Positions 1 to 64,000 of a stretch of 64,000 nucleotides of DNA are shown here, piece by piece. Position 1 is the stretch's first letter. Every line of letters starts with the position of its first letter. A program made the translations under genes and the position numbers. Below the pieces are notes generated by a model. The model ran no database searches, was not told the origin of the DNA, and worked only from the letters and a program-made list of their open reading frames with translations. Where the stretch lies: NCBI RefSeq assembly GCF_023169945.1, contig NZ_AP025591.1:5390481-5454480 (forward strand), read 5' to 3'. This stretch comes from Anaeromyxobacter oryzae (GTDB lineage Bacteria > Myxococcota > Myxococcia > Myxococcales > Anaeromyxobacteraceae).

Positions 1-1237
1 CCGGCGGCGATGTCACGAGCGCTCCAGCACCGGCGTCGCGACCGGGCGGTCTCGCCGGCGCGGCTGCGGGGGGGTCGCCGATCTCGCGCGGCAGGTCGGT
101 GCGGTCGAGCGCGGGCCCCTGGGCGACCGTGGCGGCGTACTCGAGCGCGTTCTCGAGCTCCCGGACGTTGCCGGGCCACTCGTGGGCGATGAGCGCGCGC
201 CTCGCCGCCGGGGACAGCCGCAGGGTGCGCCCCATGCGCTGCCCGATCTGGGCGAGCAGGTAGCGCGCGAGCGGCTCGATGTCCTCGCGCCGCGCGCGGA
301 GCGGCGGGATCTCGATCGGGAAGACGCGCAGCCGGTACAGGAGATCCTCCCGGAAGCGCCCCTCCTCCACGGCTCGTCGGAGATCGCGGTGCGTGGCGGC
401 GATGACGCGGACGTTCGCGGCGATCGTCCGGCTCTCGCCGACGCGCTCGAAGGTGCGGTCCTGCAGGACGCGGAGCAGCTTCGCCTGAAGGTGCAGGGGC
501 AGGTCGCCCACCTCGTCGAGGAAGAGCGTCCCGCCGGCGGCCAGCTCGAAGCGCCCGACGCGGTCGCGCACCGCGCCGGTGAAGGCGCCGCGCACGTGGC
601 CGAAGAGCTCGCTCTCGAGCAGCGCGTCCGGGAGCGCGGCGCAGTTGACGGAGACGAGCGGCCCGTCGCGCCGGAGGGAGTTCGCGTGTAGCGCCCGCGC
701 GATCACGCCCTTGCCGACGCCGCTCTCCCCCGTCACGAGCACCGAGACGTCGGAGTGCTGCAGCCGCTCGACCAGCCGGAGCACCTCCATCATCGGCCGG
801 GAGCGCGCGACGAGGCCGGCGAACGAGGTGGGCACGCCGGCGGAGGCGACCTCCTCCTCGTCGGCGGGCCGGAGCACGACGAGGTAGGCCGCCTCGGGAT
901 CGCAGGCGCCGGAGACGTGGAGGAGCGGCGCCGCCGAGACCGAGACCAGCCGCGCTCCCTCCGGCTCCGTCTTGAGCCAGGCGCGCCAGCCCTCGCGCCG
1001 CTCGCCGGCGGCGAGCGCCTCGCGGATCGATCCCGCGGCGCCGAACAGCTCGGAGCCGAGCAGCGCCTCCGCTGCCGCCCCCTCGTAACGGCTCGTCGCG
1101 CCGTCGCCGAGCAGCCCGTCGAGCTTCGGCGAGAGGTGGCGGATGTCGAACTGCGCGTCGAGCGCCAGGCACACGCGGCCGAGGGACGCAAACGCGGCCG
1201 TCACCGCCTCGAAGGCCTCTCGGCTCGCGCTCGTCAT
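1..1237 (-). CDS. sigma-54-dependent transcriptional activator (NtrC family), cut by window edge
   Basis: The reading frame is open from an ATG at 1237 to base 1, so the C-terminus, where a Fis-type DNA-binding domain is expected, lies outside the window. About 412 residues are visible. Residues 1-130 resemble a PAS-type sensory domain. An AAA+ domain follows, with Walker A GESGVGKG near residue 170, the sigma-54 contact loop GAFTGA near 217 and Walker B TLFLDE near 237. There is no receiver domain, so the signal is probably sensed directly by the N-terminal domain. It is known for the family that such proteins remodel sigma-54 holoenzyme by ATP hydrolysis. The target genes cannot be told from the sequence; it points away from the hydrolase at 1629. 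Confidence 0.93.
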
Positions 1238-1628
1238 CTCTTGGTCCCGCGACCGGTGAGGTGATGTGCGCCGTCGAGGTCGCGTGTCGGGGCGCACGCG
1301 ACGGCTCGGCCCCGGGCTGTCGCCCGCGAGCGCGCGTTCATTCGAGCGGCCGCAACGCTCCAACGTCCGGAGCGCTCGTCTCGTTCCCGGCTGGGCCGGA
1401 TCCCATCCGTCGAGGGTCGCCGAGGCACGCCGGCAGGGCGTCGACCGGGATCCACAGGTGCAGCTCACGCTCCACAAGGCGGCCGCGGCGGTTGCCTGCT
1501 CGGTAAGGGGGATCCCCGCGTCCTGGCGCCCGAGCGCCGATCCGGCGCTCCCCCCATGACGACTCGGGCGGGTGGGTCCGGAGGGCTATCCTCGCGAACG
1601 GAGATCGCGGTTCGGCGCGGAGGAATCC
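1238..1628. other. divergent intergenic region, no gene seen
   Basis: This 391-base stretch separates the minus-strand sigma-54 activator from the plus-strand beta-lactamase-like gene. It must carry divergent promoters, but no convincing -35/-10 or -24/-12 box was found. Short open frames here have no ribosome binding site and no protein-like composition. Confidence 0.4.
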
Positions 1629-2867
1629 ATGGCCGGTTCAGCGACGGAGACGGTGAGACGGCGTGAAGGCACGGAGACGGGAAGTCATGCCGTCGCGGGG
1701 GTTGCCAAGCCAGGCTTCGAGGCCGTGCGGGAAGCGTTCATCGAGAACTTCGAACGCCGCGGCGAGCTGGGAGCGGCCTGCTGCGTCTACTACCGCGGGG
1801 AGAAGGTCGTCGACCTCTGGGGCGGCATCCGGAACAAGGCGACCGGCGAGCCGTGGGAGGCGGACACGATGGCCCTGGTCCACTCCACGACCAAAGGCAT
1901 GGCCGGCCTGGCGATGGCGCTCGCCCATTCGCGGGGATTGCTCGACTACGACGAGCGGGTGAGCACCTACTGGCCGGAGTTCGCGCAGCAGGGCAAGGAA
2001 AGGATCACGGTCCGTCAGCTGCTGTCGCACCAGGCCGGATTGTTCGCCCTGGATGAGCGACCGGTCAGGAGCCTCGTCGCCGATCCCGACCGGCTGGCTG
2101 CCGTCTTGGCCCGGCAGAAGCCGGTCTGGCCGCCAGGCACGCGCCAGGCCTATCACGCGATCACCCTCGGATTCTACGAGAGCGAGCTGCTGCGCCGGGT
2201 CGATCCCGAGCACCGGACCCTGGGCCGGTTCTTCCAGGAGGAGCTCGCGACTCCCCTGGGGCTCGAGTTCTACATCCGGCTGCCGGAGGAGATCCCGGAC
2301 TCCAGGCTGGCGCCGCTTCACCGGTTCGACATGGCGGCCGCGATCTTCGCGCTGCCCGTTCCGTTGGCGCTCGCGGCGATGAACCCGCGGTCACGCTTTC
2401 GCCGGGCGCTGCTGGGATCGGAGCTGCCGGAGCAGAGCGAGCGCGTCTATGCCCGGAACCTGGAGGTGCCTGCCGGGGGAGGCGTCGGGACGGCGCGCGC
2501 CATGGCTCGCGCCTACAGCGTGTTCGCGACCGGCGGAAGGGAGCTTGGATTGCGCGAGGAGACGCTCCGGCAGCTCATGGCGCCCGCGGTCCCGCCGGCT
2601 CGGGGGTTCCGCGATGCGTGCCTGAAGGTGGAGATCCAGTTCTCGCTGGGTTTCGCGAAGCCCGGCCCGACGGATCCCTTCGCTCATCCGAGCTCTTTTG
2701 GACACCCGGGAACGGGGGGGTCATTCGGTCTTGCGGATCCGCATGCCGAGGTCGGCTATGCGTACATCCCCAACCAGATGGGCGCCCACCTGGAGGACCC
2801 GCGAGAGGCGGCGCTGCGCAGGGCGATGTACCGCTCGATCGGCGAGACGAACCCTTATCGTCCGTGA
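1629..2867 (+). CDS. serine hydrolase, class C beta-lactamase / EstB-type esterase family
   Basis: A 412-residue protein of the beta-lactamase-related (PF00144) family. The nucleophile motif STTK is at residues 86-89, with Ser86 the predicted acylated residue and Lys89 the base. A Gly-rich GHPGTGG segment near the C-terminus replaces the KTG box. Members are carboxylesterases, D-aminopeptidases or lactonases more often than true beta-lactamases. No signal peptide is visible, which argues for a cytoplasmic esterase. The ATG at 1629 is chosen because GAGGA lies just upstream; an upstream in-frame ATG at 1572 lacks such a site. It converges on the HPr-kinase-like gene and the two coding ends overlap by 13 bases. 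Confidence 0.9.
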   Translation: MAGSATETVRRREGTETGSHAVAGVAKPGFEAVREAFIENFERRGELGAACCVYYRGEKVVDLWGGIRNKATGEPWEADTMALVHSTTKGMAGLAMALAHSRGLLDYDERVSTYWPEFAQQGKERITVRQLLSHQAGLFALDERPVRSLVADPDRLAAVLARQKPVWPPGTRQAYHAITLGFYESELLRRVDPEHRTLGRFFQEELATPLGLEFYIRLPEEIPDSRLAPLHRFDMAAAIFALPVPLALAAMNPRSRFRRALLGSELPEQSERVYARNLEVPAGGGVGTARAMARAYSVFATGGRELGLREETLRQLMAPAVPPARGFRDACLKVEIQFSLGFAKPGPTDPFAHPSSFGHPGTGGSFGLADPHAEVGYAYIPNQMGAHLEDPREAALRRAMYRSIGETNPYRP

Positions 2868-3817
2868 GCACATCGCCGGGCTCGACCTGCGGCCGCGAGC
2901 AGCCGACGCGCACACGCCGCAGGCGCGCTCAGCACGTCTCCGCCCAGTCGCACGCGCACGGTGCGCGCGCCGTCCGCGACCGCCCGCAGCACCGCGAGGT
3001 GCTCCGCCACCTCGGGCATCCCGTCCGCGACCAGCAGCGCGCCGGACTCGAGGAGCGCGCCGAACGCCTCGGCACTCCCCGCCGGCTCCACCTGCGTCTC
3101 GTCGTCGGCGGTGATCTCCGGGAGGAGCAGCAGGTCCGGTGACCGCATCGCGCCGGACGGATGTGCACCGAGCGCCGCGCGCGCGTCGAGCGGTCGCTTC
3201 CCCTCGCGGCCGGGCGCGCCCAGGTGAGGCGCGAGCGCCGGGAACGCCGCCGCCGTGCGCGCGCCGACGTGGAACGGGCGCGGGAAGCCGACCACGCGCA
3301 GGGGCCCGCCGCGGCGCGTGAGCAGCACCGCGTCGTCGCCGAGGGGCGTGAGACCCGCCGCGGCGAGCGCGAGGGCGAGCGTCGTCTTGCCGGCCCCGGA
3401 GGTCCCCACCACGAGCACCCGCGGCCCGTCGCCCCCCTCGAGGGCGGCCGCGTGCAGGTGGAAGAGCCCGTGGTGCCGGAGCGCGACCACGACCGCCACG
3501 AGGACCGCGAGCTCCGAGACGCCATCGGTGGTCGGGCCGGCGACCTCGATGCGCCGACCGTCGGCGGCGACGGTGAGGACGCTGGCGCCGTCCCGCACCC
3601 GGAACGAGCCGTGGCGAACCGAGCAGCGGAGCGTCTCGTGGAAGAAGCTCGGCACTGCCCCCGGGTCCTGCGGCGGGAGCGGATCCGGCGCCACGGCGAG
3701 CACCAGCGCGGGTGGGCCCGGGCTTGCCGGCGGGAACCCGCCCAGCAGCGCGCCGGCCGCGAGCGCCGCGTCGACCTCGACCTTCACGCCGCCGACGTCG
3801 AACGCCGGCGGGCTCAT
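2855..3817 (-). CDS. HPr kinase-related P-loop kinase, last gene of RiPP-like operon
   Basis: A 320-residue protein with a P-loop GTSGAGKTT at residues 138-146, a preceding HLHAAAL stretch with His122 and a GDDAVLL motif at 160-166. These match the core of the HPr kinase/phosphorylase fold, where the P-loop binds ATP and the downstream Asp pair helps catalysis. It lacks the N-terminal domain of true HprK. Its ATG overlaps the stop of the nucleotidyltransferase gene (ATGA), so translation is coupled. Related kinases in paeninodin-type lasso clusters phosphorylate the C-terminal Ser of the precursor. By analogy the substrate here may be the 63-residue peptide at 7574-7765, whose penultimate residue is Ser. 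That is an inference. Confidence 0.87.
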   Translation of the reverse strand: MSPPAFDVGGVKVEVDAALAAGALLGGFPPASPGPPALVLAVAPDPLPPQDPGAVPSFFHETLRCSVRHGSFRVRDGASVLTVAADGRRIEVAGPTTDGVSELAVLVAVVVALRHHGLFHLHAAALEGGDGPRVLVVGTSGAGKTTLALALAAAGLTPLGDDAVLLTRRGGPLRVVGFPRPFHVGARTAAAFPALAPHLGAPGREGKRPLDARAALGAHPSGAMRSPDLLLLPEITADDETQVEPAGSAEAFGALLESGALLVADGMPEVAEHLAVLRAVADGARTVRVRLGGDVLSAPAACARRLLAAAGRARRCAHGR

Positions 3818-4866
3818 CGGCCGACCACCAGCCGCAGCGCGGCGCGGAGCGGGCGCCACGCCCACAGGACGGGGAGCCAGGGGGACCGCTCCGCGACCCG
3901 GTACCGCGCGGCGAGGTACGGGCGCGCCGGGAAGAACAGCCGGAGGAGCTCGCCGCCGCGGCGCGCCTCGGCCATCGCGGCGGCGACGGACCGGGCTCGC
4001 GCGGAAACGGAGGCGGCGCGGCCCGGCATCGGGGCGTGGCCGGCGCGGGCGGCTGCGACGAGCGCGAGCGACTCCGCCACCTCCGGCCCGGGGTGGAGTC
4101 GCTCCGCCCGGCCCGGGTCCGCGCCAGCCGCGATCAGCACCGCGACGTCCGCCACGTGGCGCGGCACGAACCGGGGCTCCGCGCGGTGCGCGCCGAGCAC
4201 ATGCGTGCAGGCGATGCCGAGCAGATCGTCCAGCGAGGGGACGCGCAGCGCGGACCCGCGCCAGCGGACCTCGACCGAACGCGCGAGCACGTCCTCGGCG
4301 TCGGCGCGACGCCCGCGCACTCCGGGCACGGCGACGTGGAGCTCGCACGAGATCCCGCCTTGGGTCCGAAGCGGCGCGAGGTGGTGGTGCCCGGGCCGCG
4401 GAGCGGCAGGGCGCCCGTCCAGCGCCGGCAGCGCGTACGGATCGCTGGCGCAGCCGGCCGCCTGCAGCACCTCGGCGGCGCGCGCGGCGTCGGCGGGGGG
4501 GACGAGGAGGTCGAGATCGCCCACGTGGCGCGCGCCGATGGCGGGGTAGTGCGCGGCGACGAGCGCCGTACCCTTGAGCGCGACCGATGGGATCCTCGCC
4601 TCCTCGAGCGCGCGCTGGAGCCGGACCGCCTCCGCCACGAGGAGGGTGTTCTTCGCCGCCGCGTTCTCGGCGTCGCCGCGCAGGGCGGCCCCCGCCGCGC
4701 CGAGGCGACCCAGCGCGTCCGCCGCGAGCAGCGCGTGGGCGCAGGTCTCCGAGACCGCGAACGACCGCGCCAGCTCGAGGACCCGGAGCGGGGCGACGTC
4801 GGCCGCGCGCGCGGCGAGCCCCGCGAGCGCCGGGCGCGGCCCGGCGACCGCGAGCAGGCACTCCAC
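3814..4866 (-). CDS. nucleotidyltransferase family protein (PF14907-like)
   Basis: About 350 residues if the GTG at 4866 is the start. An ALKGT segment (Lys98, Gly99) is followed by GARHVGDLDLLV at 111-122, in which Arg113 and the GDLDL aspartates Asp117 and Asp119 form the metal-binding signature of this uncharacterised nucleotidyltransferase family. Such genes recur beside PqqD-like proteins and HprK-related kinases and in several lasso clusters, where they are tailoring enzymes of unknown chemistry. The gene begins about 35 bases after the protease-PqqD gene and overlaps the kinase start by 4 bases. The open frame extends far upstream against the operon's other frames, so the exact start is uncertain. 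Confidence 0.83.
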   Translation of the reverse strand: MECLLAVAGPRPALAGLAARAADVAPLRVLELARSFAVSETCAHALLAADALGRLGAAGAALRGDAENAAAKNTLLVAEAVRLQRALEEARIPSVALKGTALVAAHYPAIGARHVGDLDLLVPPADAARAAEVLQAAGCASDPYALPALDGRPAAPRPGHHHLAPLRTQGGISCELHVAVPGVRGRRADAEDVLARSVEVRWRGSALRVPSLDDLLGIACTHVLGAHRAEPRFVPRHVADVAVLIAAGADPGRAERLHPGPEVAESLALVAAARAGHAPMPGRAASVSARARSVAAAMAEARRGGELLRLFFPARPYLAARYRVAERSPWLPVLWAWRPLRAALRLVVGR

Positions 4867-4901
4867 GACGAGCGCCCGGTCTGTCCGCGCGCGCCCCAGG
4901 C

Positions 4902-5636
4902 TCAGCCCTCGCCCGCGAGCAGCCGCTCGGCGCGCAGTGCCTCGAGGAGCGCGCCGACGTCCGCCCGTGCTCGCGCCTCCGCGACTCCGTCGAACCGCCG
5001 GACGATCTCGCGCGCGAGCGCGTCCGGCTCGCGCACGCCCTGCTCGAGCTGCTTCCAGACCACGACGCCGGTCCGGTTGAGCGCGTAGTAGAACTTCGTC
5101 CCGAGGTGCAGCAGCACGCCGGTGCCATCCTGCAGCTCGGTCAGGATCACGTCGGGGTGGGACGTCGGCTCGGCCATGCGGCGCTCCTCGAGGCTGCCCG
5201 TCGGCGGGCGCGGGAAGACGAATGCGACGGTGAAGCATGCACGCGGATCCTCTGCCTCGCCGAGCGGCACGCCGTCCTGCTCGAGCCAGGCGTGCGCGAC
5301 GAGGTCGCCGCCCGCGGCCCGCACCCCGATGACGAACCGCACCGGCGCGCCGGCGTCCCGGAGCGCGGCCCACCCGGTGAGCGCACGCCAGAGGCAGCTC
5401 ACCGGCCACCTTCGGAGCAGGTCGAGGACGCGGCGGGGGAGGGCGGGATCTCCTGCAGGTCCACCTCCGGCTGCGCTGCCGTCGAGCGCCTCGAGCAGGT
5501 TGGGGAGGTGCCGCCGGCGGAGGAGGGCGCCGAGCACCACGCGGAGCGCCGCGGCCCTCGCGCGGATCTGCCAGGACGGCCCGGGCCCGGTCGAGGCCAG
5601 GCCCAGCGTGGCCGCCCGCGCGAGCGCCCCGAGCAT
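4902..5636 (-). CDS. lasso B2-type transglutaminase-like protease fused to PqqD-like RRE domain
   Basis: One uninterrupted 244-residue frame carries two RiPP domains. Residues about 70-135 match the lasso-peptide B2 leader protease: Cys81 in a VSCLWRALT segment, His115 in VAHAWLEQDG and Asp121 form the expected Cys-His-Asp triad. Residues about 160-240 are a PqqD-like domain (TKFYYALNRTGVVVWKQL), the fold that binds leader peptides. In fused lasso B proteins the recognition domain usually comes first; here the order is reversed. ATG codon 154 at 5177 is preceded by GAGGAG, so a free 91-residue PqqD protein could also be made. The start at 5636 overlaps the radical SAM stop (TGATG). Confidence 0.88.
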   Translation of the reverse strand: MLGALARAATLGLASTGPGPSWQIRARAAALRVVLGALLRRRHLPNLLEALDGSAAGGGPAGDPALPRRVLDLLRRWPVSCLWRALTGWAALRDAGAPVRFVIGVRAAGGDLVAHAWLEQDGVPLGEAEDPRACFTVAFVFPRPPTGSLEERRMAEPTSHPDVILTELQDGTGVLLHLGTKFYYALNRTGVVVWKQLEQGVREPDALAREIVRRFDGVAEARARADVGALLEALRAERLLAGEG

Positions 5637-6649
5637 CACCGCCGCCCCCCGCCCGCGCCTTGCGCGCGCGGGCCGGCGCTCCCGCCGTCCACCCAGTGCG
5701 GCCGGCCATGGACGCGCGCGCACCAGTTGCACTGGAGGGCGTCCCACCCCCTCGCGCCCGCTGCGCAGGTATCGAGCCGCTCGCGTTCCAGGCGGTGGAC
5801 GCGCTCGAGCAGGAGCCGGTGCGCCTCGCGCAGCGGCGTGGAGGCGAGGTCCGCGACGACGTCCTCGTCGCCGCCCGGCGCGCCGGCGAGCTGACAGCAC
5901 AGGGTCAGCCGGCCGTGCGGATCGACGTGCAGGACCTCCGATCGCCACGGCGCGCAGACGTGGAACGGCTGCGGGCGCTGGAATCCCTCGGGCGCCCGGA
6001 CCGGGATCGCGAGGACCTCGGCGAGCCGCTCGACGCGATCCCGCACCGCCGCCCAGCCCTCCCGGGACTGCCAGAGCTCCACGTCGGCCGGCGTCCCCGT
6101 GGGCATCGCGAGATTGAACGAGACGCTCGCCGCGCCCAGGGTGGCCGCCTCCAGCGCGAGCGCCTCCACCTCGGCGGCGTTCCCGGCGTGCACCGTCATC
6201 TGGACGTTGAACCGGACCTCCCGCGCCCGCAGCGCCAGCGCGGCGGCGAGGACGGCCCGGTGGCTGCCGTCGCCGCGGATCCGGTCGTGCACCGCGGCCG
6301 TCGCGCCGTCGAGCGAGAGATCGACGGCGGTGAGCGCGGCGCGGCGGCGGGGATCGCCCTCGAGCAGCGCGAGGAGGCGGTCCAGCTCGCGGCCGCTCGT
6401 GACGAGGTGCCACCCGAGTCCGCGCCGGACGGCAGCGTCCACGACGGCGGCGAGGTCGGGGTGCAGGAGCGGCTCGCCCCCCGTGAAGCTGGCGTGCTCC
6501 ACCCGGTGGAGCGCGACCGCCTCGTCGAGCACGCGCTCGACCAGCGCGGCGGGCAGGTCCGCCGGGGGACGCCCTGGGTCGCGCAGGCAGTGCAGGCACT
6601 GCAGCGAGCACCGCTCGGTGACGTGGAAGGCGACCCAGGCGGTGGGCAT
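5636..6649 (-). CDS. radical SAM protein with SPASM-like C-terminus
   Basis: A 337-residue protein with the radical SAM cluster motif CSLQCLHC (Cys14, Cys18, Cys21), a SAM-binding FTGGEPLLHP segment and an LSLDGA strand typical of peptide-modifying members. A C-terminal set of cysteines (HVCAPWRSE, LTLCCQL, CNWC) fits an auxiliary [4Fe-4S] SPASM or twitch domain. The family does thioether, C-C, epimerisation and related chemistry on peptides; which applies here cannot be read from sequence. It starts 6 bases after the beta-propeller gene stop and overlaps the next gene by one base. The obvious candidate substrate is the small peptide encoded one gene upstream. Confidence 0.92.
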   Translation of the reverse strand: MPTAWVAFHVTERCSLQCLHCLRDPGRPPADLPAALVERVLDEAVALHRVEHASFTGGEPLLHPDLAAVVDAAVRRGLGWHLVTSGRELDRLLALLEGDPRRRAALTAVDLSLDGATAAVHDRIRGDGSHRAVLAAALALRAREVRFNVQMTVHAGNAAEVEALALEAATLGAASVSFNLAMPTGTPADVELWQSREGWAAVRDRVERLAEVLAIPVRAPEGFQRPQPFHVCAPWRSEVLHVDPHGRLTLCCQLAGAPGGDEDVVADLASTPLREAHRLLLERVHRLERERLDTCAAGARGWDALQCNWCARVHGRPHWVDGGSAGPRAQGAGGGRR

Positions 6650-6655
6650 CGCGTC

Positions 6656-7570
6656 CTACGGCGACAGCGCGAAGGCGGGCGCGCCGTCCGACGCGCCGTC
6701 GGCGGTGAGGAGGGCCGCGCCCGAGCCGTCGAGCGAGGCGAGGACGATGTCGGCGTGGCCGTCGCGGAAGGACCGGAGGGCCAGGTGCGCGCCGTCGGGC
6801 GACACCGCGGGCTCGGAGTCGTCGAGGCTGGACACGGGCACGGCCTCGCCGGTGGCGAGGTCGAACCGGACCACCTCGGTGAGCGTGGAGCCCGAGATCG
6901 TGCGGGCGAACAGGAGGGCCGCGCCGTCCGCGGTCACGGCCGGCTTGCCCACGATGCGGGAGGCGGTCGTGACCTGGGTCGCGTCGCCGCCCGTCGCCGC
7001 GACCTTCCAGACCTCGTAGGACCCGCTCCGCGTGGACACGAAGTAGATCGTGCGCCCGTCGGGCGCCCAGGTCGGCCCGCCGTCGTCCGCGCCGTGCGGC
7101 GCGAGGGCCAGCGGCGTGCCGCCGCCGGCCGGGACGACGAAGACGTCGGAGGTGGTCGCTCCGGCGGCGCGGCCCTCGAACGCGAGCGATGCGCCATCCG
7201 GCGAGAACGCCGGCGCCGTCGCGGAGGCGAGATCGCCGGTGGCGATGGGCGCGTCGGTGCCGGTAAGGAGGTCGTGGGCACGCAGGTGGAGCTTGCCGCC
7301 GCGCTCGCTCGCGAAGGCCAGCGTCGAGCCGGCCCAGGTCGGGAAGAGGTCCGCCGCCGGATCGTGCGTCACCTGGGCGAGGCAGGTGCCGTCGATGCGC
7401 ATCCGCCAGACCTCGTAGTCGCCGGTCCGCCGCGAGACGAAGGCGAGCCAGGGAGCGCCGTCGGTGCTCACCGCGCAGGGGTCCGGCGGCGGGTCACGCG
7501 GCGGCACCGCGGCGGGGCCACCGCAGGCGGAGGATGCCACCACGGCGAGCGCGAGGGCGGCGCGGCGCAC
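6656..7570 (-). CDS. TolB/PD40-type beta-propeller lipoprotein
   Basis: A 304-residue protein starting at GTG 7570, three bases after the stop of the precursor-like peptide gene. The N-terminus (MRRAALALAVVASSACGG) is a lipoprotein signal with Cys16 in the lipobox. The rest consists of repeats of the PD40 kind, for example YEVWRMRIDG..QVTHDPAADLFPTWA and FSPDGASLAFEG, which build a TolB-like beta-propeller in the periplasm or on the outer membrane. Such a protein would bind another protein or a peptide rather than act as an enzyme. Its place between peptide and modifying enzymes suggests a role in handling or displaying the product; this is inference. Confidence 0.88.
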   Translation of the reverse strand: MRRAALALAVVASSACGGPAAVPPRDPPPDPCAVSTDGAPWLAFVSRRTGDYEVWRMRIDGTCLAQVTHDPAADLFPTWAGSTLAFASERGGKLHLRAHDLLTGTDAPIATGDLASATAPAFSPDGASLAFEGRAAGATTSDVFVVPAGGGTPLALAPHGADDGGPTWAPDGRTIYFVSTRSGSYEVWKVAATGGDATQVTTASRIVGKPAVTADGAALLFARTISGSTLTEVVRFDLATGEAVPVSSLDDSEPAVSPDGAHLALRSFRDGHADIVLASLDGSGAALLTADGASDGAPAFALSP

Positions 7571-7573
7571 GGG

Positions 7574-7765
7574 CTAGCCGCTCCCGACCAGCCCGCCCCT
7601 GGGGTCCGGGCCGGCGCCGCTGCCGCTGAACAGGGTGGCGCGCGAGACGGAGCGCTTCTTCACGATGCGCGGGGGCTCGTACGCGGGGCGCGTGGGCTGC
7701 GCCGGGGAATCGAGGCCGGAGGCGGTCTCCGGCGTGTCGTTCGGCTGAGGCTCGATCGTCTTCAT
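7574..7765 (-). CDS. 63-residue lasso-type leader peptide, putative RiPP precursor
   Basis: A 63-residue protein without signal peptide or membrane segment. The N-terminal 28 residues are Pro/Thr/Glu-rich. A YxxPxI element (Tyr29, Pro32, Ile34) followed ten residues later by Thr44 matches the leader motif read by lasso-type PqqD/B1 domains. The C-terminal part, FSGSGAGPDPRGGLVGSG, is small-residue rich. If Thr44 is position -2, the core would be these 18 residues, with Asp54 as core residue 9 and Ser62 next to last. The gene begins 14 bases after the giant lipoprotein stop and ends 3 bases before the beta-propeller start, so it lies inside the operon. No lasso cyclase is encoded nearby, so the final structure is unknown. 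Confidence 0.78.
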   Translation of the reverse strand: MKTIEPQPNDTPETASGLDSPAQPTRPAYEPPRIVKKRSVSRATLFSGSGAGPDPRGGLVGSG

Positions 7766-7779
7766 GTCGGCTCCGCGGA

Positions 7780-10700
7780 CTAGAAGGCCGTCCGGACGTT
7801 CACCCGGTTCACCACCGGGTCGGGTCCCTGCTGGATCCACGCGCCCACCCAGTCCGTCCCGTCGTGCAGGACGGAGAGCCCGGCTTCGACGGGAGCGACG
7901 GACGGGGACGTGCCGCTCGAGAGGACCAGCGGCGGGTACGCCGTGCCGGCGGCCACGTCGATCTGTTTCAGGCTCGTGCTCGCGCCGTCGGCGACGCGCG
8001 CCAGCACCTTGTAGCGGGCGCCGTCGCTCGCGACGGCGAGGTCGGTCGCGACCAGGCCAGGCTGGATGGGCGAGCCCCACGCCCCCGCTGCGTACGACGC
8101 GAGCTGCACGCCGGAGCAGTCGAAGGCGGCGAGCCACCCGGTCGCCGACGGGGCGATCCTCGTGAGGCCGCAGTTTCCGGTCGAGGCGAGGACCGCGGGC
8201 GTGCCCCAGGTCGCGCCGGAGCGGAGCGCCGCGCGCGCCGCCGTCGCGTCGCCCCAGGCGACGGCGTAGCCGCCCGGGCCGGCGGCGAGGGCCGGGCCGG
8301 ACGAGACCGCCGCGCTGCCGGAGAACACGGTCGTGTCGGCCCCCCAGGACCACGCGCCGCTCGTGCTCGTCACGGTGGCGGAACGCGCGCGGACGTAGCG
8401 GCTGTTCGTGTTGACGTCCAGGTACCACGCCACGACGTACTCGCCCGGGCGAGCGGCGATCGCGGGCCGCTTCGCGGTCGTGGAGGTGCTGACGGTCACG
8501 CTGGCGCTCCAGCCCGCGGTGCCCTTGATCGCGGCGTTGATCAGCGCACCGCCGTACTCCCAGGTGGAGGCGTAGGTGCTGCCGTCCGACGCGACCGCAT
8601 GGCGCGATGCGTTCGTCTGCAGGGTCACCGGTGCGCCCCAGGTGTCGCCGGCGTACTCGACGGCGGTGAGGTTGGACGCCGAGAACGTCGGCATGTCCCG
8701 GAACACGACCAGGAACCCCGTCCCATCGGACGCGACCTCGGGGTCGCGGGCGTGCCGGGCCAGCCGCAACGGCGGCCCCCAGGCGCCGCCGCGGCGGAGC
8801 GCGGCGAAGACGGCGAGCATGCCCCCGTCGTCCTGGTGCCACGCGGCGAGCACGTCACCGTTGCCGTTGCGGGCGAGCCGCACCGCGGCGCCCGCGCTCC
8901 CCGGGACCGGCGGGTCCGACAGCAGCACCTCGGTGCCGAGGGTGGTGCCGTCGTACGTCTTCGCCTCGACTCGCGGTGCCGAACCGTCGTCGCGATCCCA
9001 GGCGAGGAGGGCGGGGCCACCGGCCCGCCCCGAGATGGTCACGTCCTTGACGTCCTCGGCCCAGCTCTCCGCCTGGACCTCGTTCATCCACGCGAACCCG
9101 CTCGCGGCCACGTCCTTGTTGACGGAGACGTGGGCAGGCGGGGAGCCGAGCGTCGCATTGATGCGCAGCGACGCAACGAACCCGTCGCCTGCAGGGGCGA
9201 CCGCCGAGGACACGACGTAGCCTGGGAGCGTCCCGGTGAGCTCGCGGCCTCCGGTCCAGTAGCTCGGTGTTCCTGGCTGGTACGTGGCACCGTACTTGTT
9301 CCACACCACGGCGAACCGGTTGCCGTTCGCCGCCGCCGAGATCGCGGACGCGGGCTCGCCCACCCCGGTGCTCAGGTTGGTCGCCGTGCCGAAGGTGCCC
9401 GTGCCGAGATCGGTCGACACCATCACCGCGCCCGTCGTCGTCCCCCACCCGACGCACGCGCGCGTGCCGCTCGCCGCGACGGCGGGAGCGAGCATCGTGG
9501 ACGTGCCCGAGGCGCCCGGAAGGAGCGTGGGGCTCCACGTGTGCGACACCGCGTTGTAGCGGCTCGTGTACACGGCCGTGCCGCTCGCCCGGTAGGCGGC
9601 GACGTAGGACGTGGTCCCGAGCGGCGCGACCGACGGGTAATCGGCCCTGCTCGCCCCGCTGTCTACGCTCCCCGTGACGAAATCCCAGGAGGTGCCGTTG
9701 TAGACGGCGCCGTAGACGTGATTGGTGGCGTAGTCGCTCCCCGCGATGGCGAAGCCGGTTCCGTTTCCCGCCAGGTCGAACGCCGGCCCGCTCGACTCGT
9801 AGCGGAGCTGCCAGTGCTTCGTGACGGTGCCCGGCGTCCCGTTCGTGAAGATCGCCGACTCGAGCGCGGAGTCCTTCTGGTTCTGCCAGGCCACGAGGAA
9901 CTTCGACCCGCTCGCCACGACCTTCGCGTTCACCGGGAGCTCCGGGGGCGCGATGCTCCGGTAGCTGTAGATCGCCTGTGCGGGCGTCCAAGTTCCGGTG
10001 GCGGCGGCGTAGTAGGACCACAGCAGCTTCGCGCCGGCGTACGTGTTCGCGCTGTAGATCGCGAGCCGGTTCCCGCTCGCGTCCTGCGCGACGCCGCGGT
10101 TGACGTAGTTCGCCGAGCCAGCGCCGCTCACCACGACCGGCGAGGTGACGGTCACGAACCACGAGGCGTGCGGGGCGGCGAGGGCGTGCCCGACCGGATC
10201 GCGCGCGGCGGTCGAGACCGCGACCGTGTAGCGCGTCGCGACGTCGAGCGGCGCCGCCGGCGTGAAGGCCCAGGTGCTGCCGGAGTCGAGCGCCACGGTC
10301 CCCGAGACTCGCCCGCCGGGCCCGGTCAGGGTGACCGCCTCCGCGACGGTGGCCGGGTCCATGGGCTCGCTGAACGTGACGCGCACCACGGCCCCGGCGG
10401 TGACGTCGCCCTGCGCGTCGCGCGGGCTCACCGCCACCACCGTCGGCGCGACGGTGTCGATCGCGTACGTCTGCGCCTGCGGAGCCTCGGCGTTTCCCGC
10501 GGCGTCCACCGAGAAGAAGCGGATCGTCGCCGACGAGGTGACGGCGATGGGCCCGGCGTACACGGGCGACGTCGTGGTCGGCTCGCTGCCGTCGAGCGTG
10601 TAGTACGTCGCCGCGCAGCCGCTGCCGGCGTCGGCGCAGGCCAGCGTGACGACCTGCGGGGCATCGAACGCCTTGCCGAGCGGCGTGGCCGACGTCGTGG

Positions 10701-11313
10701 GCGGCGTCGCGTCGACCACCTCGGCGACGACGCGCCCGGTGAACGTGAACCGCGTCGCGTCGGGCAACCGGAAGCGCCAGGTCGCCACCGCGCTCGCGCC
10801 CGTGCCGGCCAGCGTCCCGTAGGCGAAGAGCCCGTACTGGTCCGAGACCCCGTCGACCGCCGGCGCGCTGTTGCAGGCCTCACGACCGGTCGGCGTGATC
10901 GAGACGATCTCCACGTAGGCGTTTCGCAGCTCGTACCCTGCGTAGAACGAGCGCAGCCGGATGTCGCCCTCGAACCCGTCGACGGCGCCGCAGCCTCCGG
11001 CGACGGTGGCGGCGCGCTCCGTCACGAGCTCGACCGTGTTCGCCGGCCCCTGCCCGGGGACGCCGTCCTGCACGACCGGGACGTCGACGAACGCGGCGGC
11101 GACGTAGGGCCCGCTCACGGATGCCGAGGTGGACCGCTCGTCCGAGCCGAGCGCGAGCGTGCCGGCCACCGCGTCGACCTCGCCCGAGATCGTCGCGACC
11201 ACGCGCGACCGCGGCGACGGCTGCTGGGTGGGCGCGCCGGATCGCGTGCACGCAGTGAGAAGGGCGGCGCCCACGAGCGCACGCCGAGCGACGTCGAGCC
11301 AGTCCGGTCCCAT
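7780..11313 (-). CDS. large surface lipoprotein, CHB_HEX/Big_5 domains plus propeller-like repeats
   Basis: A 1177-residue protein starting at ATG 11313 behind a G-rich ribosome binding site. The signal ends in the lipobox LLTAC (Cys near residue 20). A chitobiase C-terminal-like domain (YYTLDGSEPTTTSPVYAGPI) and an Ig-like SbsA/Big_5 domain (VSPRDAQGDVTAGAVVRVTF, FSEPMDPATV) follow in the first third. The remaining 750 residues are about 45-residue repeats of the form W..P..L......A..P.VA..G...V.W, as in secreted beta-propellers. It is the first gene of the RiPP-like operon and probably sits on the outer membrane. No catalytic motif was found. It may be the partner or carrier of the modified peptide. 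Confidence 0.88.
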   Translation of the reverse strand: MGPDWLDVARRALVGAALLTACTRSGAPTQQPSPRSRVVATISGEVDAVAGTLALGSDERSTSASVSGPYVAAAFVDVPVVQDGVPGQGPANTVELVTERAATVAGGCGAVDGFEGDIRLRSFYAGYELRNAYVEIVSITPTGREACNSAPAVDGVSDQYGLFAYGTLAGTGASAVATWRFRLPDATRFTFTGRVVAEVVDATPPTTSATPLGKAFDAPQVVTLACADAGSGCAATYYTLDGSEPTTTSPVYAGPIAVTSSATIRFFSVDAAGNAEAPQAQTYAIDTVAPTVVAVSPRDAQGDVTAGAVVRVTFSEPMDPATVAEAVTLTGPGGRVSGTVALDSGSTWAFTPAAPLDVATRYTVAVSTAARDPVGHALAAPHASWFVTVTSPVVVSGAGSANYVNRGVAQDASGNRLAIYSANTYAGAKLLWSYYAAATGTWTPAQAIYSYRSIAPPELPVNAKVVASGSKFLVAWQNQKDSALESAIFTNGTPGTVTKHWQLRYESSGPAFDLAGNGTGFAIAGSDYATNHVYGAVYNGTSWDFVTGSVDSGASRADYPSVAPLGTTSYVAAYRASGTAVYTSRYNAVSHTWSPTLLPGASGTSTMLAPAVAASGTRACVGWGTTTGAVMVSTDLGTGTFGTATNLSTGVGEPASAISAAANGNRFAVVWNKYGATYQPGTPSYWTGGRELTGTLPGYVVSSAVAPAGDGFVASLRINATLGSPPAHVSVNKDVAASGFAWMNEVQAESWAEDVKDVTISGRAGGPALLAWDRDDGSAPRVEAKTYDGTTLGTEVLLSDPPVPGSAGAAVRLARNGNGDVLAAWHQDDGGMLAVFAALRRGGAWGPPLRLARHARDPEVASDGTGFLVVFRDMPTFSASNLTAVEYAGDTWGAPVTLQTNASRHAVASDGSTYASTWEYGGALINAAIKGTAGWSASVTVSTSTTAKRPAIAARPGEYVVAWYLDVNTNSRYVRARSATVTSTSGAWSWGADTTVFSGSAAVSSGPALAAGPGGYAVAWGDATAARAALRSGATWGTPAVLASTGNCGLTRIAPSATGWLAAFDCSGVQLASYAAGAWGSPIQPGLVATDLAVASDGARYKVLARVADGASTSLKQIDVAAGTAYPPLVLSSGTSPSVAPVEAGLSVLHDGTDWVGAWIQQGPDPVVNRVNVRTAF

Positions 11314-11371
11314 GTCCCCCCCACGAGGTGCCGAGCGGCGGTGACTCGCCGTGGCTGGTTCCCGGGGTGGA

Positions 11372-11401
11372 CGTATACCCGATCGGGGGCCGGCGAGTCC
11401 A
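11372..11401 (-). promoter_or_regulatory. candidate sigma-70-like promoter of the RiPP-like operon
   Basis: Reading the minus strand, TGGACT (11401-11396) and TATACG (11377-11372) are separated by 18 bases, and the -10-like box ends about 59 bases before the lipoprotein start codon. The match to consensus is partial, so this is only a candidate. Confidence 0.3.
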
Positions 11402-11590
11402 CGCTGCGTGGGGACGCCGGAGTGACTCACGGTGGTGGGCGTTCATCAGCCGGCGGGCTGGCTGGTGAGCTCGGTTGCACGCGCGCGTCGGTCCCGGGTG
11501 GCCGGCCGCGGGGCGTCGGGACGGTGAACCGTCGGTGAACCCGACGGGGAGACCTCTCCACCTCTCCGTTCACCTCGCGGCGCGCGCAAC

Positions 11591-12436
11591 CTACCGGTGA
11601 CCGCGCCCGCCGTGCCCTCCGAACCCGCCGCCGCGCCCGCCACCGCCACCGCCACTGCCGCCGGACCGCGGGGCCGCGGACCAGGAACCGCCTCGTCCCG
11701 CGGAGCCGCGGGGCGACGCGAAGCCGCCGCCGCCGTGTCCGCCGCCGACGAACGCGCGGGCGGATGGTGCCGGTCCCGCGCCGCGGAATCCGCCGCCGTA
11801 CGGCGCCGGCCTCCCCGCGTACCCGCCGCGGGAAGCGGGGAAGGCGCGGCCCCCGTACGAACCGCCGCCGTACGGCGCCGGCCTCGCCGCGTAGCCGCCG
11901 CGGTACCCGGGGACCGGCCGGCCGGCGTAATACCCACCGTGATACGCCGGCGCGTAATGCCAGCGGGATGGGTACCGCCACCAGCCATGGCCGTACCAGG
12001 CAAACCGCACCGGCCCGATCGTGCCGAAGAAGGGCCACGGTCCGATGCCCCAGATCCAGGGCGCCGAGATCCACGTCCAGCAGGCGTCGGCGGGGTAGTA
12101 GACGTAAGCGTACGGCGAGCCGTACCCGCCGGGCGGAACGTAGGCGTACGCGTCCGAGTACGGCATCCAGATCCACCCGTACTGCTGCGTGTAGACCCAC
12201 TGGCCCGGCGGGACCGCCGCGGGGGCCTGCGGTTGCCCGTAAGCTTCAGGCGTTGCGGTCGGCGGTGCGGGCGGAAGGTCGGTCGGCGCCTGGGTCCCGG
12301 GGGCGCTGGAGTCCGGGGCGGCCGGCGCGGCACCCGCGCCCTCGTCCGTCCATTCTTCGTCGTACTGGGCATGAGTCGCGATCGGGATGAGGCCGAGCAC
12401 GCCCGAAAGCACCAGCGTCACGATCCGCTTGGTCAT
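11591..12436 (-). CDS. secreted Gly/Tyr-rich protein of unknown function
   Basis: A 281-residue protein with a Sec signal (MTKRIVTLVLSGVLGLIPIATHA), an acidic Pro/Ala-rich linker, then an aromatic block (QYGWIWMPYSDAYAYVPPGG, followed by WTWISAPWIWGIGPWPFF) and a C-terminal half of Gly/Arg/Tyr-rich imperfect repeats such as ARPAPYGGG. Related YXWIWMPY proteins are common in myxobacteria as exported proteins of unknown function. The ATG at 12436 is chosen because the mature signal starts there; an upstream in-frame start at 12463 is possible. It is transcribed in the same direction as the RiPP-like operon but 277 bases upstream of it, so it is probably a separate unit. Confidence 0.8.
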   Translation of the reverse strand: MTKRIVTLVLSGVLGLIPIATHAQYDEEWTDEGAGAAPAAPDSSAPGTQAPTDLPPAPPTATPEAYGQPQAPAAVPPGQWVYTQQYGWIWMPYSDAYAYVPPGGYGSPYAYVYYPADACWTWISAPWIWGIGPWPFFGTIGPVRFAWYGHGWWRYPSRWHYAPAYHGGYYAGRPVPGYRGGYAARPAPYGGGSYGGRAFPASRGGYAGRPAPYGGGFRGAGPAPSARAFVGGGHGGGGFASPRGSAGRGGSWSAAPRSGGSGGGGGGRGGGFGGHGGRGHR

Positions 12437-12686
12437 GGTCGTCACCTGCCCCGAGTGGAGCATAGGGCGTGCCGCTCGACGGTTCGCGAATCACTGGACT
12501 ATTCCGGCGCCCCGCGTGCCCTGTCGGCACGCGGACGTGACCCCCGCGCACGGTCTCGGCGGGGTCGGGCCGCGCGGCCGCAGGTCCCGCGGTGCCGATC
12601 GTGCGTCGTGCAGGCGGCCGGCCGTGCCATCGAGGCCCGGCGCGGACCTGGCGTCTCGCGTCGGGCCGCGCTCTCGCCGCCGACGG

Positions 12687-12869
12687 CTACGTGTACGTCC
12701 ACTGGATCTGGGTGAACGAGAATTGACAGCTCTCCGTCGGGCGGGAATCGGCACCGGCTGCAGAAGGACCGGCCTTGGCGCCACCACCCCCGGAGGCGGC
12801 GCTCAGCTCCTCATCGTCCAGCCGTCGGGGGGCAGGCACCGTCTTCGGGTTCTCGCGCTTGGTCTTCAT
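12687..12869 (-). CDS. 60-residue double-glycine-leader peptide
   Basis: A small peptide with an excellent ribosome binding site (AGGAGGTCGCC before ATG 12869). Residues 17-30 read LDDEELSAASGGGG, the acidic amphipathic leader and Gly-Gly site typical of peptides cut and exported by C39-peptidase ABC transporters. The predicted released part is about 30 residues and ends in a hydrophobic aromatic strand, CQFSFTQIQWTYT, with a single Cys. The tail is reminiscent of the last strand of Hcp-type tube proteins, which may be chance. No matching peptidase or modification gene is adjacent. It could be a bacteriocin-like or signalling peptide; the function is unknown. Confidence 0.62.
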   Translation of the reverse strand: MKTKRENPKTVPAPRRLDDEELSAASGGGGAKAGPSAAGADSRPTESCQFSFTQIQWTYT

Positions 12870-13126
12870 GGCGACCTCCTAGGTCTGATGGCTTGGATGG
12901 TCGAGCGTGCAGGATCTGACAGGCCGCCTCGCGATCAGGTCGTCGAGCTCGGCGCAGGGCCGCGTGAGGCGCCGCGCTCGCAGGCTTGAAGAGCCACCGT
13001 GGGCTACCGCTGTCGCTCGGCGAGCGCTCGCCCGCGCGGGCATTCGCGCCGCACGCGCGTGGGGCGCCCTGCGCACCCCGCGGCGCTCACCATCGGTCGC
13101 TTACATGATTGCCGAGGAGGTAGATC

Positions 13127-13507
13127 ATGTTTGCCACTTCGGAACGCGAACCGCCCGAGAAGAGGCTGCACGCCGGTGGTTGGGGCCTGCTCTTCATCTG
13201 GGTGGGCATCGCCCTGGCGACCCGCATCGGCTGGGGCGCCACGCTCGTCGGCGTCGGGCTCATCACGCTCGGCGTCCAGGTCGCGCGGAAGCTGATGGGG
13301 CTCGCGCTCGATCGCTTCTCGCTCACCGTCGGAGGCCTCTTCGTCGCGGGTGGGATCTGGGAGAGCGTCAGCGGGAGCGTCGAGCTCGTGCCGCTGTTGT
13401 GCATCGGCCTGGGCGTCGCGCTCATCGTGTCCGCGCTCGCCGGTTGGCCGCGGCGGCACGTCGACTCCGGCGCGCCCGGTGCGCCGGCGACGCACCGGCC
13501 GGCGTGA
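13127..13507 (+). CDS. small integral membrane protein
   Basis: A 126-residue protein preceded by GAGGAGGTAGATC. Three to four hydrophobic helices are visible (GGWGLLFIWVGIALATRIGW, the GATLVGVGLITLGVQVA stretch, SLTVGGLFVAGGIWESV and LVPLLCIGLGVALIVSALAG). The tail is Pro/Ala-rich and cytoplasmic-looking. No enzyme motif was recognised. Such proteins are annotated only as membrane proteins of unknown function. Confidence 0.75.
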   Translation: MFATSEREPPEKRLHAGGWGLLFIWVGIALATRIGWGATLVGVGLITLGVQVARKLMGLALDRFSLTVGGLFVAGGIWESVSGSVELVPLLCIGLGVALIVSALAGWPRRHVDSGAPGAPATHRPA

Positions 13508-13556
13508 GTCCAGGCACGAGGCGCGGTGAGGCGAACGCGGGCGGCAAGGCTCGCGG

Positions 13557-14762
13557 TCAGAACATCGGCGTCGGAACGCTCCCCCAACCCGTGCCCGGTC
13601 CAAGGGCCTGGACGTCGAGGAGCGTGAGCGTGTGCATGTCGACGTCGATGTAGAACCGTGGGACGCGAACGGCGCCGACGGCGAAGAGCGAGGACGGATC
13701 GACATGGGCGCCGTCGCCGTTGGTCCGGACCTGAAGAAAGATGATCCGCCTGGCGGTGACGCTCGGCGGGACGTTGCCGGTCGCGTTTCCCGCCTGATGC
13801 ATCATCATGTGCCCACCCTCCAGGTGCCGGAACGGGTGGAAGATCCAGTCGAGGATCATCGGCACGGTCTGGTGATGCTCGTACAGGCGATACGCGGGGC
13901 CCGTGTCGGCGATCATCCCCTGCATCACGTATCGAACTGGGACGGAGTAACCGAGGACGGCACCGTTCCTGGGGAGGCGGGACTCGACCTCCGGCAGCTC
14001 GAGCACGTCCTCCATGCGGTGCTGGAGCATGACCCCGTCACCCGGAAGGATCGCCAGCACCCATACCCTTCCGTTGGACCAGAGCGGCAGCTCCTCGATG
14101 GTGTAGGCACGGAGCGCGAACGCACTCCCCAGTGAGACGGCGAGGATGAGCAGAAGCCCGAGCGCGGAACGCAGGGCTGCGGACCTCGGACCTGGAATGC
14201 GCGCGAGCAGGCCCTCCACGCTCCGGGGCAAGAACCTTCCAGTTCGGGACATGTACGCTCGGTACTGGTCTCCGAAGGCTCCGACCATCCGGCGCTCCTC
14301 GTCCCGTGCGAGCAGGACGTAGAGCGCGATCATGACGGTCCAGAGCACGAGCGTGAGAAAGCGTGGCCAGAGGATGGCGAGCCCGAGGCCGGTCACGGAC
14401 AGGGATAGGTATTGCGGGTGCCGGATCCAGGCGTAGAGGCCGCCCAGCGCCGGACCGCGGCGCGCGAGCTTGTGGAAGTACACCTGCCCCGCACAGATGA
14501 GGAACGCGATCGCGCCTGCCACGAACAGCACGGAGCCGGCCACGCGAATGGCCTTCAGGAAGAATCCCGGCGGCGAGACCATGTGCGGCAGGAAGAAGTC
14601 GGCGAGCCAGTGAGTGGCTGGCCATCGCGCGAGCAGGAGCAGGAACGGGTTGAAGACCGAGTAGAAGAACGCAGCGAACGGGCTGATCATCACCAGGACT
14701 TCGAGAGCGATGATGAAGTACAGCAGGACGACTCCGCCGATGATGGAGCGCGACCTGTTCAT
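13557..14762 (-). CDS. isoprenylcysteine carboxyl methyltransferase-like (ICMT/PEMT) membrane protein
   Basis: A 401-residue protein with two N-terminal transmembrane helices, further helices near residues 80 and 120, and the PEMT/ICMT signature LYAWIRHPQYLSL (RHPxY binds SAM) followed by DEERRMVGAFGDQYRAY. These are the conserved elements of membrane methyltransferases that act on lipids or thiols. After another helix, the C-terminal 170 residues form a soluble domain with no recognised family, which is not usual for ICMT. The start at 14762 has GGAG about ten bases upstream. The gene may share transcription with the small membrane protein at 14921-15136. Confidence 0.83.
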   Translation of the reverse strand: MNRSRSIIGGVVLLYFIIALEVLVMISPFAAFFYSVFNPFLLLLARWPATHWLADFFLPHMVSPPGFFLKAIRVAGSVLFVAGAIAFLICAGQVYFHKLARRGPALGGLYAWIRHPQYLSLSVTGLGLAILWPRFLTLVLWTVMIALYVLLARDEERRMVGAFGDQYRAYMSRTGRFLPRSVEGLLARIPGPRSAALRSALGLLLILAVSLGSAFALRAYTIEELPLWSNGRVWVLAILPGDGVMLQHRMEDVLELPEVESRLPRNGAVLGYSVPVRYVMQGMIADTGPAYRLYEHHQTVPMILDWIFHPFRHLEGGHMMMHQAGNATGNVPPSVTARRIIFLQVRTNGDGAHVDPSSLFAVGAVRVPRFYIDVDMHTLTLLDVQALGPGTGWGSVPTPMF

Positions 14763-14920
14763 GCGAGTGGCTCCGTGCGTTCTCCGCGTGGCTGGCCGTC
14801 CGCGTGACTGGCAGGCACCCAGGCCCTCGGTCGTTCGGGTGCTCGGCGAGGAGCTCCATCTTCTCACGGGCGCTTCGGCGCGCCTCGTGAGCGGGGACCG
14901 CAGCAGCCGTGTCTTCTCCC

Positions 14921-15136
14921 TCAGCTCGGGTTGCGCATCAGCTTCCGGACGTCGTCCTTCAAGGTCTCGACCTCGCGCTGCAGGCCCGAGACATCTCCGG
15001 AGGTGCGCCGGCGTCCGCCCATGCATCCGAAGCCACGGAAACAGACGAAGAACATGATGCCCATGAGGACGAAACCGATCAGCGGCAGGATCCACCAGTA
15101 AGCGGCGGTCGTTCCCCAGTATCCACACCACGGCAT
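14921..15136 (-). CDS. small membrane protein with C-terminal coiled coil
   Basis: 71 residues, ribosome binding site AGGAGG before ATG 15136. One transmembrane helix (WWILPLIGFVLMGIMFFVCF) is followed by a Cys/Gly turn and a heptad-like helix (VSGLQREVETLKDDVRKLM). The layout, a single anchor plus short coiled coil, is frequent in small membrane proteins that assemble with partners. It lies 158 bases upstream of the ICMT-like gene in the same direction, so the two may be co-transcribed. Function unknown. Confidence 0.72.
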   Translation of the reverse strand: MPWCGYWGTTAAYWWILPLIGFVLMGIMFFVCFRGFGCMGGRRRTSGDVSGLQREVETLKDDVRKLMRNPS

Positions 15137-15388
15137 GGGACTGCCTCCTTCGACGTCGTTTCACCGTACGTCGGCCCCTTCGTCCACGCGACCTCGGCGG
15201 CGTACGGGTTCGTCTCCTCCGTCGACGAACCGGGGACGTGAAACGATATGGCTCGGAGCGAGCTCGGCCGGCTCGTCTGCTGATCGTCGACCAGGCGGCG
15301 GTCGCGCCCGCGTGCTTCGGCCGGGGATACCGTTCTTTCCGGTGTGAGGGAGCAGCGCGACGGCTCATCCTGCTTCTCGGGAGCAGCC

Positions 15389-16273
15389 ATGCCAGTGAGC
15401 TCCATCGCGACGTCCGGAGTCGTCACCGGGCTGCAGCGGGACGTTCAGACGCCGATGGGCAGGTGGGGGTACGCCATCCACGGTGCGCGGCGGCGGCCGG
15501 ACGATCCCGACATCCTCCTCGCCCACGGCCTCTTCATCGACTCGGCCATGTGGCGGGCCCAGATCGAGCCGCTGGCCCGGCTCGGGCGGGTGGTGGTGCT
15601 CGACATGCCAGGCCACGGGCGGAGCGAGGTCCCGCCGCCGTTCGATCTTCCCCAGCACGCCGACGCGCTCGCCGGTGCGATGCCAGCGATGGACATCCGG
15701 CGTGCCGTCTGCATCGGCTGGTCCTGGGGCGGGTCGCTCGCGCTGCACCTTGCGTTGCGGCATCCGGACCGCGTGTCCGCCCTGGCCGTGCTCGATACGA
15801 CGGCCGAGGCGCCGACCCGGTATCGAAAGGTGAAGTACCGGCTCCTCGTGGAGATCGTGCGGCGCTTCGGACTGACTCCGTGGCTGGCGAGAACACAGAT
15901 CGCGCCGACCATGTTCTCGCCCCGGTCGCGTCGGGAGCGTCCCGAGCTCGTCGACGAGTTCGTGCGCAGCGCGACTGCGCTCCCGCGCGAGGCGTTGATC
16001 CGCGGTGCGCTGGCCGTCGCCATCGATGCGCCCGACATCCTCGACCGTCTCGGCGCAGTGGAGATCCCGTCGCTCGTCGTCTGTGGAACGGAGGACCGTG
16101 GGTATCCGCCCGAGGCGAGCGAACGCATGGCGCGGGGGATTCCAGGCGCACAGTTGCGCTGGATCGAAGGCGCGGGTCACCTGAGCCCGATGGAGCGGCC
16201 CGATGACGTGAACCGCGCGCTGGTGTCGTTCGTGTCGGCGCAGCTGAACGTGAACGCGTCGGGGCCCGCCTGA
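15389..16273 (+). CDS. alpha/beta hydrolase
   Basis: A 294-residue alpha/beta-hydrolase-fold protein. The nucleophile elbow is GWSWGG with Ser112; the oxyanion strand HGLFIDSAMW, the DMPGHGRS motif and the catalytic His in EGAGHLSPMERP are all present. The likely acid is Asp in VCGTEDRGYP. No signal peptide, so cytoplasmic. The substrate is not predictable; sequence style is that of haloperoxidase/esterase or lactonase-like members. The ATG at 15389 follows GGGAGC; an upstream in-frame start at 15344 has no better site. Confidence 0.88.
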   Translation: MPVSSIATSGVVTGLQRDVQTPMGRWGYAIHGARRRPDDPDILLAHGLFIDSAMWRAQIEPLARLGRVVVLDMPGHGRSEVPPPFDLPQHADALAGAMPAMDIRRAVCIGWSWGGSLALHLALRHPDRVSALAVLDTTAEAPTRYRKVKYRLLVEIVRRFGLTPWLARTQIAPTMFSPRSRRERPELVDEFVRSATALPREALIRGALAVAIDAPDILDRLGAVEIPSLVVCGTEDRGYPPEASERMARGIPGAQLRWIEGAGHLSPMERPDDVNRALVSFVSAQLNVNASGPA

Positions 16274-16343
16274 TGCCGAGGGAAGGTCGCGCCCCTCGTT
16301 CGAGCAAGGCCCGCCACGTAGACGCGGCGCCGCTCAGGCGGCC

Positions 16344-16562
16344 CTACTTGTCGCGATACGTGATGCGGCCGCGAGTCAGGTCGTACGGAGACAGCTCCAC
16401 CTTCACCCGGTCGCCCGTGATGATGCGGATGTGGAACCTCTTCATCTTGCCGGATGCATAGGCCAGCACCACGGGGCCCTGATCGAGCTTCACCCGGTAC
16501 ATGCCACCGCTCGACTCCTCCACCTTGCCCTGCACCTCGATGCCTTCTTCCTTTTCGCTCAT
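16344..16562 (-). CDS. infA: translation initiation factor IF-1
   Basis: A 72-residue S1/OB-fold protein containing the IF-1 core [18 protein letters not shown] and the conserved C-terminal [15 protein letters not shown]-1 occupies the ribosomal A site during initiation together with IF-2 and IF-3. The start is preceded by AAGGAGAGCG. It stands alone rather than in a ribosomal protein operon. A stable hairpin and a consensus -10 box lie upstream in its leader. The N-terminus ([12 protein letters not shown]) is more acidic than the usual MAKED form. Confidence 0.97.
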
Positions 16563-16635
16563 CGCTCTCCTTGGTCAGTCCATCGGATCGTGGTCGCCGA
16601 GCCGGACCCGGTACGGAGTCCAGCCCAGAAAGACG

Positions 16636-16658
16636 AAGCCCCCGACGACCGGGGGCTT
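16636..16658 (-). terminator. GC-rich hairpin between 16769-17137 gene and infA (terminator or leader attenuator)
   Basis: AAGCCCCCG and CGGGGGCTT form a 9-bp perfect stem around a 5-base loop, followed on the minus strand by CGTCTTTCT. It is downstream of the secreted-protein gene ending at 16769. It is also downstream of the -10 box at 16707-16712, so it lies inside the predicted infA leader and may act as an attenuator there. Confidence 0.55.
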
Positions 16659-16706
16659 CTGAAATGGAGGCGCCGAGGATCGATCCAGGTCCTTGGGCGC
16701 TCCTGC

Positions 16707-16712
16707 ATTATA
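16707..16712 (-). promoter_or_regulatory. consensus -10 box (TATAAT) of infA promoter
   Basis: The minus strand reads GGGCTATAATGC, a perfect sigma-70 -10 hexamer and rare in DNA this GC-rich. A weak -35-like ATGACG lies 20 bases upstream. Transcription would start near 16700 and give a leader of about 138 bases before infA. Confidence 0.5.
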
Positions 16713-16768
16713 GCCCATCTCGGGCGCCCGCGCGTCATGGCGATGTCGATGACCCCAGTGAGAGACGC

Positions 16769-17137
16769 CTACGGCTCGAACCGGAGCTTCAGGTCGACCT
16801 CGTCGCCGGCGAGCGGATGCCAGTCGCACTTGCCGAGCGCCTCGCGGATGTAGGGCGTGATCTCCTTCGTCGCGACGTCTGCCGCGTGAACGCCCCTGAC
16901 CTCACCAGAGCGGTTCACGTGCAGCCAGAGGTCCGTCCGGTCCGGCAGGTGCTCCGCCATGTCGGCTGGGACGCGCAGGTGCCGAGCCAGGCAGCGGTCG
17001 ACCTGCCCCGCGGGCTGGTTCCCGCCCGCCGACGTCATCTCCGCGACGTGGAGCGTGCGCAGCGCCGAGGTCACCGGCGCCGCGATCGCGATCGCAGGCG
17101 CCAGCATGCCCGCGGCCCAGATTCGTGCGTGGAACAT
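16769..17137 (-). CDS. secreted protein with TonB-C/AgmX-like tail, unknown function
   Basis: 122 residues with a Sec signal (MFHARIWAAGMLAPAIAIAA) and a ribosome binding site GAGAGGTGATCATCC before ATG 17137. The mature part has LWLHVNRSGEVRGVHAAD followed by ITPYIREALGKCDWHP. This strand-helix pattern is like the small C-terminal domain of TonB/AgmX-type proteins, but the similarity is weak. A probable periplasmic protein; no catalytic residues were recognised. Confidence 0.68.
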   Translation of the reverse strand: MFHARIWAAGMLAPAIAIAAPVTSALRTLHVAEMTSAGGNQPAGQVDRCLARHLRVPADMAEHLPDRTDLWLHVNRSGEVRGVHAADVATKEITPYIREALGKCDWHPLAGDEVDLKLRFEP

Positions 17138-17461
17138 GGATGATCACCTCTCGTCCTTGCTTTCGGCTGCGCCTCCTGGCCTTCGAACGGATAAACCCCG
17201 AACGTGCGCGAAGGTGTCTCGCGAGCTTCGGGTCCTCCGGGTTCGTTCGGACGAGGGAGTCACCTCATGTGAGCGGTTCGGGATCGCGATCGTCTCGCCG
17301 CGCTCCTCGCAGACCTCCCGCCATCCAGTCGAAGGCGGCTCCCGCGGCTTCCTTCAGGACCGATTTCCGCCGCAGGGGCGCGCGATCGCCGGTACGGGGT
17401 GCGTCCGGCCGCGAGGTTCGGTAGGCTGGCCATTTCCGGGACCATCAGACGGGCGAGACAC
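17138..17461. other. divergent intergenic region, no gene seen
   Basis: 324 bases between the minus-strand secreted protein and the plus-strand aminotransferase. Divergent promoters must be here, but no strong box was found. The upstream part of the aminotransferase frame extends to a GTG at 17399 without sequence typical of the family. Confidence 0.35.
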
Positions 17462-18832
17462 GTGATCCGAATCGAAGACGTCGACCGCGCGGTGCGCGAG
17501 GCTGAATACGCGGTGCGTGGGCCCATCGTGGCGCGCGCGCAGGAGCTCGAGCGCCAGGGGCGCCGCATCATCTACTGCAACATCGGCAACCCGCAGTCGC
17601 TCGGGCAGAAGCCGCTCACCTGGGTTCGCCAGGTGCTCTCCCTCGTCGAGTGGCCGGAGCTCGCGGACAAGCTCCCGGCCGGCGCCGTACCCGCCGACGT
17701 GATCGAGACCGCGCGGAGCGTCCTTCGCGGCTCCGGTCACGGCGTCGGCGCGTACACGGACAGCAAGGGATACCGGTTCGTCCGCGAGGCGATCGCCGAG
17801 TTCATCCACGCGCGCGACGGGATCGCAGCGGACCCGGAGGCGATCTTCCTGACCGACGGGGCGAGCAAGGGCGCGCAGTCCGTGCTCCGGATCCTCATCG
17901 GCGGGCCGCGGGACGGGATCATGATCCCGATCCCACAGTACCCGCTCTACTCCGCGACGATCACCCTCTACGGCGGCGCGCAGGTCGGCTACCACCTCGA
18001 CGAGGCGCACGACTGGAAGCTCTCGCGCGAGGCGCTCGACGTCGCGTTCGAGAAGGCGCGCTCGGAGGGCATCCGGGTCCGGTGCATCGTCGTCATCAAC
18101 CCGGGGAACCCGACGGGCGGGGTGCTCGACGCCTCGAACGTCGAGATGGTCCTCGCGTTCGCGCGGGAGAAGGGCCTCTCCGTCATCGCAGACGAGGTCT
18201 ACCAGACGAACCTGTGGCAGCCGGGCGCGCGCTTCGTCTCGTTCGCGAGCGTGCTCGAGCAGCGCGGGATCCGCGACGTCTCGCTGTTCAGCCTGCACTC
18301 CACCTCGAAGGGCTACCTCGGCGAGTGCGGCCACCGCGGCGGCTACCTCGAGTGCCGCAACGTGCCTGAGCCGGTGCTCGAGCAGATCACGAAGCTGCAG
18401 TCGATCTCGCTGTGCGCGAACTCGGTCGGCCAGGTGCTCACGTACCTCCTCGTCCATCCGCCCCGCCCCGGCGAGCCCTCGTACGAGCAGTGGGCGCGCG
18501 AGAAGGGCGAGGTGCTCGAGGCGCTCCGGAGGAAGGCCGAGCTCGTCGAGCGCGGCCTGAACCGCGTCGAGGGGATCACCTGCAATCGGGTGGCGGGCGC
18601 GATGTACGCGTTCCCACGGATCGCGCTCCCTCCCGGCGTGACCGATGCCGAGTGGTGCATGGCGCTCCTCGAGGAGACCGGGATCTGCGTGGTGGACGGG
18701 ACGGGCTTCGGGCAGGCGCCCGGGACGTCCCACTTCCGCACGACCATCCTGCCGCCGCTCGACGAGATCGAGACCGTCGTGAAGCGGATCGCCGAGTTCC
18801 ACCTGGCGTTCGCACGGCGCCGGCGCGGCTGA
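17462..18832 (+). CDS. alanine aminotransferase (ALT/GPT-like, class I/II)
   Basis: A 456-residue PLP enzyme closely resembling the eukaryote-type alanine transaminases. The N-terminal signature YAVRGPIVARAQEL then IIYCNIGNPQSLGQKPLTW, the central INPGNPTGGVLD and the PLP motif HSTSKGYLGECGHRGGY with Lys283 are all present. It interconverts alanine plus 2-oxoglutarate with pyruvate plus glutamate in the cytoplasm. GTG 17462 is used because the family N-terminus begins there; GGCGAG lies upstream. The histidine phosphatase gene begins 21 bases after its stop, suggesting an operon. Confidence 0.93.
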   Translation: MIRIEDVDRAVREAEYAVRGPIVARAQELERQGRRIIYCNIGNPQSLGQKPLTWVRQVLSLVEWPELADKLPAGAVPADVIETARSVLRGSGHGVGAYTDSKGYRFVREAIAEFIHARDGIAADPEAIFLTDGASKGAQSVLRILIGGPRDGIMIPIPQYPLYSATITLYGGAQVGYHLDEAHDWKLSREALDVAFEKARSEGIRVRCIVVINPGNPTGGVLDASNVEMVLAFAREKGLSVIADEVYQTNLWQPGARFVSFASVLEQRGIRDVSLFSLHSTSKGYLGECGHRGGYLECRNVPEPVLEQITKLQSISLCANSVGQVLTYLLVHPPRPGEPSYEQWAREKGEVLEALRRKAELVERGLNRVEGITCNRVAGAMYAFPRIALPPGVTDAEWCMALLEETGICVVDGTGFGQAPGTSHFRTTILPPLDEIETVVKRIAEFHLAFARRRRG

Positions 18833-18853
18833 CACCGTCGGTCACTCCCTCCG

Positions 18854-19471
18854 ATGCCGTCGACCGAACGACACCTCCTCCTCGTGCGCCACGGCGAGAC
18901 GGACTGGAACGCCGCCGGGCGGTGGCAGGGCCAGACGGACGTGCCGCTCAACGCGACCGGCCGGGCGCAGGCATTCGCGCTCGCGGCGCGGCTGCGCGCC
19001 GAGGGCGTCCGCGCGATCGCGGCGAGCGACCTCTGCCGGGCCCGTGGCACCGCGGAGATCGTGGGAGAGGCGCTCGGGCTCGAGGTCGCGTTCGTGGACG
19101 CGAGCTTGCGCGAGCGCGCCTACGGCAGCTGGGAGGGCCTCACCCGGAGCGAGTGCGAGGCGCGGTTTCCGGAGGAGTGGGCGCGCCACGTCTCCGATCC
19201 GCGCGCGCCGCCTCCCGCAGGCGAGTCCACGGACGCGCTGCTCGCGCGTGTCGTCCCGGCGATCCACCGGGCCGCCGAGCGCCTCGAGTCGCCGGCCGTG
19301 CTCGTGACCCACGGTGGCGTGATGCGGGCGTTCCTCGCCGCCGCGCTTTGCGCCGCCCCGGGACCCGGGCCGGTCGCGCCGCCGCAGTTCATTCCGAACG
19401 GCGGCGTGTGGCGGGTGCGCCTCGTCGCGGGCCGCGTGGTCGGGGCGGCGGCGCACGGAACGCCCTACTGA
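18854..19471 (+). CDS. histidine phosphatase family protein (phosphoglycerate mutase-like)
   Basis: 205 residues with the RHG motif LLLVRHGETDWN near residue 12 (His13 is the phosphorylated residue), the catalytic SDLCRARGTAEI and RERAYGSWEG segments and the second His in LVTHGGVMRAF. The family covers phosphatases of sugar phosphates, cobalamin precursors (CobC) and nucleotides. The length and RERAYGSWEG pattern fit CobC/GpmB-type enzymes, but no cobalamin gene is close. Likely co-transcribed with the upstream aminotransferase. Confidence 0.9.
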   Translation: MPSTERHLLLVRHGETDWNAAGRWQGQTDVPLNATGRAQAFALAARLRAEGVRAIAASDLCRARGTAEIVGEALGLEVAFVDASLRERAYGSWEGLTRSECEARFPEEWARHVSDPRAPPPAGESTDALLARVVPAIHRAAERLESPAVLVTHGGVMRAFLAAALCAAPGPGPVAPPQFIPNGGVWRVRLVAGRVVGAAAHGTPY

Positions 19472-19645
19472 ACTCGCCCTCTGGCAGCCGCTCTACGAGC
19501 GCCGATCCCGGAAGGCCAGCGCGACGTCGCGCCGCGGTGTCGCGTGCGTTGACCAGGAGGTGTGATCCCGGTCGAGCGCGACCGCGCCGCAGCGGCGGCG
19601 TGTAGGCTCGCTGCCGGAGCTCATCGCGGGCCGAGGGGGAACCGT

Positions 19646-21280
19646 ATGCGCAAGCCGCTGAGCGGGATCCGTGCGTCACTCACGGTGATGATCCTGGCGG
19701 CGCCAGCGATGGCGCAGGCGCAAGCCCCCGCCGCGAGACCGAACATCCTCGTCATCTTCGGCGACGACATCGGCACCTGGAACGTCGGCGCCTACACGCA
19801 CGGGATGATGGGGAAGACCCCGAGCATCGACAGCCTCGCGAGCGGCGGGATGCTCTTCACGGATCACTACGCCCAGCCGAGCTGCACGGCGGGCCGCGCC
19901 GCGTTCATCACGGGCCAGCTTCCGATCCGCACGGGCATGACCACCATCGGCATCCCCGGATCCACGAGGGGCATCCAGAAGTCCGATCCCACGCTGGCCG
20001 AGGTCCTCAAGGCCCAGGGCTACGCCACCGGCCAGTTCGGGAAGAACCACCTCGGCGACCGGAACGAGTTCCTGCCGACCGTGCATGGCTTCGACGAGTG
20101 GTTCGGCAACCTCTACCACCTGAACGCCGAGGAGGAGCCCGAAGAGCTGGACTATCCGGGGCAGAAGAACCCGGAGTACCTCAAGAAGTTCGGACCGCGC
20201 GGCGTGCTGCACGCCTGGGCCACGGACAAGGACGACCCGACGACGGACCCGAAGTTCGGGCGCGTCGGCAAGCAGAGGATCGAGAGCACCGGACCGCTCA
20301 CCCGCAAGCGCATGGAAACGTTCGACCAGGAGGTCACGAACGAGACGCTGAGCTGGCTCGACAAGGCCGTGAAGAGCGGGAAGCCGTTCTTCTGCTGGTT
20401 CAACACGACGGCGATCCACATCTGGTCGCACCCGCCCAAGAAGTACGTCCAGATGGCGGTGGACGAGGGGCGGGCCGAGGAGGACGTCGTGCGGGCCAAG
20501 ATGATCGAGCACGACGAGCAAGTCGGCGCGCTCCTCAAGAAGCTCGATGACCTCGGGGTCGCCGACAACACCATCGTCGTCTACACCACGGACAACGGGA
20601 ACGAGCTGCTACTCTGGCCGGACGGCGGCTACGCGCCGTACCGCGGCGAGAAGGGCACCACGTGGGAGGGCGGATTCCGCGTGCCGCTGCTCGTGCGGTG
20701 GCCCGGGAAGATCAAGCCGGGCAGCGTCTCGAACGGAATCCAGAGCCACGAGGATCTCTTCGTCACGCTGGCGGCGGCAGCAGGCCTGCCGAACCTGAAA
20801 CAGGAGCTGCTCACCGGGAAGAAGATCGGCGGCATGACCTACAAGGTCCATCTGGACGGCTACGACAACCTCGCCCACTGGACCGGCCAGAGCGAGAAGT
20901 CGGCCCGCCGCGAGATCTTCTACTACGACGAGACGGATCTCATGGCGGTCCGCGTCGACGGCTGGAAGATGCACATCGGCGTGAAGCACAAGGGGACCTG
21001 GTTCGACGAGAAGTCGTATCCGAGCGTGCCCTACGTGGTGAACCTGCTCATGGATCCGATGGAGAAGATGACCCCCGACTCCGAGGAGTGGGGCTACGTC
21101 GGCCGAAAGTTCGTGGCTGCGAAGCTCTGGGCGCCCACCGCCGCGGTCCCCTTCCTCCAGGCACACCTGAAGAGCCTTGCGGAGTATCCGCCCAGCCAGG
21201 GCGCCGACACGCTCTCCATGAGGAAGGCGATCGAGGGCGCGATGAAGAAGGCGGAGAGCCCCCACGGCAGCAGCAACTAG
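19646..21280 (+). CDS. exported arylsulfatase
   Basis: A 544-residue type I sulfatase with a Sec signal (LTVMILAAPAMAQAQA). The metal site NILVIFGDDIGTWN is followed by the activation motif SCTAGRAAFITGQ, where Cys80 must become formylglycine. KNHLGD and the late VYTTDNGNE motif are also present. Cys at this position means maturation by an FGE-type or anSME-type enzyme before or during export; neither is encoded in the window. It hydrolyses sulfate esters in the periplasm or outside the cell. The ATG at 19646 follows GAGGGGGA; the frame is open further upstream. Confidence 0.93.
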   Translation: MRKPLSGIRASLTVMILAAPAMAQAQAPAARPNILVIFGDDIGTWNVGAYTHGMMGKTPSIDSLASGGMLFTDHYAQPSCTAGRAAFITGQLPIRTGMTTIGIPGSTRGIQKSDPTLAEVLKAQGYATGQFGKNHLGDRNEFLPTVHGFDEWFGNLYHLNAEEEPEELDYPGQKNPEYLKKFGPRGVLHAWATDKDDPTTDPKFGRVGKQRIESTGPLTRKRMETFDQEVTNETLSWLDKAVKSGKPFFCWFNTTAIHIWSHPPKKYVQMAVDEGRAEEDVVRAKMIEHDEQVGALLKKLDDLGVADNTIVVYTTDNGNELLLWPDGGYAPYRGEKGTTWEGGFRVPLLVRWPGKIKPGSVSNGIQSHEDLFVTLAAAAGLPNLKQELLTGKKIGGMTYKVHLDGYDNLAHWTGQSEKSARREIFYYDETDLMAVRVDGWKMHIGVKHKGTWFDEKSYPSVPYVVNLLMDPMEKMTPDSEEWGYVGRKFVAAKLWAPTAAVPFLQAHLKSLAEYPPSQGADTLSMRKAIEGAMKKAESPHGSSN

Positions 21281-21420
21281 CCGTAGCCGGGCCCGAACCT
21301 GCTCAAGAGCACGGCGCCCGACCGAGCGGGCCCGTCTGTCGCACGCGAACGAACCAGCCTCACCGCCGGATTGCGTTCGCGTCGCGTGGCGCGCGTGGTT
21401 TGCGGCGGAGGACCCTCGTC

Positions 21421-22236
21421 ATGAAGTCCGTCACCGCCTTCGTCGGCAGCGCGCGCAGGCACGGGGTGACCCACCGCGCGACGCTTCAGCTCCTCGACGA
21501 CCTGCAGTCGTTCGGCGACGTCCGGAGCGAGGTCGTGTTCCTGAGCGAGTACGACATCGGCCTGTGTAGCGGCTGCAAGGCGTGCTTCATCCGGGGCGAG
21601 GAGTTCTGTCCGCTCCACGACGACCGGGACCTGCTCATCGAAAAGATCGCGAGGTCGGATGGCGTCGTCCTCGCCTCGCCGGTCTACTCGTTCCAGGTCT
21701 CCGCCCACATGAAGGCGTTCCTCGACCGGCTCGGCTTCGCGTTCCACCGGCCGCGGTTCCACGGGAAAGCGTACACGTCGATCGTCGTCGAGGGGCTCTA
21801 CGGGGGCAGGGGCGTGGTGAAGTACCTCGGCCTGGTCGGACGCGGGCTGGGCTTCAACGTCGTGAAGGGCAGCCGCATCGTCTGCAGGAAGAACCCGGAC
21901 ACGGCGCACGAGCCGATGCTGGACGAGGAGCGCCGGAAGATGGACGAAGCCCTCGCCCGGCAGAGCAGGCGATTCCACGAGCAGCTGGCGAGCCCGCCGT
22001 ATCCCGAGCCGACGATGCTCCAGCTCTTCGGGTTCAGGATGGCCCGCACGAGCATCGAGCTGGAGCTCGCGGACGACAGGCGAGACCACGCGTATTACCG
22101 CGATCACGGCTGGTTCGACTCCGACTACTACTACCCGACGAGGCTCGGCCCGCTGAAGCGGGCCGCCGGAGCCGCATTCGACTGGATGGCGGCCCGCAGC
22201 TCGAAGCCGAGGGAATACCATCGAGCGGGGCGCTGA
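21421..22236 (+). CDS. NAD(P)H-dependent FMN reductase / iron-sulfur flavoprotein-like
   Basis: 271 residues with a flavodoxin-like fold: FVGSARRHGVTHRA is the FMN phosphate loop and VVLASPVYSFQVSAHMKAFLDR the second flavin-contact segment. Between them, CSGCKACFIRGEEFC gives a compact Cys cluster as in the WrbA/iron-sulfur flavoprotein group. A conserved GGRG then lies in the middle. The C-terminal 90 residues, rich in Tyr and Asp (DSDYYYPTR), look like the extension found in larger members. It probably reduces quinones or other electron acceptors in the cytoplasm. Confidence 0.87.
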   Translation: MKSVTAFVGSARRHGVTHRATLQLLDDLQSFGDVRSEVVFLSEYDIGLCSGCKACFIRGEEFCPLHDDRDLLIEKIARSDGVVLASPVYSFQVSAHMKAFLDRLGFAFHRPRFHGKAYTSIVVEGLYGGRGVVKYLGLVGRGLGFNVVKGSRIVCRKNPDTAHEPMLDEERRKMDEALARQSRRFHEQLASPPYPEPTMLQLFGFRMARTSIELELADDRRDHAYYRDHGWFDSDYYYPTRLGPLKRAAGAAFDWMAARSSKPREYHRAGR

Positions 22237-22264
22237 GCGGTACGTCGTGCGGACGACCGCCGGA

Positions 22265-22498
22265 TCACTGCGGCCGCCGCCTCCCGCGGTCCGCGGCGTC
22301 GCGGATCCCGCCGAGCACCGTGCCGACGAGGTTGCCGAGCAGATCCGGAGATAACAGCGAGCCGCCGTCGGTGGTTCGGACGGTGGATGACACCTCCCCG
22401 ACGCGAACTTCCATCCCGCCGGCGACGGCGGCCAGCGCTTCATCTTCGAGGGCAATCGCGGCGTGCTTCGGCGTCTTCGCGTCGTGTCTCGCTGCCAT
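22265..22498 (-). CDS. 77-residue double-glycine-leader peptide
   Basis: AGGA lies upstream of ATG 22498. The first 28 residues end in IALEDEALAAVAGG, the classic acidic leader plus Gly-Gly processing site of ABC-exported peptides. The predicted mature part has about 49 residues, with polar strands (MEVRVGEVSSTVRT) followed by an amphipathic LLSPDLLGNLVGTVLGGIRD stretch like pore-forming bacteriocins or bacteriocin-like signals. There is no Cys. It lies 206 bases downstream of the DrrAB-type ABC genes on the same strand, but those proteins lack a C39 peptidase domain, so processing would need another enzyme. Confidence 0.65.
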   Translation of the reverse strand: MAARHDAKTPKHAAIALEDEALAAVAGGMEVRVGEVSSTVRTTDGGSLLSPDLLGNLVGTVLGGIRDAADRGRRRPQ

Positions 22499-22704
22499 GG
22501 TTCGTCCTCCGGGGTCGCTGCGGCGCTTCGCATCGCACCGTTCGACCGTACTCGGTGGACGTCCCCCGCACGGCGTCCTGACGCCCTCGAATGGGCGCCG
22601 CGACCATGCTCCTCCGGGACAGGCGAGCTCGTCGTCGCGGTAGCGAACAGGCTCGCGAAGCTCTCCGAGCACGGAGCGACGGAGCCGCGAGGGGGCGGCC
22701 TCCG

Positions 22705-23508
22705 TCAGCGCTCCTTGCGGTACAGCCGCATCGCGACGGGCGACGCCGCGAGCACGATGACGGCGGACGCCAGCAGGGTCCACAGCACGGCGTCCCCCGC
22801 CGGCTGTCCGTGCATCAGGCTACGGGACGCGTTCGCCAGGTACGTCACCGGATTGCGTCCGACGGCTGCCTGGAGCCAGCCGGGCATTGTTTGCTGGTTC
22901 ACGAAGATGTCGCTCGCGAACGTGAGCGGCATGAGGAACACGAAGCTCGTCGTCATGACCGACTCGGGCGTTCGAACGAGCATGCCCACGATGATCCAGA
23001 GCCAGGACAGCGCGAAGCTGAACGTCAGCACCAGCGCCACGGCGAGGAGGACGCCCGTCGCGCCGCCCTGCGGCCGGAAGCCCAGGATGAACCCGACGAC
23101 GAGGATCAGCGCCGAAGCGACCGAATAGCGGAACACGTCGCCCGCCAGCGCACCGAGCAGCGGGGCGGGCTGCCACATCGGGAGCGAGCGGAAGCGGTCG
23201 TAAAGCCCTTTGTGGATGTCCGCGTTGAGCCCCACGCCCGTGTAGACCGTGATGAACAGGACCGTCTGCACCAGGACGCCCGGAAGCAGGTACTGGACGT
23301 ACTGGCGCGGCGTGCCGGCGAGCGCCCCGCCGAAGATGAAGGTGAAGAGCAGGGTGAACATGATCGGCGTGACGGTCACGTCGAAGAGCTGGAAAGGGAC
23401 GTGCTTGATCTTCAGCAGCGCCCGCCACGCGAGCGTCAGCACGGCCGACGCCGCGGAGGCCGGACGGGGCCGCCCGCGGATCGAGAGGGCCTCGTGGGCT
23501 GCGTTCAT
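22705..23508 (-). CDS. ABC-2 type exporter permease (DrrB-like)
   Basis: A 267-residue protein with six predicted helices and the ABC-2 permease pattern: [16 protein letters not shown] near the start, [14 protein letters not shown], then [20 protein letters not shown] followed by [13 protein letters not shown]. These match daunorubicin-resistance DrrB permeases that pump drugs or lipids out of the cytoplasm. Its ATG overlaps the stop of the ATPase gene (ATGA), so the two are translationally coupled. Confidence 0.92.
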
Positions 23509-24467
23509 CGCTTCGCCTCCGTGTGCGTCGTCTCCGCCGGCCGGCCCGTGAGCGCGAGGAACACCTCGTCGAGGCTCGGATCTCCGACCGAGAACTGGGC
23601 GACCTCGATCCCGCGCTCGCTCAACGCCGAGAGGACGGCCGCCGCCTGCGCCGCCCTCTCGAGTCGCGCGGTGACCTCCGTCGGCTCCGACGCGGGCAAC
23701 ACGCCGTCGCCCAGCACCCGGGTGATGAGCCGCTGCGCCTCCGCGCGCTGGCCGGCGTCCACGAGACGCACGTGGAGCGCGTTCGAGCCGACCGATGCCT
23801 TCAGCTCGCGGCTGGTGCCCTCGGCGATGACCCGACCGTGATCGATCACCGCCATGCGCTCCGCGAGCCGGTCCGCCTCGTCGAGGTACTGCGTCGTCAG
23901 GAGCACCGTGGTGCCTTCGGCCGCGATGCGGCGCACGAGGTCCCAGACCTGGGTGCGGCTGCGCGGGTCGAGGCCGGTGGTGGGCTCGTCGAGGAAGAGG
24001 ATCTCCGGGATCGCGACGAGGCTCGCGGCGATGTCGATCCGGCGTCGTTCGCCTCCGGAGTAGGTCTGCACCTGCCGCCCGGCGGCCTCGGCGAGCCCGA
24101 ACGCCTCGAGGAGCTCCGACGCGCGCCGTCTCGCGTCGCGCCAGGACAGCCCGAGCAGCCGTGCCACGAGCACGAGGTTCTCGTGGCCGGAGAGGTCCTC
24201 GTCCACGGACGCGAACTGCCCGGTCAGGCTCACCTTGCTGCGGACCGCGCCGGCCTCGCGCACGACGTCGTGACCCAGGACCGTCGCGCTACCGGCGGTC
24301 GGCTCGAGCAGCGTGGCGAGGATGCGGATGGTGGTGGTCTTGCCGGCTCCGTTCGGACCCAGCAAGCCGTAGACGCTTCCCCGGCGGATGCGGAGATCCA
24401 CGCCATCCAGCGCGCGGGTCGAACCGAAGTGCTTGACGAGTCCTGTCGTCTCGATCGCGTTCGTCAT
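23505..24467 (-). CDS. ABC exporter ATP-binding protein (DrrA-like)
   Basis: 320 residues. Walker [11 protein letters not shown], signature [12 protein letters not shown], Walker [13 protein letters not shown] and the H-loop [11 protein letters not shown] are intact. A C-terminal regulatory extension of the DrrA type (residues about 225-310) is present. ATG 24467 is chosen because the conserved N-terminus ([18 protein letters not shown]) starts there; the frame is open upstream. It energises the permease encoded immediately downstream. The substrate may be a toxic compound, a lipid or perhaps the GG-leader peptide; this is unresolved. Confidence 0.93.
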
Positions 24468-24623
24468 CGCAGTGGCAGGGATAAGGAGCTCCAGCCCAGC
24501 GGACCGGGCCCGGGTGCGGCGATGGAGCCACGGCAAGCGGGTAGGCGCCCCGCCGAGAACCCGAGGGGAGCCCTCGTCGGCGCGGCCCGAGCGCGGCGAG
24601 AGGCTTCGGCTTCCCAGCGCCGC

Positions 24624-25205
24624 TCACCGCGCACGTTCGTAGTGGAGGCCGACGACGCCGCTTGGATAGGGCGTCGCTGACCTGAGCTTGAACGTTCTGT
24701 GAACGCCTTCCGGAAGCAGTCTCTTTCCGCCGCCGAGGATGAGCGGGTAGAGCAGGAGATGAAGCTCGTCCACCAGGTCGTGCTCGAGCAGCGTGTGCAC
24801 GAGCTGGTGGCTGCCGTCGGTGAGGATGCTCTTGCCGGGCGCTGCCTTGAGCTTTCGAACGGCGTCGACGAGGTTGTCACGGATGATGGTCGTGTTCCGC
24901 CAGATGGGCTTGTCGAGGGTCCTCGAGACGACGTACTTCGCCGGCGGGTTCATCATGTCGCCGAACGGGTCGCCAGGCTTCATCGGCTCGAACGCGGTCG
25001 CGTGAATCACGTACGTCTTGCGTCCGAGGAGGAACGCGTCGACCTCCTGCATCAACGCACCGAACGCCTTCCCGATGTCGTCGTGCCAGTACGGCATGGT
25101 CCAGCCGCCGTGCCGGAAGCCGCCTTCGGTGTCTTCGTCGGCGCCCCCGGGCGCCTGCATGACACCGTCGAGCGAGACGAACTCTGAAACGATCAGCTTT
25201 CTCAC
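24624..25205 (-). CDS. dihydrofolate reductase family protein (RibD C-terminal-like)
   Basis: A 193-residue protein of the YwjB/YyaP type: KLIVSEFVSLDGVMQAPGG at the start, AFLLGRKTYV in the middle and SILTDGSHQLVHTLLEHDLV then LLLYPLILGGGKRL at the end form the NADPH-binding RibD-C fold. True folate or riboflavin activity is doubtful because these stand-alone members lack pathway partners. The start is GTG 25205, where the family N-terminus begins, with AGAGGG upstream. It is on the same strand as the ABC genes but more than 150 bases upstream of them. Confidence 0.87.
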   Translation of the reverse strand: MRKLIVSEFVSLDGVMQAPGGADEDTEGGFRHGGWTMPYWHDDIGKAFGALMQEVDAFLLGRKTYVIHATAFEPMKPGDPFGDMMNPPAKYVVSRTLDKPIWRNTTIIRDNLVDAVRKLKAAPGKSILTDGSHQLVHTLLEHDLVDELHLLLYPLILGGGKRLLPEGVHRTFKLRSATPYPSGVVGLHYERAR

Positions 25206-25562
25206 TTGGGCCCTCTGCTCTTGCCGAGGAATCGACTCGCCGGAACGCCGAGGCTCAGCGGTCCCCGATGGGGGAGACGCGGCCGCGGTCACACCGCCGG
25301 CTTCGGATAGCGCCCGCGGACGTCGGCCGCTGGCCAACCGCCGGGCGCGCCAGCCGGCGCCCGCTCACCGGCCCGAGACGCTGCCGTCAGGGTGGCGCGA
25401 AACGGCGCCTGACCCCCATCGTTCGGGGCGACCCGACGACCCATGGTGTTACGCGTTCCGGCGTGCGGCCGATCGGCGCACAGTCCGGGTCGATCTCGGG
25501 CCGGCGCCCAGCTCGAGCGAGGGCTGTCGTTTGGGCGGCAGTCTCCCCCGTCGTTTGAGACC
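25206..25562. other. divergent intergenic region, no gene seen
   Basis: 357 bases between the DHFR-like gene (minus) and the MDR gene (plus). No convincing promoter boxes or hairpin were found. Open frames crossing it have the composition of GC-rich antisense sequence. Confidence 0.35.
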
Positions 25563-26654
25563 ATGAGAAACACTCGCATCATCGTCACTCATTACGGCGG
25601 GCCCGATGCACTTCGGGTGATAGAAGAAGAGTGCCCCGAGCCGAAGGATGGTGAAGTGCGGGTGAGAGTGCTGGCCGCAGGCGTCTCCTTGCCCGACATC
25701 ATGGCGCGCGAGGGCGTTCATCCCGAGACGCCTCCGGTGCCCTTCACGCCGGGGTGGGATCTGGTCGGCGTGGTGGATCGGGTCGGCGCCGGTGTCCCTG
25801 GAGTCCAACCAGGCCAGATGGTTGCCGCGATGCCGATCCACGGTGCGTACGCGGGGTTCGTCTGCCTGCCGCACCATGAACTGGTTCCGGTGCCACCGGG
25901 GTTGGACGCCGCCGAGGCTGTCTGCCTCGTGCTGAACTACATCACGGCGTACCAGATGATGCATCGTTCCGCGAAGATCGGACCGGGCCAGCGCGCGCTG
26001 ATTCACGGCGCGGCAGGCGGGGTCGGCACGGCGTTATTGCAGCTTGGGCGCCTCGCCGGGCTGGAGATGTACGGGACCTGTTCATCGCGAGGGGCGCAGA
26101 CCGTCTCCGACCTGGGCGGTATCCCGATTGATTACCAGCATCAGGACTTCGTGAAGGAAATTCACCGCCGCACGAGGGAGGGCGTGGACGTCGTCTTCGA
26201 CCCTATCGGTGGTGCTCACCTCTGGCATTCCCGCAAGGCTCTCCGTCCTGGCGGGAGGGTGGTGGGCTATGGCCTCATCAGCTCCATTCGTGGGGAGGGA
26301 TTGACCTCGAGTCGTCCAGGTCGTCGTCAGCGCTTTCGCGGAACCGCCATCTTCGCGCTGTACATCGCCGGCGGCTGGGTTCTCCCGGGCCGGAGGCGGG
26401 TCGTCCCCTACAGCATCCAGACGCTCAAGCGGCTGAAGCCGGCATGGTTTCGACAGGATCTGCTCGCTCTGCTCGACCTCCTTCGACAGCAGAAGATCAA
26501 GCCGCTCATCGCGCAGCGATTTCCTCTTGCCGAGGCAAGACAGGCGCAGGAGTTGCTCGGGAAGGGAGGCGTGACAGGCAAGATCGTGCTCGTGCACGAC
26601 GAGTCGTCGCGCCGCTTCGCCGGGCCGGCCGCGAGCCCAGCCGGCCACGAGTAG
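25563..26654 (+). CDS. quinone oxidoreductase-like MDR protein
   Basis: A 363-residue medium-chain dehydrogenase/reductase without the catalytic or structural zinc ligands. The N-terminal GroES-like part contains FTPGWDLVGVVDRVGAGVPG. The Rossmann part starts at LIHGAAGGVGTALLQLGRLA and is followed by VVFDPIGGAHLWHSRKALRP. It most resembles NADPH:quinone reductases or crotonyl-like enoyl reductases. A Ser/Arg-rich insertion (TSSRPGRRQRFRG) and a hydrophobic stretch (FALYIAGGWVLPG) near residue 270 are extra. ATG 25563 is used because the conserved RIIVTHYGGPDAL starts there. Confidence 0.88.
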   Translation: MRNTRIIVTHYGGPDALRVIEEECPEPKDGEVRVRVLAAGVSLPDIMAREGVHPETPPVPFTPGWDLVGVVDRVGAGVPGVQPGQMVAAMPIHGAYAGFVCLPHHELVPVPPGLDAAEAVCLVLNYITAYQMMHRSAKIGPGQRALIHGAAGGVGTALLQLGRLAGLEMYGTCSSRGAQTVSDLGGIPIDYQHQDFVKEIHRRTREGVDVVFDPIGGAHLWHSRKALRPGGRVVGYGLISSIRGEGLTSSRPGRRQRFRGTAIFALYIAGGWVLPGRRRVVPYSIQTLKRLKPAWFRQDLLALLDLLRQQKIKPLIAQRFPLAEARQAQELLGKGGVTGKIVLVHDESSRRFAGPAASPAGHE

Positions 26655-26829
26655 TGCCGTCCCGGTCGCAGGGCCGATGGCAGCCGCCGCGGCCGGGCGG
26701 ACAATCTCCGAGCGGGCCGCGGACGCGAGGGCAAGAGAGCCGGACGAGGAATCAAGCCGGGGCTCCTCGCCGTCGCCTAGCTTCTCTCCGTCGCCGCTCC
26801 CAACTGCCTCGGCGACGAGGAGGACGAAC

Positions 26830-27258
26830 ATGCTTCAGCCCACGAACACGACCTTCGACCCGCAGCGGCCCGCCGGGCCGAGTCCCGACGTCGCCGTGGA
26901 GGACCACGAGCGTTCGACGAAGGAGGTGATCGATGATCACCTGGGACACTTTGGCGAGCGCAATCTCGACGGCATCCTCTCCGACTACGCGCCGGGTGCC
27001 GTCCTGTTCACGCCGGAGGGCCCGCTCAGAGGCGTCGAATCGATTCGGGGGTTCTTCCGCGCGATGCTCGCAGAGTTCGGAAAGCCCGGAGCGACCTTCG
27101 AACTGAAGCAGCTCACCGTCGATGGGGACCACGGCTTCATCCTCTGGGCGGCAGAGACTGCCGACAACGTGTATGAGCTGGGTACGGACACGTTCGTCGT
27201 GCGCGACGGGAAGATTCGAGTGCAATCGTTTGCCGGCAAGATCACTTCCAAGTCCTGA
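26830..27258 (+). CDS. SnoaL-like / NTF2-fold protein
   Basis: 142 residues behind a strong GAGGAGGAC site. The NTF2-like core runs from VIDDHLGHFGERNLDGILSD through AVLFTPEGPLRGVESIRGFF to FILWAAETADNVYELGTDTF, the cone-shaped fold used by SnoaL cyclases, ketosteroid isomerases and many proteins of unknown role. The 30-residue N-terminal extension is not part of the fold. Substrate unknown. Confidence 0.82.
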   Translation: MLQPTNTTFDPQRPAGPSPDVAVEDHERSTKEVIDDHLGHFGERNLDGILSDYAPGAVLFTPEGPLRGVESIRGFFRAMLAEFGKPGATFELKQLTVDGDHGFILWAAETADNVYELGTDTFVVRDGKIRVQSFAGKITSKS

Positions 27259-27296
27259 GAACACGCCCAACGACCTCGAGCACGCGAGAAGGACGA

Positions 27297-27324
27297 CCTC
27301 TCGGCGATCGCGATCGCCGAGAGG
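27297..27324. terminator. 28-base perfect palindrome between convergent genes
   Basis: The two 14-base halves, CCTCTCGGCGATCG and CGATCGCCGAGAGG, are exact reverse complements. The site lies 38 bases after the SnoaL-like stop and 51 bases from the 3' end of the convergent secreted-protein gene, so a bidirectional terminator is the simplest reading. There is no U-run. A protein-binding palindrome is the alternative. Confidence 0.55.
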
Positions 27325-27375
27325 TAGCGCGGAACATCACGCCATGCGGGATTGCGCGGCTCAGCTCGGAAGGCG

Positions 27376-28224
27376 TCACGGAACGGCGTGCGGCTCGCCA
27401 TAGATGAAGTCGTCCATCATCACGATGTCGCGGCCCGGTTCGTCATTCGGCCCAGGCGCCACGTCCCCGGTCGTGATCCGCAAGCTCGCGATGACCGGTG
27501 CATCGAAGCTGATGCCGAAGAAGGACAGGCTTCCATCGCCTGGCGAGGCGGGGACGAAGCTGCTGAACAGCAGGTGTCCGTCGATGTCGAAGTACTCGAT
27601 CCGCGTGCTGGCTCCACGGTTTCCTTCCTTCTTGCCAGGTCCGCTTCCATCCGGCTCGTCGACGTCGGTGAACACCGCGCCGAAGCCGCTGACCGTTGCT
27701 GGGACGGTCCCGTTCGTGCCGGGTACGAAGAACGAGGCCTCGGTGATGTTGCTGCCCACGGGAGTGAAGAGCCGCAACGGGCTGAAGGTTCTGAAGATGG
27801 TGCCGTACGTCGGATTGTTGAAGAGGCCCGCGAGGCCGCCCTGGGGCCCGCCCGATGGCGGCGCCTGCGAAAGGCCCATCCCCGGCGTGGTGAACTGGGC
27901 GCCGCGCGTATTCAGGAACACGTTGAACGGCGTGACCGGGGCCGTGGTCGCGTCGACCCCGCCGCCGCCGTCCCAGTTGATCTCGCGACGACCGCTGGCG
28001 AGGGGCCCTGCCGTGTTGCCGTTGGGCGCTCCCAGGGCGTGGCGGTAGTCGTCGACCGTGCCCTGGATCGAGGCGGCGCCCGGCCCCGCCGCCTGGAACA
28101 CCTTCGGCGGGGAGAAATCACTCGAGGTGTTGCCCTGCGCTTGCGTCGGCTCCGAAGTGAGCCACGTCATGACCGTCAGCACGACGAAGCCAGCCACGAC
28201 CGAGCGAGCCACCTGGGTCTTCAT
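27376..28224 (-). CDS. exported protein of unknown function
   Basis: 282 residues with a Sec signal (VVAGFVVLTVMTWLTSEPTQAQ) and an AGGTGG site upstream of ATG 28224. The body is Gly/Pro/Thr-rich with many beta-strand predictions. Its C-terminal half (TRIEYFDIDGHLLFSSFVP then SFFGISFDAPVIASLRITTG and DIVMMDDFIYGEP) is the jelly-roll-like pattern seen in PEP-CTERM-type secreted proteins, but there is no PEP-CTERM anchor. Probably a released or periplasmic protein; no active site was recognised. Confidence 0.8.
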   Translation of the reverse strand: MKTQVARSVVAGFVVLTVMTWLTSEPTQAQGNTSSDFSPPKVFQAAGPGAASIQGTVDDYRHALGAPNGNTAGPLASGRREINWDGGGGVDATTAPVTPFNVFLNTRGAQFTTPGMGLSQAPPSGGPQGGLAGLFNNPTYGTIFRTFSPLRLFTPVGSNITEASFFVPGTNGTVPATVSGFGAVFTDVDEPDGSGPGKKEGNRGASTRIEYFDIDGHLLFSSFVPASPGDGSLSFFGISFDAPVIASLRITTGDVAPGPNDEPGRDIVMMDDFIYGEPHAVP

Positions 28225-28567
28225 TCGCTACCACCTTTCCATTGTGATGCGCGACGTCCTCGCGAGCGATCGACGTTTCGCGAACGGGTGCGGGCGCAAC
28301 GTGTCTCATCACCACCTGATGGAGACCTCGTTGCAGCCAATACGCGCGCGGGACCCTCCGGTTACAGGCGCGACGAGCCGGGGGCCGGCTCCCGGCACTG
28401 CGAGGGGCATCCCCGCGCGGACTGCTGCGAGCAGGGCAGGTCATCGAGGTGAACACCTCAGGTCCACGTCATCGTTTGACGCCAAGTCGTACGCTGGCTT
28501 CGTCTCCCGTACGGCAACGTCGGCCAGAATGACGGTCAGGTCGGTGACAGCGGGGCAAGAGAGCGGC
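28225..28567. other. divergent intergenic region, no gene seen
   Basis: About 340 bases between the exported-protein gene (minus) and the lipoprotein gene (plus). No clear promoter or structured element was found. The lipoprotein start is uncertain, and ATG 28529 would shorten this gap. Confidence 0.3.
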
Positions 28568-29359
28568 GTGGGTTCGACGGCGGACCTGCGCGATCCGCGT
28601 CGGCTCCCACTCCGTTCATCCCTCGTGCGGCTCGCGCTGGCGCTGTTCGCGACCGCATGCGGGCAGGACATGACCGTGGACGTGCGGATGGGGGATCGCC
28701 CTCCCAACCCCGACTCGCCGCCTCCCTCGTCCCAGGAGGTCGCGGCGCGCGGCGCCCCGGCCACGTCGAGCACGTCGAGCGCGCTCCTGGCGGCGGGCGT
28801 CGCCATCGACCGGTTCCAGATCGTCCTCCACGACATCCGCCTCGAATCGTCCAGGACGCAGAACGGTGAGCACACGCCTGGCGAGGCCGTGATCGGCCCC
28901 GGGCCCGTGCTGGTGGATCTCTCCGGGACGCAGCTCGACCCGGGTGCGATGACGGAGGTCGTCCCGGCCGCCCACGTCGCCTGGAAGTCGTACTACGAGG
29001 TGGACCTCGATCTGCGCCCGGTCACGCAGGCGGAGGTCGACGCGAACCCTGCCCTGGCGCCGTTGCTCGGCCTCACGTTCGTCATTCACGGACGCACGGC
29101 GTCGAGCGGGCCGTTCACCCTCGGGTCGTCGATGCAGACGGTGCTGGTCCGGCCGGCGACCTTCCGTAACGGGCTGAACCACAACAACACCACGATCAAC
29201 ATCGCGCCGAACCGCTGGTTCGTCGGCCAGGATGGTGCGCCCCTGGATCCCGGCAGCGCCGATCCAGCGGTGCGGGCGGCGATCGAGGCCAACGTCGCCG
29301 CGTCGATCGACGGCTACATGGACGACAACCGCGACGGCAACCCGGATCCGCTCGGATGA
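28568..29359 (+). CDS. lipoprotein of unknown function (DUF4382-like pattern)
   Basis: About 263 residues if the GTG at 28568 is the start; ATG 28529 in the same frame is an alternative. LVRLALALFATACGQD is a lipoprotein signal with the lipobox Cys near residue 33. A low-complexity Pro/Ser linker is followed by IDRFQIVLHDIRLESSR and later LVDLSGTQLDPGAM, a strand pattern like DUF4382 outer-surface lipoproteins. The C-terminus (DGYMDDNRDGNPDP) is Asp-rich and may bind calcium. The stop overlaps the DUF3943 gene start by 4 bases (ATGA), so the two probably work together at the cell envelope. Confidence 0.75.
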   Translation: MGSTADLRDPRRLPLRSSLVRLALALFATACGQDMTVDVRMGDRPPNPDSPPPSSQEVAARGAPATSSTSSALLAAGVAIDRFQIVLHDIRLESSRTQNGEHTPGEAVIGPGPVLVDLSGTQLDPGAMTEVVPAAHVAWKSYYEVDLDLRPVTQAEVDANPALAPLLGLTFVIHGRTASSGPFTLGSSMQTVLVRPATFRNGLNHNNTTINIAPNRWFVGQDGAPLDPGSADPAVRAAIEANVAASIDGYMDDNRDGNPDPLG

Positions 29360-30873
29360 CCTCCGAGCTCCCATCCCGCGCGGGCGTCGTCGCGACCGTG
29401 GCGCTCCTCGCGCTCGTTCCCCGGGTCGCCGCCGCGCAGCGCGCCGCCGCCGTTGCCCCATCGCCGCCCGCTCGCGTCGCCTCGAGCGAGCAATCCCTGA
29501 AGCTCGAGGCGCCGTTCGGCGCGACGGGAGATCACGGCGGGGCCGTGTGGTACCGACTCTCCCCGCCCTTTGCCGACCCGCGGTTCCAGCCGTTCGCGTT
29601 CGAGCCCCGCAAGAACACCGCGCTCGCGCTGGGCGAGGTGGTCGGCATCGACTTCGGCATGTGGTTCGTCAGCTACTGGATCGGCAACGACTTCTCGAAG
29701 ATCGGCTTCGACACCATCGGCCAGAACTTCCGGAAGGGCTGGATCATCGACACCGATTCGTACTGGGTGAACCAGCTCGGGCATCCGTACGAAGGCGCGC
29801 TCTTCTACTGGGCGGCGCGCTCGACCGGACACGACTTCTACGAGTCGTTCGGCGCGTCGTTCGTCGGCTCGCTCGTCTGGGAGCAGTTCATGGAGGTGCA
29901 GTCACCGTCCGTCAACGACCAGATCACGACGTCGATCGGGGGCACTCTGCTCGGCGAGGCGCTGTACCGGATGTACCGCCTCGTCCTCGACTCGGGCGGC
30001 GCGAAGCCCACGCCCTGGCGCGAGGCGGCGGCGTTCCTCGTCGCGCCCGTGGCCGGGTTCAACCGCTGGGCGACGGGCGACCGGTACCGCGGGGAGATGC
30101 TCTTGCCGCCCTCGTGGATGGGCCAGCTCCACCTCGGGATGGTGATCGGCGGCTCCGCCGCCGATCACCGCACCGGCGCGACCGAGACGACGGTCGGGCC
30201 GTGGGGCAGCGTCGGGTTCCACGTCCTCTACGGCGTCCCCGGCACGCCCGACCTGCGCCTGCGCGAGCCGATGGACCACTTCGACATGAGCTTCGCGCTC
30301 GCCTTCGCCGGCAAGGCGGAGCCCACCGCGAGCCTCCTCATCCGCGGGCTCGTCCTCGGAGACGGGATCGGCCGCGGCGAGGGCTTCGGCGGCCTGTGGG
30401 GACTCTTCGCCTCGTACGACGTGATCGGCGTTCCCGTGTTCAAGGCGACCGGCGTGGGCCTCGGCCCGGGCGTGAGCCTCATGAACCGCTGGGGCTGGTT
30501 CGAGCTCCACGGGACGGCGCTGGCCGAGCTCCTGCCGTGGGGCGGCGGCGGCTCGATGGAGACGCTGTTCGCCCGTGACTACCACTACGGCCCGGGCGCG
30601 CAGGGGATGCTCGAGCTTCGGGGGCACTTCGCGGATCGCGCCACCCTGGACCTCTCCTTTCGCGAGTATTGGATCTCGGGGGCCTACGCCACGGGTTCGT
30701 ACGAGGACATGTCGTTCGCGAAGACGATGCTGACGGTGCGTGTCCACGGTCCGCACGCGGTCAGCGGAACGGTGGACTGGGCGCGCCGCCACGCGAGCTA
30801 TCCCTTCGCGCCGGACATCTCGCAGGACGCGACGGTCTGGTCGGCCTCCTACACGCTGATGCAGGGGTGGTGA
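29356..30873 (+). CDS. DUF3943 outer-envelope protein
   Basis: A 505-residue protein with a Sec signal (VVATVALLALVPRVAAAQ). The DUF3943 signature is clear: DSYWVNQLGHPYEGALFYWAARSTG followed at once by HDFYESFGASFVGSLVWEQFME (residues about 135-180). The C-terminal half has amphipathic strands ending in an aromatic tail (WSASYTLMQGW), as in outer-membrane beta-barrels. Members are found in Gram-negative envelopes and have no known activity. It is translationally coupled to the upstream lipoprotein gene. Confidence 0.85.
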   Translation: MTSELPSRAGVVATVALLALVPRVAAAQRAAAVAPSPPARVASSEQSLKLEAPFGATGDHGGAVWYRLSPPFADPRFQPFAFEPRKNTALALGEVVGIDFGMWFVSYWIGNDFSKIGFDTIGQNFRKGWIIDTDSYWVNQLGHPYEGALFYWAARSTGHDFYESFGASFVGSLVWEQFMEVQSPSVNDQITTSIGGTLLGEALYRMYRLVLDSGGAKPTPWREAAAFLVAPVAGFNRWATGDRYRGEMLLPPSWMGQLHLGMVIGGSAADHRTGATETTVGPWGSVGFHVLYGVPGTPDLRLREPMDHFDMSFALAFAGKAEPTASLLIRGLVLGDGIGRGEGFGGLWGLFASYDVIGVPVFKATGVGLGPGVSLMNRWGWFELHGTALAELLPWGGGGSMETLFARDYHYGPGAQGMLELRGHFADRATLDLSFREYWISGAYATGSYEDMSFAKTMLTVRVHGPHAVSGTVDWARRHASYPFAPDISQDATVWSASYTLMQGW

Positions 30874-30988
30874 CCGAGGTGGGTCGGCGATGCGCGGATC
30901 ATCGTCGGCCGACGCGTGCGCGTGTCGCGGACCTTCGTCTCGGCGACCGCAGGTGGCCAGGCCGGGGTCCGCGCCTTACGACGATGCC

Positions 30989-31096
30989 ATGACCGCCCCT
31001 GGGCTCATCGCGCGGTACCTGCCGGGGGTCCACGCCCGGCTCCGCACCGCCCACGAGGCGCTTCGGCTCCGCGCCCTCCGGCGCGACCGGCCATGA
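30989..31096 (+). CDS. possible 35-residue leader ORF coupled to nnrS-like gene
   Basis: ATG 30989 opens a 35-codon frame (MTAPGLIARYLPGVHARL...) that is basic and helical and whose TGA overlaps the ATG of the NnrS-like gene (ATGA). There is no strong ribosome binding site. It could be a translated leader or simply a chance frame; support is only the stop/start overlap. Confidence 0.25.
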   Translation: MTAPGLIARYLPGVHARLRTAHEALRLRALRRDRP

Positions 31097-32256
31097 CGCT
31101 CCGTCACGATCCATGGCGCGTGCTCTTCCCTCTCGGCGTGCTCCTCGCGTGGGCGGGCGTCCTCGAATGGCTCCTGTACGCCGTCGGGGCCACCGCGGAG
31201 TACCGCGCCGTCTTTCACGCGACCGCCCAGATCCAGGGGTTCATGACGTGCCTCGCGGTCGGGTTCCTCTACACGTTCGTCCCGCGCCGCACCGCGGCGG
31301 CCGAGCCCACCCACCTCCAGCTCGCCGTCGCCGCCGCCGCGCCGGTCGCCGCGACGCTCGCCGCATTGGATGGCCGCGTGGCGCTCGCCCAGGCGCTCTG
31401 GGGCGCGGGTCTGCTCAACGTGGCCGTGTTCGTTTCCCGGCGCGTGCTCGGCCGGGCTGGCCTGCGCGGCCTTCCGGGCGTGTTCGTGTGGGTCCCGGCG
31501 GGGCTCGCGGCAGCCGTGATCGGCGCGGTGCTGGTCGCGGTGGCGGCCGTCCTCGGCCCGGCCGAGGAGCCCGAGCTCTGGCGCCTCGGTCGCGGCCTGC
31601 TCCTCCAGGGCTTCTTGACCGCGCTCGTCGTGGGCGTGGGCGGGACGATGATCCCGGTCCTCACGCGTGGTCCTGGCGCGGCCGCGCCGGCGGCGGGATC
31701 CGCGTCGGGCCGCGCCGCGCAGACGATCGCCGCTGCGCTCTTCCTCGCGAGCTTCCCGCTCGAGGCATACCTCGCGCCCCGCGCCGGCCTGGCGCTGCGC
31801 GGCGTGATCTCCGGCGCCGTCCTCGTCTCGGAGGCGCGGCTCTGGAGGCCCCCGTCGATCCCCGGACTTCACCGGTGGCTCATCTGGAGCTCGGCCTGGC
31901 TCCTTCCCGCCGGGTATCTCGCCGCGGCGGCCGCTCCGGAGCCCCGGAGCACCGCGCTGCACGTGGTGTTCGTCGGGGGCTTCGCCCTCATGGCGCTATC
32001 GGTCTCGCTGCACGTCGCGCTCTCGCACGCTGGCCGCCCGGATGCGCTCGCGAGCTCGCCCTGGCAGGTCCGCGCCATGGCCGGCCTGCTCCTGGTCGCG
32101 CTCGCGTCCCGGCTCCTTGCGGGCGTCGACGCGGCGCGCTCGCGCCCGTGGCTCGGCCTCGCGTCCGGCGCGTTCCTGCTCGCGACCGTCGCGTGGGGGT
32201 CGCTCGTCGGCGCGGCGGTTCGCGCCGCGGCGAAGTCGCGCGAGGCGAGCGCGTGA
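31093..32256 (+). CDS. NnrS family membrane protein
   Basis: A 387-residue polytopic protein with about twelve helices. Family landmarks are the His-containing FHATAQIQGFMTCLAVGFLYTF at the start, GVGGTMIPVLTRGPG in the middle and LHVVFVGGFALMALSVSLHVALSHAG near the end. NnrS is a haem- and copper-containing membrane protein linked to nitric-oxide stress in denitrifiers. No nitrite or NO reductase gene is in the window, so a stress role is inferred only. ATG 31093 is used because the first helix follows directly. Confidence 0.88.
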   Translation: MTLRHDPWRVLFPLGVLLAWAGVLEWLLYAVGATAEYRAVFHATAQIQGFMTCLAVGFLYTFVPRRTAAAEPTHLQLAVAAAAPVAATLAALDGRVALAQALWGAGLLNVAVFVSRRVLGRAGLRGLPGVFVWVPAGLAAAVIGAVLVAVAAVLGPAEEPELWRLGRGLLLQGFLTALVVGVGGTMIPVLTRGPGAAAPAAGSASGRAAQTIAAALFLASFPLEAYLAPRAGLALRGVISGAVLVSEARLWRPPSIPGLHRWLIWSSAWLLPAGYLAAAAAPEPRSTALHVVFVGGFALMALSVSLHVALSHAGRPDALASSPWQVRAMAGLLLVALASRLLAGVDAARSRPWLGLASGAFLLATVAWGSLVGAAVRAAAKSREASA

Positions 32257-32403
32257 AGGCGCCCCGCTCCACGCGACTGTCGAGGTGCCGTTACCCGCAT
32301 CCTCGAACGGGTAGGCTTCCGCCCGACGATGCCAGCCGGGGCGCGAGGCGGCCGCCCCGAGCGGGCCGGCGCCGCGCCGGTCGTGGGGCGTACGATCCCG
32401 CGC

Positions 32404-32862
32404 GTGTCCGGGCACCTGTACCGGAAGCAGCACGTCGTCACGTCCGTCGTCGCCGTGATCGTCGACGACGCCGAACGCGTCGCGCTGACGCGGCGCGCGG
32501 TCGCGCCGTTCCACGGGCTCTGGGTGATGCCGGGCGGGAAGATCGATCTGGGCGAGCCGATCCTGAGCGCGCTCCACCGCGAGGTGCGGGAGGAGATCGG
32601 GATCGACGTCGTCGTCGGCGCGCTCGTGGACGTCTTCGAGCACCTCACGCCGGGTCCCGACAACGACCATTTCGTGATCCTGTACTACCGCTGCAGGCCG
32701 TCTCGCCACGACCTCGCGCCGAACCCCGAGGAGGTCGCGGAGGCGCGCTGGGTCCCGCGCGCGGAGCTCTCGCGCTTCGACATGCCGGAGGGGACGCGGT
32801 ACGTCCTCGGGAAGCTCTTCCCCGAGCTGCACGACCCGGAGCTGCGGAACCTCGAGACGTGA
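32404..32862 (+). CDS. Nudix hydrolase
   Basis: About 152 residues from GTG 32404; an in-frame ATG at 32329 would add 25 residues with no family similarity. The Nudix box GGKIDLGEPILSALHREVRE plus EIGI (Gly45 to Ile67) fits GX5EX7REUXEEXGU, with the metal-binding glutamates in REVREE. The N-terminal strand (VVTSVVAVIVDDAERVALTRR) and the C-terminal helix are complete. It hydrolyses a nucleoside diphosphate linked to another moiety; the substrate is unclear. The nitrilase-like gene begins 6 bases after its stop, so the pair is probably an operon. Confidence 0.9.
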   Translation: MSGHLYRKQHVVTSVVAVIVDDAERVALTRRAVAPFHGLWVMPGGKIDLGEPILSALHREVREEIGIDVVVGALVDVFEHLTPGPDNDHFVILYYRCRPSRHDLAPNPEEVAEARWVPRAELSRFDMPEGTRYVLGKLFPELHDPELRNLET

Positions 32863-32868
32863 ACGGCC

Positions 32869-34038
32869 ATGGTCGCGATCCTCGACACGGAGGTTCACCT
32901 CGAGTACCCCCTCGGGCACCACCTCCACTGCCTCGTCGCGCAGCTCCCGGTGCGCCTGCGCCGGGGCGAGCACGGGTTCACCCTCGTCGATCCCGAGCGC
33001 CACTGGCACCTCGTCCGCTCGGTCCTCGACCTGGTCGCGGACGGCGAGCAGAACCTCAAGAAGCTCCACTTCCTCGTGCTCCCAGAGGCGGCCGTGCCCG
33101 CGGCACGCCTCGACGACGTGCTCGACGCGGTCGCTGCCCGCTTCCGGCCGAGCACCGTCACCGCGTTCGGAATGGAGCACCTGCGCGTCCGCGACTACCG
33201 CGCGCTCCTCGCGCGCTTCGAGCGCGACAACGCGGAGGCGCTCGCGCTCGTGCAGCGGGACGTGGACTCGGGCGACGTGCTCGACCTGCCGGTGAACGCG
33301 GCCTGCGTCGCGGTGAAGGAGGCGAGCGGTCGCCTCCGCGTCTTCCTCGAGGCGAAGACGCACCCGTTCCGCGGCGAGGAGTTCGTCGACGCGTGGCAGG
33401 ACCTCTACCGCGGGCGGCACCTGTGGCTGCTCCGCGGCCGCCCCGCCTGCTTCAACTGCATGGTCCTCGTCTGCCTCGACTACCTCTGGCGCGATCTCTA
33501 TGCGTCGAACGCGCGACGGATCATCGACCACGCGAACCGGCTCTTCTTCACCGAGCGCCAGACGCTCGACGCGCTCTTCGTGCTCCAGGCGAACCCGAAG
33601 CCGGAGCACCGCGCGTACCGCGACGTGCTCTCGGGGTTCTACGGCGAGTACCTCGAGGATACGCCCGGCGTCCGCGAGACGGTCACCGTCTTCGCGAACG
33701 CCTCCGCCGAGAGCGCGCTCGAGGGCGTGGACGCCGCGGCGGGCTACGGCGTCTCGCAGGTGGTGATCGGCGGTCGCCACAAGCTCGCCCGCATCGAGAC
33801 GCCGGAGTTCTCGACCGACGACCTCGGCGGCGCGCCGGTGTGCCGCCTGCGCTTCGGGACCGGGACGCGGCTCTATTACTTCAACCTGCCGCTCCACCAC
33901 GAGCTCGACCCGCGCTCCTCGCGGCTGCCGCTCAAGGTGCACGCGATCCTGCGGCGCGACGGGGAGCGCTGGACGAGGGTGACGGGCGAGCGGATCGCCG
34001 AGGACCTCGCGCTGGAGCCCGGGCGCGCGCGCGGGTAG
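32869..34038 (+). CDS. divergent nitrilase/carbon-nitrogen hydrolase-fold protein
   Basis: 389 residues with no obvious close family. A Glu-Lys-Cys triad in nitrilase spacing can be seen: Glu73 in LVLPEAAVP, Lys163 in FLEAKTHPF and Cys202 in VLVCLDYLW, in place of the usual lPE, rKxhP and iCyD motifs. The N-terminal part carries many His residues (EYPLGHHLHCLVAQL). The region after 230 (LDALFVLQANPKPEHRAYRD, then STDDLGGAPVCRLRFGTG) could be the rest of the alpha-beta-beta-alpha sandwich. Function may be an amidase; this is inference. It follows the Nudix gene by 6 bases. Confidence 0.6.
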   Translation: MVAILDTEVHLEYPLGHHLHCLVAQLPVRLRRGEHGFTLVDPERHWHLVRSVLDLVADGEQNLKKLHFLVLPEAAVPAARLDDVLDAVAARFRPSTVTAFGMEHLRVRDYRALLARFERDNAEALALVQRDVDSGDVLDLPVNAACVAVKEASGRLRVFLEAKTHPFRGEEFVDAWQDLYRGRHLWLLRGRPACFNCMVLVCLDYLWRDLYASNARRIIDHANRLFFTERQTLDALFVLQANPKPEHRAYRDVLSGFYGEYLEDTPGVRETVTVFANASAESALEGVDAAAGYGVSQVVIGGRHKLARIETPEFSTDDLGGAPVCRLRFGTGTRLYYFNLPLHHELDPRSSRLPLKVHAILRRDGERWTRVTGERIAEDLALEPGRARG

Positions 34039-34301
34039 GGAGCGCAAGGGGTACGTACTGGACGAGCTTCGCACTTCGGGCAGAACGCCGCGGTCCGCGG
34101 CCGCGGTCGCGGTCGGGGGGCCCCGCAAGCGCCGCTTGCCAGCGCACCCGCATCCGGTCTATTCGGGACGCGTGGATCGTGCCCGCTAGCCCGAGTTGCC
34201 GCGTCCGCCCGCCGAACGGCAGGTGACGCGCCCGTCCGGATCCCGCCGCCGCCGTCGAGCGGTGCGGATCCCGTCCGTCACTCGCGCTCTCGAGGTACGC
34301 C

Positions 34302-35351
34302 GTGGTCCATCCCGAGCTCATCGGCTTCGGTCCCTTCTTCTCTTCACAGCTCTCCCTGGAGGAGCTCCAGTCCTCCCTCGTCGGCCGCGCGGTCGCGGAC
34401 CGCGGCCGCAGCCTCCTCGTCCGGTTCCCGGACGGCGACCACCCGGTGGTCGTCCCGGGTCGGCTGCGCGCCGAGGGCGCCCTCCCGGTGGTGGGCGACT
34501 TCGTCGTCGCGAGCCCCGGGCCTGCTCGCACCGTCACGCGCGTCCTCGAGCGCCGCACCTGGCTCTCCCGGAACGCCGCGGGCGGCGCGACCGCGGAGCA
34601 GGTGCTCGCCGCCAACGTGGACGTCGTGTTCGTCGTGCAGGGGCTCGACGAGGGCCCGAACCCGCGCCGCCTCGAGCGGACGCTCGCGGCGGTGCATGCG
34701 GGCGGCGCGGAGCCGGTGATCGTCCTCACGAAGCCGGACCGGGCGGAGGACCTCGCCGCCGCGCTCGCCGAGGCGCGCGCCGCCGCGCCCGCCGTCGAGG
34801 TCGAGGTCGCGTCCGGGCTCACGGGCGAGGGCGTCGCCGTGCTCGCGGCGCGCCTGCGCCCGGACCGGACCGGCGTCCTCGTGGGCCCCTCCGGCGCGGG
34901 GAAGTCCACCCTCACGAACGCGCTACTCGGCCGCGAGGCGCAGCGCACCGCGCCGGTGCGCGCCTCCGACGACCGCGGCGTCCATACGACGTCGGCCCGC
35001 GAGCTCTTCCCGGTGCCCGGCGGCGGTGCCCTGGTGGACGGTCCGGGGATCCGCGAGCTGCGGCTCTGGGACGCGAGCGGGCTCGACGCGACGTTCGAGG
35101 ACCTCGCCGCCATCGCGGCGCGCTGCCGGTTCCGGGACTGCTCGCACGGGGCCGAGCCAGGGTGCGCCGTCAGGGAGGCGATCGCCGGCGGGCGCATCGA
35201 CGCCGCGCGTGTCGAGAGCCACCGCAAGCTCGCGCTCGAGCTCGCGCGGCAGGCGGAGCGGCGCGAGGGCGGGGCGGCGCGGGCGGAGCGCGAGCGATGG
35301 AAGGCGGTGTCGAAGGCGCTGCGCCGGCTGTCGCGCGAGCGGGGGCGCTGA
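34302..35351 (+). CDS. rsgA: small ribosomal subunit biogenesis GTPase RsgA
   Basis: 349 residues. An OB-fold domain (residues about 30-90) is followed by a circularly permuted GTPase in G4-G1-G3 order: VLTKPD, then GPSGAGKSTLTNALLG near residue 194, then LVDGPGIRELRLWD. The C-terminal zinc motif CRFRDCSHGAEPGC is complete. RsgA assists late 30S subunit maturation. The start is GTG 34302, with the family N-terminus immediately after. The GTPase G4 box is TKPD rather than NKxD, as in many homologs. Confidence 0.94.
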   Translation: MVHPELIGFGPFFSSQLSLEELQSSLVGRAVADRGRSLLVRFPDGDHPVVVPGRLRAEGALPVVGDFVVASPGPARTVTRVLERRTWLSRNAAGGATAEQVLAANVDVVFVVQGLDEGPNPRRLERTLAAVHAGGAEPVIVLTKPDRAEDLAAALAEARAAAPAVEVEVASGLTGEGVAVLAARLRPDRTGVLVGPSGAGKSTLTNALLGREAQRTAPVRASDDRGVHTTSARELFPVPGGGALVDGPGIRELRLWDASGLDATFEDLAAIAARCRFRDCSHGAEPGCAVREAIAGGRIDAARVESHRKLALELARQAERREGGAARAERERWKAVSKALRRLSRERGR

Positions 35352-35379
35352 GGCAGTGGTGCCGGTGGACTGACTCTCG

Positions 35380-35892
35380 TCAGCCCGGGTCCGGGTAGAC
35401 GTAGATGCGGATCGCCGTGGCCTCCCCCTCTACGTCGGCATCGCCTGCGTACCTCGCGCCGAGCCGCTCCGCGACGCGGATCGCAGCCGCGTTCCTGGCG
35501 AGGATGTGGCTCACGACCCCGCGCGCGCCGACGACCTCGTGCGCGAAGCGCAGCGACCGCGCCACCACCTCGCGAGCGTATCCCTTCCCCCACGCGGAGG
35601 GGACCAGCGCGTAGGCCACCTCGACGTCGGTCCACGGCTCGAAGCGCACGAGCCCCGCGCGCCCGACGAATGCGCCGGTGGCGCGCTCCTCGATCGCCCA
35701 CGGTCCGAAGCCTCGAAGGTGCCAGTGACCGAGGGCCGCGCACAGGGAGCGGAACGCCGCGGCGCGGTCCTGGACCTCGCCGATGTACCGCATGACCGTC
35801 GGGTCGGCGTTCATCGCGGCGTACGCGTCGACGTCGTCCAGGCGAAACGGGCGGAGTACGAGACGTTCCGTCGTGAGCGTCGGGATGTCCAT
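35380..35892 (-). CDS. GNAT family N-acetyltransferase (RimJ/RimL type)
   Basis: 170 residues preceded by AAGGAGGCGACC. The RimJ-like start LTTERLVLRPFRLDDVDAYA, the acceptor strand GRAGLVRF, the acetyl-CoA loop PSAWGKGYAREVVARSLRFA and the late SHILARNAAAIRVAERLGAR are all present. It transfers an acetyl group to a protein N-terminus or a small amine. It converges with rsgA with 28 bases between the stops. Confidence 0.9.
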   Translation of the reverse strand: MDIPTLTTERLVLRPFRLDDVDAYAAMNADPTVMRYIGEVQDRAAAFRSLCAALGHWHLRGFGPWAIEERATGAFVGRAGLVRFEPWTDVEVAYALVPSAWGKGYAREVVARSLRFAHEVVGARGVVSHILARNAAAIRVAERLGARYAGDADVEGEATAIRIYVYPDPG

Positions 35893-36063
35893 GGTCGCCT
35901 CCTTGGGGCGCGCGGCCGCGCCCAGTCTCGCGCAGGTCGACGAGAGTGTCCCCTGTGCTTGCCCACGACCCTCAGTGTGTCCGGAACCCGAAGCGGAAGC
36001 ACCGGAGGGCGTTCCTCCATGCTCAACTTCGAGCGGTCGACGACCTCCTGTAGATCCACCGCG

Positions 36064-37155
36064 ATGCGGCGAGGGCTGAGGAGCCGTGCGCGGCTGAGGT
36101 GGCGCGTGCTCCTCCCCTGGCTCGCGATCGTGGCGGCGGTGCTGGCGCTCTTCCTTTTCCCGGGCTCGACCCCGGCGATGGACGCGCGCGCCCACCCCGA
36201 CGGCCTCGCCGTCCTCGAGCAGGTCCCGGTCTCCGAGACGCGGCAGTGGGTGCTCATCCGCACGGAGGACGTGGCCAACCCGGTGGTCCTGTTCGTCCAC
36301 GGGGGACCGGGCACCGCCCAGCTCACCCTGATGAGGAGGAACACCCGGCCCCTCGAGCGGTACTTCACCGTGGTCAACTGGGATCAGCGGCGCGCCGGCA
36401 AGTCCTTCGCCGCAGGCCGTGATCGAGCCCGGATGACCATGGGCCAGTTCGTCGACGACGTCGTCGACCTGTCGTCGTACCTGGCGAGGCGGTTCCGCAA
36501 GGAGCGGATCCTGCTCGTCGGCCACTCCTGGGGCACCGTCATCGGGGCGCTCGCGGTCCACCGGAGGCCGGACCTCTTCTCCGCCTACGTCGGGATCGGG
36601 CAGATGTCGACGATGGCCGAGAGCGAGCGGCTGTCCTACGAGTGGACGCTGGAGCAGGCGCGGAGCGCGGGGGACCGGCGATCGGTCGCGAAGCTCGTCG
36701 CGATCGGCCCTCCGCCCTATGAGGGCGCCTTCCGGTCGAAGTTCCTGACCGAGCGGCAGCTCCTCGCGAGGTACGGCGGCGAGTACCACGGCAGCAGGAT
36801 CGGGGCCCTGGGCGTCGTGCTCCGGAACCTCGTGCTCTCCCGCGAGTACACGATGACCGATCGGATCAACTTCTTCCGCGGCATCTCCCAGTCCCTCGAT
36901 GCTCTCCACGAGGAGCTGTTCCGGACCGACCTCTTCGTCCAGGCTCCGGCACTCCAGGTGCCGGTCTGGTTCTGCCTCGGGCGCCACGACCGCGAGGTGC
37001 CGTCGGCGCTGTCGGCGAGGTACTTCGAGGCCCTCGAGGCTCCCCGGAAGCAGCTCGTCTGGTTCGAGCGCTCCGCGCACCTCCCCAACACCGAGGAGAG
37101 GGAGAAGTTCAACCGGCTCCTCGTCGACGCCGTCCTGCCCGCGCTGCGCGAGTAG
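36064..37155 (+). CDS. membrane-anchored alpha/beta hydrolase (proline iminopeptidase-like)
   Basis: 363 residues. A positively charged N-terminus (MRRGLRSRARLRWR) and one helix (VLLPWLAIVAAVLALFLF) anchor it in the membrane. The hydrolase domain has the oxyanion loop FVHGGPGTAQL, NWDQRRAGKS, the nucleophile GHSWGT (Ser155), the acid in CLGRHDREVP and the His in ERSAHLPNTEE. HGGPG and WDQRG-type motifs are typical of the proline iminopeptidase subgroup (peptidase S33). ATG 36064 precedes the anchor; a start at 36019 is possible. Confidence 0.87.
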   Translation: MRRGLRSRARLRWRVLLPWLAIVAAVLALFLFPGSTPAMDARAHPDGLAVLEQVPVSETRQWVLIRTEDVANPVVLFVHGGPGTAQLTLMRRNTRPLERYFTVVNWDQRRAGKSFAAGRDRARMTMGQFVDDVVDLSSYLARRFRKERILLVGHSWGTVIGALAVHRRPDLFSAYVGIGQMSTMAESERLSYEWTLEQARSAGDRRSVAKLVAIGPPPYEGAFRSKFLTERQLLARYGGEYHGSRIGALGVVLRNLVLSREYTMTDRINFFRGISQSLDALHEELFRTDLFVQAPALQVPVWFCLGRHDREVPSALSARYFEALEAPRKQLVWFERSAHLPNTEEREKFNRLLVDAVLPALRE

Positions 37156-37426
37156 CAGGAATCACGTTCGGCGTAGTCAGGCGCTGGGTCGCCGCGCCTC
37201 TGGCCGCCATCTCGCTTGGGAACAGCTCGGATGCCCTGTCGAACTCGGGGCCGTCGATGTCCCGTGATCGCGGGAAGTGCCGACGGGGGATCCGAGCGCT
37301 CGCTTGCGTGGCCGCCGCGATGGTGGCAGCGTCATTCCGCCGCACCCGCTGGACCTCCGGATTCCCAGCATCGAGTCGCTGACTCGCACGGGGGGCATGT
37401 CACCCAATCCGCACCAAGGAGCCGTG

Positions 37427-39670
37427 ATGCGCCTCGCCCTCGCCGGGATCGCCGTCGCCCTCTTCGTCGTCCTCGGCGCGGCCGGCTGCAGCAGCGGCTC
37501 GAGCAAGGCTCCCGGCTGCACCGACGCCACCACCTGTCCGGCGGCGTCCGGACCCTGCGTGACCCCGAGCTGTGTGAACGGTCAGTGCGGCGAGACGAAC
37601 AAGAGCGCCGGGACCGTGATCTCGGACGCGACCGTGGGTGACTGCAAGTCGAGCCAGTGCGACGGCATCGGTCACCTCGTGCTGGGGAACGACGACGCGG
37701 ACGTGCCCTCGGCCGGACCGTGCACCTCGGGCTCCTGTACGGCGGGCGTGCCCGGCCAGCAGGACAAGGCGGCCGGAGCGCCCTGCGCCGCGAACGGCGG
37801 CACGCTGTGCGACGGCGCGGGGACCTGCGTCCAGTGCCTCACCGGGACCGACTGTGCCGGCGGGCTCTGCCTCGCGAACGTCTGCACGACGCCGACCTGC
37901 GTCGACGGGATCCTGGACGGCGCCGAGACCGGCGTGGACTGCGGCGGCGGCGCCTGCCCGGCGTGCGCCGACGGCAAGGCCTGCGTCCTCGGGCGCGACT
38001 GCTCGAGCGGCGTCTGCGCGTCGGGCTCGTGCCAGTCGCCGAGCTGCGCCGACGCGGTGAGGAACGGCACCGAGACCGACGTGGACTGCGGCGGCACCAC
38101 CTGCCCGCGCTGCGGCACTGCGAGGACCTGCGCTTCCAACGGCGATTGCGCGAGCGGCGCCTGCAGGGGCAACGTCTGCGCCGCGCCGGACGGCGACGCC
38201 TGCGCCGCGCCCGGCGCCTGCGCGAGCGGCTTCTGCGTGGATGGGGTCTGCTGCAACACCGCCTGCACCGGCACCTGCACGCGGTGCGACGCCGGCGGTG
38301 CGCGGGGCACCTGCACGTCGAGCGTCGCGGGCAGCGACCCGAGGAACGATTGCGCCGCGTCGGCGCCGTCGACCTGCGGCAACGCCGGCGTCTGCGACGG
38401 AACCGGGAGCTGTGCGCTCTGGCCCGCCTCGACGGTGTGCGCGCCGGGCTCCTGCAGCGGCGGCACCGTCACCCCGGCGGCGACCTGTGACGGGACGGGT
38501 ACCTGCGCCGTGGCGAGCTCGGGAAGCTGCGGGCTGTACACCTGCAACGCGGCCGGGGACGCGTGCCGGACGAGCTGCACGGATTCTACCGACTGTACCG
38601 CCGGGAACCTCTGCATCGGAGGCGCCTGCCGGGCCCCCACCTGCAGCGACGGGCTCGAGGACGGGGCCGAGACCTCCGTCGACTGCGGCGGCGGTACCTG
38701 CCCGCCCTGCTCCAACGGAAAGGCCTGCAATCTGAACGCAGACTGCTCGAGCGCCTTCTGCTTCGGTGGCGTCTGCACCGTGCCCACCTGCAGCGACGGG
38801 ATCCAGAATGGCGCCGAGACCAACGTGGACTGCGGCGGCGGCGTCTGCCCGGGCTGTCCGGACGGAAAGCTCTGCAACCAGGGCACCGACTGCGCGAGCG
38901 GCTTCTGCTCGGGGGGCTTCTGCACCGCCGCGACCTGCACCGACGGCGTCAAGAACGGCGCCGAGACCTCGATCGACTGCGGCGGCGGCACCTGCCCAGC
39001 CTGTCCCGACGGGAAGTCCTGCCTCGCGAGCGGCGACTGCACGAGCCGGCTGTGTCTCGGGAACGTCTGCACGGCCGCCAGCTGCGTCGACGGGGTCCAG
39101 GACGGCGCCGAGACCGGGGTGGACTGCGGCGGCGGCGTGTGCGCGCCGTGCACCGACGGGAAGGGCTGCAACCTGAACGCCGACTGCTCGAGCGGGCTCT
39201 GTCAGGGCAACGTCTGCGTCCCGAAACTCGTTCAGGGGGCCGCGTGCACCTCGAGCTCCTCCTGCGGGACCGGGTTCTGCGTGGACGGGGTCTGCTGCAA
39301 CACCTCGTGCACCGGGACGTGCATGGAGTGCAACGCGCCCGGGACGACGGGCAGCTGCACTCCGATCTCCTTCGGGACCGACCCGCAGCACGAGTGCGGC
39401 TCCGCCACGACCTGCAACCTCGCCATCTGCTCCGGGTCCGGGGCCTGCGTGTACGCCTCGCCGGCCACGCAGTGCGCCGCGCAGTTCTGCACTGGCTCCA
39501 CGCTGACGCTGGGTGCGAGCTGCAACGGCACCGGGACGTGCCTCTCCGGGGCCCAGCTGTCGTGCGCGCCGTACACGTGCACCGGCACCGGGAACGCGTG
39601 CCGGACCTTCTGCACCATCGACGGAGACTGCGTGGCCGGATCGACCTGCGTCGCCGGCGCCTGCCAGTGA
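37427..39670 (+). CDS. cysteine-rich repeat surface lipoprotein (myxobacterial type)
   Basis: A 747-residue lipoprotein: the signal LAGIAVALFVVLGAAGC ends in a lipobox Cys, and AAGGAGCC precedes ATG 37427. Six copies of a module of about 55 residues (C.DG..NGAET.VDCGGG.CP.C.DGK.C...DC.SG.C) form the central part. Two longer modules (SGFCVDGVCCNT.CTGTC) flank them, one N-terminal and one at the end. About 110 residues are Cys, presumably all in disulfides, so the protein would be an extended rigid stalk on the outer surface. Function may be adhesion or protection; this is inferred from architecture only. Confidence 0.87.
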   Translation: MRLALAGIAVALFVVLGAAGCSSGSSKAPGCTDATTCPAASGPCVTPSCVNGQCGETNKSAGTVISDATVGDCKSSQCDGIGHLVLGNDDADVPSAGPCTSGSCTAGVPGQQDKAAGAPCAANGGTLCDGAGTCVQCLTGTDCAGGLCLANVCTTPTCVDGILDGAETGVDCGGGACPACADGKACVLGRDCSSGVCASGSCQSPSCADAVRNGTETDVDCGGTTCPRCGTARTCASNGDCASGACRGNVCAAPDGDACAAPGACASGFCVDGVCCNTACTGTCTRCDAGGARGTCTSSVAGSDPRNDCAASAPSTCGNAGVCDGTGSCALWPASTVCAPGSCSGGTVTPAATCDGTGTCAVASSGSCGLYTCNAAGDACRTSCTDSTDCTAGNLCIGGACRAPTCSDGLEDGAETSVDCGGGTCPPCSNGKACNLNADCSSAFCFGGVCTVPTCSDGIQNGAETNVDCGGGVCPGCPDGKLCNQGTDCASGFCSGGFCTAATCTDGVKNGAETSIDCGGGTCPACPDGKSCLASGDCTSRLCLGNVCTAASCVDGVQDGAETGVDCGGGVCAPCTDGKGCNLNADCSSGLCQGNVCVPKLVQGAACTSSSSCGTGFCVDGVCCNTSCTGTCMECNAPGTTGSCTPISFGTDPQHECGSATTCNLAICSGSGACVYASPATQCAAQFCTGSTLTLGASCNGTGTCLSGAQLSCAPYTCTGTGNACRTFCTIDGDCVAGSTCVAGACQ
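37898..39171 (+). repeat. six tandem NGAETxVDCGG cysteine-rich modules
   Basis: Within the lipoprotein gene, six related coding repeats begin at CVDGILDGAET, CADAVRNGTET, CSDGLEDGAET, CSDGIQNGAET, CTDGVKNGAET and CVDGVQDGAET. The third copy is separated from the second by a long SGFCVDGVCCNT-type insert. Spacing among the last four copies is about 150 bases. Confidence 0.8.
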
Positions 39671-39795
39671 GGGAAGGGGAGGCGGGACCTGCCGCGCCGG
39701 CGGCGGCTGCGTCCGGACGACCTGGTTCACGGACCTCGAGCAGGTCACCGTGCTCCCGTGGACACCGACGAGACGACGGGTTACTGAGCACCGCC

Positions 39796-40605
39796 ATGGT
39801 CGCACCCGGTCCGATGAAGAGCGTGTTCGCCGTGCCGAGGATGGACTGCCCGTCCGAGGAGCGGATGATCCGGATGGCACTCGACGGTGTGGTCGGGATC
39901 TCGGACCTCCGCTTCGACCTCGGGGCGCGCACGGTCACGGTCGCTCATGCGGGAGATCCTGCCCCGCTCCTGGCGAAGCTCGAGTCGCTCGGCCTGGGTG
40001 CGCGCCTCTCGCGGACGGAGAAGGCCGACCCCGTAGACCTCGCCGTGCCGGTGGACGACGCGACGGAGGCCCGGACGCTGCGCGTCCTTCTGGCCATCAA
40101 CGCGGCGATGTTCATCGTCGAGCTCGTGGCGGGCTGGCTCGCTCAGTCGAGCGGGCTCATCGCCGACTCGCTCGACATGCTCGCCGACGCGACGGTGTAC
40201 GGGCTGAGCCTGTGGGCGGTTGGGAAGGCCGCAGCGGCGAAGGTCCGCGCGGCGCACGTGTCGGGGATGTTCCAGGGCGTGCTCGCCGTCGGGGTCCTCG
40301 CGGACGTCTTCCGGCGGGTCGTGGCCGGAAGCGCGCCCGAAGCCCCCGCGATGGTCGGGATCTCGCTCATCGCGCTCGCGGCGAACGTGAGCTGCCTCGT
40401 GCTCATCTCGCGGCATCGCCACGGCGGCGCGCACATGAGGGCGAGTTGGATCTTCTCCACGAACGACGTGCTCGCGAACTTCGGCGTCATCGTCGCGGGC
40501 GCCCTCGTCGCGTGGACGGGGTCGCGGATCCCGGACCTCGTCGTCGGGGCCGCCGTCGGCCTCCTCGTGCTCGCCGGAGCCGTGCGTATCCTTCGGTTGA
40601 GGTGA
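39796..40605 (+). CDS. cation diffusion facilitator-like protein with N-terminal HMA-like domain
   Basis: 269 residues. Residues about 1-80 look like a heavy-metal-associated domain in which the metal loop is MDCPSEERMI, a single Cys version of the CxxC motif. Residues 95-269 hold six helices of CDF type, with GLIADSLDMLADATVYGLSL carrying the D..D pair of helix II and STNDVLANFGVIVAG the partner N..D pair of helix V. The usual cytoplasmic C-terminal domain is absent; the protein ends right after helix VI. It would export zinc or another divalent metal. ATG 39814 is an alternative start. Confidence 0.78.
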   Translation: MVAPGPMKSVFAVPRMDCPSEERMIRMALDGVVGISDLRFDLGARTVTVAHAGDPAPLLAKLESLGLGARLSRTEKADPVDLAVPVDDATEARTLRVLLAINAAMFIVELVAGWLAQSSGLIADSLDMLADATVYGLSLWAVGKAAAAKVRAAHVSGMFQGVLAVGVLADVFRRVVAGSAPEAPAMVGISLIALAANVSCLVLISRHRHGGAHMRASWIFSTNDVLANFGVIVAGALVAWTGSRIPDLVVGAAVGLLVLAGAVRILRLR

Positions 40606-40866
40606 CAGTCCCTCGTCGAACCGGAACCGGACCGGCCACTCGCCTTCCCGAGCGCGCCCACCCCCGGAGGGAGGTATCCGGGACGGCGCCTGCCCTGCCG
40701 GCGGGCTCCCGAGCCCCGGCACCTCGCCTCTCCTCGCATCGACGGGAGCGGAGCGCTTGCCCCTTCACGGAGTGGAACGCCCGTAGCCTCTCGATCATGC
40801 TCGACGGAACGAGAAGAGGGGGCGACCGCGGAGCGCGTGAGAGCTCCTCCGGGAGGAGGACGGTAC

Positions 40867-42420
40867 ATGAGCAGCGAGCCTCCGATCGTCGATGCCTCGG
40901 AGTTCAGCGCGATGGTGGCCTCCCGAGCCAGCTCTCTGCTGGGCATCGCCGGGCGGATCAGCGCGGTGGACCTCGCGGACCTCGAGTCCACGCTCACGTT
41001 CCTGACCCGGCCGCGCCTGGCGGTGATCCACTCCGAGGCCATGCAGCTCGAGGAGCTCCTGGACGCCTACGGGGCCCTCGCGAACGAGCGCTGGCGCCCG
41101 TTCCGCGGCGTGGTCGCAGCCATGAAGCTCTTCGCGCGCGTCCATTACACGCTGGTCCACCTGACCCACGCCTCGCCGCACTACCGCCTCCTCTCCGAAG
41201 AAGGAGACCTGACCGCCGGTCTGCTCCCGGCTCGGAGATTCGCTGCACGGGTGCTCCAGACGGGGAGCCGGCGCCTCGTGGAGATGGCCCCATCCCTGGG
41301 TCTCACGCTTCGTCCCGCCGACATCTGCGAGGAGTCCCTGCCCGTCGGTCGCCTGCCTCAGGACTGTACCCCTCGTCACGTGAACGACGTTGCGGAGACG
41401 GTGGCTCGCCTGGCCACCGCCTTCCTCAACCTCGCCGGCGAAGCCTCCCGGCTGGCATCGCCGGCCGGGAGCGGGGACAGCCCGCGAGCTGCCCTGCCCA
41501 CCGAGAACGAGCTACGCCTCGTGGCCGAGGACTTCCACAACCTGCAGGCGCTCTACGACACCCACGTGGCTCGTACGGACGCGGAGCACGGAGACGCGGA
41601 GCTTCTCTCGCTCCGCGGTCACGCCTCGGTCGTCTATCACCTCCTCGACGTGGCGACGGAGCTGACTCACTACCGAGAACGCCACGTGCTCCACGCGCCG
41701 ACGGCCAATGGTGAGGTCCGCCTCTTCGCGCGCCAGCCCGACTGCATCGAGCCGGAGGATCTGGAATCGGTGCTGCGCGACTCCTTGCTCGCGCTCGCAG
41801 CCCGGTACGTGCAGATCGGCCGGACCCTCGCCCAGCAGCTGCTCCGGCGCTACGCCCAGCAGGGCGAGATCACCGTGCCGGTTCCGCGGTTTCGCGGCTT
41901 TCACGTGCGGCCCTCCACGCTCGTGGCCCGCGTGGCCCTTCACTACGGCAGCGCGGTCTCGATGACGTTGGAGGACGAGACGTACGACGCGGCCTCTCCG
42001 CTCGAGCTCTTTCGCGCCAACGAGCTGATCAACGCCAAGAAGCGCCGCTGGCTGGCCCAGGAGATCGGAACCCTCGTGAGTGGGACCGACGGCCGGCTGG
42101 GCGATGACCTGGTCCGGTCCGTGCGCAGCGTGCTCGTGCGCCTGGCAGCGGAAGCCAAGGTGATCCTCTACGAGCAGCCGCTGCCGCCCATCGAAGGCAA
42201 CGTCGGCGAGGGGCAGCCGGTGCTGTCCTTCGTCGTCGAGGCGGTCGCCAGGCTCCAGGCGCTCGGCAAGATCGACATCGTCGCGAACATCACCGCGACC
42301 TTCCGAGGAGATCGGCGTGTGCTCGAGGACATCCGGCTGCTGGCCTCGAATGGCTACGGTGAGGATGCGTACGGAAACAACATCGCTCTGCCCGGCGAGC
42401 TGAGCTACCTGCGGCGCTGA
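40867..42420 (+). CDS. 517-residue protein with HPr-like domain
   Basis: Preceded by GGGAGGAGGAC. The first 300 residues are helical, without a recognised family. Residues about 340-400 read PRFRGFHVRPSTLVARVALHYGSAVSMTL.., which matches the active-site segment of HPr phosphocarriers (GLHARPA) with His346 in place of the phosphorylated His. The segment after it (LELFRANELINAKKRRWLAQEI) takes the place of the HPr serine-containing helix but has no Ser equivalent to Ser46. It could be a phosphorelay or regulatory protein; it is not a free HPr. No PTS genes are nearby. Confidence 0.68.
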   Translation: MSSEPPIVDASEFSAMVASRASSLLGIAGRISAVDLADLESTLTFLTRPRLAVIHSEAMQLEELLDAYGALANERWRPFRGVVAAMKLFARVHYTLVHLTHASPHYRLLSEEGDLTAGLLPARRFAARVLQTGSRRLVEMAPSLGLTLRPADICEESLPVGRLPQDCTPRHVNDVAETVARLATAFLNLAGEASRLASPAGSGDSPRAALPTENELRLVAEDFHNLQALYDTHVARTDAEHGDAELLSLRGHASVVYHLLDVATELTHYRERHVLHAPTANGEVRLFARQPDCIEPEDLESVLRDSLLALAARYVQIGRTLAQQLLRRYAQQGEITVPVPRFRGFHVRPSTLVARVALHYGSAVSMTLEDETYDAASPLELFRANELINAKKRRWLAQEIGTLVSGTDGRLGDDLVRSVRSVLVRLAAEAKVILYEQPLPPIEGNVGEGQPVLSFVVEAVARLQALGKIDIVANITATFRGDRRVLEDIRLLASNGYGEDAYGNNIALPGELSYLRR

Positions 42421-42946
42421 CCTCCTTCCACCGGCGGACGCGACCCAACCAGCGGACGAAGGCCGGCGTCGAGCGCGCGCCGTCAGGGCTGCGGCGTGCG
42501 CCGGGCGGGATCCCGCTCGAGCGCGGTTCATCTGCGATCAGGTCGCGTGATGGGCGTCGGTCCTCTGGAAAGGCGTTGGTCAGCCCTCCTGCTCTGAAGG
42601 CAACAGGATTTCGTTGACGCGAAGAGCGTAGGCACGAGAGGTCGCGCCGAACGGGTGCACCACAGATTCGCTGGAAACGACGAGCGGAGTGCCGGACCCA
42701 CGACGCTTCGACACGAGGACCAGGCGGTCGGGGGCGCGTGCCGCTGGAGAACGCTGCGAGCGCCGACCGCGAGGCGGGGGGTGTGACGCTCGTCTCTTGC
42801 GCCCTCACTGCCAGGGGACGATCCTCCCGCCCCTCGACGACGCCGTACGACACGCTCGAGCACACCTCTCCGCCGCCGAGACGTCGCGCATCCCTCGCGC
42901 CCGGGTGCAGCGTTCGCTTGCGGGCGCGTCAGAAAGGCCACCAGCC
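42421..42946. other. long intergenic region, no gene supported
   Basis: 526 bases between the HPr-like protein and the epoxide hydrolase. The local sequence is less GC-rich than its neighbours around 42540-42660. Several open frames cross it on both strands, but none has a ribosome binding site and recognisable protein pattern. It may contain a decayed gene or a promoter region. Confidence 0.35.
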
Positions 42947-44209
42947 ATGACCGAGGTATCCCAGACCGGCAGTGAGGCCGCTGTTCGTCGCGGCGAAGAG
43001 ACCGCAGATGTTCGTCCGTTTCGCGTGAATGTTTCCGAGGCGGAGCTCACCGAATTGCGCAGGCGCATCAAGGCGACGAGGTGGCCTGAACGGGAGACGG
43101 TCACGGATCAATCGCAAGGCGTGCAGCTCGCGACGGTTCAGCAGCTCGCCCGGTATTGGGCAACGGATTACGACTGGCGCAAGTGCGAGGCGAGACTGAA
43201 TGCCCTGCCGCAGTTCATGACCGAGATCGATGGGCTGGACATTCATTTCATTCACGTTCGTTCGAAGCACGAGAACGCATTGCCGCTCATCGTCACGCAT
43301 GGATGGCCCGGGTCGGTCGTCGAGCAGCTGAAGGTCATCGATCCGTTGACCAATCCCACGGCGCATGGCGCCAGCGCCTCGGATGCTTTCCATGTGGTGA
43401 TCCCGTCGATGCCAGGCTACGGATACTCGGGCAAACCGACCACCTCGGGGTGGGATGCAGCCCACATCGCGCGTGCCTGGGTCGTGCTGATGAAGCGACT
43501 CGGGTACACGAAATTCGTGGCGCAAGGCGGCGACTGGGGCGCGATCATCACCGAGCTCATGGGCGTACAGGCGCCTCCGGAGTTGCTCGGCATTCACACC
43601 AACATGCCTGGCGTCTTTCAGGCCGACATCGACAAGGCGGCTCTCTCCGGGGCGCCGGCGCCATCGGGGCTCTCGGCCGATGAGAAGGTCGCTTACGAGC
43701 GTCTGCAATTCGTCTATCAGAAGGGAATCGCCTACGGGTACCAGATGGGGCTGCGACCGCAGACGCTATATGGAATCGCGGACTCACCCGTCGGCCTGGC
43801 GGCCTATTTCCTCGATCACGACGCGCGCAGCTACGAGCTGATCTCGCGCGTCTTCCAGGGCGCATCCGAAGGCCTCACGCGCGACGACATCCTCGACAAC
43901 ATCACGATCACCTGGCTGACGAACACGGCGCTCTCTGGCGCCCGTCTCTACTGGGAGAACTGGGGCAAAGTCGGGTTCTTCAACGTCAAAGGCGTCTCCA
44001 TCCCGGTTGCCGTGAGCGTCTTCCCTGACGAACTCTATCCAGCCCCGCGGAGCTGGGCAGAGCGGGCGTTTCCCAAGCTGATCCATTACAACAAGCTCGA
44101 CAAGGGCGGGCACTTTGCGGCCTGGGAACAGCCGCAACTCCTGTCGCAAGAGGTTCGCGCGGGCCTCAGGTCGCTGCGGGGCGCGCAGTCGCAGCCCACC
44201 GTGCACTGA
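42947..44209 (+). CDS. epoxide hydrolase, microsomal (EHN) type
   Basis: A 420-residue protein with the N-terminal EHN domain (RPFRVNVSEAELTELRRRIK...WPERE) followed by an alpha/beta hydrolase domain: oxyanion loop THGWPGSVVEQ, nucleophile QGGDWGAIIT with Asp196 and final His in KGGHFAAWEQP. Asp instead of Ser at the elbow means the ester-intermediate mechanism of epoxide hydrolases. Codon use is milder in GC than in the flanking genes, which would fit recent acquisition. It is the first of a run of detoxification-like genes. Confidence 0.9.
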   Translation: MTEVSQTGSEAAVRRGEETADVRPFRVNVSEAELTELRRRIKATRWPERETVTDQSQGVQLATVQQLARYWATDYDWRKCEARLNALPQFMTEIDGLDIHFIHVRSKHENALPLIVTHGWPGSVVEQLKVIDPLTNPTAHGASASDAFHVVIPSMPGYGYSGKPTTSGWDAAHIARAWVVLMKRLGYTKFVAQGGDWGAIITELMGVQAPPELLGIHTNMPGVFQADIDKAALSGAPAPSGLSADEKVAYERLQFVYQKGIAYGYQMGLRPQTLYGIADSPVGLAAYFLDHDARSYELISRVFQGASEGLTRDDILDNITITWLTNTALSGARLYWENWGKVGFFNVKGVSIPVAVSVFPDELYPAPRSWAERAFPKLIHYNKLDKGGHFAAWEQPQLLSQEVRAGLRSLRGAQSQPTVH

Positions 44210-44351
44210 GGTCGACGCCGAGGGCGAACCGCACTTCCCGGCGCTCCGCCGCCTCGGCGGTGCGCCGGGACGAGCCACCCGTCGCTCTGGCGCTCGCGCG
44301 CGTACCCCCCTCGCGTTCAGCCGCGACCTGCCCAGGCACCGTTCCTGCGAC

Positions 44352-44744
44352 CTACTCCTCGAAGCGACCCGTGGCGTCACGATCGCGGTCGTATCGTCTC
44401 GTGAGCGGAAACGGCGGCAACCAGGACTCGCGACGGACGATCCAGCTCTCGTAGGTTGGCATCAGCTGGTCAGGGGCATCCAGGGAACCCAGGTTCACTT
44501 CGATCTCGTCTGCGCTGCGTCCGAAGATGGACGAGCCGCAGCGGGGACAGAAATACCGCCCGGCGTAGTCGCGTGTTTCCCCATCGATCGTCACCGCATC
44601 CTGGGGGAACACCGCGGAAGCGTGAAAGAGGGCCCCGTGATGCTTGCGGCAGTCGAGACAGTGACAGAGGCCGACCCGGTATGGGTGTCCCGACGCCACG
44701 ATTCGGACGTTGCCGCACAGGCAACCGCCGGTGAATCGGTCCAT
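44352..44744 (-). CDS. GFA / CENP-V family zinc protein
   Basis: 130 residues with the zinc ligand sets GGCLCGNV, LCHCLDCRK and YFCPRCGSSIFG, the fold of glutathione-dependent formaldehyde-activating enzyme. It starts at ATG 44744 with GGAGG upstream. The family often forms S-hydroxymethylglutathione or has unknown substrates. No formaldehyde dehydrogenase gene is nearby, so the role is open. Confidence 0.9.
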   Translation of the reverse strand: MDRFTGGCLCGNVRIVASGHPYRVGLCHCLDCRKHHGALFHASAVFPQDAVTIDGETRDYAGRYFCPRCGSSIFGRSADEIEVNLGSLDAPDQLMPTYESWIVRRESWLPPFPLTRRYDRDRDATGRFEE

Positions 44745-44893
44745 GGTGCATCGCCTCCAGAATCATGCGTGGTTACGGGCCACTGCCAACCGCCGGCGCA
44801 GGAGGCGGTCTGACCGGCAGGTTCAGATATCCGCGCTTCTCGGCGACCGCTGGTCAAGTCCCGAGTTCGCAGTGACCCGGAGCGCGACGGCGG

Positions 44894-45319
44894 TCACGCC
44901 GGCATCTCGGTCAATTGTCCGACCTCGATGAGATAGCCGTCGGGATCCCGCATGTAACAACGGATCTCATCCGCGTGCTGCTTCGGGGGCGTGAGGAACT
45001 CCGCGCCCCGGCGCCGCCACTCCTCGTAGGCGGCGTGGATGTCGGCGACGCGGATGTTCAGGAACGAGCTCGTCCTGTGAGGATCCCGTGGTGGCTCGAG
45101 GATCACGTCCGGCTTGTCGTCGGTCGGTCCACCTCCGACGTTGATGATGATCCAGCTGTTGGCGAGCTTCACAGCCGTTGGCTCGCCCTCGAAGACGACC
45201 TGTCCACCGAGCACGTCCCGATAGAACGCGGCCGAACGAGCGACGTCACGGCTCGTGATGAAGTGCGTCAGGACGATACCTTCGCTGGGCGCCGGGAACT
45301 GCTCCTGTCCTGAATCCAT
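44894..45319 (-). CDS. VOC family protein (glyoxalase/bleomycin-resistance fold)
   Basis: 141 residues with two beta-alpha-beta-beta-beta modules: ITSRDVARSAAFYRDVLGGQ at the start and RVADIHAAYEEWRRRGAEFL then MRDPDGYLIEVGQL at the end, with Glu in LIEVGQ as a likely metal ligand. GAGG lies upstream of ATG 45319. The family includes lyases, dioxygenases and drug-binding proteins; the substrate is unknown. Confidence 0.87.
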   Translation of the reverse strand: MDSGQEQFPAPSEGIVLTHFITSRDVARSAAFYRDVLGGQVVFEGEPTAVKLANSWIIINVGGGPTDDKPDVILEPPRDPHRTSSFLNIRVADIHAAYEEWRRRGAEFLTPPKQHADEIRCYMRDPDGYLIEVGQLTEMPA

Positions 45320-45819
45320 CTTGTTGCCTCAGCGGCTGAGCAGCTCAGCCAGAAGGCATCGTGGTGCCCGCGAATGACTGGCTTTCGGGGCATCGGCGAT
45401 GACGTAGACACGTCGCGGCGCCTGAGCGGCCGGAGGGCCTGGTCTGTGAGTTGCGGCGCTGCGGCGGAGGGTGCAAGAGACGAGCGATTCGCACTTCCCC
45501 CGCCTCCCGGCGGATCGCTTGAAGCAACTCCCAGCGGCAGGTGCCCCGCCCGGCTGATGGTGACCTGGCGTGCCCCGAGGGGTTCAGCAGGTCTTCCGAC
45601 CGCCGGGAAAACTGGAGTGCGGGCGCTGTGACGCTCGTTGAGTACGGGACCGCTCGCCCCTGCGCCAAGCGCCGTCAGGTCGCGCGCGGCTCCAGTGGGC
45701 TACGACATGTGGATCTCGGGACGGGCGCTCGCGATGCCCACGAGCGTCCATCGAGCCTACGATGCCGACGAGTCGTGGGCAGCGGACTCAGTCCAGGGCG
45801 ACCGTGTATCCTCTGCGCC
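45320..45819. other. intergenic region of about 500 bases, no gene supported
   Basis: Lies between the VOC gene and the selenoprotein gene. No promoter, hairpin or reliable ORF was found. Short frames on both strands show antisense-type composition. Confidence 0.3.
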
Positions 45820-46272
45820 ATGACACACGTCGCGGACGCGGATCGGGCGGCTGAGCTCTTCTCTCGAGGCTTCACCTGAGGGCAGGCCGTGCTCGGTGGG
45901 TTCGCCGAGAAATACGGGATGCCGCTGGAGCATGCTGTCCGGACCGCATGCGCGTTCGGCGGAGGCATCGCCGGGACGGCCCAGACGTGTGGCGCCGTGA
46001 ACGGCGCGCTCATGGTTCTCGGCCTCGCCCACGCGACGGCTGAGCCCGGGAACGGCCCCGCCCGCCAGAACACGTACGCCGCGACCCGGACCCTCCTCGA
46101 CCGATTTCGCGAGCGGCACGGCTCGGTCAACTGCCGTGAGCTACTCGGCGTCGACATCGGGACGAGCGAGGGACGGGAGCGCGCGATGCGCGACGGGCTG
46201 TTCGTGACGCGCTGTCCCGTGTTCGTCCGGGAGGCCGCCGTCATGACAGCGGAGCTGGTCTGCGTCGGGTGA
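45820..46272 (+). CDS. C-GCAxxG-C-C family redox protein, probable selenoprotein (TGA recoded)
   Basis: The frame from ATG 45820 is open to TGA 45877-45879, continues in frame to the stop at 46272, and together encodes 150 residues if TGA is read as selenocysteine (position 20). The family pattern GFNCSQAVL is here GFT-U-GQAVL, followed by GGGIAGTAQTCGAVNGALMV, VNCRELLG and RCPVFVREAA, so all three other conserved cysteines are present. Members are small redox-active proteins usually close to transporters. A hairpin after the TGA fits a bacterial SECIS. Standard gene calling would split or truncate this gene. A plain pseudogene is the alternative. Confidence 0.8.
45892..45909 (+). promoter_or_regulatory. 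candidate bacterial SECIS hairpin
   Basis: CTCGG (45892-45896) and CCGAG (45905-45909) form a stem around the 8-base loop TGGGTTCG. The loop begins 17 bases after the TGA, with a G among its first two bases, as expected for SelB-bound bacterial SECIS elements. The fit is by eye and was not folded by program. Confidence 0.55.
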
Positions 46273-46406
46273 GGGCCGCGCGATCGGTATCCACGGGCGC
46301 CTCGATGAGAGGCGGGAAGCCGACGCCTCGGTGCATACGGGCCGTCGTGAGGGCGGCCAAGTGCGCCCTTCCGATCATCGGGGCTCGCGATGGGCGACCG
46401 AAAGAA

Positions 46407-46434
46407 GAGAGCCCCAGAGAATCCGGGGCTTCTC
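46407..46434. terminator. hairpin between convergent genes
   Basis: AGCCCC and GGGGCT pair around a 9-base loop, extended by partly paired GAG/TCTC. It lies 135 bases after the selenoprotein stop and 150 bases from the 3' end of the convergent membrane protein gene, so it may serve both. The rest of the 315-base gap shows nothing else. Confidence 0.5.
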
Positions 46435-46587
46435 GCAATACCGTAGCCACCCGAATCATTCCGGTCCCTGAGCGCTCGATGGGGCATCCGAGCGCCCACC
46501 GCGGGACATCGTGCGCACTCGCGATGCCCGCGAGAGCCCACCCATGGCCCCACGGCTGGCGGGCGTCACGGTCATCGAGGCGGTCGT

Positions 46588-46911
46588 TCACACGACGCGG
46601 CGGTCGGGGTCCTTCTCGTTGCGCAATCTTCTCGCGCCCACGGCGGTGCCGATCCATGTCAGTGCGAAGGTCGCGACGAATGCTGCGACGCTCAGCAGAT
46701 CGCTCGCCTGCATCTGGGACCAGCCCATGACGATGGCGAGGACCGGAAGCACGGGAGCAACCACGAAGTAGTCGGGAAACATCGTGAATGGAATGTCGGC
46801 GTGCCCGCCTCCCAACTCGAAGAACAGAACCGTGAACGCGACGCTCGACGCGAGATACGCGATCACGGCACGGGCAACCGTCGCCGTGGCCTTCCTGCGT
46901 CTGGGTGCCAT
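46588..46911 (-). CDS. small membrane protein of unknown function
   Basis: About 107 residues with three helices: VARAVIAYLASSVAFTVLFF, FVVAPVLPVLAIVMGW and LLSVAAFVATFALTWIGTAV. The N-terminus (MAPRRRK) and C-terminus (RRLRNEKDPDRR) are positively charged. ATG 46911 is chosen over GTG 46920; neither has a strong ribosome binding site. Function unknown. Confidence 0.65.
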   Translation of the reverse strand: MAPRRRKATATVARAVIAYLASSVAFTVLFFELGGGHADIPFTMFPDYFVVAPVLPVLAIVMGWSQMQASDLLSVAAFVATFALTWIGTAVGARRLRNEKDPDRRVV

Positions 46912-47066
46912 CGAGGTCACGAACGGAGACGAGAAGAAGGCAGTCGGCGTGCTCGACGAGGCGAGACGGCGCGGAGGAACCGGGGATCGTGCTGAGCGTA
47001 TGCCACCAGCGCGACGAAGTCCTCAATCTTGCGCGGACGTCAACGCGAGCCCGCAGCCCCCGCGCC

Positions 47067-47330
47067 TCAGCCAATCGTCTTGACGAGCGACTCGACCAAC
47101 GCCACGTAGGCCTGCATCGCGGCAGCCTTGTCGGTGCCGCGCCGCGCGGTCCACGCGTCGTGCTTCGCCCGCCCGACCATGTCGAGCATCCCCGGGCGTT
47201 TGCCGGTGACGTCGCCCTCGGTGGCCTGCTTGAAGAGGCCGTACAGCGCGAGCAGTTGATCGTTCGATGGCCGCTTCGCGAGCTTCTTCACGCGCTCCTG
47301 CGCGGCGGCGAAGTCCTGTTCCAGCGCCAC
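47067..47330 (-). CDS. acyl-CoA-binding protein (ACBP)
   Basis: An 87-residue four-helix protein starting at GTG 47330, exactly the usual ACBP length. DFAAAQERVKKL, LLALYGLFKQATEGDVTGKR and RAKHDAWTARRGTDKAAAM are the family signatures that hold the acyl-CoA adenine and phosphate. It buffers acyl-CoA esters in the cytoplasm. ACBP is typical of eukaryotes and known from a limited set of bacteria. Confidence 0.9.
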   Translation of the reverse strand: MALEQDFAAAQERVKKLAKRPSNDQLLALYGLFKQATEGDVTGKRPGMLDMVGRAKHDAWTARRGTDKAAAMQAYVALVESLVKTIG

Positions 47331-47670
47331 GTCGCACCCCCGGGAAAGGCCGCCGCCCAGGAGGGCGCAGGCGGCGGAGCCATGATCCGCCGGGGCCGCG
47401 GCGTGCGCGCGAGCCCAGTGGGGGCGGCGGAGGTCCCTCACCGGTCAGTACGCTGATTCTTCCTACCTGGAGCAGCGGTTGAGCCGCACCAGGACCGAGA
47501 GCCGCTCGGCGCCGCGCACGTGCACCATCGCCGGAAACAGCGAGACCAGCAACGCCGCGTCGGGTGAACGAAGACGAAGTAGCGCGTTCGAGGTCGAGGC
47601 CTTCGACGTGCGGGTCAAGCCGGTCGAGCCGGGCTACGGCCCTACCACGCGCTTCGCGAGCAACGGCTTC
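47331..47670. other. intergenic region, no gene supported
   Basis: 340 bases upstream of the ACBP gene and downstream of the anti-sigma gene on the same strand. It should hold the ACBP promoter. Reading frames on both strands are short or have no ribosome binding site. Confidence 0.3.
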
Positions 47671-48258
47671 TCAGCGCGGCGAGGCGGGGCCGGTCCAGGG
47701 CTCGTGCGCCAGCGCGTACTCACCGGCGATCGACTCACCGTGACCGGAGACGCGGACCACCTGAAACGAGACCTGCGTGACCGGTCGGCTTCGCTCGACG
47801 GCGGCGGGCGTGAGCCAGGTCAGCGTGCCGGTGGTCCGGTCCAGCGGCACGTCCTCGGCCCGGAGCACGGGCTCGTCCCCGAAGCGGGCGAGGAGGTCGA
47901 ACCGGCTGCCCGGCTCGCCGATCAGCGCGCTGACGTCGAGGACGGCCGCCATGACCTGATCCTCGGGCCACGCCGAGCAGGGGACCACCTGTCCCGGACC
48001 GATCCGGTACCGGTGCACGCGCACCCCGTCGCGCTCGAGCCGGGACACGAGGCCGGAGGTCGCGGGACCCGCCACGGCGCCGCTCCGCGCCAGGGCGGCG
48101 ACCGCGCGCGCCAGATCGCCCACGCGCTCGGCTCGGCGCGAGCAGGCGTCGCAATCGAGGAGGTGCTCCTCCAGCGCGTCCGCACGCGACGGGGCGAGGT
48201 CACCGGCCCACCAGTCCGCGAGGTCGTCCCAGGTCACGCAGCGCAGGTCGGTGGTCAT
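47671..48258 (-). CDS. zinc-finger anti-sigma factor-like protein
   Basis: 195 residues. The N-terminal LADWWAGDLAPSRADALEEH plus LLDCDACSRRAERVGDLARA is a ZAS-type HxxxCxxC anti-sigma domain. There is no obvious transmembrane helix; the C-terminal 120 residues form a soluble all-beta sensor-like domain. The ATG overlaps the stop of the ECF sigma gene (ATGA), so it almost certainly binds that sigma factor. The loss of the usual membrane anchor suggests a cytoplasmic signal such as redox. Confidence 0.85.
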   Translation of the reverse strand: MTTDLRCVTWDDLADWWAGDLAPSRADALEEHLLDCDACSRRAERVGDLARAVAALARSGAVAGPATSGLVSRLERDGVRVHRYRIGPGQVVPCSAWPEDQVMAAVLDVSALIGEPGSRFDLLARFGDEPVLRAEDVPLDRTTGTLTWLTPAAVERSRPVTQVSFQVVRVSGHGESIAGEYALAHEPWTGPASPR

Positions 48259-48824
48259 CCGGCGGCCTCCTCGACACCGAGGCACGTTCGCAGGCGCCGC
48301 AGGGCGCGGTGGCGCACGATGCGGACGTTCCCGGCGCTCAGGCCATGCTCCCGCGAGATCTCGTCGGCGGCCTGCTCCGCGTAGAACGTCGCCAGCAGGA
48401 CGGCCCGTTCGCGCGAGGCGAGCGCCTCGAGGCACCGCGCGAGCCGTTCGCGCGGGAACGGCTCCGGCGTCGGATCGTGCGGGGAGGGGAGGGGGTCGGC
48501 GGCCAGGAGCGCGTCGCGGCGGCGCCGGGTGCGGACCGTGCTCCAGGCGAGCTGCCGACACGTCGCGAGCACGAAGGAAGCGACGCGATCCGGCTCGCGC
48601 ACGCCGCCCGCGCGGAGCCGCGCCACGACGGCGACGAGGACGTCCTGCGCCAGGTCCGCCGCCGCGGCCTCGTCGCGAAGGTGACGCAGCCCGTAGAGCC
48701 GGATCCGCGGGTGGAACCGCCGGCACAGCGCCTCCTCGGCCGCGCCATCGCCGGAAGCCGCACGCCGAGCGAGCTCTCCATCGGACGCGTCCTGCAAGGC
48801 GCCCGCTGCCTCCGCCCAATCCAT
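48255..48824 (-). CDS. ECF-type RNA polymerase sigma factor
   Basis: About 189 residues from ATG 48824. Region 2 is seen as ALCRRFHPRIRLYGLRHLRD followed by AADLAQDVLVAVVARLR, and region 4 as LEALASRERAVLLATFYAEQ followed by ISREHGLSAGNVRIVRHRAL. It is translationally coupled to the anti-sigma gene and divergent from the MBL-fold gene at 48959, which is therefore a candidate target. The ECF group was not determined. Confidence 0.9.
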   Translation of the reverse strand: MDWAEAAGALQDASDGELARRAASGDGAAEEALCRRFHPRIRLYGLRHLRDEAAAADLAQDVLVAVVARLRAGGVREPDRVASFVLATCRQLAWSTVRTRRRRDALLAADPLPSPHDPTPEPFPRERLARCLEALASRERAVLLATFYAEQAADEISREHGLSAGNVRIVRHRALRRLRTCLGVEEAAG

Positions 48825-48958
48825 GGCCAGGGCCGTAACGCGGGCCGGCGTCGGGCGCCGCGGGCGCCCCTTCCGTGGCGGCGAAACGCTGGCCGCGGTC
48901 GCGGCACCTCCGCGATGCACGCGCGCCGCCACTCGGGCGCGGCAAGCGAGGGACGCAC

Positions 48959-49705
48959 ATGGTCACGAACACCGCCTCCGGAACCCGCGTCGACGAGGTC
49001 TCGAGCGGGATCTACCGCATCTCCACCCCGATCCCGCCGGCGGCCATGCCGGGCGGCTTCAGCTTCAACCAGTATCTCGTCGTCGACGAGGAGCCGCTCC
49101 TCTTCCACACCGGGCCGCGGCGCCTGTTCCCGCTGGTACGTGAGGCGGTCGGCGCGTTGATCCCCCAGGAGCGACTGCGCTGGATCAGCTTCTCGCATTA
49201 CGAGGCGGACGAGTGCGGGTCGCTGAACGAGTGGCTGGCGATCGCGCCGCGCGCGGAGCCGCTGTGCGGGCAGATCGCCGCGATGGTCTCGATCGGCGAC
49301 GTCGCCGACCGGGCGCCGAGGGCGATGGCGGACGGCGAGACGCTCCGGCTCGGCCGACACGAGGTGACCTGGACCGACACCCCGCACCTCCCTCACGGCT
49401 GGGAATGCGGGTACCTGTTCGAGCGGAGCACGGCGACGCTGCTCTGCGGTGACCTCTTCACGCAGCCGGGTTGCGCGGAGGGGCCGGCCGTGACCGAGGG
49501 TGACATCCTCTCGCCGAGCGAGGCGATGCGGCGGGCGCTCGACTACTTCAGCGCGACGCGGAAGGTCTCGTCCCTCATCGAGAAGCTCGCCGCCCTCCGT
49601 CCCTCGACGCTCGCGTGCATGCACGGGCACGCATGGAAGGGCGACGGCGCTGCCCTGCTGCGGGCGCTGGGGGACGCGCTGGCGGGCTGCGGGGAGAAGA
49701 GCTGA
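48959..49705 (+). CDS. MBL-fold, FprA/ODP-like diiron protein
   Basis: 248 residues preceded by GAGGGACGCAC. The metal motif is HYEADECGSLNEW, the HxExD form of oxygen-binding diiron proteins rather than the HxHxDH of hydrolases. HLPHGWECGYLF and TLLCGDLFTQPG supply further ligands and HGHAWKGDG the last His. There is no flavodoxin domain, so it is the stand-alone ODP type that may sense or reduce O2 or NO. It is divergent from the ECF sigma/anti-sigma pair. Confidence 0.86.
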   Translation: MVTNTASGTRVDEVSSGIYRISTPIPPAAMPGGFSFNQYLVVDEEPLLFHTGPRRLFPLVREAVGALIPQERLRWISFSHYEADECGSLNEWLAIAPRAEPLCGQIAAMVSIGDVADRAPRAMADGETLRLGRHEVTWTDTPHLPHGWECGYLFERSTATLLCGDLFTQPGCAEGPAVTEGDILSPSEAMRRALDYFSATRKVSSLIEKLAALRPSTLACMHGHAWKGDGAALLRALGDALAGCGEKS

Positions 49706-49830
49706 TCGCCTCGCCGGCGGCCTGGGGCCTGGGCTTCACCCGTGCGGTCTCCCTGCGAGCACGGCGGGCTGGCAACTCGGGCGCCGAGGGCCCATCGTCC
49801 CCGTCGAACGCATCAGACGGGAGCCGCGCC

Positions 49831-49983
49831 ATGCTCGAGCACGTCAGCCTCCGATGTAGCGACTCGAGGGCGAGCCGGAAGTTCTACGAACGCGTCCTGA
49901 AGCCGCTCGGGTATGTTTGCGACATGAAGTACGGCGACTCGTTCGGCTTCAAGGATGACGCCGGGCGACGAGACAGAGGGTAA
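49831..49983 (+). pseudogene. truncated VOC-family gene
   Basis: The first 45 residues (MLEHVSLRCSDSRASRKFYERVLKPLGY...) are a normal VOC N-terminal module, but the frame becomes RRDRG and stops at 49983 inside the second strand. In another frame the sequence continues into the next VOC gene. It looks like the head of a VOC gene fused to, or overwritten by, the following one. Confidence 0.65.
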
Positions 49984-49990
49984 TTCAGAG

Positions 49991-50335
49991 ATGACTGTTC
50001 ACTATCTGGAGATCGTCAGCAACGACGTGGACACCCTGACTGCGCTCTACCAGCGCATGCACGGTCTCTCCTTCGGTCCCCCAGACCCCGATCTCGGGCA
50101 GGCCCGAGTTGCGACTCGAGCGGACGGATCTCTGGTCGGCATCCGGAAGCCCCTGGCCGCGCATGAGCAGCCGATCATGCGGACCTACCTCGCGGTCGAA
50201 GACATCCAGCAAGCGGTGAAGAAGGCCGAGGAGCTCGGCGCGACGATCGCGTATCCCCCGACCCGACAGGGACAGCGGGGAACCTTTGCGATCGTGATCC
50301 AGGGCGACGTGCAGCACGGACTCTGGCAACGCTAG
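49991..50335 (+). CDS. VOC family protein
   Basis: 114 residues from ATG 49991. The VOC pattern is YLEIVSNDVDTLTALYQRMHG, MRTYLAVEDIQQAVKKAEEL and an end in VIQGDVQHGLWQ. It has weak metal-ligand conservation (His in HYLEI, His in QHGLW), like hydroxylase-type or ligand-binding VOC proteins. It begins 7 bases after the truncated VOC frame. Confidence 0.82.
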   Translation: MTVHYLEIVSNDVDTLTALYQRMHGLSFGPPDPDLGQARVATRADGSLVGIRKPLAAHEQPIMRTYLAVEDIQQAVKKAEELGATIAYPPTRQGQRGTFAIVIQGDVQHGLWQR

Positions 50336-50438
50336 CCCGCTGCCCCGTGCAGCCGGAATCCGCAGCGCCTCAGTTCTTCGCCTGGCCCTTCAGGATCGAC
50401 TCAGCAGGGGACGCCAGGTGGATACCGCTCGCACTCGC

Positions 50439-50849
50439 TCACGCCACCCTCCCGCCGCCTTGCGTGAGCTGGGCTTCGATGGCCGCCTTGTCGATGACCG
50501 ACCACACCTCCGCGATTCTCCCGCTCCGGAACTCGTAGAACACGTTCTCGCTGAAGGAGACCTTCCTTCCGTCGACGTGCAGGCCGAGGAACTCTCCCTC
50601 CGGCGTGCAGTCGAAGCGCAGCCGGCACGCTACAAGGGGCGGTTTCGAGACGAGCAGCTGAATGTCGAAATGAAGGTCCGGAATCGAAAGGAAGTCTCTC
50701 TCGAGCATCTCCCGATAGCCTGATATCCCGATCCGCTGGCCGTTGTAGCGCACTTCGTCCTGAACGAACTGTCCCAGCCTCGACCAGTCCTGCGCATTCA
50801 GGCAGGCAATGTAGTCCCGGTAGACGTCGGAGAGGTCGGCTCTGGCCAT
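50439..50849 (-). CDS. SnoaL-like ester cyclase/NTF2-fold protein
   Basis: 136 residues with GGAGGAG upstream of ATG 50849. The SnoaL pattern is YRDYIACLNAQDWSRLGQFV, ISGYREMLERDFLSIPDLHF and CRLRFDCTPEGEFLGLHVDG then FYEFRSGRIAEVWSVID. It is the polyketide cyclase-type NTF2 fold, mostly unknown in role outside antibiotic clusters. Neighbouring VOC genes make a general detoxification setting. Confidence 0.84.
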   Translation of the reverse strand: MARADLSDVYRDYIACLNAQDWSRLGQFVQDEVRYNGQRIGISGYREMLERDFLSIPDLHFDIQLLVSKPPLVACRLRFDCTPEGEFLGLHVDGRKVSFSENVFYEFRSGRIAEVWSVIDKAAIEAQLTQGGGRVA

Positions 50850-50921
50850 GGCGAGTGCTCCTCCATCGAGGTCGGGGCGGCAGAAGATGCACGTCAGGTC
50901 GGGCCCGCCCGCCGGCACCGG

Positions 50922-51326
50922 CTATCGAGCGGGCTCGAAGAGCTCGATGGGATTCCCGTCCAGGTCCTCGAGCTGGACCTGTCGACCGCCAGGTCCTGTC
51001 TCGATCTCGTTGCGAAAGCGAACCCCGGCGTTCTTCAGCTCGGCGATGAGGCCCGGAAGATCCGCGACCTTCAGCACCACCCGGTTCCAGCCGCCCGGCT
51101 CCTGCTGCCGACCATCCGGCATCGGTCGCGAGCCTGATGCGCCTGGGCCGCTGAGCAGGATGTGCGCCTCGCCGAGAGAGACGTTCGCGAACGCGGGGAG
51201 CTGCTGGTGCTCCAGCTTGAATCCGAGATGTTGCGTATAGAACGCCACGGCGCGAGCGACGTCCTTCACCTGATAGCGGACGCCGTGAACGCCCTTCACG
51301 AATGACTTCGTCGTCGCCTGGGCCAT
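50922..51326 (-). CDS. VOC family protein
   Basis: 134 residues with AGGAGGGGAG before ATG 51326. The motifs VRYQVKDVARAVAFYTQHLG, the middle VVLKVADLPGLIAELKNAGV and the terminal LEDLDGNPIELFEP with its Glu metal ligand fit a standard glyoxalase/dioxygenase module pair. Same strand as the SnoaL-like gene 72 bases downstream, so possibly co-transcribed. Confidence 0.88.
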   Translation of the reverse strand: MAQATTKSFVKGVHGVRYQVKDVARAVAFYTQHLGFKLEHQQLPAFANVSLGEAHILLSGPGASGSRPMPDGRQQEPGGWNRVVLKVADLPGLIAELKNAGVRFRNEIETGPGGRQVQLEDLDGNPIELFEPAR

Positions 51327-51593
51327 GCGCGTCTCCCCTCCTGGTGGAATTCTCTGATTCCCGTGCTCGGCTCCCGCAATACCGAGATCGGGCACGCACC
51401 TGCTGTACGACCAACGCACCGACCGATGCCCCGAGCGACGGGGATTCCCACCGCCCGCGGACGGGCTCACCCGTGCACGTTTGGCCGATCCCCCGGCAGG
51501 TTCGGCGCGAGATCAGGGTTCGGTCAGGACGTGAGCGGAACCCCTCCGTACGTATTCGCCCGTGGCGCCGACGTGCGCACGAGGAGGACGGAC

Positions 51594-52259
51594 ATGCACC
51601 CGCACCTGAGGGACACGATGAGCGCGAGCGAGATCCTGGACCACCCCATCCGCGCCCGGATCAACGCGTGGTTCTTCCGCGCGATGGACGGCTACGTCCA
51701 CCGGAAGTACCGGCGCGTGAAGCGCGAGCTCTTCGGAGGGCTGCCGCGCACGATCCTCGAGATCGGGGCCGGGGACGGCGCCAACTTTCGCTACCTCGAG
51801 CCGGGAACACGAGTGATCGCGATCGAGCCCAACGTCCACATGCACGCGAGCCTGCGGGCGGCGGCCGCCCGGCACCGCGTCACGGTGGACGTCCGCGCCG
51901 CGGTCGCCGAGCACTTGCCGGTGCCGGACGGGAGCGTCGAGGCGGTGATCTCGAGCCTCGTGCTCTGCACCGTGACCGATCCGACGCGCGCACTCGCGGA
52001 GGTCCGGCGCGTGATCCGACCCGGCGGCCGCTTCTGGTGCGTCGAGCACGTCGCGGCGCCGGAGGGGAGCCGGATCGCGCGCGTGCAGCGGTTCGTGAAG
52101 CGGCCGTGGCGGTGGTTCTTCGAGGGCTGCGACACGCAACGCGACGTCGCCGCGCTCTTGCGGGAAGCCGGGTTCGCCGCCGTCGAGATCACGCCGTTCA
52201 CGCTGCGCACGGCCTTCCTGCCGATCCGCCCTCAGATCGCTGCGGTCGCGGTCAGGTGA
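51594..52259 (+). CDS. SAM-dependent class I methyltransferase
   Basis: 221 residues, ribosome binding site GAGGAGGACGGAC. Motif I is ILEIGAGDGANFRY, followed by VIAIEPNVHMH, AEHLPVPDGSVEAVISSLVL and RVIRPGGRFWCVEHVAAPEG, a UbiE/PhcB-like order. The acceptor is unknown; such short members methylate lipids, quinones or arsenic. Its stop overlaps the 3' end of the convergent winged-helix/hydrolase gene by 8 bases. Confidence 0.88.
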   Translation: MHPHLRDTMSASEILDHPIRARINAWFFRAMDGYVHRKYRRVKRELFGGLPRTILEIGAGDGANFRYLEPGTRVIAIEPNVHMHASLRAAAARHRVTVDVRAAVAEHLPVPDGSVEAVISSLVLCTVTDPTRALAEVRRVIRPGGRFWCVEHVAAPEGSRIARVQRFVKRPWRWFFEGCDTQRDVAALLREAGFAAVEITPFTLRTAFLPIRPQIAAVAVR

Positions 52260-53442
52260 GCGCCGCGCCGGGCCGGGCGGCCGCCCGCTCGAGCAGCGCC
52301 ACGAGCTCACGCTCGAGGGTGGGGCGACCGCCGAACAGGAACGCGTGGTCCTCGCCGGGGACCTCGACGAGGCGCGCGCCCGGGATCGCGGCGGCGAGCG
52401 CGCGCCCGTTCCCGACACGCACGACACGGTCGCTGGTCGCGTGCAGCACGACGGAGGGCGTCTGCACGCGCTGCAGCAGCGGCCGGACGTCGATCCCGAG
52501 GTTCATCCCCAGCAGCTCGAGCGCCGCGCCGGGGCTCGCGCCCTCCTGCTCGGCCCGGGCCGCCCAGGCGCGAAGCGGCGGGGTGAGGTGGCGGGCGGGG
52601 ACGAACGCGCGCATCGTCGCGCCGGTGCCCCAGCCGTGCGCGATGTACCCGCGCAGCGTCGCGACCTCGACCTCGCTCCAGCCGGCCGGGTGGTCCGGCG
52701 CGGCCGTCATGCGGGCAAAGGCGCCGACGAGGGCGAGGCCGCGCACGCGGAGCGGGCGCGTCACGGCGAAGGTGAGCGCCAGCGGACCTCCCTCGGAGAA
52801 CCCGACCAGCACCGCTCCGGGGGACCGCACCGCGTCGAGGACGGCGTCGAGGTCCTCCACCCGCTGCGGCAGCTGCGGCAGCGCCTTCACGCGATCGCTC
52901 GCGCCCGTCCCGCGCTTGTCGAACAGGAGCACCCGGGCGCGCGCGGAGAGCGCGCGGACGATCTCGGAGACGCCCCGCAGCTCGAGCGCCGCGCGCATGC
53001 CGAGCGACCACCCGAGCACGAGGACGACGTCGAGGGGACCCCGCCCGACGGTGCGGTACGCGACGTGGACGTCGCCGGAGCGGACGTACCTCGGGGGCGC
53101 GTCCGCCACGGCGTCCGCCGGGTCCGGCTCGACCTCCGCGAGCTCGCCCACGAACCGGTATCCCTGCCGCGCGTGGGTGCGCAGCAGCCCGCGATCTGCC
53201 GGACGGAGCGCGCGGCGCGCGAGGCTCACCGCCCGCTGGAGCGACGCGTCCGTGACGACCGCGTCCGGCCAGAGCTCCCGCAGGATCTCCTCCTTGGGGA
53301 CGACGCGATGCCGGTTCCGGACGAGATAGGCGAGCACCGCGAAGACCTGCGGCTGGAGCGGCCGCGGCTCCCCGGCGACTCGCAGCTCGCGGCGCGCCAG
53401 GTCGAGCTCGTACGCTCCGAAACGCCAGCTCATGCCGCCCAT
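52252..53442 (-). CDS. winged-helix regulator fused to alpha/beta hydrolase
   Basis: 396 residues with two domains. Residues about 5-105 form an OmpR/PhoB-type winged helix (LDLARRELRVAGEPRPLQPQ, PKEEILRELWPDAVVTDASL, HARQGYRFVG). Residues 120-390 form an alpha/beta hydrolase with VLLFDKRGTGASDR, the nucleophile GFSEGG, and HATSDRVVRV and GEDHAFLFGG supplying the acid and His. The hydrolase-like part may sense or hydrolyse a small ligand. The same architecture is known in adenylate-cyclase-like and CadC-like hybrids. Direction is opposite to the methyltransferase it overlaps. Confidence 0.87.
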   Translation of the reverse strand: MGGMSWRFGAYELDLARRELRVAGEPRPLQPQVFAVLAYLVRNRHRVVPKEEILRELWPDAVVTDASLQRAVSLARRALRPADRGLLRTHARQGYRFVGELAEVEPDPADAVADAPPRYVRSGDVHVAYRTVGRGPLDVVLVLGWSLGMRAALELRGVSEIVRALSARARVLLFDKRGTGASDRVKALPQLPQRVEDLDAVLDAVRSPGAVLVGFSEGGPLALTFAVTRPLRVRGLALVGAFARMTAAPDHPAGWSEVEVATLRGYIAHGWGTGATMRAFVPARHLTPPLRAWAARAEQEGASPGAALELLGMNLGIDVRPLLQRVQTPSVVLHATSDRVVRVGNGRALAAAIPGARLVEVPGEDHAFLFGGRPTLERELVALLERAAARPGAALT

Positions 53443-53496
53443 GTAGCTCCTGCGTCGCGCGCTCGCCGCGCGATCGCCGCGCGCGACGGCCGAAGT

Positions 53497-54180
53497 TCAC
53501 CCCGCCGCGGCGTTCGCCGGCGGGACATCTGCGAACAGGTACCGCTCGAACCAGCGCTCCAGGTCCCGAATCCGGCCGTGCCGAACCTCGATCCTCATCC
53601 CCTCGCGGCGCGCCTTCGCCAGGCTGAGGTCGCCCCGCCACCACGCAACCAGGGTCCGCAAGCCGGAGCGGATCACGAGCCGCTCCGGGAATCCGGGGTT
53701 CTCCGCGCAGAGTGAGACCTCGCTGGCGCGGAGGAGGAGGTAGCGAACTGCGCCGGTGCGGCCGGCGTCGGGGATCTCGAGGCGGACGAGGAACGGTGAG
53801 CTGGGGAGCGCCGAGGGTCGCACGCGCCGGTGCATGTCCCAGAGCAACAGATCGGCGTCGAGCTGCTCGGGCGGGAGCGTGCGTGGCAACCAGCGCTGCC
53901 CCCACACCCCCAGCTCACGAACGACGTTGCCCAGCTCCCGGCCCGATTCGGTCAGCGAGTACGTCGGCCCGTCCTCGTCGTGACGGACGAGGACGTGCAG
54001 ATCGGCCAGCTCGCGCAGGCGGGCGGAGAGCATGGTTCGAGAGATGCGCGGGATGCCTCGCTGGATCTCGCTGAAGCGGCGACTCCCGCTCAGCAGCTCG
54101 CGGACGATGAGGATCGACCAGCGCTCGCCCAGGACGTCCAGCGTGCGCGCGATGGAGCAGAACTGACCGTAGCTCGTCAT
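53497..54180 (-). CDS. HxlR-type transcriptional regulator with C-terminal SCP2-like domain
   Basis: 227 residues. CSIARTLDVLGERWSILIVR then ELLSGSRRFSEIQRGIPRIS and TMLSARLRELADLHVLVRHD are the HxlR winged-helix signature. The C-terminal 100 residues resemble an SCP2/sterol-carrier-like ligand domain. It is divergent from the EthD gene at 54348, and a perfect 21-base palindrome in between is a good candidate operator, so it likely regulates EthD and itself. Confidence 0.9.
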   Translation of the reverse strand: MTSYGQFCSIARTLDVLGERWSILIVRELLSGSRRFSEIQRGIPRISRTMLSARLRELADLHVLVRHDEDGPTYSLTESGRELGNVVRELGVWGQRWLPRTLPPEQLDADLLLWDMHRRVRPSALPSSPFLVRLEIPDAGRTGAVRYLLLRASEVSLCAENPGFPERLVIRSGLRTLVAWWRGDLSLAKARREGMRIEVRHGRIRDLERWFERYLFADVPPANAAAG

Positions 54181-54259
54181 GCCGGTAGCCTAGTCGGGCC
54201 CGCAGGCCTGGGCTGGTGGATTCCGTGCCGGCGGGCGGCCCGTGCCGCGCGTTCGCGAA

Positions 54260-54280
54260 CCGGTACGAATTCCGTACCGG
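54260..54280. promoter_or_regulatory. palindromic operator candidate for the HxlR regulator
   Basis: CCGGTACG and CGTACCGG are exact reverse complements separated by AATTC. The site is 80 bases from the HxlR start and 68 bases from the EthD start, so it lies in the shared divergent control region. HxlR-family proteins bind such palindromes as dimers and often regulate a divergent gene. Confidence 0.6.
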
Positions 54281-54347
54281 ACGCGCCGGCGGCACCTGGC
54301 TAACCAGTCCTCGCGCGCCGGATTCCCCGGCGCAGGAGGAAGCCAGG

Positions 54348-54665
54348 ATGTCAGCCCATCTACTCATCATGTACCCCCACCCGAAGAACGCCGCGGCCTT
54401 CGACCGCGTCTACCGCGAGGAGCACCTGCCGTACGCAGGACCTCGCCTGGGAGGCGCGACCGGCGTGGTCAGCCAGCGCGTCGTGTCGGCCGACGGTAAG
54501 CGAGCGCCCTACTACGCCATCTCGGACGTCACGTTCCCCAGCCTCGACGCGCTGCTCGAGTGCGCCAGCTCGCCGGGCGCCGCCGAGGCGCTCCAGCACG
54601 CGAGCTCCATCAGCACCGGCGGGCCGCCGACGATCGTGATGGTCAGCGACGACCTGGCCGGCTAG
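54348..54665 (+). CDS. EthD-family ferredoxin-fold protein
   Basis: 105 residues with AGGAGGAAGCCAGG upstream. The pattern HLLIMYPHPKNAAAFDRVYR followed by EEHLPYAGPRLG and ending in GPPTIVMVSDDL is the EthD dimeric alpha-beta barrel, seen with ethyl tert-butyl ether degradation and polyketide-type chemistry. The His and Tyr in EEHLPY are the conserved pair. Its regulator is probably the divergent HxlR protein. Confidence 0.86.
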   Translation: MSAHLLIMYPHPKNAAAFDRVYREEHLPYAGPRLGGATGVVSQRVVSADGKRAPYYAISDVTFPSLDALLECASSPGAAEALQHASSISTGGPPTIVMVSDDLAG

Positions 54666-54710
54666 GCGCCCGGGAGGTCCTCCACGCGTCCCTTGCGTGG
54701 ACAGGATGCT

Positions 54711-54744
54711 GCAGCGCCCCCGATGCCGGCGTCGGGGGCGCTGC
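54711..54744. terminator. bidirectional terminator hairpin between EthD and ADH genes
   Basis: GCAGCGCCCCCGA and TCGGGGGCGCTGC form a perfect 13-bp stem with an 8-base loop. It lies between the convergent EthD (stop 54665) and alcohol dehydrogenase (stop 54762) genes. A second 7-bp hairpin, TCCACGC/GCGTGGA, is at 54681-54701. Confidence 0.65.
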
Positions 54745-54761
54745 GATCACATCGAAGGCCG

Positions 54762-55802
54762 TCAGGGCTCGATGACGACGGTGACGCCGACGCCCTCGAA
54801 GCGATCCATCGAGGTGAGCGCCTCGACGGACTGCGCCAGGGTGATCGTCCGGCCGACCAGCCGCGCCGGCGCGAGGCGGCCCGACGCGATCATGGCGAGC
54901 ATCTCGCCATAGCGGTGCGCCTGCATGCCGTGGCTGCCGCGGAGCTCCAGCTCGTGGGCGATGACCTTGGCCATGGGGATGCGAGGCGTGGCGTGCTCGT
55001 CGAGCATGAGCCCGATCTGAACGTGACGCCCGCGCCGGCGGAGGCAGGCGACGGAGTCGAAGCAGGTCGATGGGTGCCCGAGCGCGTCGAGGGAGAGGTG
55101 CGCGCCCCCGCCGGTGGCCTCGACCACGGCGTCCACCACGCTCGGGACCGCGCGCGCGTTCACCGTGACCGCTGCGCCGAGCGAGCGCGCGAAGGCGAGC
55201 TTGTCGTCGGCGATGTCCACCGCCACGACCTGCGCTCCGAGCGCCGCGGCGATCTGGACGGCGGAGAGGCCCACGCCGCCGCAGCCGTGCACCGCCACCC
55301 ACTCGCCCGGGCCTGCCCGACCCTGATCCGCCACCGCTCGGAACGAGGTGGCGTAGCGGCAGCCGAGGCTCGCCGCGGTCGTGAAGTCGAGCGCGTCCGG
55401 CAGGCGCACCAGGTTGACGTCGGCATGGTGGATCGAGACGTAGCGCGCGAAGGAGCCCCAGTGCGTGAAACCCGGCTGGAACTGCGCCTCGCAGACCTGG
55501 TGGTTCCCGGTGCGGCACTCGCGGCAGGTGCCGCACCCGCACACGAACGGGACGGTGACGCGGTCGCCCGGCCGCCACCGCGTCACCCCGGGGCCCGCCG
55601 CCTCCACGACGCCGGCCAGCTCGTGGCCTGGGACGTGCGGGAGCCGGATGTCCGGGTCGTGCCCCATCCAGCCGTGCCAGTCGCTCCGGCAGACGCCGGT
55701 GGCCATGACGCGGACGACGACGCCGTGCGGTTCCGGGGCGGGATCCGGGAGCTCGAGCAGGCGGAGCGGAGCGCGGAAGGCGTCGTAACGGACGGCGAGC
55801 AT
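54762..55802 (-). CDS. zinc-dependent alcohol dehydrogenase
   Basis: 346 residues. Catalytic zinc ligands are Cys in [10 protein letters not shown] and His in [10 protein letters not shown]; the structural zinc loop [17 protein letters not shown] has four cysteines. The Rossmann site is [19 protein letters not shown] followed by [11 protein letters not shown], favouring NAD. It oxidises an alcohol to an aldehyde or ketone in the cytoplasm. It converges on the EthD gene. Confidence 0.91.
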
Positions 55803-56178
55803 GCGTGGTCTTCTACCGCTCGGCGCGCGGCGGCGCGATCCCAGCGGAGGCTCACGGGAGCCGTACCTGGAAATCGACGCGTCGGGCGCAAGGTGGTTGC
55901 GCGAGGCGTGACTCTGGCTCCGTTCTCGACGCTGCACCACGGAATGGCAGAGCACGCTGGCGACGAGCGCGTGAGCGGTGAGCGAGCTGGCGAGCGGGAA
56001 GGGGAGGAGCCACCGGTTCGAGCGCGTCGGGAAGCCGGAGTACGGGCGGATCGGCACTTAGATCGCCACGATAGGGCGGTGACCACGAGACGCTCGGGGC
56101 ACGCGAGCGCTGCGCTTCGTGGCGACTTCGACGAAGACGCATCTAGGCTTCGGGTTCAGCCCGACGTAGCTTGCGGTC
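55803..56178. other. divergent intergenic region, no gene seen
   Basis: 376 bases between the alcohol dehydrogenase start (minus) and the 154-residue gene (plus). No clear promoter elements or hairpins were noticed. Confidence 0.35.
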
Positions 56179-56643
56179 ATGACCTACGAGGTGGATTTCA
56201 CGAACGTGTCGACCATCGGGCTCGAGTCGTCGCCAGTGGCGGCCGCGCTCGCGGGTTTGCGTGCCAACGAGGCCCGCTACTTCAAGAACAAGTATGACCA
56301 CGACTTCGTGGTCGAGCCCGCGGACAAGGCCCAGAAGACGATCGAATGGGTGCACCGGATTCTGAAGCAGGAGCGCGACCTCATCATTCAGTCCCGCCCA
56401 CTCGAGGCGACGGCATTTCAGGTCGAGAACATCCGAATTGCGTACGTGTTCTACGAGAGCGGGCTCTCGATCAACGTGATGTACACGATCGACGACAAGA
56501 AGAAGCGCGCCGTCGGCTTCAAGCTCTCCGACGGGATGGAAGTCCCGCCCGAGCTCGCGCCTCGCTTCAAATTCGCGAAGCAGAAGTCGAAGCTCGCCGG
56601 CACCATCCGCGGCTCGTTCTTCGTGATCAAAGGCGAGTATTGA
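56179..56643 (+). CDS. hypothetical protein, 154 residues
   Basis: An acidic-to-neutral soluble protein with no recognised family. Visible features are the hydrophilic FKNKYDHDFVVEPADKAQKT, a strand-rich middle (IRIAYVFYESGLSINVMYTI) and a basic tail (KFAKQKSKLAGTIRGSFFVI). Its GC content is lower than its neighbours'. Ribosome binding site is weak. It converges on the hemerythrin gene with 24 bases between stops. Confidence 0.62.
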   Translation: MTYEVDFTNVSTIGLESSPVAAALAGLRANEARYFKNKYDHDFVVEPADKAQKTIEWVHRILKQERDLIIQSRPLEATAFQVENIRIAYVFYESGLSINVMYTIDDKKKRAVGFKLSDGMEVPPELAPRFKFAKQKSKLAGTIRGSFFVIKGEY

Positions 56644-56667
56644 GAAGACGCTGCGTGCCCACCGCGT

Positions 56668-57636
56668 TCAGCCAACGGGATCGAGCAGCCGATTCTGGCC
56701 GGTCAGCTTCTGGATCGCGGTGACGTCCTGCACCGTCTCGAGGCAGCCGAGGTACTTGCCGCCCTCATCGCGGACCGGCCAGTAGCGGACGTGAATCTTT
56801 CGCGGCCCCATGTCGAACCAGAACTCGACCAGCTCGCGGCGCCCCGCCTTGAAATCGCCCAGGATCTCTTCGACCAGGCTGAAGCTCTTCTGCGGATGGC
56901 AGCGCTGAACCTCCTTGCCGATGACGCCGCGGGACCGGTCGACGATCTGCGCGCCGCGCTCGTGGCTGAAGTACCGGACGCGATCGTCCTGATCGACGAA
57001 GGTGAGCTGAATGGGGAGCGTGTTGAGGATCGCCGCGAGCACCTCGGGCTTCAGCCCCCAGGAGAGGTCCTTCAGCTCCACGCGCGAGACGATCTCCGCC
57101 GCCAGGTTCCAGTATCGCTCGCGCGTCCCCCACCCGAGATCCCTTTCCATCTCCGCGATCTCCTCGAGGACGTCCTCGGCGTCCTCTGGCGAGAAGAGCC
57201 GGTTCGCGAGTGGGTACAGGACGTCGCTCTCCTTCCGGCGGTGCCGCTCGTCGAAGGACGCGTACGCACGGAAGGTCTCGACGAGCTCGCCGATCCGGTC
57301 GCGCGCGCCGTCGATGTATGCCTTCGCCGCCGCATCGAACCGGCTCACCAGCTCCCGCGCCTGCGCGTGCTCGGTCACCATCGCGGCCACGAGACCGCCC
57401 TCCGCCTGGGCTGCCCGCTGGGCGAGGCGCGGAAAGACGGCCCGCTCCTCCTTCTGGTGATGCCACCCCTGGACGAAGCCCACGAGGTAGTCGCGAAGGT
57501 CGGCGACGAATCCGGACGTCGGCGGCAACGGCTCCGCGAAGGCCCTCGCGGCGGCGGCGAGAACCCGGGCCGTCATGTCGTGGTCCTTCGTCTGGATCTC
57601 GAACCAGGTCGTCAGGGTGGGCTGCACGAAATCCAT
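56668..57636 (-). CDS. hemerythrin-like protein with PAS domain (DUF438 type)
   Basis: 322 residues from ATG 57636, behind CAGGAGCG. The N-terminal helical part holds hemerythrin ligand residues (KDHDMTARVL, GWHHQKEERAVF, TEHAQARELV, FDERHRRKESDVLY). The C-terminal 110 residues form a PAS fold (LTFVDQDDRVRYFSHERGAQ, then VIGKEVQRCHPQKSFSLVEE and MGPRKIHVRYWPVRDEGGKY). This pairing of an oxygen-binding diiron helix bundle with a PAS domain is the DUF438 architecture, likely an O2 or redox sensor. No output domain is attached. Confidence 0.88.
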   Translation of the reverse strand: MDFVQPTLTTWFEIQTKDHDMTARVLAAAARAFAEPLPPTSGFVADLRDYLVGFVQGWHHQKEERAVFPRLAQRAAQAEGGLVAAMVTEHAQARELVSRFDAAAKAYIDGARDRIGELVETFRAYASFDERHRRKESDVLYPLANRLFSPEDAEDVLEEIAEMERDLGWGTRERYWNLAAEIVSRVELKDLSWGLKPEVLAAILNTLPIQLTFVDQDDRVRYFSHERGAQIVDRSRGVIGKEVQRCHPQKSFSLVEEILGDFKAGRRELVEFWFDMGPRKIHVRYWPVRDEGGKYLGCLETVQDVTAIQKLTGQNRLLDPVG

Positions 57637-57857
57637 CGCCGTCGCTCCTGTCGCCTCGATCGCGGGCGACTCCGGTGAAGGGCGCATGAATACCACGCAT
57701 CGGGCCATCCCCCGCTCATCGTGCCGGGCCGTGTAGGCTTCCGGATGGGACCGGGGTGCGAGCGCGGCCGCTGCAAGCGTCCATCTCACCGAGCAGCTCC
57801 CTGCAGAGCTTCCTTTGAATTTCGTGATGCGGCCGACTCGGGCTGGCGAGGCCGACG

Positions 57858-58407
<550 letters not shown>

Positions 58408-58786
58408 TACGCAACACTCCCGGCGATGGGGTAGTCAAGCACGGCTAGCCGGCGTCAGGACCACGACGGCAGGGGTTCGGCCATCGACGGCTTGTCGCTA
58501 CCGCTTGGTGGCCGCGGCGTATTCCGGAATCGACATCCATCAGCATCGTCCTTATTCCAATGGGGCCGTTCGCTTCAGCGGCTGCTGCTGTCGCGCAAGG
58601 TTCTAGTCTTCCGTCGGGTTCAGGCGCTACGGATACGGGGCTCATGGGAACTGATCAGCGCTGTCACAGCGGTGATCGGTCGAGTCGACCGACGTACCGC
58701 ATCCGCGCCACGCCGCGCCGCGCCGCGTGATCGGCGTCCATCGCCAGGCGCGGACCCTCGGGCGGCGACCGTGGTAAGAACCGAGC
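58408..58786. other. divergent intergenic region, no gene supported
   Basis: 379 bases between the DHFR-like gene and the rhodanese gene. Base composition is less GC-rich around 58500-58600. No reliable promoter or ORF was found. Confidence 0.35.
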
Positions 58787-59617
58787 ATGCCGCTCATTTC
58801 AGGGGAAGAGTTGGTCGCCCGTCTGCCGGCCTTTCGCGTGTTCGACGCACGCCCGGGTCGCACGGCATACACAGCTGGTCACGTGCCGGGTGCCCTCCAT
58901 GCCGATCTGAACGTTCACCTCAGCAGCGCCTCCGAGCCGAGCTTCAATCCCGCGATGGGTGGCCGACATCCGCTGCCATCGCTGGCTGCGTGGACCGCCC
59001 TGCTGGGCGCCTGGGGAGTGGGTCCCGAGACGACGGTCGTGATCTACGACGCCGCGAACGGGAGTAATGCCGCGGCGCGGATGTGGTGGATGCTGCGCGC
59101 AGTTGGCCATGAGCGCGTCTGCGTGCTGGACGGTGGCCTCGAGTCGGCGCTGCGTGCTGGCCTGCAACTTGTCACCGAGGATCCGTCTTCGCCGGCACAA
59201 CGCGCCGCCTATCCCTGCGGTAACTGGCAGCGGCCGAGGGTCGGGATCGCAGATCTTGAACAGGTCTTGCAGGATCCGAGCTGGAAGGTGCTCGACGTTC
59301 GAGCCCGAGAGCGCTGGCGCGGAGAAGTGGAGACTCTCGATCCGGTGGCCGGCCGGATTCCCGGAACGGTGAATCTGCCGTTCGCCGAAAATCTCGAGCC
59401 GGACGGAAGGTTCAAGTCGTCGGCGGCGCTCCGGGAGAAATACCTGGCCGTACTTGGCGGGACACCTCCCGCGAGAGTCGTGGTGCACTGCGGCTCGGGC
59501 GTAACGGCGTGTCACACGCTTCTGGCCCTCGAAATTGCAGAGCTCGACGGCGCGTCCCTGTACGTCGGCTCGTATAGCGAGTGGTGCAGGAGCGCGAGGC
59601 CGGTCGGGCGCGGGTGA
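58787..59617 (+). CDS. sulfurtransferase, tandem rhodanese type
   Basis: 276 residues with two rhodanese domains. The inactive N-terminal domain has FDARPGRTAYTAGHVPGALH and GGRHPLPS, and the C-terminal domain has VLDVRARERWRGE and the active loop HCGSGVTACHTLL with Cys235. CGSGVTAC is the 3-mercaptopyruvate-type (CGSGVTA) rather than the thiosulfate-type loop. It transfers sulfur from mercaptopyruvate to an acceptor in the cytoplasm. Confidence 0.92.
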   Translation: MPLISGEELVARLPAFRVFDARPGRTAYTAGHVPGALHADLNVHLSSASEPSFNPAMGGRHPLPSLAAWTALLGAWGVGPETTVVIYDAANGSNAAARMWWMLRAVGHERVCVLDGGLESALRAGLQLVTEDPSSPAQRAAYPCGNWQRPRVGIADLEQVLQDPSWKVLDVRARERWRGEVETLDPVAGRIPGTVNLPFAENLEPDGRFKSSAALREKYLAVLGGTPPARVVVHCGSGVTACHTLLALEIAELDGASLYVGSYSEWCRSARPVGRG

Positions 59618-59720
59618 ACTTGTCGTATCATGTGAGCTGACCGCAGTGGACGCAGTGCGCGAACCCCACGCAGTGGCATCCCACCGTCGATGAGATCCAT
59701 CGCCTGGCGAATGGCGAGTC

Positions 59721-60575
59721 CTACGGTTTGTAGCCCACCGCGACGAGCGACTCGCACGGGGCAACGAATCCGTCCGGGCTTTCGTACCGTTTCATGACTT
59801 CCTCAACCTCATCCCAGATCGACTCACGCTCCTGCGTCGAGAGATGCGCCATCATGTGATTGAACCCACCGAACGATTCGCGCTGGAACCGAATGCAGTG
59901 TCTGGCGGATGGCATCCGTAACGGTGTGGAAACAACGCGCGTCACGACGTTGCCGAACCCGGCTCGGTCCAGCGCGTCCCGCAAGACGCCATCCGCGCCG
60001 AGGCTGAACGGTCCCGGCTGCCCCGGAGCGGGCGGCGGAAGCTGGGCACGTCCGCGAATCACCGAAAGTGGCGTCGAACCCCAATCGTTCTTCTCTGGCG
60101 CCGTGTAGACAGCGACGACCACCCTTCCGGTGGGTCTCAGCACCCGATACCATTCAGAGAGAGCGCGATGGCGGTCGGGCATATACATCAAGCCATAGCG
60201 ACACAGGATGGCATCGAATGAAGCGCCGGGCAAATCGGGGTTTTCACCGTCCATCACGCGGGTTTCGAAATTCCGCATGCCGCGCTGTTCGGCGGTCTGT
60301 CGGGCGAACGCGATGATGTTCTCGGAAAGATCGGTCGCCAGCACGTAGCCACTCGCTCCGACCCGTTCAGCGGCGCTGAGCGCCGGCTCGCCGGCGCCAG
60401 CGGCGATGTCCAGGACACGGTCGCCGTGGGTTATCCCCGCGAGATCGAGCATCGTCGCGGTCACCTCTGCGAACCAGTTCTCCAGGGTCGGTCCCCATCG
60501 ATGCCAGGCGGCTCCGTCCTTGTTCCATTGATCATGCTGCGTTTGCTTGTATCTGGCGGCGTCAAAGTCCGGCAT
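59721..60575 (-). CDS. SAM-dependent methyltransferase (UbiE/COQ5-like)
   Basis: 284 residues. Motif I VLDIAAGAGEPALSAAERVG, motif II YVLATDLSENIIAFARQTAE, then FDAILCRYGLMYMPDRHRAL and VLRPTGRVVVAVYT follow the class I order. The C-terminal extension about residues 190-284 contains GADGVLRDALDRAGFGNVVT. It methylates an unidentified small molecule. ATG 60575 precedes the conserved start; the frame is open upstream. Confidence 0.9.
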   Translation of the reverse strand: MPDFDAARYKQTQHDQWNKDGAAWHRWGPTLENWFAEVTATMLDLAGITHGDRVLDIAAGAGEPALSAAERVGASGYVLATDLSENIIAFARQTAEQRGMRNFETRVMDGENPDLPGASFDAILCRYGLMYMPDRHRALSEWYRVLRPTGRVVVAVYTAPEKNDWGSTPLSVIRGRAQLPPPAPGQPGPFSLGADGVLRDALDRAGFGNVVTRVVSTPLRMPSARHCIRFQRESFGGFNHMMAHLSTQERESIWDEVEEVMKRYESPDGFVAPCESLVAVGYKP

Positions 60576-60969
60576 GACGATCTCATATCCAGTGAATGGG
60601 GCACAGGCAACAACCGCCACGACAGTGACGGGCGACAGAGGTGATTCTTGGACCTCGGTGCTGGGCCGAACCTCGACGAGAGGAAGCGCGGCGACGAGCT
60701 CTTCGCGCCACTCACGGCGACGCCCCACGACCACGAGTACCCGTCCGCGCCGAGCCGTCGGGCAGAGGCAGAGGACGGGGGACGAGCCCAAGATGCGTGC
60801 GGTTTCCCATCGTCATGCTCCCGGTGGGGGAGACGGGGCCCACCACGACCGGACTACCCACCCGTCCCTCCGCACGGGCGGCAGGGCAATCGCCTGGGAT
60901 GGAGGAAGTGGATGTCGTAGCCTGGGAATGTCGATCTTCTGAGGTTTTCGACCCACGCTGGGGGAGTCG
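60576..60969. other. divergent intergenic region, no gene seen
   Basis: 394 bases between the methyltransferase start (minus) and the ExbD-like gene (plus). GGGGGAG just before ATG 60970 is the ribosome binding site of the latter. No other element was recognised. Confidence 0.35.
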
Positions 60970-61467
60970 ATGGCTCTCGTAGAGGCACCCGGCCGGAGCT
61001 TGTCGCCGCAGCGTCCGTGGCCGTCGATGGTCGCGACGCTCCTGCTCTTCCTTCTGATCGCGGTGGCTGCCGCGCCTACGTGGAGCCTGAGCCAGGGAGC
61101 CGGACCCGCCGAGGAGCGCTCGCGCACAGACGCCGAGCGCGCCCCGAAGGACGCTCTTAGCCTCTGGCTCCACGACGACGGGGCGGGTTATTCGCGGATC
61201 GTTCTCGAGACGGCCAACGGCGTGTACGTCCGCGAGTGGCGATCTGCAGAGAGCCTCGACGAGAGGACCCGACACGAAGTGAGAGAGGCGCTGGACACGA
61301 ATACGCCACCTTCGCGCGCCGTCCTGATCAAGGTGCGCCCGGAGGTCAAGTTCGTGACGCTGAAAGGCCTGATGCTCGCGTGCGGGCCAAAGGAGCCTGC
61401 CGGCTACCGCACGTACGTGGAGGTGGTGGCCCAGTTCCCTATTCGCGTACTCGGCCCGCGCCGGTGA
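60970..61467 (+). CDS. single-pass membrane protein, ExbD/TolR-like candidate
   Basis: 165 residues: a basic N-terminus, one helix (MVATLLLFLLIAVAAAPTWS), a linker with charged residues and an alpha/beta periplasmic part (LSLWLHDDGAGYSRIVLETA, ending RTYVEVVAQFPIRV). The topology matches ExbD/TolR but the helix lacks the conserved Asp, and there is no ExbB partner here. The similarity is weak. Confidence 0.6.
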   Translation: MALVEAPGRSLSPQRPWPSMVATLLLFLLIAVAAAPTWSLSQGAGPAEERSRTDAERAPKDALSLWLHDDGAGYSRIVLETANGVYVREWRSAESLDERTRHEVREALDTNTPPSRAVLIKVRPEVKFVTLKGLMLACGPKEPAGYRTYVEVVAQFPIRVLGPRR

Positions 61468-61548
61468 CGAATCCGCGACACCTCCGGCTCGCGATTCGGG
61501 TTTCTTCATCCGAGGCTGCGGGGCGCGTCGCGTCCAAATCAAGGACCG

Positions 61549-61821
61549 CTACTGCGATGTTTCCTCGAGGTGGACGGTTTGGCCTGGCTCCGGAACCAGC
61601 CGCTCGAAGTCAGACCATTGGCTGAGCCATGCGGTGACCTCGAGGCCTTCCTCCCCGAGGTTTTCCGAGTAGTCGGTGATGTGGACGCACTCCGTGTTGG
61701 CGGCCTCGCCCGACGACGTCTTCACGGAGAGGGGACAGGGCGTCGCGCTGTCGGGCGTACTCCGCGAGGAGCAGGCGACGCGCGTCAACGCGCTCAGGGC
61801 GCGTATCGAGCGATCAACCAT
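61549..61821 (-). CDS. hypothetical small protein
   Basis: About 90 residues from the ATG at 61821, overlapping the 3' end of the next gene by 28 bases. It has a Cys/Ser-rich N-terminus and an acidic Trp-containing C-terminal half (LEVTAWLSQWSDFERLVPEP). Composition is protein-like, but no family is recognised. It could be a small lipoprotein or a chance frame. Confidence 0.4.
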   Translation of the reverse strand: MVDRSIRALSALTRVACSSRSTPDSATPCPLSVKTSSGEAANTECVHITDYSENLGEEGLEVTAWLSQWSDFERLVPEPGQTVHLEETSQ

Positions 61822-62570
61822 GGCAGCCACAGCTCACTCTCGCCCCGCGCGTCCGATGCTGCGGGCTCGAGCAGCCGGCAGCACGCGAGCGCGTCATCGA
61901 GCGAGTCGATGAGGCCATCGGCGTTCCGAACGACGCTCGCATCTCGCAGGAGCTCTCCCTCGTCGATGTGGAGCGACTCTGGGCTGTTAAAGGTGCAGCC
62001 GACGGAGGCGACGAGGACCTCGTGTCCCAGCGGAATGCCCCCTCCCACGAGCGGTGAAGGGCGCATGCAGATCGCGCGATGGAGTGCGGTGGGGAGGGGT
62101 TCGTGACCGGCCTTCGGCGCGGATGGTGCGGACTTCTGGCAGAACGTGCTCACGAGTGTCTGGTGCAGGCCGACTCCCCAGAGCTCGAGATCGGCCGCGT
62201 TGCGCAGGAACGACCGCGCAGCGGCGCGGGCATCGTCCAGGTCGAAGAACAGATCCCACGCGCCGAACACCGAGCCGAAGGCAGCGTCCGCCCAGCTCAT
62301 CACCTGGTCGAGCTCGGCTTCGGCGATCCCGAACATCGCCGCTTCCCCGATCCGCCGCTCTCGCGCTTCGTTGCACCACGACAGCGCCCAGGTCTCGGGG
62401 AAGAAGCGGCGTTGCGAATGGTCGTGCGCCATGGACACGCGGCGCAGCTTTGTGCCGGTGCAGTCGTGGGCGCCGGTCCAGCGAGACACGAAGTAGCCAG
62501 CGGCCACGTAGCCTTGAAGGTTCGCGTTCACGCTCGAAGCGGAGTCCGGCATGTCCGGGGCGCTGACCAT
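61794..62570 (-). CDS. hypothetical protein, 258 residues, possibly frameshifted N-terminally
   Basis: A soluble protein with SWCNEARERRIGEAAMFGIA followed by WADAAFGSVFGAWDLFFDLD, AARSFLRNAADLELWGVGLH and CTFNSPESLHIDEGELLRDA. No family recognised. The N-terminal 60 residues fit better as a continuation of the small frame at 62528-62740, since LDTLNRLKWSAP in one frame meets SAPDMPDSASSVNAN in the other. If so the true gene starts near 62740 with a frameshift near 62550. Confidence 0.62.
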   Translation of the reverse strand: MVSAPDMPDSASSVNANLQGYVAAGYFVSRWTGAHDCTGTKLRRVSMAHDHSQRRFFPETWALSWCNEARERRIGEAAMFGIAEAELDQVMSWADAAFGSVFGAWDLFFDLDDARAAARSFLRNAADLELWGVGLHQTLVSTFCQKSAPSAPKAGHEPLPTALHRAICMRPSPLVGGGIPLGHEVLVASVGCTFNSPESLHIDEGELLRDASVVRNADGLIDSLDDALACCRLLEPAASDARGESELWLPWLIARYAP

Positions 62571-62740
62571 TTCAGCCGATTCAATGTGTCGAGCGCGCAG
62601 ATGGTCGGAACGTCCTTGAACCACACGGGCTCCGCGCGCACGATCACCCTGTAGGCAATCCTCCGCGAGAGCCCGAGCAATCGGAGGACCCGGTGCATCG
62701 CGGACGCCCAGAAGATCGGTTCTGGAAGAAAGAGGCGCAT
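62528..62740 (-). CDS. short ORF, possible 5' part of the frameshifted gene 61794-62570
   Basis: 70 codons from ATG 62740, five bases after the stop of the 124-residue gene upstream. The helical sequence MHRVLRLLGLSRRIAYRVIV then VWFKDVPTICALDTLNRLKW looks protein-like, whereas its last 12 residues (PRTCRTPLRA) are out-of-frame-like. This supports a frameshift joining it to the gene below. Confidence 0.45.
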   Translation of the reverse strand: MRLFLPEPIFWASAMHRVLRLLGLSRRIAYRVIVRAEPVWFKDVPTICALDTLNRLKWSAPRTCRTPLRA

Positions 62741-62745
62741 GTGAA

Positions 62746-63120
62746 TCAGCAGTACCGCCCCCGCGAGACGATGAAGTCGATCTCGCCGTACTCCTCCAAC
62801 CACTGAAAGCCGTTCTCGGTCGAGGGTTCCATGAACGGCTCCAAGAGCCCGAGCACGTAATCCAGAGAGTCCTTGGTGAGGCGCCACGTGAATGCGTTCC
62901 GCCCCGTGCGCCGGATCCCGGTCTCCCGCTTCGACCGCTGCACGAGGACCCGGCACTGATCGACGGCTTCGACGCCGGGGAACGTCGAAAGATCGACCCC
63001 CTGCTCCGTGAGGCTGGAGAGCGCCTCGGCGAGTGCGCGGACCACGTCGGCGCCACCGCCGTAGAGCAACAACGTCGGCTTTCGGTTGGGGGTCGCCTGG
63101 TCCAAGTACTCCAGCTTCAT
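62746..63120 (-). CDS. hypothetical protein, 124 residues
   Basis: Starts at ATG 63120 with GGAGGGAACCG. KLEYLDQATPNRKPTLLLYG then GADVVRALAEALSSLTEQGV and the C-terminal LDYVLGLLEPFMEPSTENGF then WLEEYGEIDFIVSRGRYC make a small alpha/beta protein. It has the size and charge of an immunity-type or antitoxin-type protein but no family could be named. It heads the minus-strand group down to 61549. Confidence 0.6.
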   Translation of the reverse strand: MKLEYLDQATPNRKPTLLLYGGGADVVRALAEALSSLTEQGVDLSTFPGVEAVDQCRVLVQRSKRETGIRRTGRNAFTWRLTKDSLDYVLGLLEPFMEPSTENGFQWLEEYGEIDFIVSRGRYC

Positions 63121-63259
63121 CGGTTCCCTCCGCCCCAGTCTACCGCGCCGCTCCGGCGACGGGCTCGTAGGTCCACCGTCAGATGGGACCCGCGCGCGAT
63201 CAGACCCGGGGGGCGCAGCTCGCACCGCCGTTTGACTGTCGGAGTGATAGCCTGACTAC

Positions 63260-63778
63260 ATGAAGACCTTCCTGGCCATCCTGCCCGCCGCGGCAGTCGT
63301 TCTCGCTTGCGGAGCCGACCACCCGCAAAGCTCGCTCCACGTTGACCTTCCCGGGACGGCGGTGGCGGTGACCGAGATCAGGACCAGCGGAGCGCCTCCC
63401 CCGGCCCCTGCTCGGGCCAGCGGCTCCGGTTTCACGGAGCCTGCGAGACTGGTCATCCGCTCCCAGGAGGAGTGGGCCAGCACCTGGGCGCTGATTCACG
63501 GCAGCGCGTCCACGTCGCCGCTGCCTCCGGTGGATTTCGGCGCGGACATGGTCGTCGTCGCGGCGACTGGGACGCGTGGCTCCACTGGCTACGACATCAC
63601 CATCCCTGACGCCGCGCTCGATGCGGGGACGCTCCGAGTCGGCGTCGTCGAGACGACCCCGGGGAGCGGCTGCGTCTTCGCGACCGTCCTCACCAGCCCC
63701 GTGGCGGCGGCGAGAGTCCCGCGCCATGACGGCCCGGTCGAGTTCGTGGACAAGACGGTCGCCATCGCGTGCCAGTGA
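63260..63778 (+). CDS. PrcB-like C-terminal domain lipoprotein
   Basis: 172 residues with a lipoprotein signal (LAILPAAAVVLACGAD, Cys17). The PrcB-type domain follows: VIRSQEEWASTWALIHG, FGADMVVVAATGTRGSTGYD and LRVGVVETTPGSGCVFATVL, then VPRHDGPVEFVDKTVAIAC. PrcB binds the PrtP protease complex in other bacteria; here it is only a fold-level match. Probably anchored in the outer membrane. Confidence 0.8.
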   Translation: MKTFLAILPAAAVVLACGADHPQSSLHVDLPGTAVAVTEIRTSGAPPPAPARASGSGFTEPARLVIRSQEEWASTWALIHGSASTSPLPPVDFGADMVVVAATGTRGSTGYDITIPDAALDAGTLRVGVVETTPGSGCVFATVLTSPVAAARVPRHDGPVEFVDKTVAIACQ

Positions 63779-64000
63779 TAGGTCGCCCCACGGTCCTGCC
63801 GCCCCGACGGGGGAGGCAGGCGAGGCGTCCCGCATGAGCCCGATGATTCGAAGGACGCTCCCCGGTCAAACCCGTGCGGCCACGACGCGCTCGCGCCAAG
63901 AGACGGACGGCCGGGCAACTGCGCTGCCGCATGAAGCGTGGAGCCGTGCGCGTGACGAGCGCCCCGCGCGCGCGGCGGCTCGGAAAGGGGACGCGTATGA
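63779..64000. other. 3' edge of window, no gene supported
   Basis: The last 222 bases hold no recognised gene. An ATG-containing frame at the very end (from about 63931) cannot be judged. Confidence 0.3.

Follow-up and report, generated by a model that had tools for sequence, protein, structure and literature searches.

The window, i.e. the whole stretch of 64,000 nucleotides analyzed here (Anaeromyxobacter oryzae, contig NZ_AP025591.1, positions 5,390,481 to 5,454,480; genome G000 in the comparisons), contains seven abutting genes on the minus strand between positions 2855 and 11313. Order and strand are those given by an earlier sequence-only reading, and the kinase, protease and radical SAM motifs are intact; domain searches agree gene by gene, with the limits given below. 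The intergenic gaps are 14, 3 and 6 bp in gene order, the remaining reading frames overlap or abut, and, judged from this spacing, the genes from 11313 to 2855 are one compact transcription unit. The features are:

7780..11313, minus strand: lipoprotein G1, 1177 aa, with signal sequence and lipobox (LLTAC), N-domain, CHB_HEX_C_1, Big_5 and blade-like repeats
10669..11250, minus strand: conserved N-domain of G1, outside Pfam, with two conserved cysteines, common to the peptide-linked lipoproteins
7574..7765, minus strand: precursor peptide, 63 aa, with YEPPRI (predicted to bind the RRE), Thr16 and Ser19 (numbering begins at the Tyr), and predicted core FSGSGAGPDPRGGLVGSG
6656..7570, minus strand: PD40/TolB-like beta-propeller lipoprotein, 304 aa, with lipobox and GTG start
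5636..6649, minus strand: radical SAM enzyme, 337 aa, with C14xxxC18xxC21 and C232, C251, C252, C307, C310
4902..5636, minus strand: B2-type leader peptidase fused to PqqD/RRE, Transglut_core3, Cys and HAWLE intact
about 3814..4866, minus strand: nucleotidyltransferase NTP_transf_5 (122.6 bits), GDLDLL motif intact; the start is ambiguous (GTG 4866 or CTG 4899)
2855..3817, minus strand: HprK-related kinase, 320 aa, HLHA, GTSGAGKT and GDD intact

Gene products of the operon

Lipoprotein G1 matches the Pfam families CHB_HEX_C_1 (67 bits) and Big_5 (70 bits). Residues 388-1177 yielded no Pfam match and contain four clear blade-like repeats of approximately 45 residues each. The N-domain (about residues 22-205, approximately 175 residues) belongs to no Pfam family and found nothing significant in the PDB. 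Single-sequence prediction gave an all-beta fold of low confidence for the N-domain (pLDDT 50) and a pLDDT of 34 for the C-terminal part of G1; no claim made here rests on these predictions. The locus had been described as encoding two large propeller lipoproteins; both types recur in relatives, but the second, with 304 aa, is not large.

The B2 half of the fusion protein matches Transglut_core3, and NF033537 above its cut-off. The kinase retains the motifs H-x-HA, G-x2-GxGK[S/T] and DD and was earlier assigned as HprK-related; its match to HprK_rel_A is weak (31.6 bits, cut-off 200). Neither the kinase nor the radical SAM enzyme comes close to the curated equivalog cut-offs, so both are members only of broad superfamilies. 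The latter, earlier assigned as a radical SAM/SPASM protein, has the radical SAM motif and gave no Pfam match to SPASM. Five C-terminal cysteines (C232, C251, C252, C307 and C310; pattern C-x13-G-x4-C...CxxC), invariant in five copies, look like one auxiliary cluster. The closest solved relative is PqqE. A wide genome scan with this enzyme kept 80 loci of only 22-37% identity, mostly unrelated radical SAM proteins and none with the peptide motif.

Peptidase, RRE, kinase and nucleotidyltransferase, previously named as a tailoring set, were each found in the operon by domain searches, which detected no exporter among the seven genes, also in line with the sequence-only reading. Upstream of the operon (12687-12869, minus strand), a 60-aa frame with LDDEELSAASGGGG resembles a double-glycine leader; it had no family match above cut-off.

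Peptide genes and paired lipoproteins in related genomes

A set of 195 genomes of the phylum was searched, with family and phylum as labelled in the search set. Strong matches of the radical SAM, peptide and N-domain profiles coincide in four of them (G000, G013, G018 and G021), all of family f1. The radical SAM profile (E <= 1e-30) hit the same four, with three copies in G021, plus one partial match in G194. The B2-PqqD fusion is present in three of the four, G013 having PqqD alone; when used as query against 117 relatives, it matched three further family-f1 genomes and, weakly and by PqqD only, one genome of another family. No convincing match to the radical SAM enzyme, peptide or N-domain was found in eight other searched genomes of the window's genus. 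Peptide and both propeller types recur in family-f1 relatives; the check named in the sequence-only reading, for relatives lacking the peptide or with a lasso cyclase at the locus, gave no refutation. All members found in the 195 genomes are from this one phylum.

Genome G021 has all seven genes together at locus L091 (propeller, peptide, G1-like lipoprotein, radical SAM, B2-PqqD, nucleotidyltransferase, kinase). All seven kinds occur in rearranged order on its contig C25 (L089/L123), with two radical SAM genes, an acyltransferase and glycosyltransferases. An MsbA-type ABC gene beside L091 was rejected as a dedicated exporter: it is a resident gene that occupies the same position in G013 with no operon there, and in G000 a 70% homologue lies far away. 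At the place where G021 has the full operon, G013 has a stand-alone PqqD directly following a WecA-like Glycos_transf_4 gene (L092:8717-10484).

The window peptide has Y-E-P-P-R-I-x9-T in its leader, and the motif across copies is Y-x-P-P-x11-T-L-F-[S/T]-G. The profile yielded 15 peptide genes in the four genomes (G000 1, G013 2, G018 5, G021 7; an eighth match listed for G021 was weak, inconsistent between searches, and left out). Invariant in 15/15 are Y-x-P-P-R, K, R, R-A-T-L-F, G and G-G, with Ser or Thr after the Phe. Weak profile matches in G087, G095, G152 and others had no motif in a short frame where inspected and were taken as chance, except for a true member in G185 and a different, radical SAM-linked YxPP peptide in G024. 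For the stretch from the Tyr, dN was 0.07 versus a dS of 0.82 (mean of 13 copies; pairwise means among related copies, hence a rough measure), and third codon positions varied most (17 of 22, against 8 and 5 for the other two positions). These substitution patterns show strong purifying selection on the peptide, on which ground a chance frame was rejected. Nor is the operon a chance assembly: its gene set is found again in independent genomes, at approximately 50% protein identity, and the peptide shows the evolution of a coding gene.

For 14 of the 15 peptide genes, a gene for an N-domain lipoprotein lies on the same strand at a gap of -4 to 56 bp (lipoprotein starts set via the lipobox rule or by eye), upstream of the peptide in three pairs and downstream in eleven; the remaining peptide is situated on a 4.8-kb contig. 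In most pairs of L089, L091, L111, L112 and L114-L119 the gap varies little, from 47 to 56 bp. The N-domain lipoproteins (G000 1, G013 3, G018 6, G021 11), some without a peptide found nearby, show 24-33% identity to the window's N-domain. Their C-terminal parts belong to mutually unrelated families, often beta-propellers (Vgb_lyase, RCC1, BNR/Vps10-like, DUF1554, DUF5122). That the linkage survives such divergence and changes of order points to a shared function and not to a recent duplication of the block, and the gene arrangement suggests that peptide and predicted surface lipoprotein work as a pair. This pairing, described in no paper found in the open-licence literature, is much stronger than could be known from the window, and the surprise lies in the lipoprotein partner. 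That the window product is kept on the cell surface, as had been proposed, is still something we infer. Homologues of the PD40 propeller adjoin peptide or N-domain genes at L091, L089, L115, L118 and L168. In G135 (L165, C1 near 7892000), a protein of approximately 2000 residues carries an N-domain 40% identical to the window's; neither a peptide nor a maturation gene was found in its vicinity.

Genome G185, from another family of the phylum, encodes an N-domain protein followed at +132 bp by a 46-residue frame ending in YEPPVLGPATPIAAVTLFSGTVNPDGGTVDFGD and then by NTP_transf_5. PqqD, an HprK-like kinase and a B2 above cut-off lie on the same contig, 15-20 kb off. The peptide keeps Y-x-P-P...T-L-F-[S/T]-G...G-G; residues common to both families are only Y, P-P, T-L-F, G and G-G, plus the Ser/Thr. 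Neighboring genes for sugar transferases, an epimerase and glycosyltransferases (names assigned by eye from the sequences) mark a polysaccharide locus. The window's radical SAM enzyme had no match at E <= 0.1 in 36 kb of G185. Since the peptide, the lipoprotein, B2, PqqD, the kinase and the nucleotidyltransferase are all retained here while no radical SAM enzyme was detected in that stretch, the enzyme is, contrary to the earlier supposition, not what replaces the lasso cyclase in general and looks like an accessory.

A second cassette in the window's genome (L094:3108-10465; G000:C1:4943107-4950464) is unrelated in sequence to the window operon. It comprises an NTP_transf_5-like protein, PqqD, a 58-aa YEPPAI peptide, a 1005-aa propeller-like protein, a small lipoprotein, an HprK-like kinase and a radical SAM/SPASM protein; no B2 was found. 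Its PqqD best matches ScmD and its kinase ScmC, far below the curated cut-offs. With the same parts list present there, the peptide-plus-propeller theme may be wider; as the cassette pairs a radical SAM enzyme with kinase, nucleotidyltransferase and PqqD without B2, the modules combine freely. Short peptides with YAPPSI and YRTPQV occur near relatives of its radical SAM enzyme (L194/L182 in G024; L183 in G030).

Comparison with known systems

Leader motif YxxPx[L/I], Thr at -2, B2 and RRE are common to lasso peptides and the window set; the earlier recognition of a lasso-type leader on the 63-residue peptide is borne out. The macrolactam cyclase and ring acceptor of lasso peptides are, however, both missing. 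As previously noted, the locus has no lasso cyclase detectable by domain searches, and no NF033561/Asn_synthase-like cyclase exceeded the 300-bit cut-off in five genomes (the four of family f1 and G185); weak matches to the cyclase profile also occurred in E. coli and other controls. An Asp or Glu acceptor at core positions 7-9 is not conserved, and the L089 core contains neither residue. Bsf and paeninodin-type lasso clusters (PMC10368454; PMC13381572) resemble the window operon in B2, RRE, HprK-like kinase, Y/WxxP leader and Thr/Ile at -2, the paeninodin clusters also in the nucleotidyltransferase, but have their own cyclase and ring acceptor; fusion of the RRE to B2 is a feature of the window. 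The Bsf system of Bradymonadales has an RRE that accelerates phosphorylation and helps B2, which cuts one residue after position -2; BsfK, aided by BsfB1, modifies core Ser3 and accepts Thr there too (PMC10368454).

To call this a new RiPP class is too strong: the linear polyphosphorylated peptides (LPP) of Bacillota, reported in 2026 (PMC13381572), already provide a relative that has kinase, NTP transferase and RRE but no cyclase. LPP share with the window set the missing cyclase, the HprK-like kinase, the NTP transferase and the RRE; their leader (Y-x-x-P, Thr at 16, hydroxyl residue at 19) follows the same numbering as the window peptide, and they often lie in polysaccharide loci, as does the G185 set. 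LppK, which is HprK-like, acts on the Ser that lies three residues beyond the Thr of the leader and rejects an S3T substrate; the unphosphorylated precursor is poorly cut, and it is the RRE that brings the precursor to the peptidase (PMC13381572). Unlike the window cluster, which has a B2, LPP clusters have a SipW-like SpI peptidase, an MsbA-like exporter and a discrete RRE, and their precursors have variable C termini; the radical SAM enzyme and lipoprotein partner of the window operon are undescribed for LPP.

SynChlorMet (TIGR04248-TIGR04251), GeoRSP and HPr-rel-A systems are alike in combining PqqD, an HprK-related protein and a radical SAM/SPASM protein. The window operon differs from SynChlorMet in its B2, absent from the Scm models seen, and all its matches to ScmC, ScmD, ScmE and ScmF were far below curated cut-offs. 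We know of no N-domain lipoprotein in any of these three systems. PqqE/PqqD and mycofactocin MftC have the radical SAM fold and partner RRE of the window operon; they form a small cofactor from one peptide, whereas the window system has many paralogous peptides with lipoprotein partners. Because of these many paralogues a cofactor pathway was rejected.

Proposed pathway and alternatives

We favor, with moderate confidence, a RiPP pathway closest to LPP, the product being a short linear peptide, probably phosphorylated; one family would add a radical SAM step, and a surface lipoprotein would be the partner. Chemistry, step order, export and the role of the partner are inferred as follows. The PqqD/RRE half of the B2 fusion would bind the leader at Y-x-P-P-x-[I/L]. 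Aided by the RRE, the HprK-like kinase would, by analogy, phosphorylate Ser/Thr19 of T-L-F-[S/T]-G, just past the cleavage site. In family f1 the radical SAM enzyme may then change the core further, and the NTP_transf_5 protein may transfer a nucleotide or a sugar onto the phosphate or the peptide. Cleavage by B2 after T-L would release a core of 13-20 residues starting at Phe, and the exported product would meet an N-domain lipoprotein with a variable, often propeller-like C-terminal part. A hydroxyl residue occupies position 19 in 15/15 copies and in G185, which fits the LPP numbering. Against phosphorylation, it is Thr in most copies, whereas LppK rejects S3T (PMC13381572), and the Bsf phosphosite would map to position 20, here an invariant Gly. 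Against the pathway as a whole, the operon has no exporter, and all members found in the present search are from one phylum.

A different reading, first put forward from the sequence alone and possible but rather unlikely, takes the radical SAM reaction (e.g., a crosslink or epimerization in F-[S/T]-G-S-G-P-D) as the defining modification, with kinase and nucleotidyltransferase as tailoring enzymes and leader and peptidase borrowed from lasso pathways. It would suit the presence of the enzyme in 4/4 family-f1 genomes with the peptide, its three copies in G021, its kinship to PqqE and its invariant auxiliary-type cysteines, but in G185 the core motif and the other genes persist although no radical SAM enzyme was detected in 36 kb, and L094 pairs such an enzyme with kinase, nucleotidyltransferase and PqqD without B2. 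The actual product might instead be the lipoprotein, with the peptide in a helper role: once modified, it would be joined to, or would cap, the N-domain of lipoproteins with surface-displayed propellers. Nearly every peptide has such a partner over many loci, the N-domain is conserved on unrelated C-terminal domains and the core in all peptides; yet no chemistry of this kind is known, the peptide has no signal sequence, and the N-domains in G135 and G021:C238 have no peptide found nearby, so that we regard this as improbable. Leader, B2 and RRE of lasso type could also be remnants of a genuine lasso pathway, now in decay after the loss of its cyclase. This is very improbable: motifs and frames are intact, purifying selection is strong, the peptide has multiplied to 5-7 copies in two genomes, a conserved ring acceptor is lacking, and none of the five genomes has a cyclase above cut-off.

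A function in surface display or recognition is a tentative and rather doubtful suggestion: shared enzymes would mature near-identical cores, each for its own N-domain lipoprotein, with the modified peptide as tag, cap or ligand on propeller proteins that are interchangeable. With the favored pathway, the cyclase-less, kinase-bearing relatives of lasso peptides would reach beyond Bacillota into a Gram-negative lineage, where the peptidase differs and a radical SAM step is added. The biological role of paeninodins and LPP is unknown (PMC13381572); the specific protein partner at nearly every copy offers a testable lead on such a role, namely binding or attachment to a surface lipoprotein.
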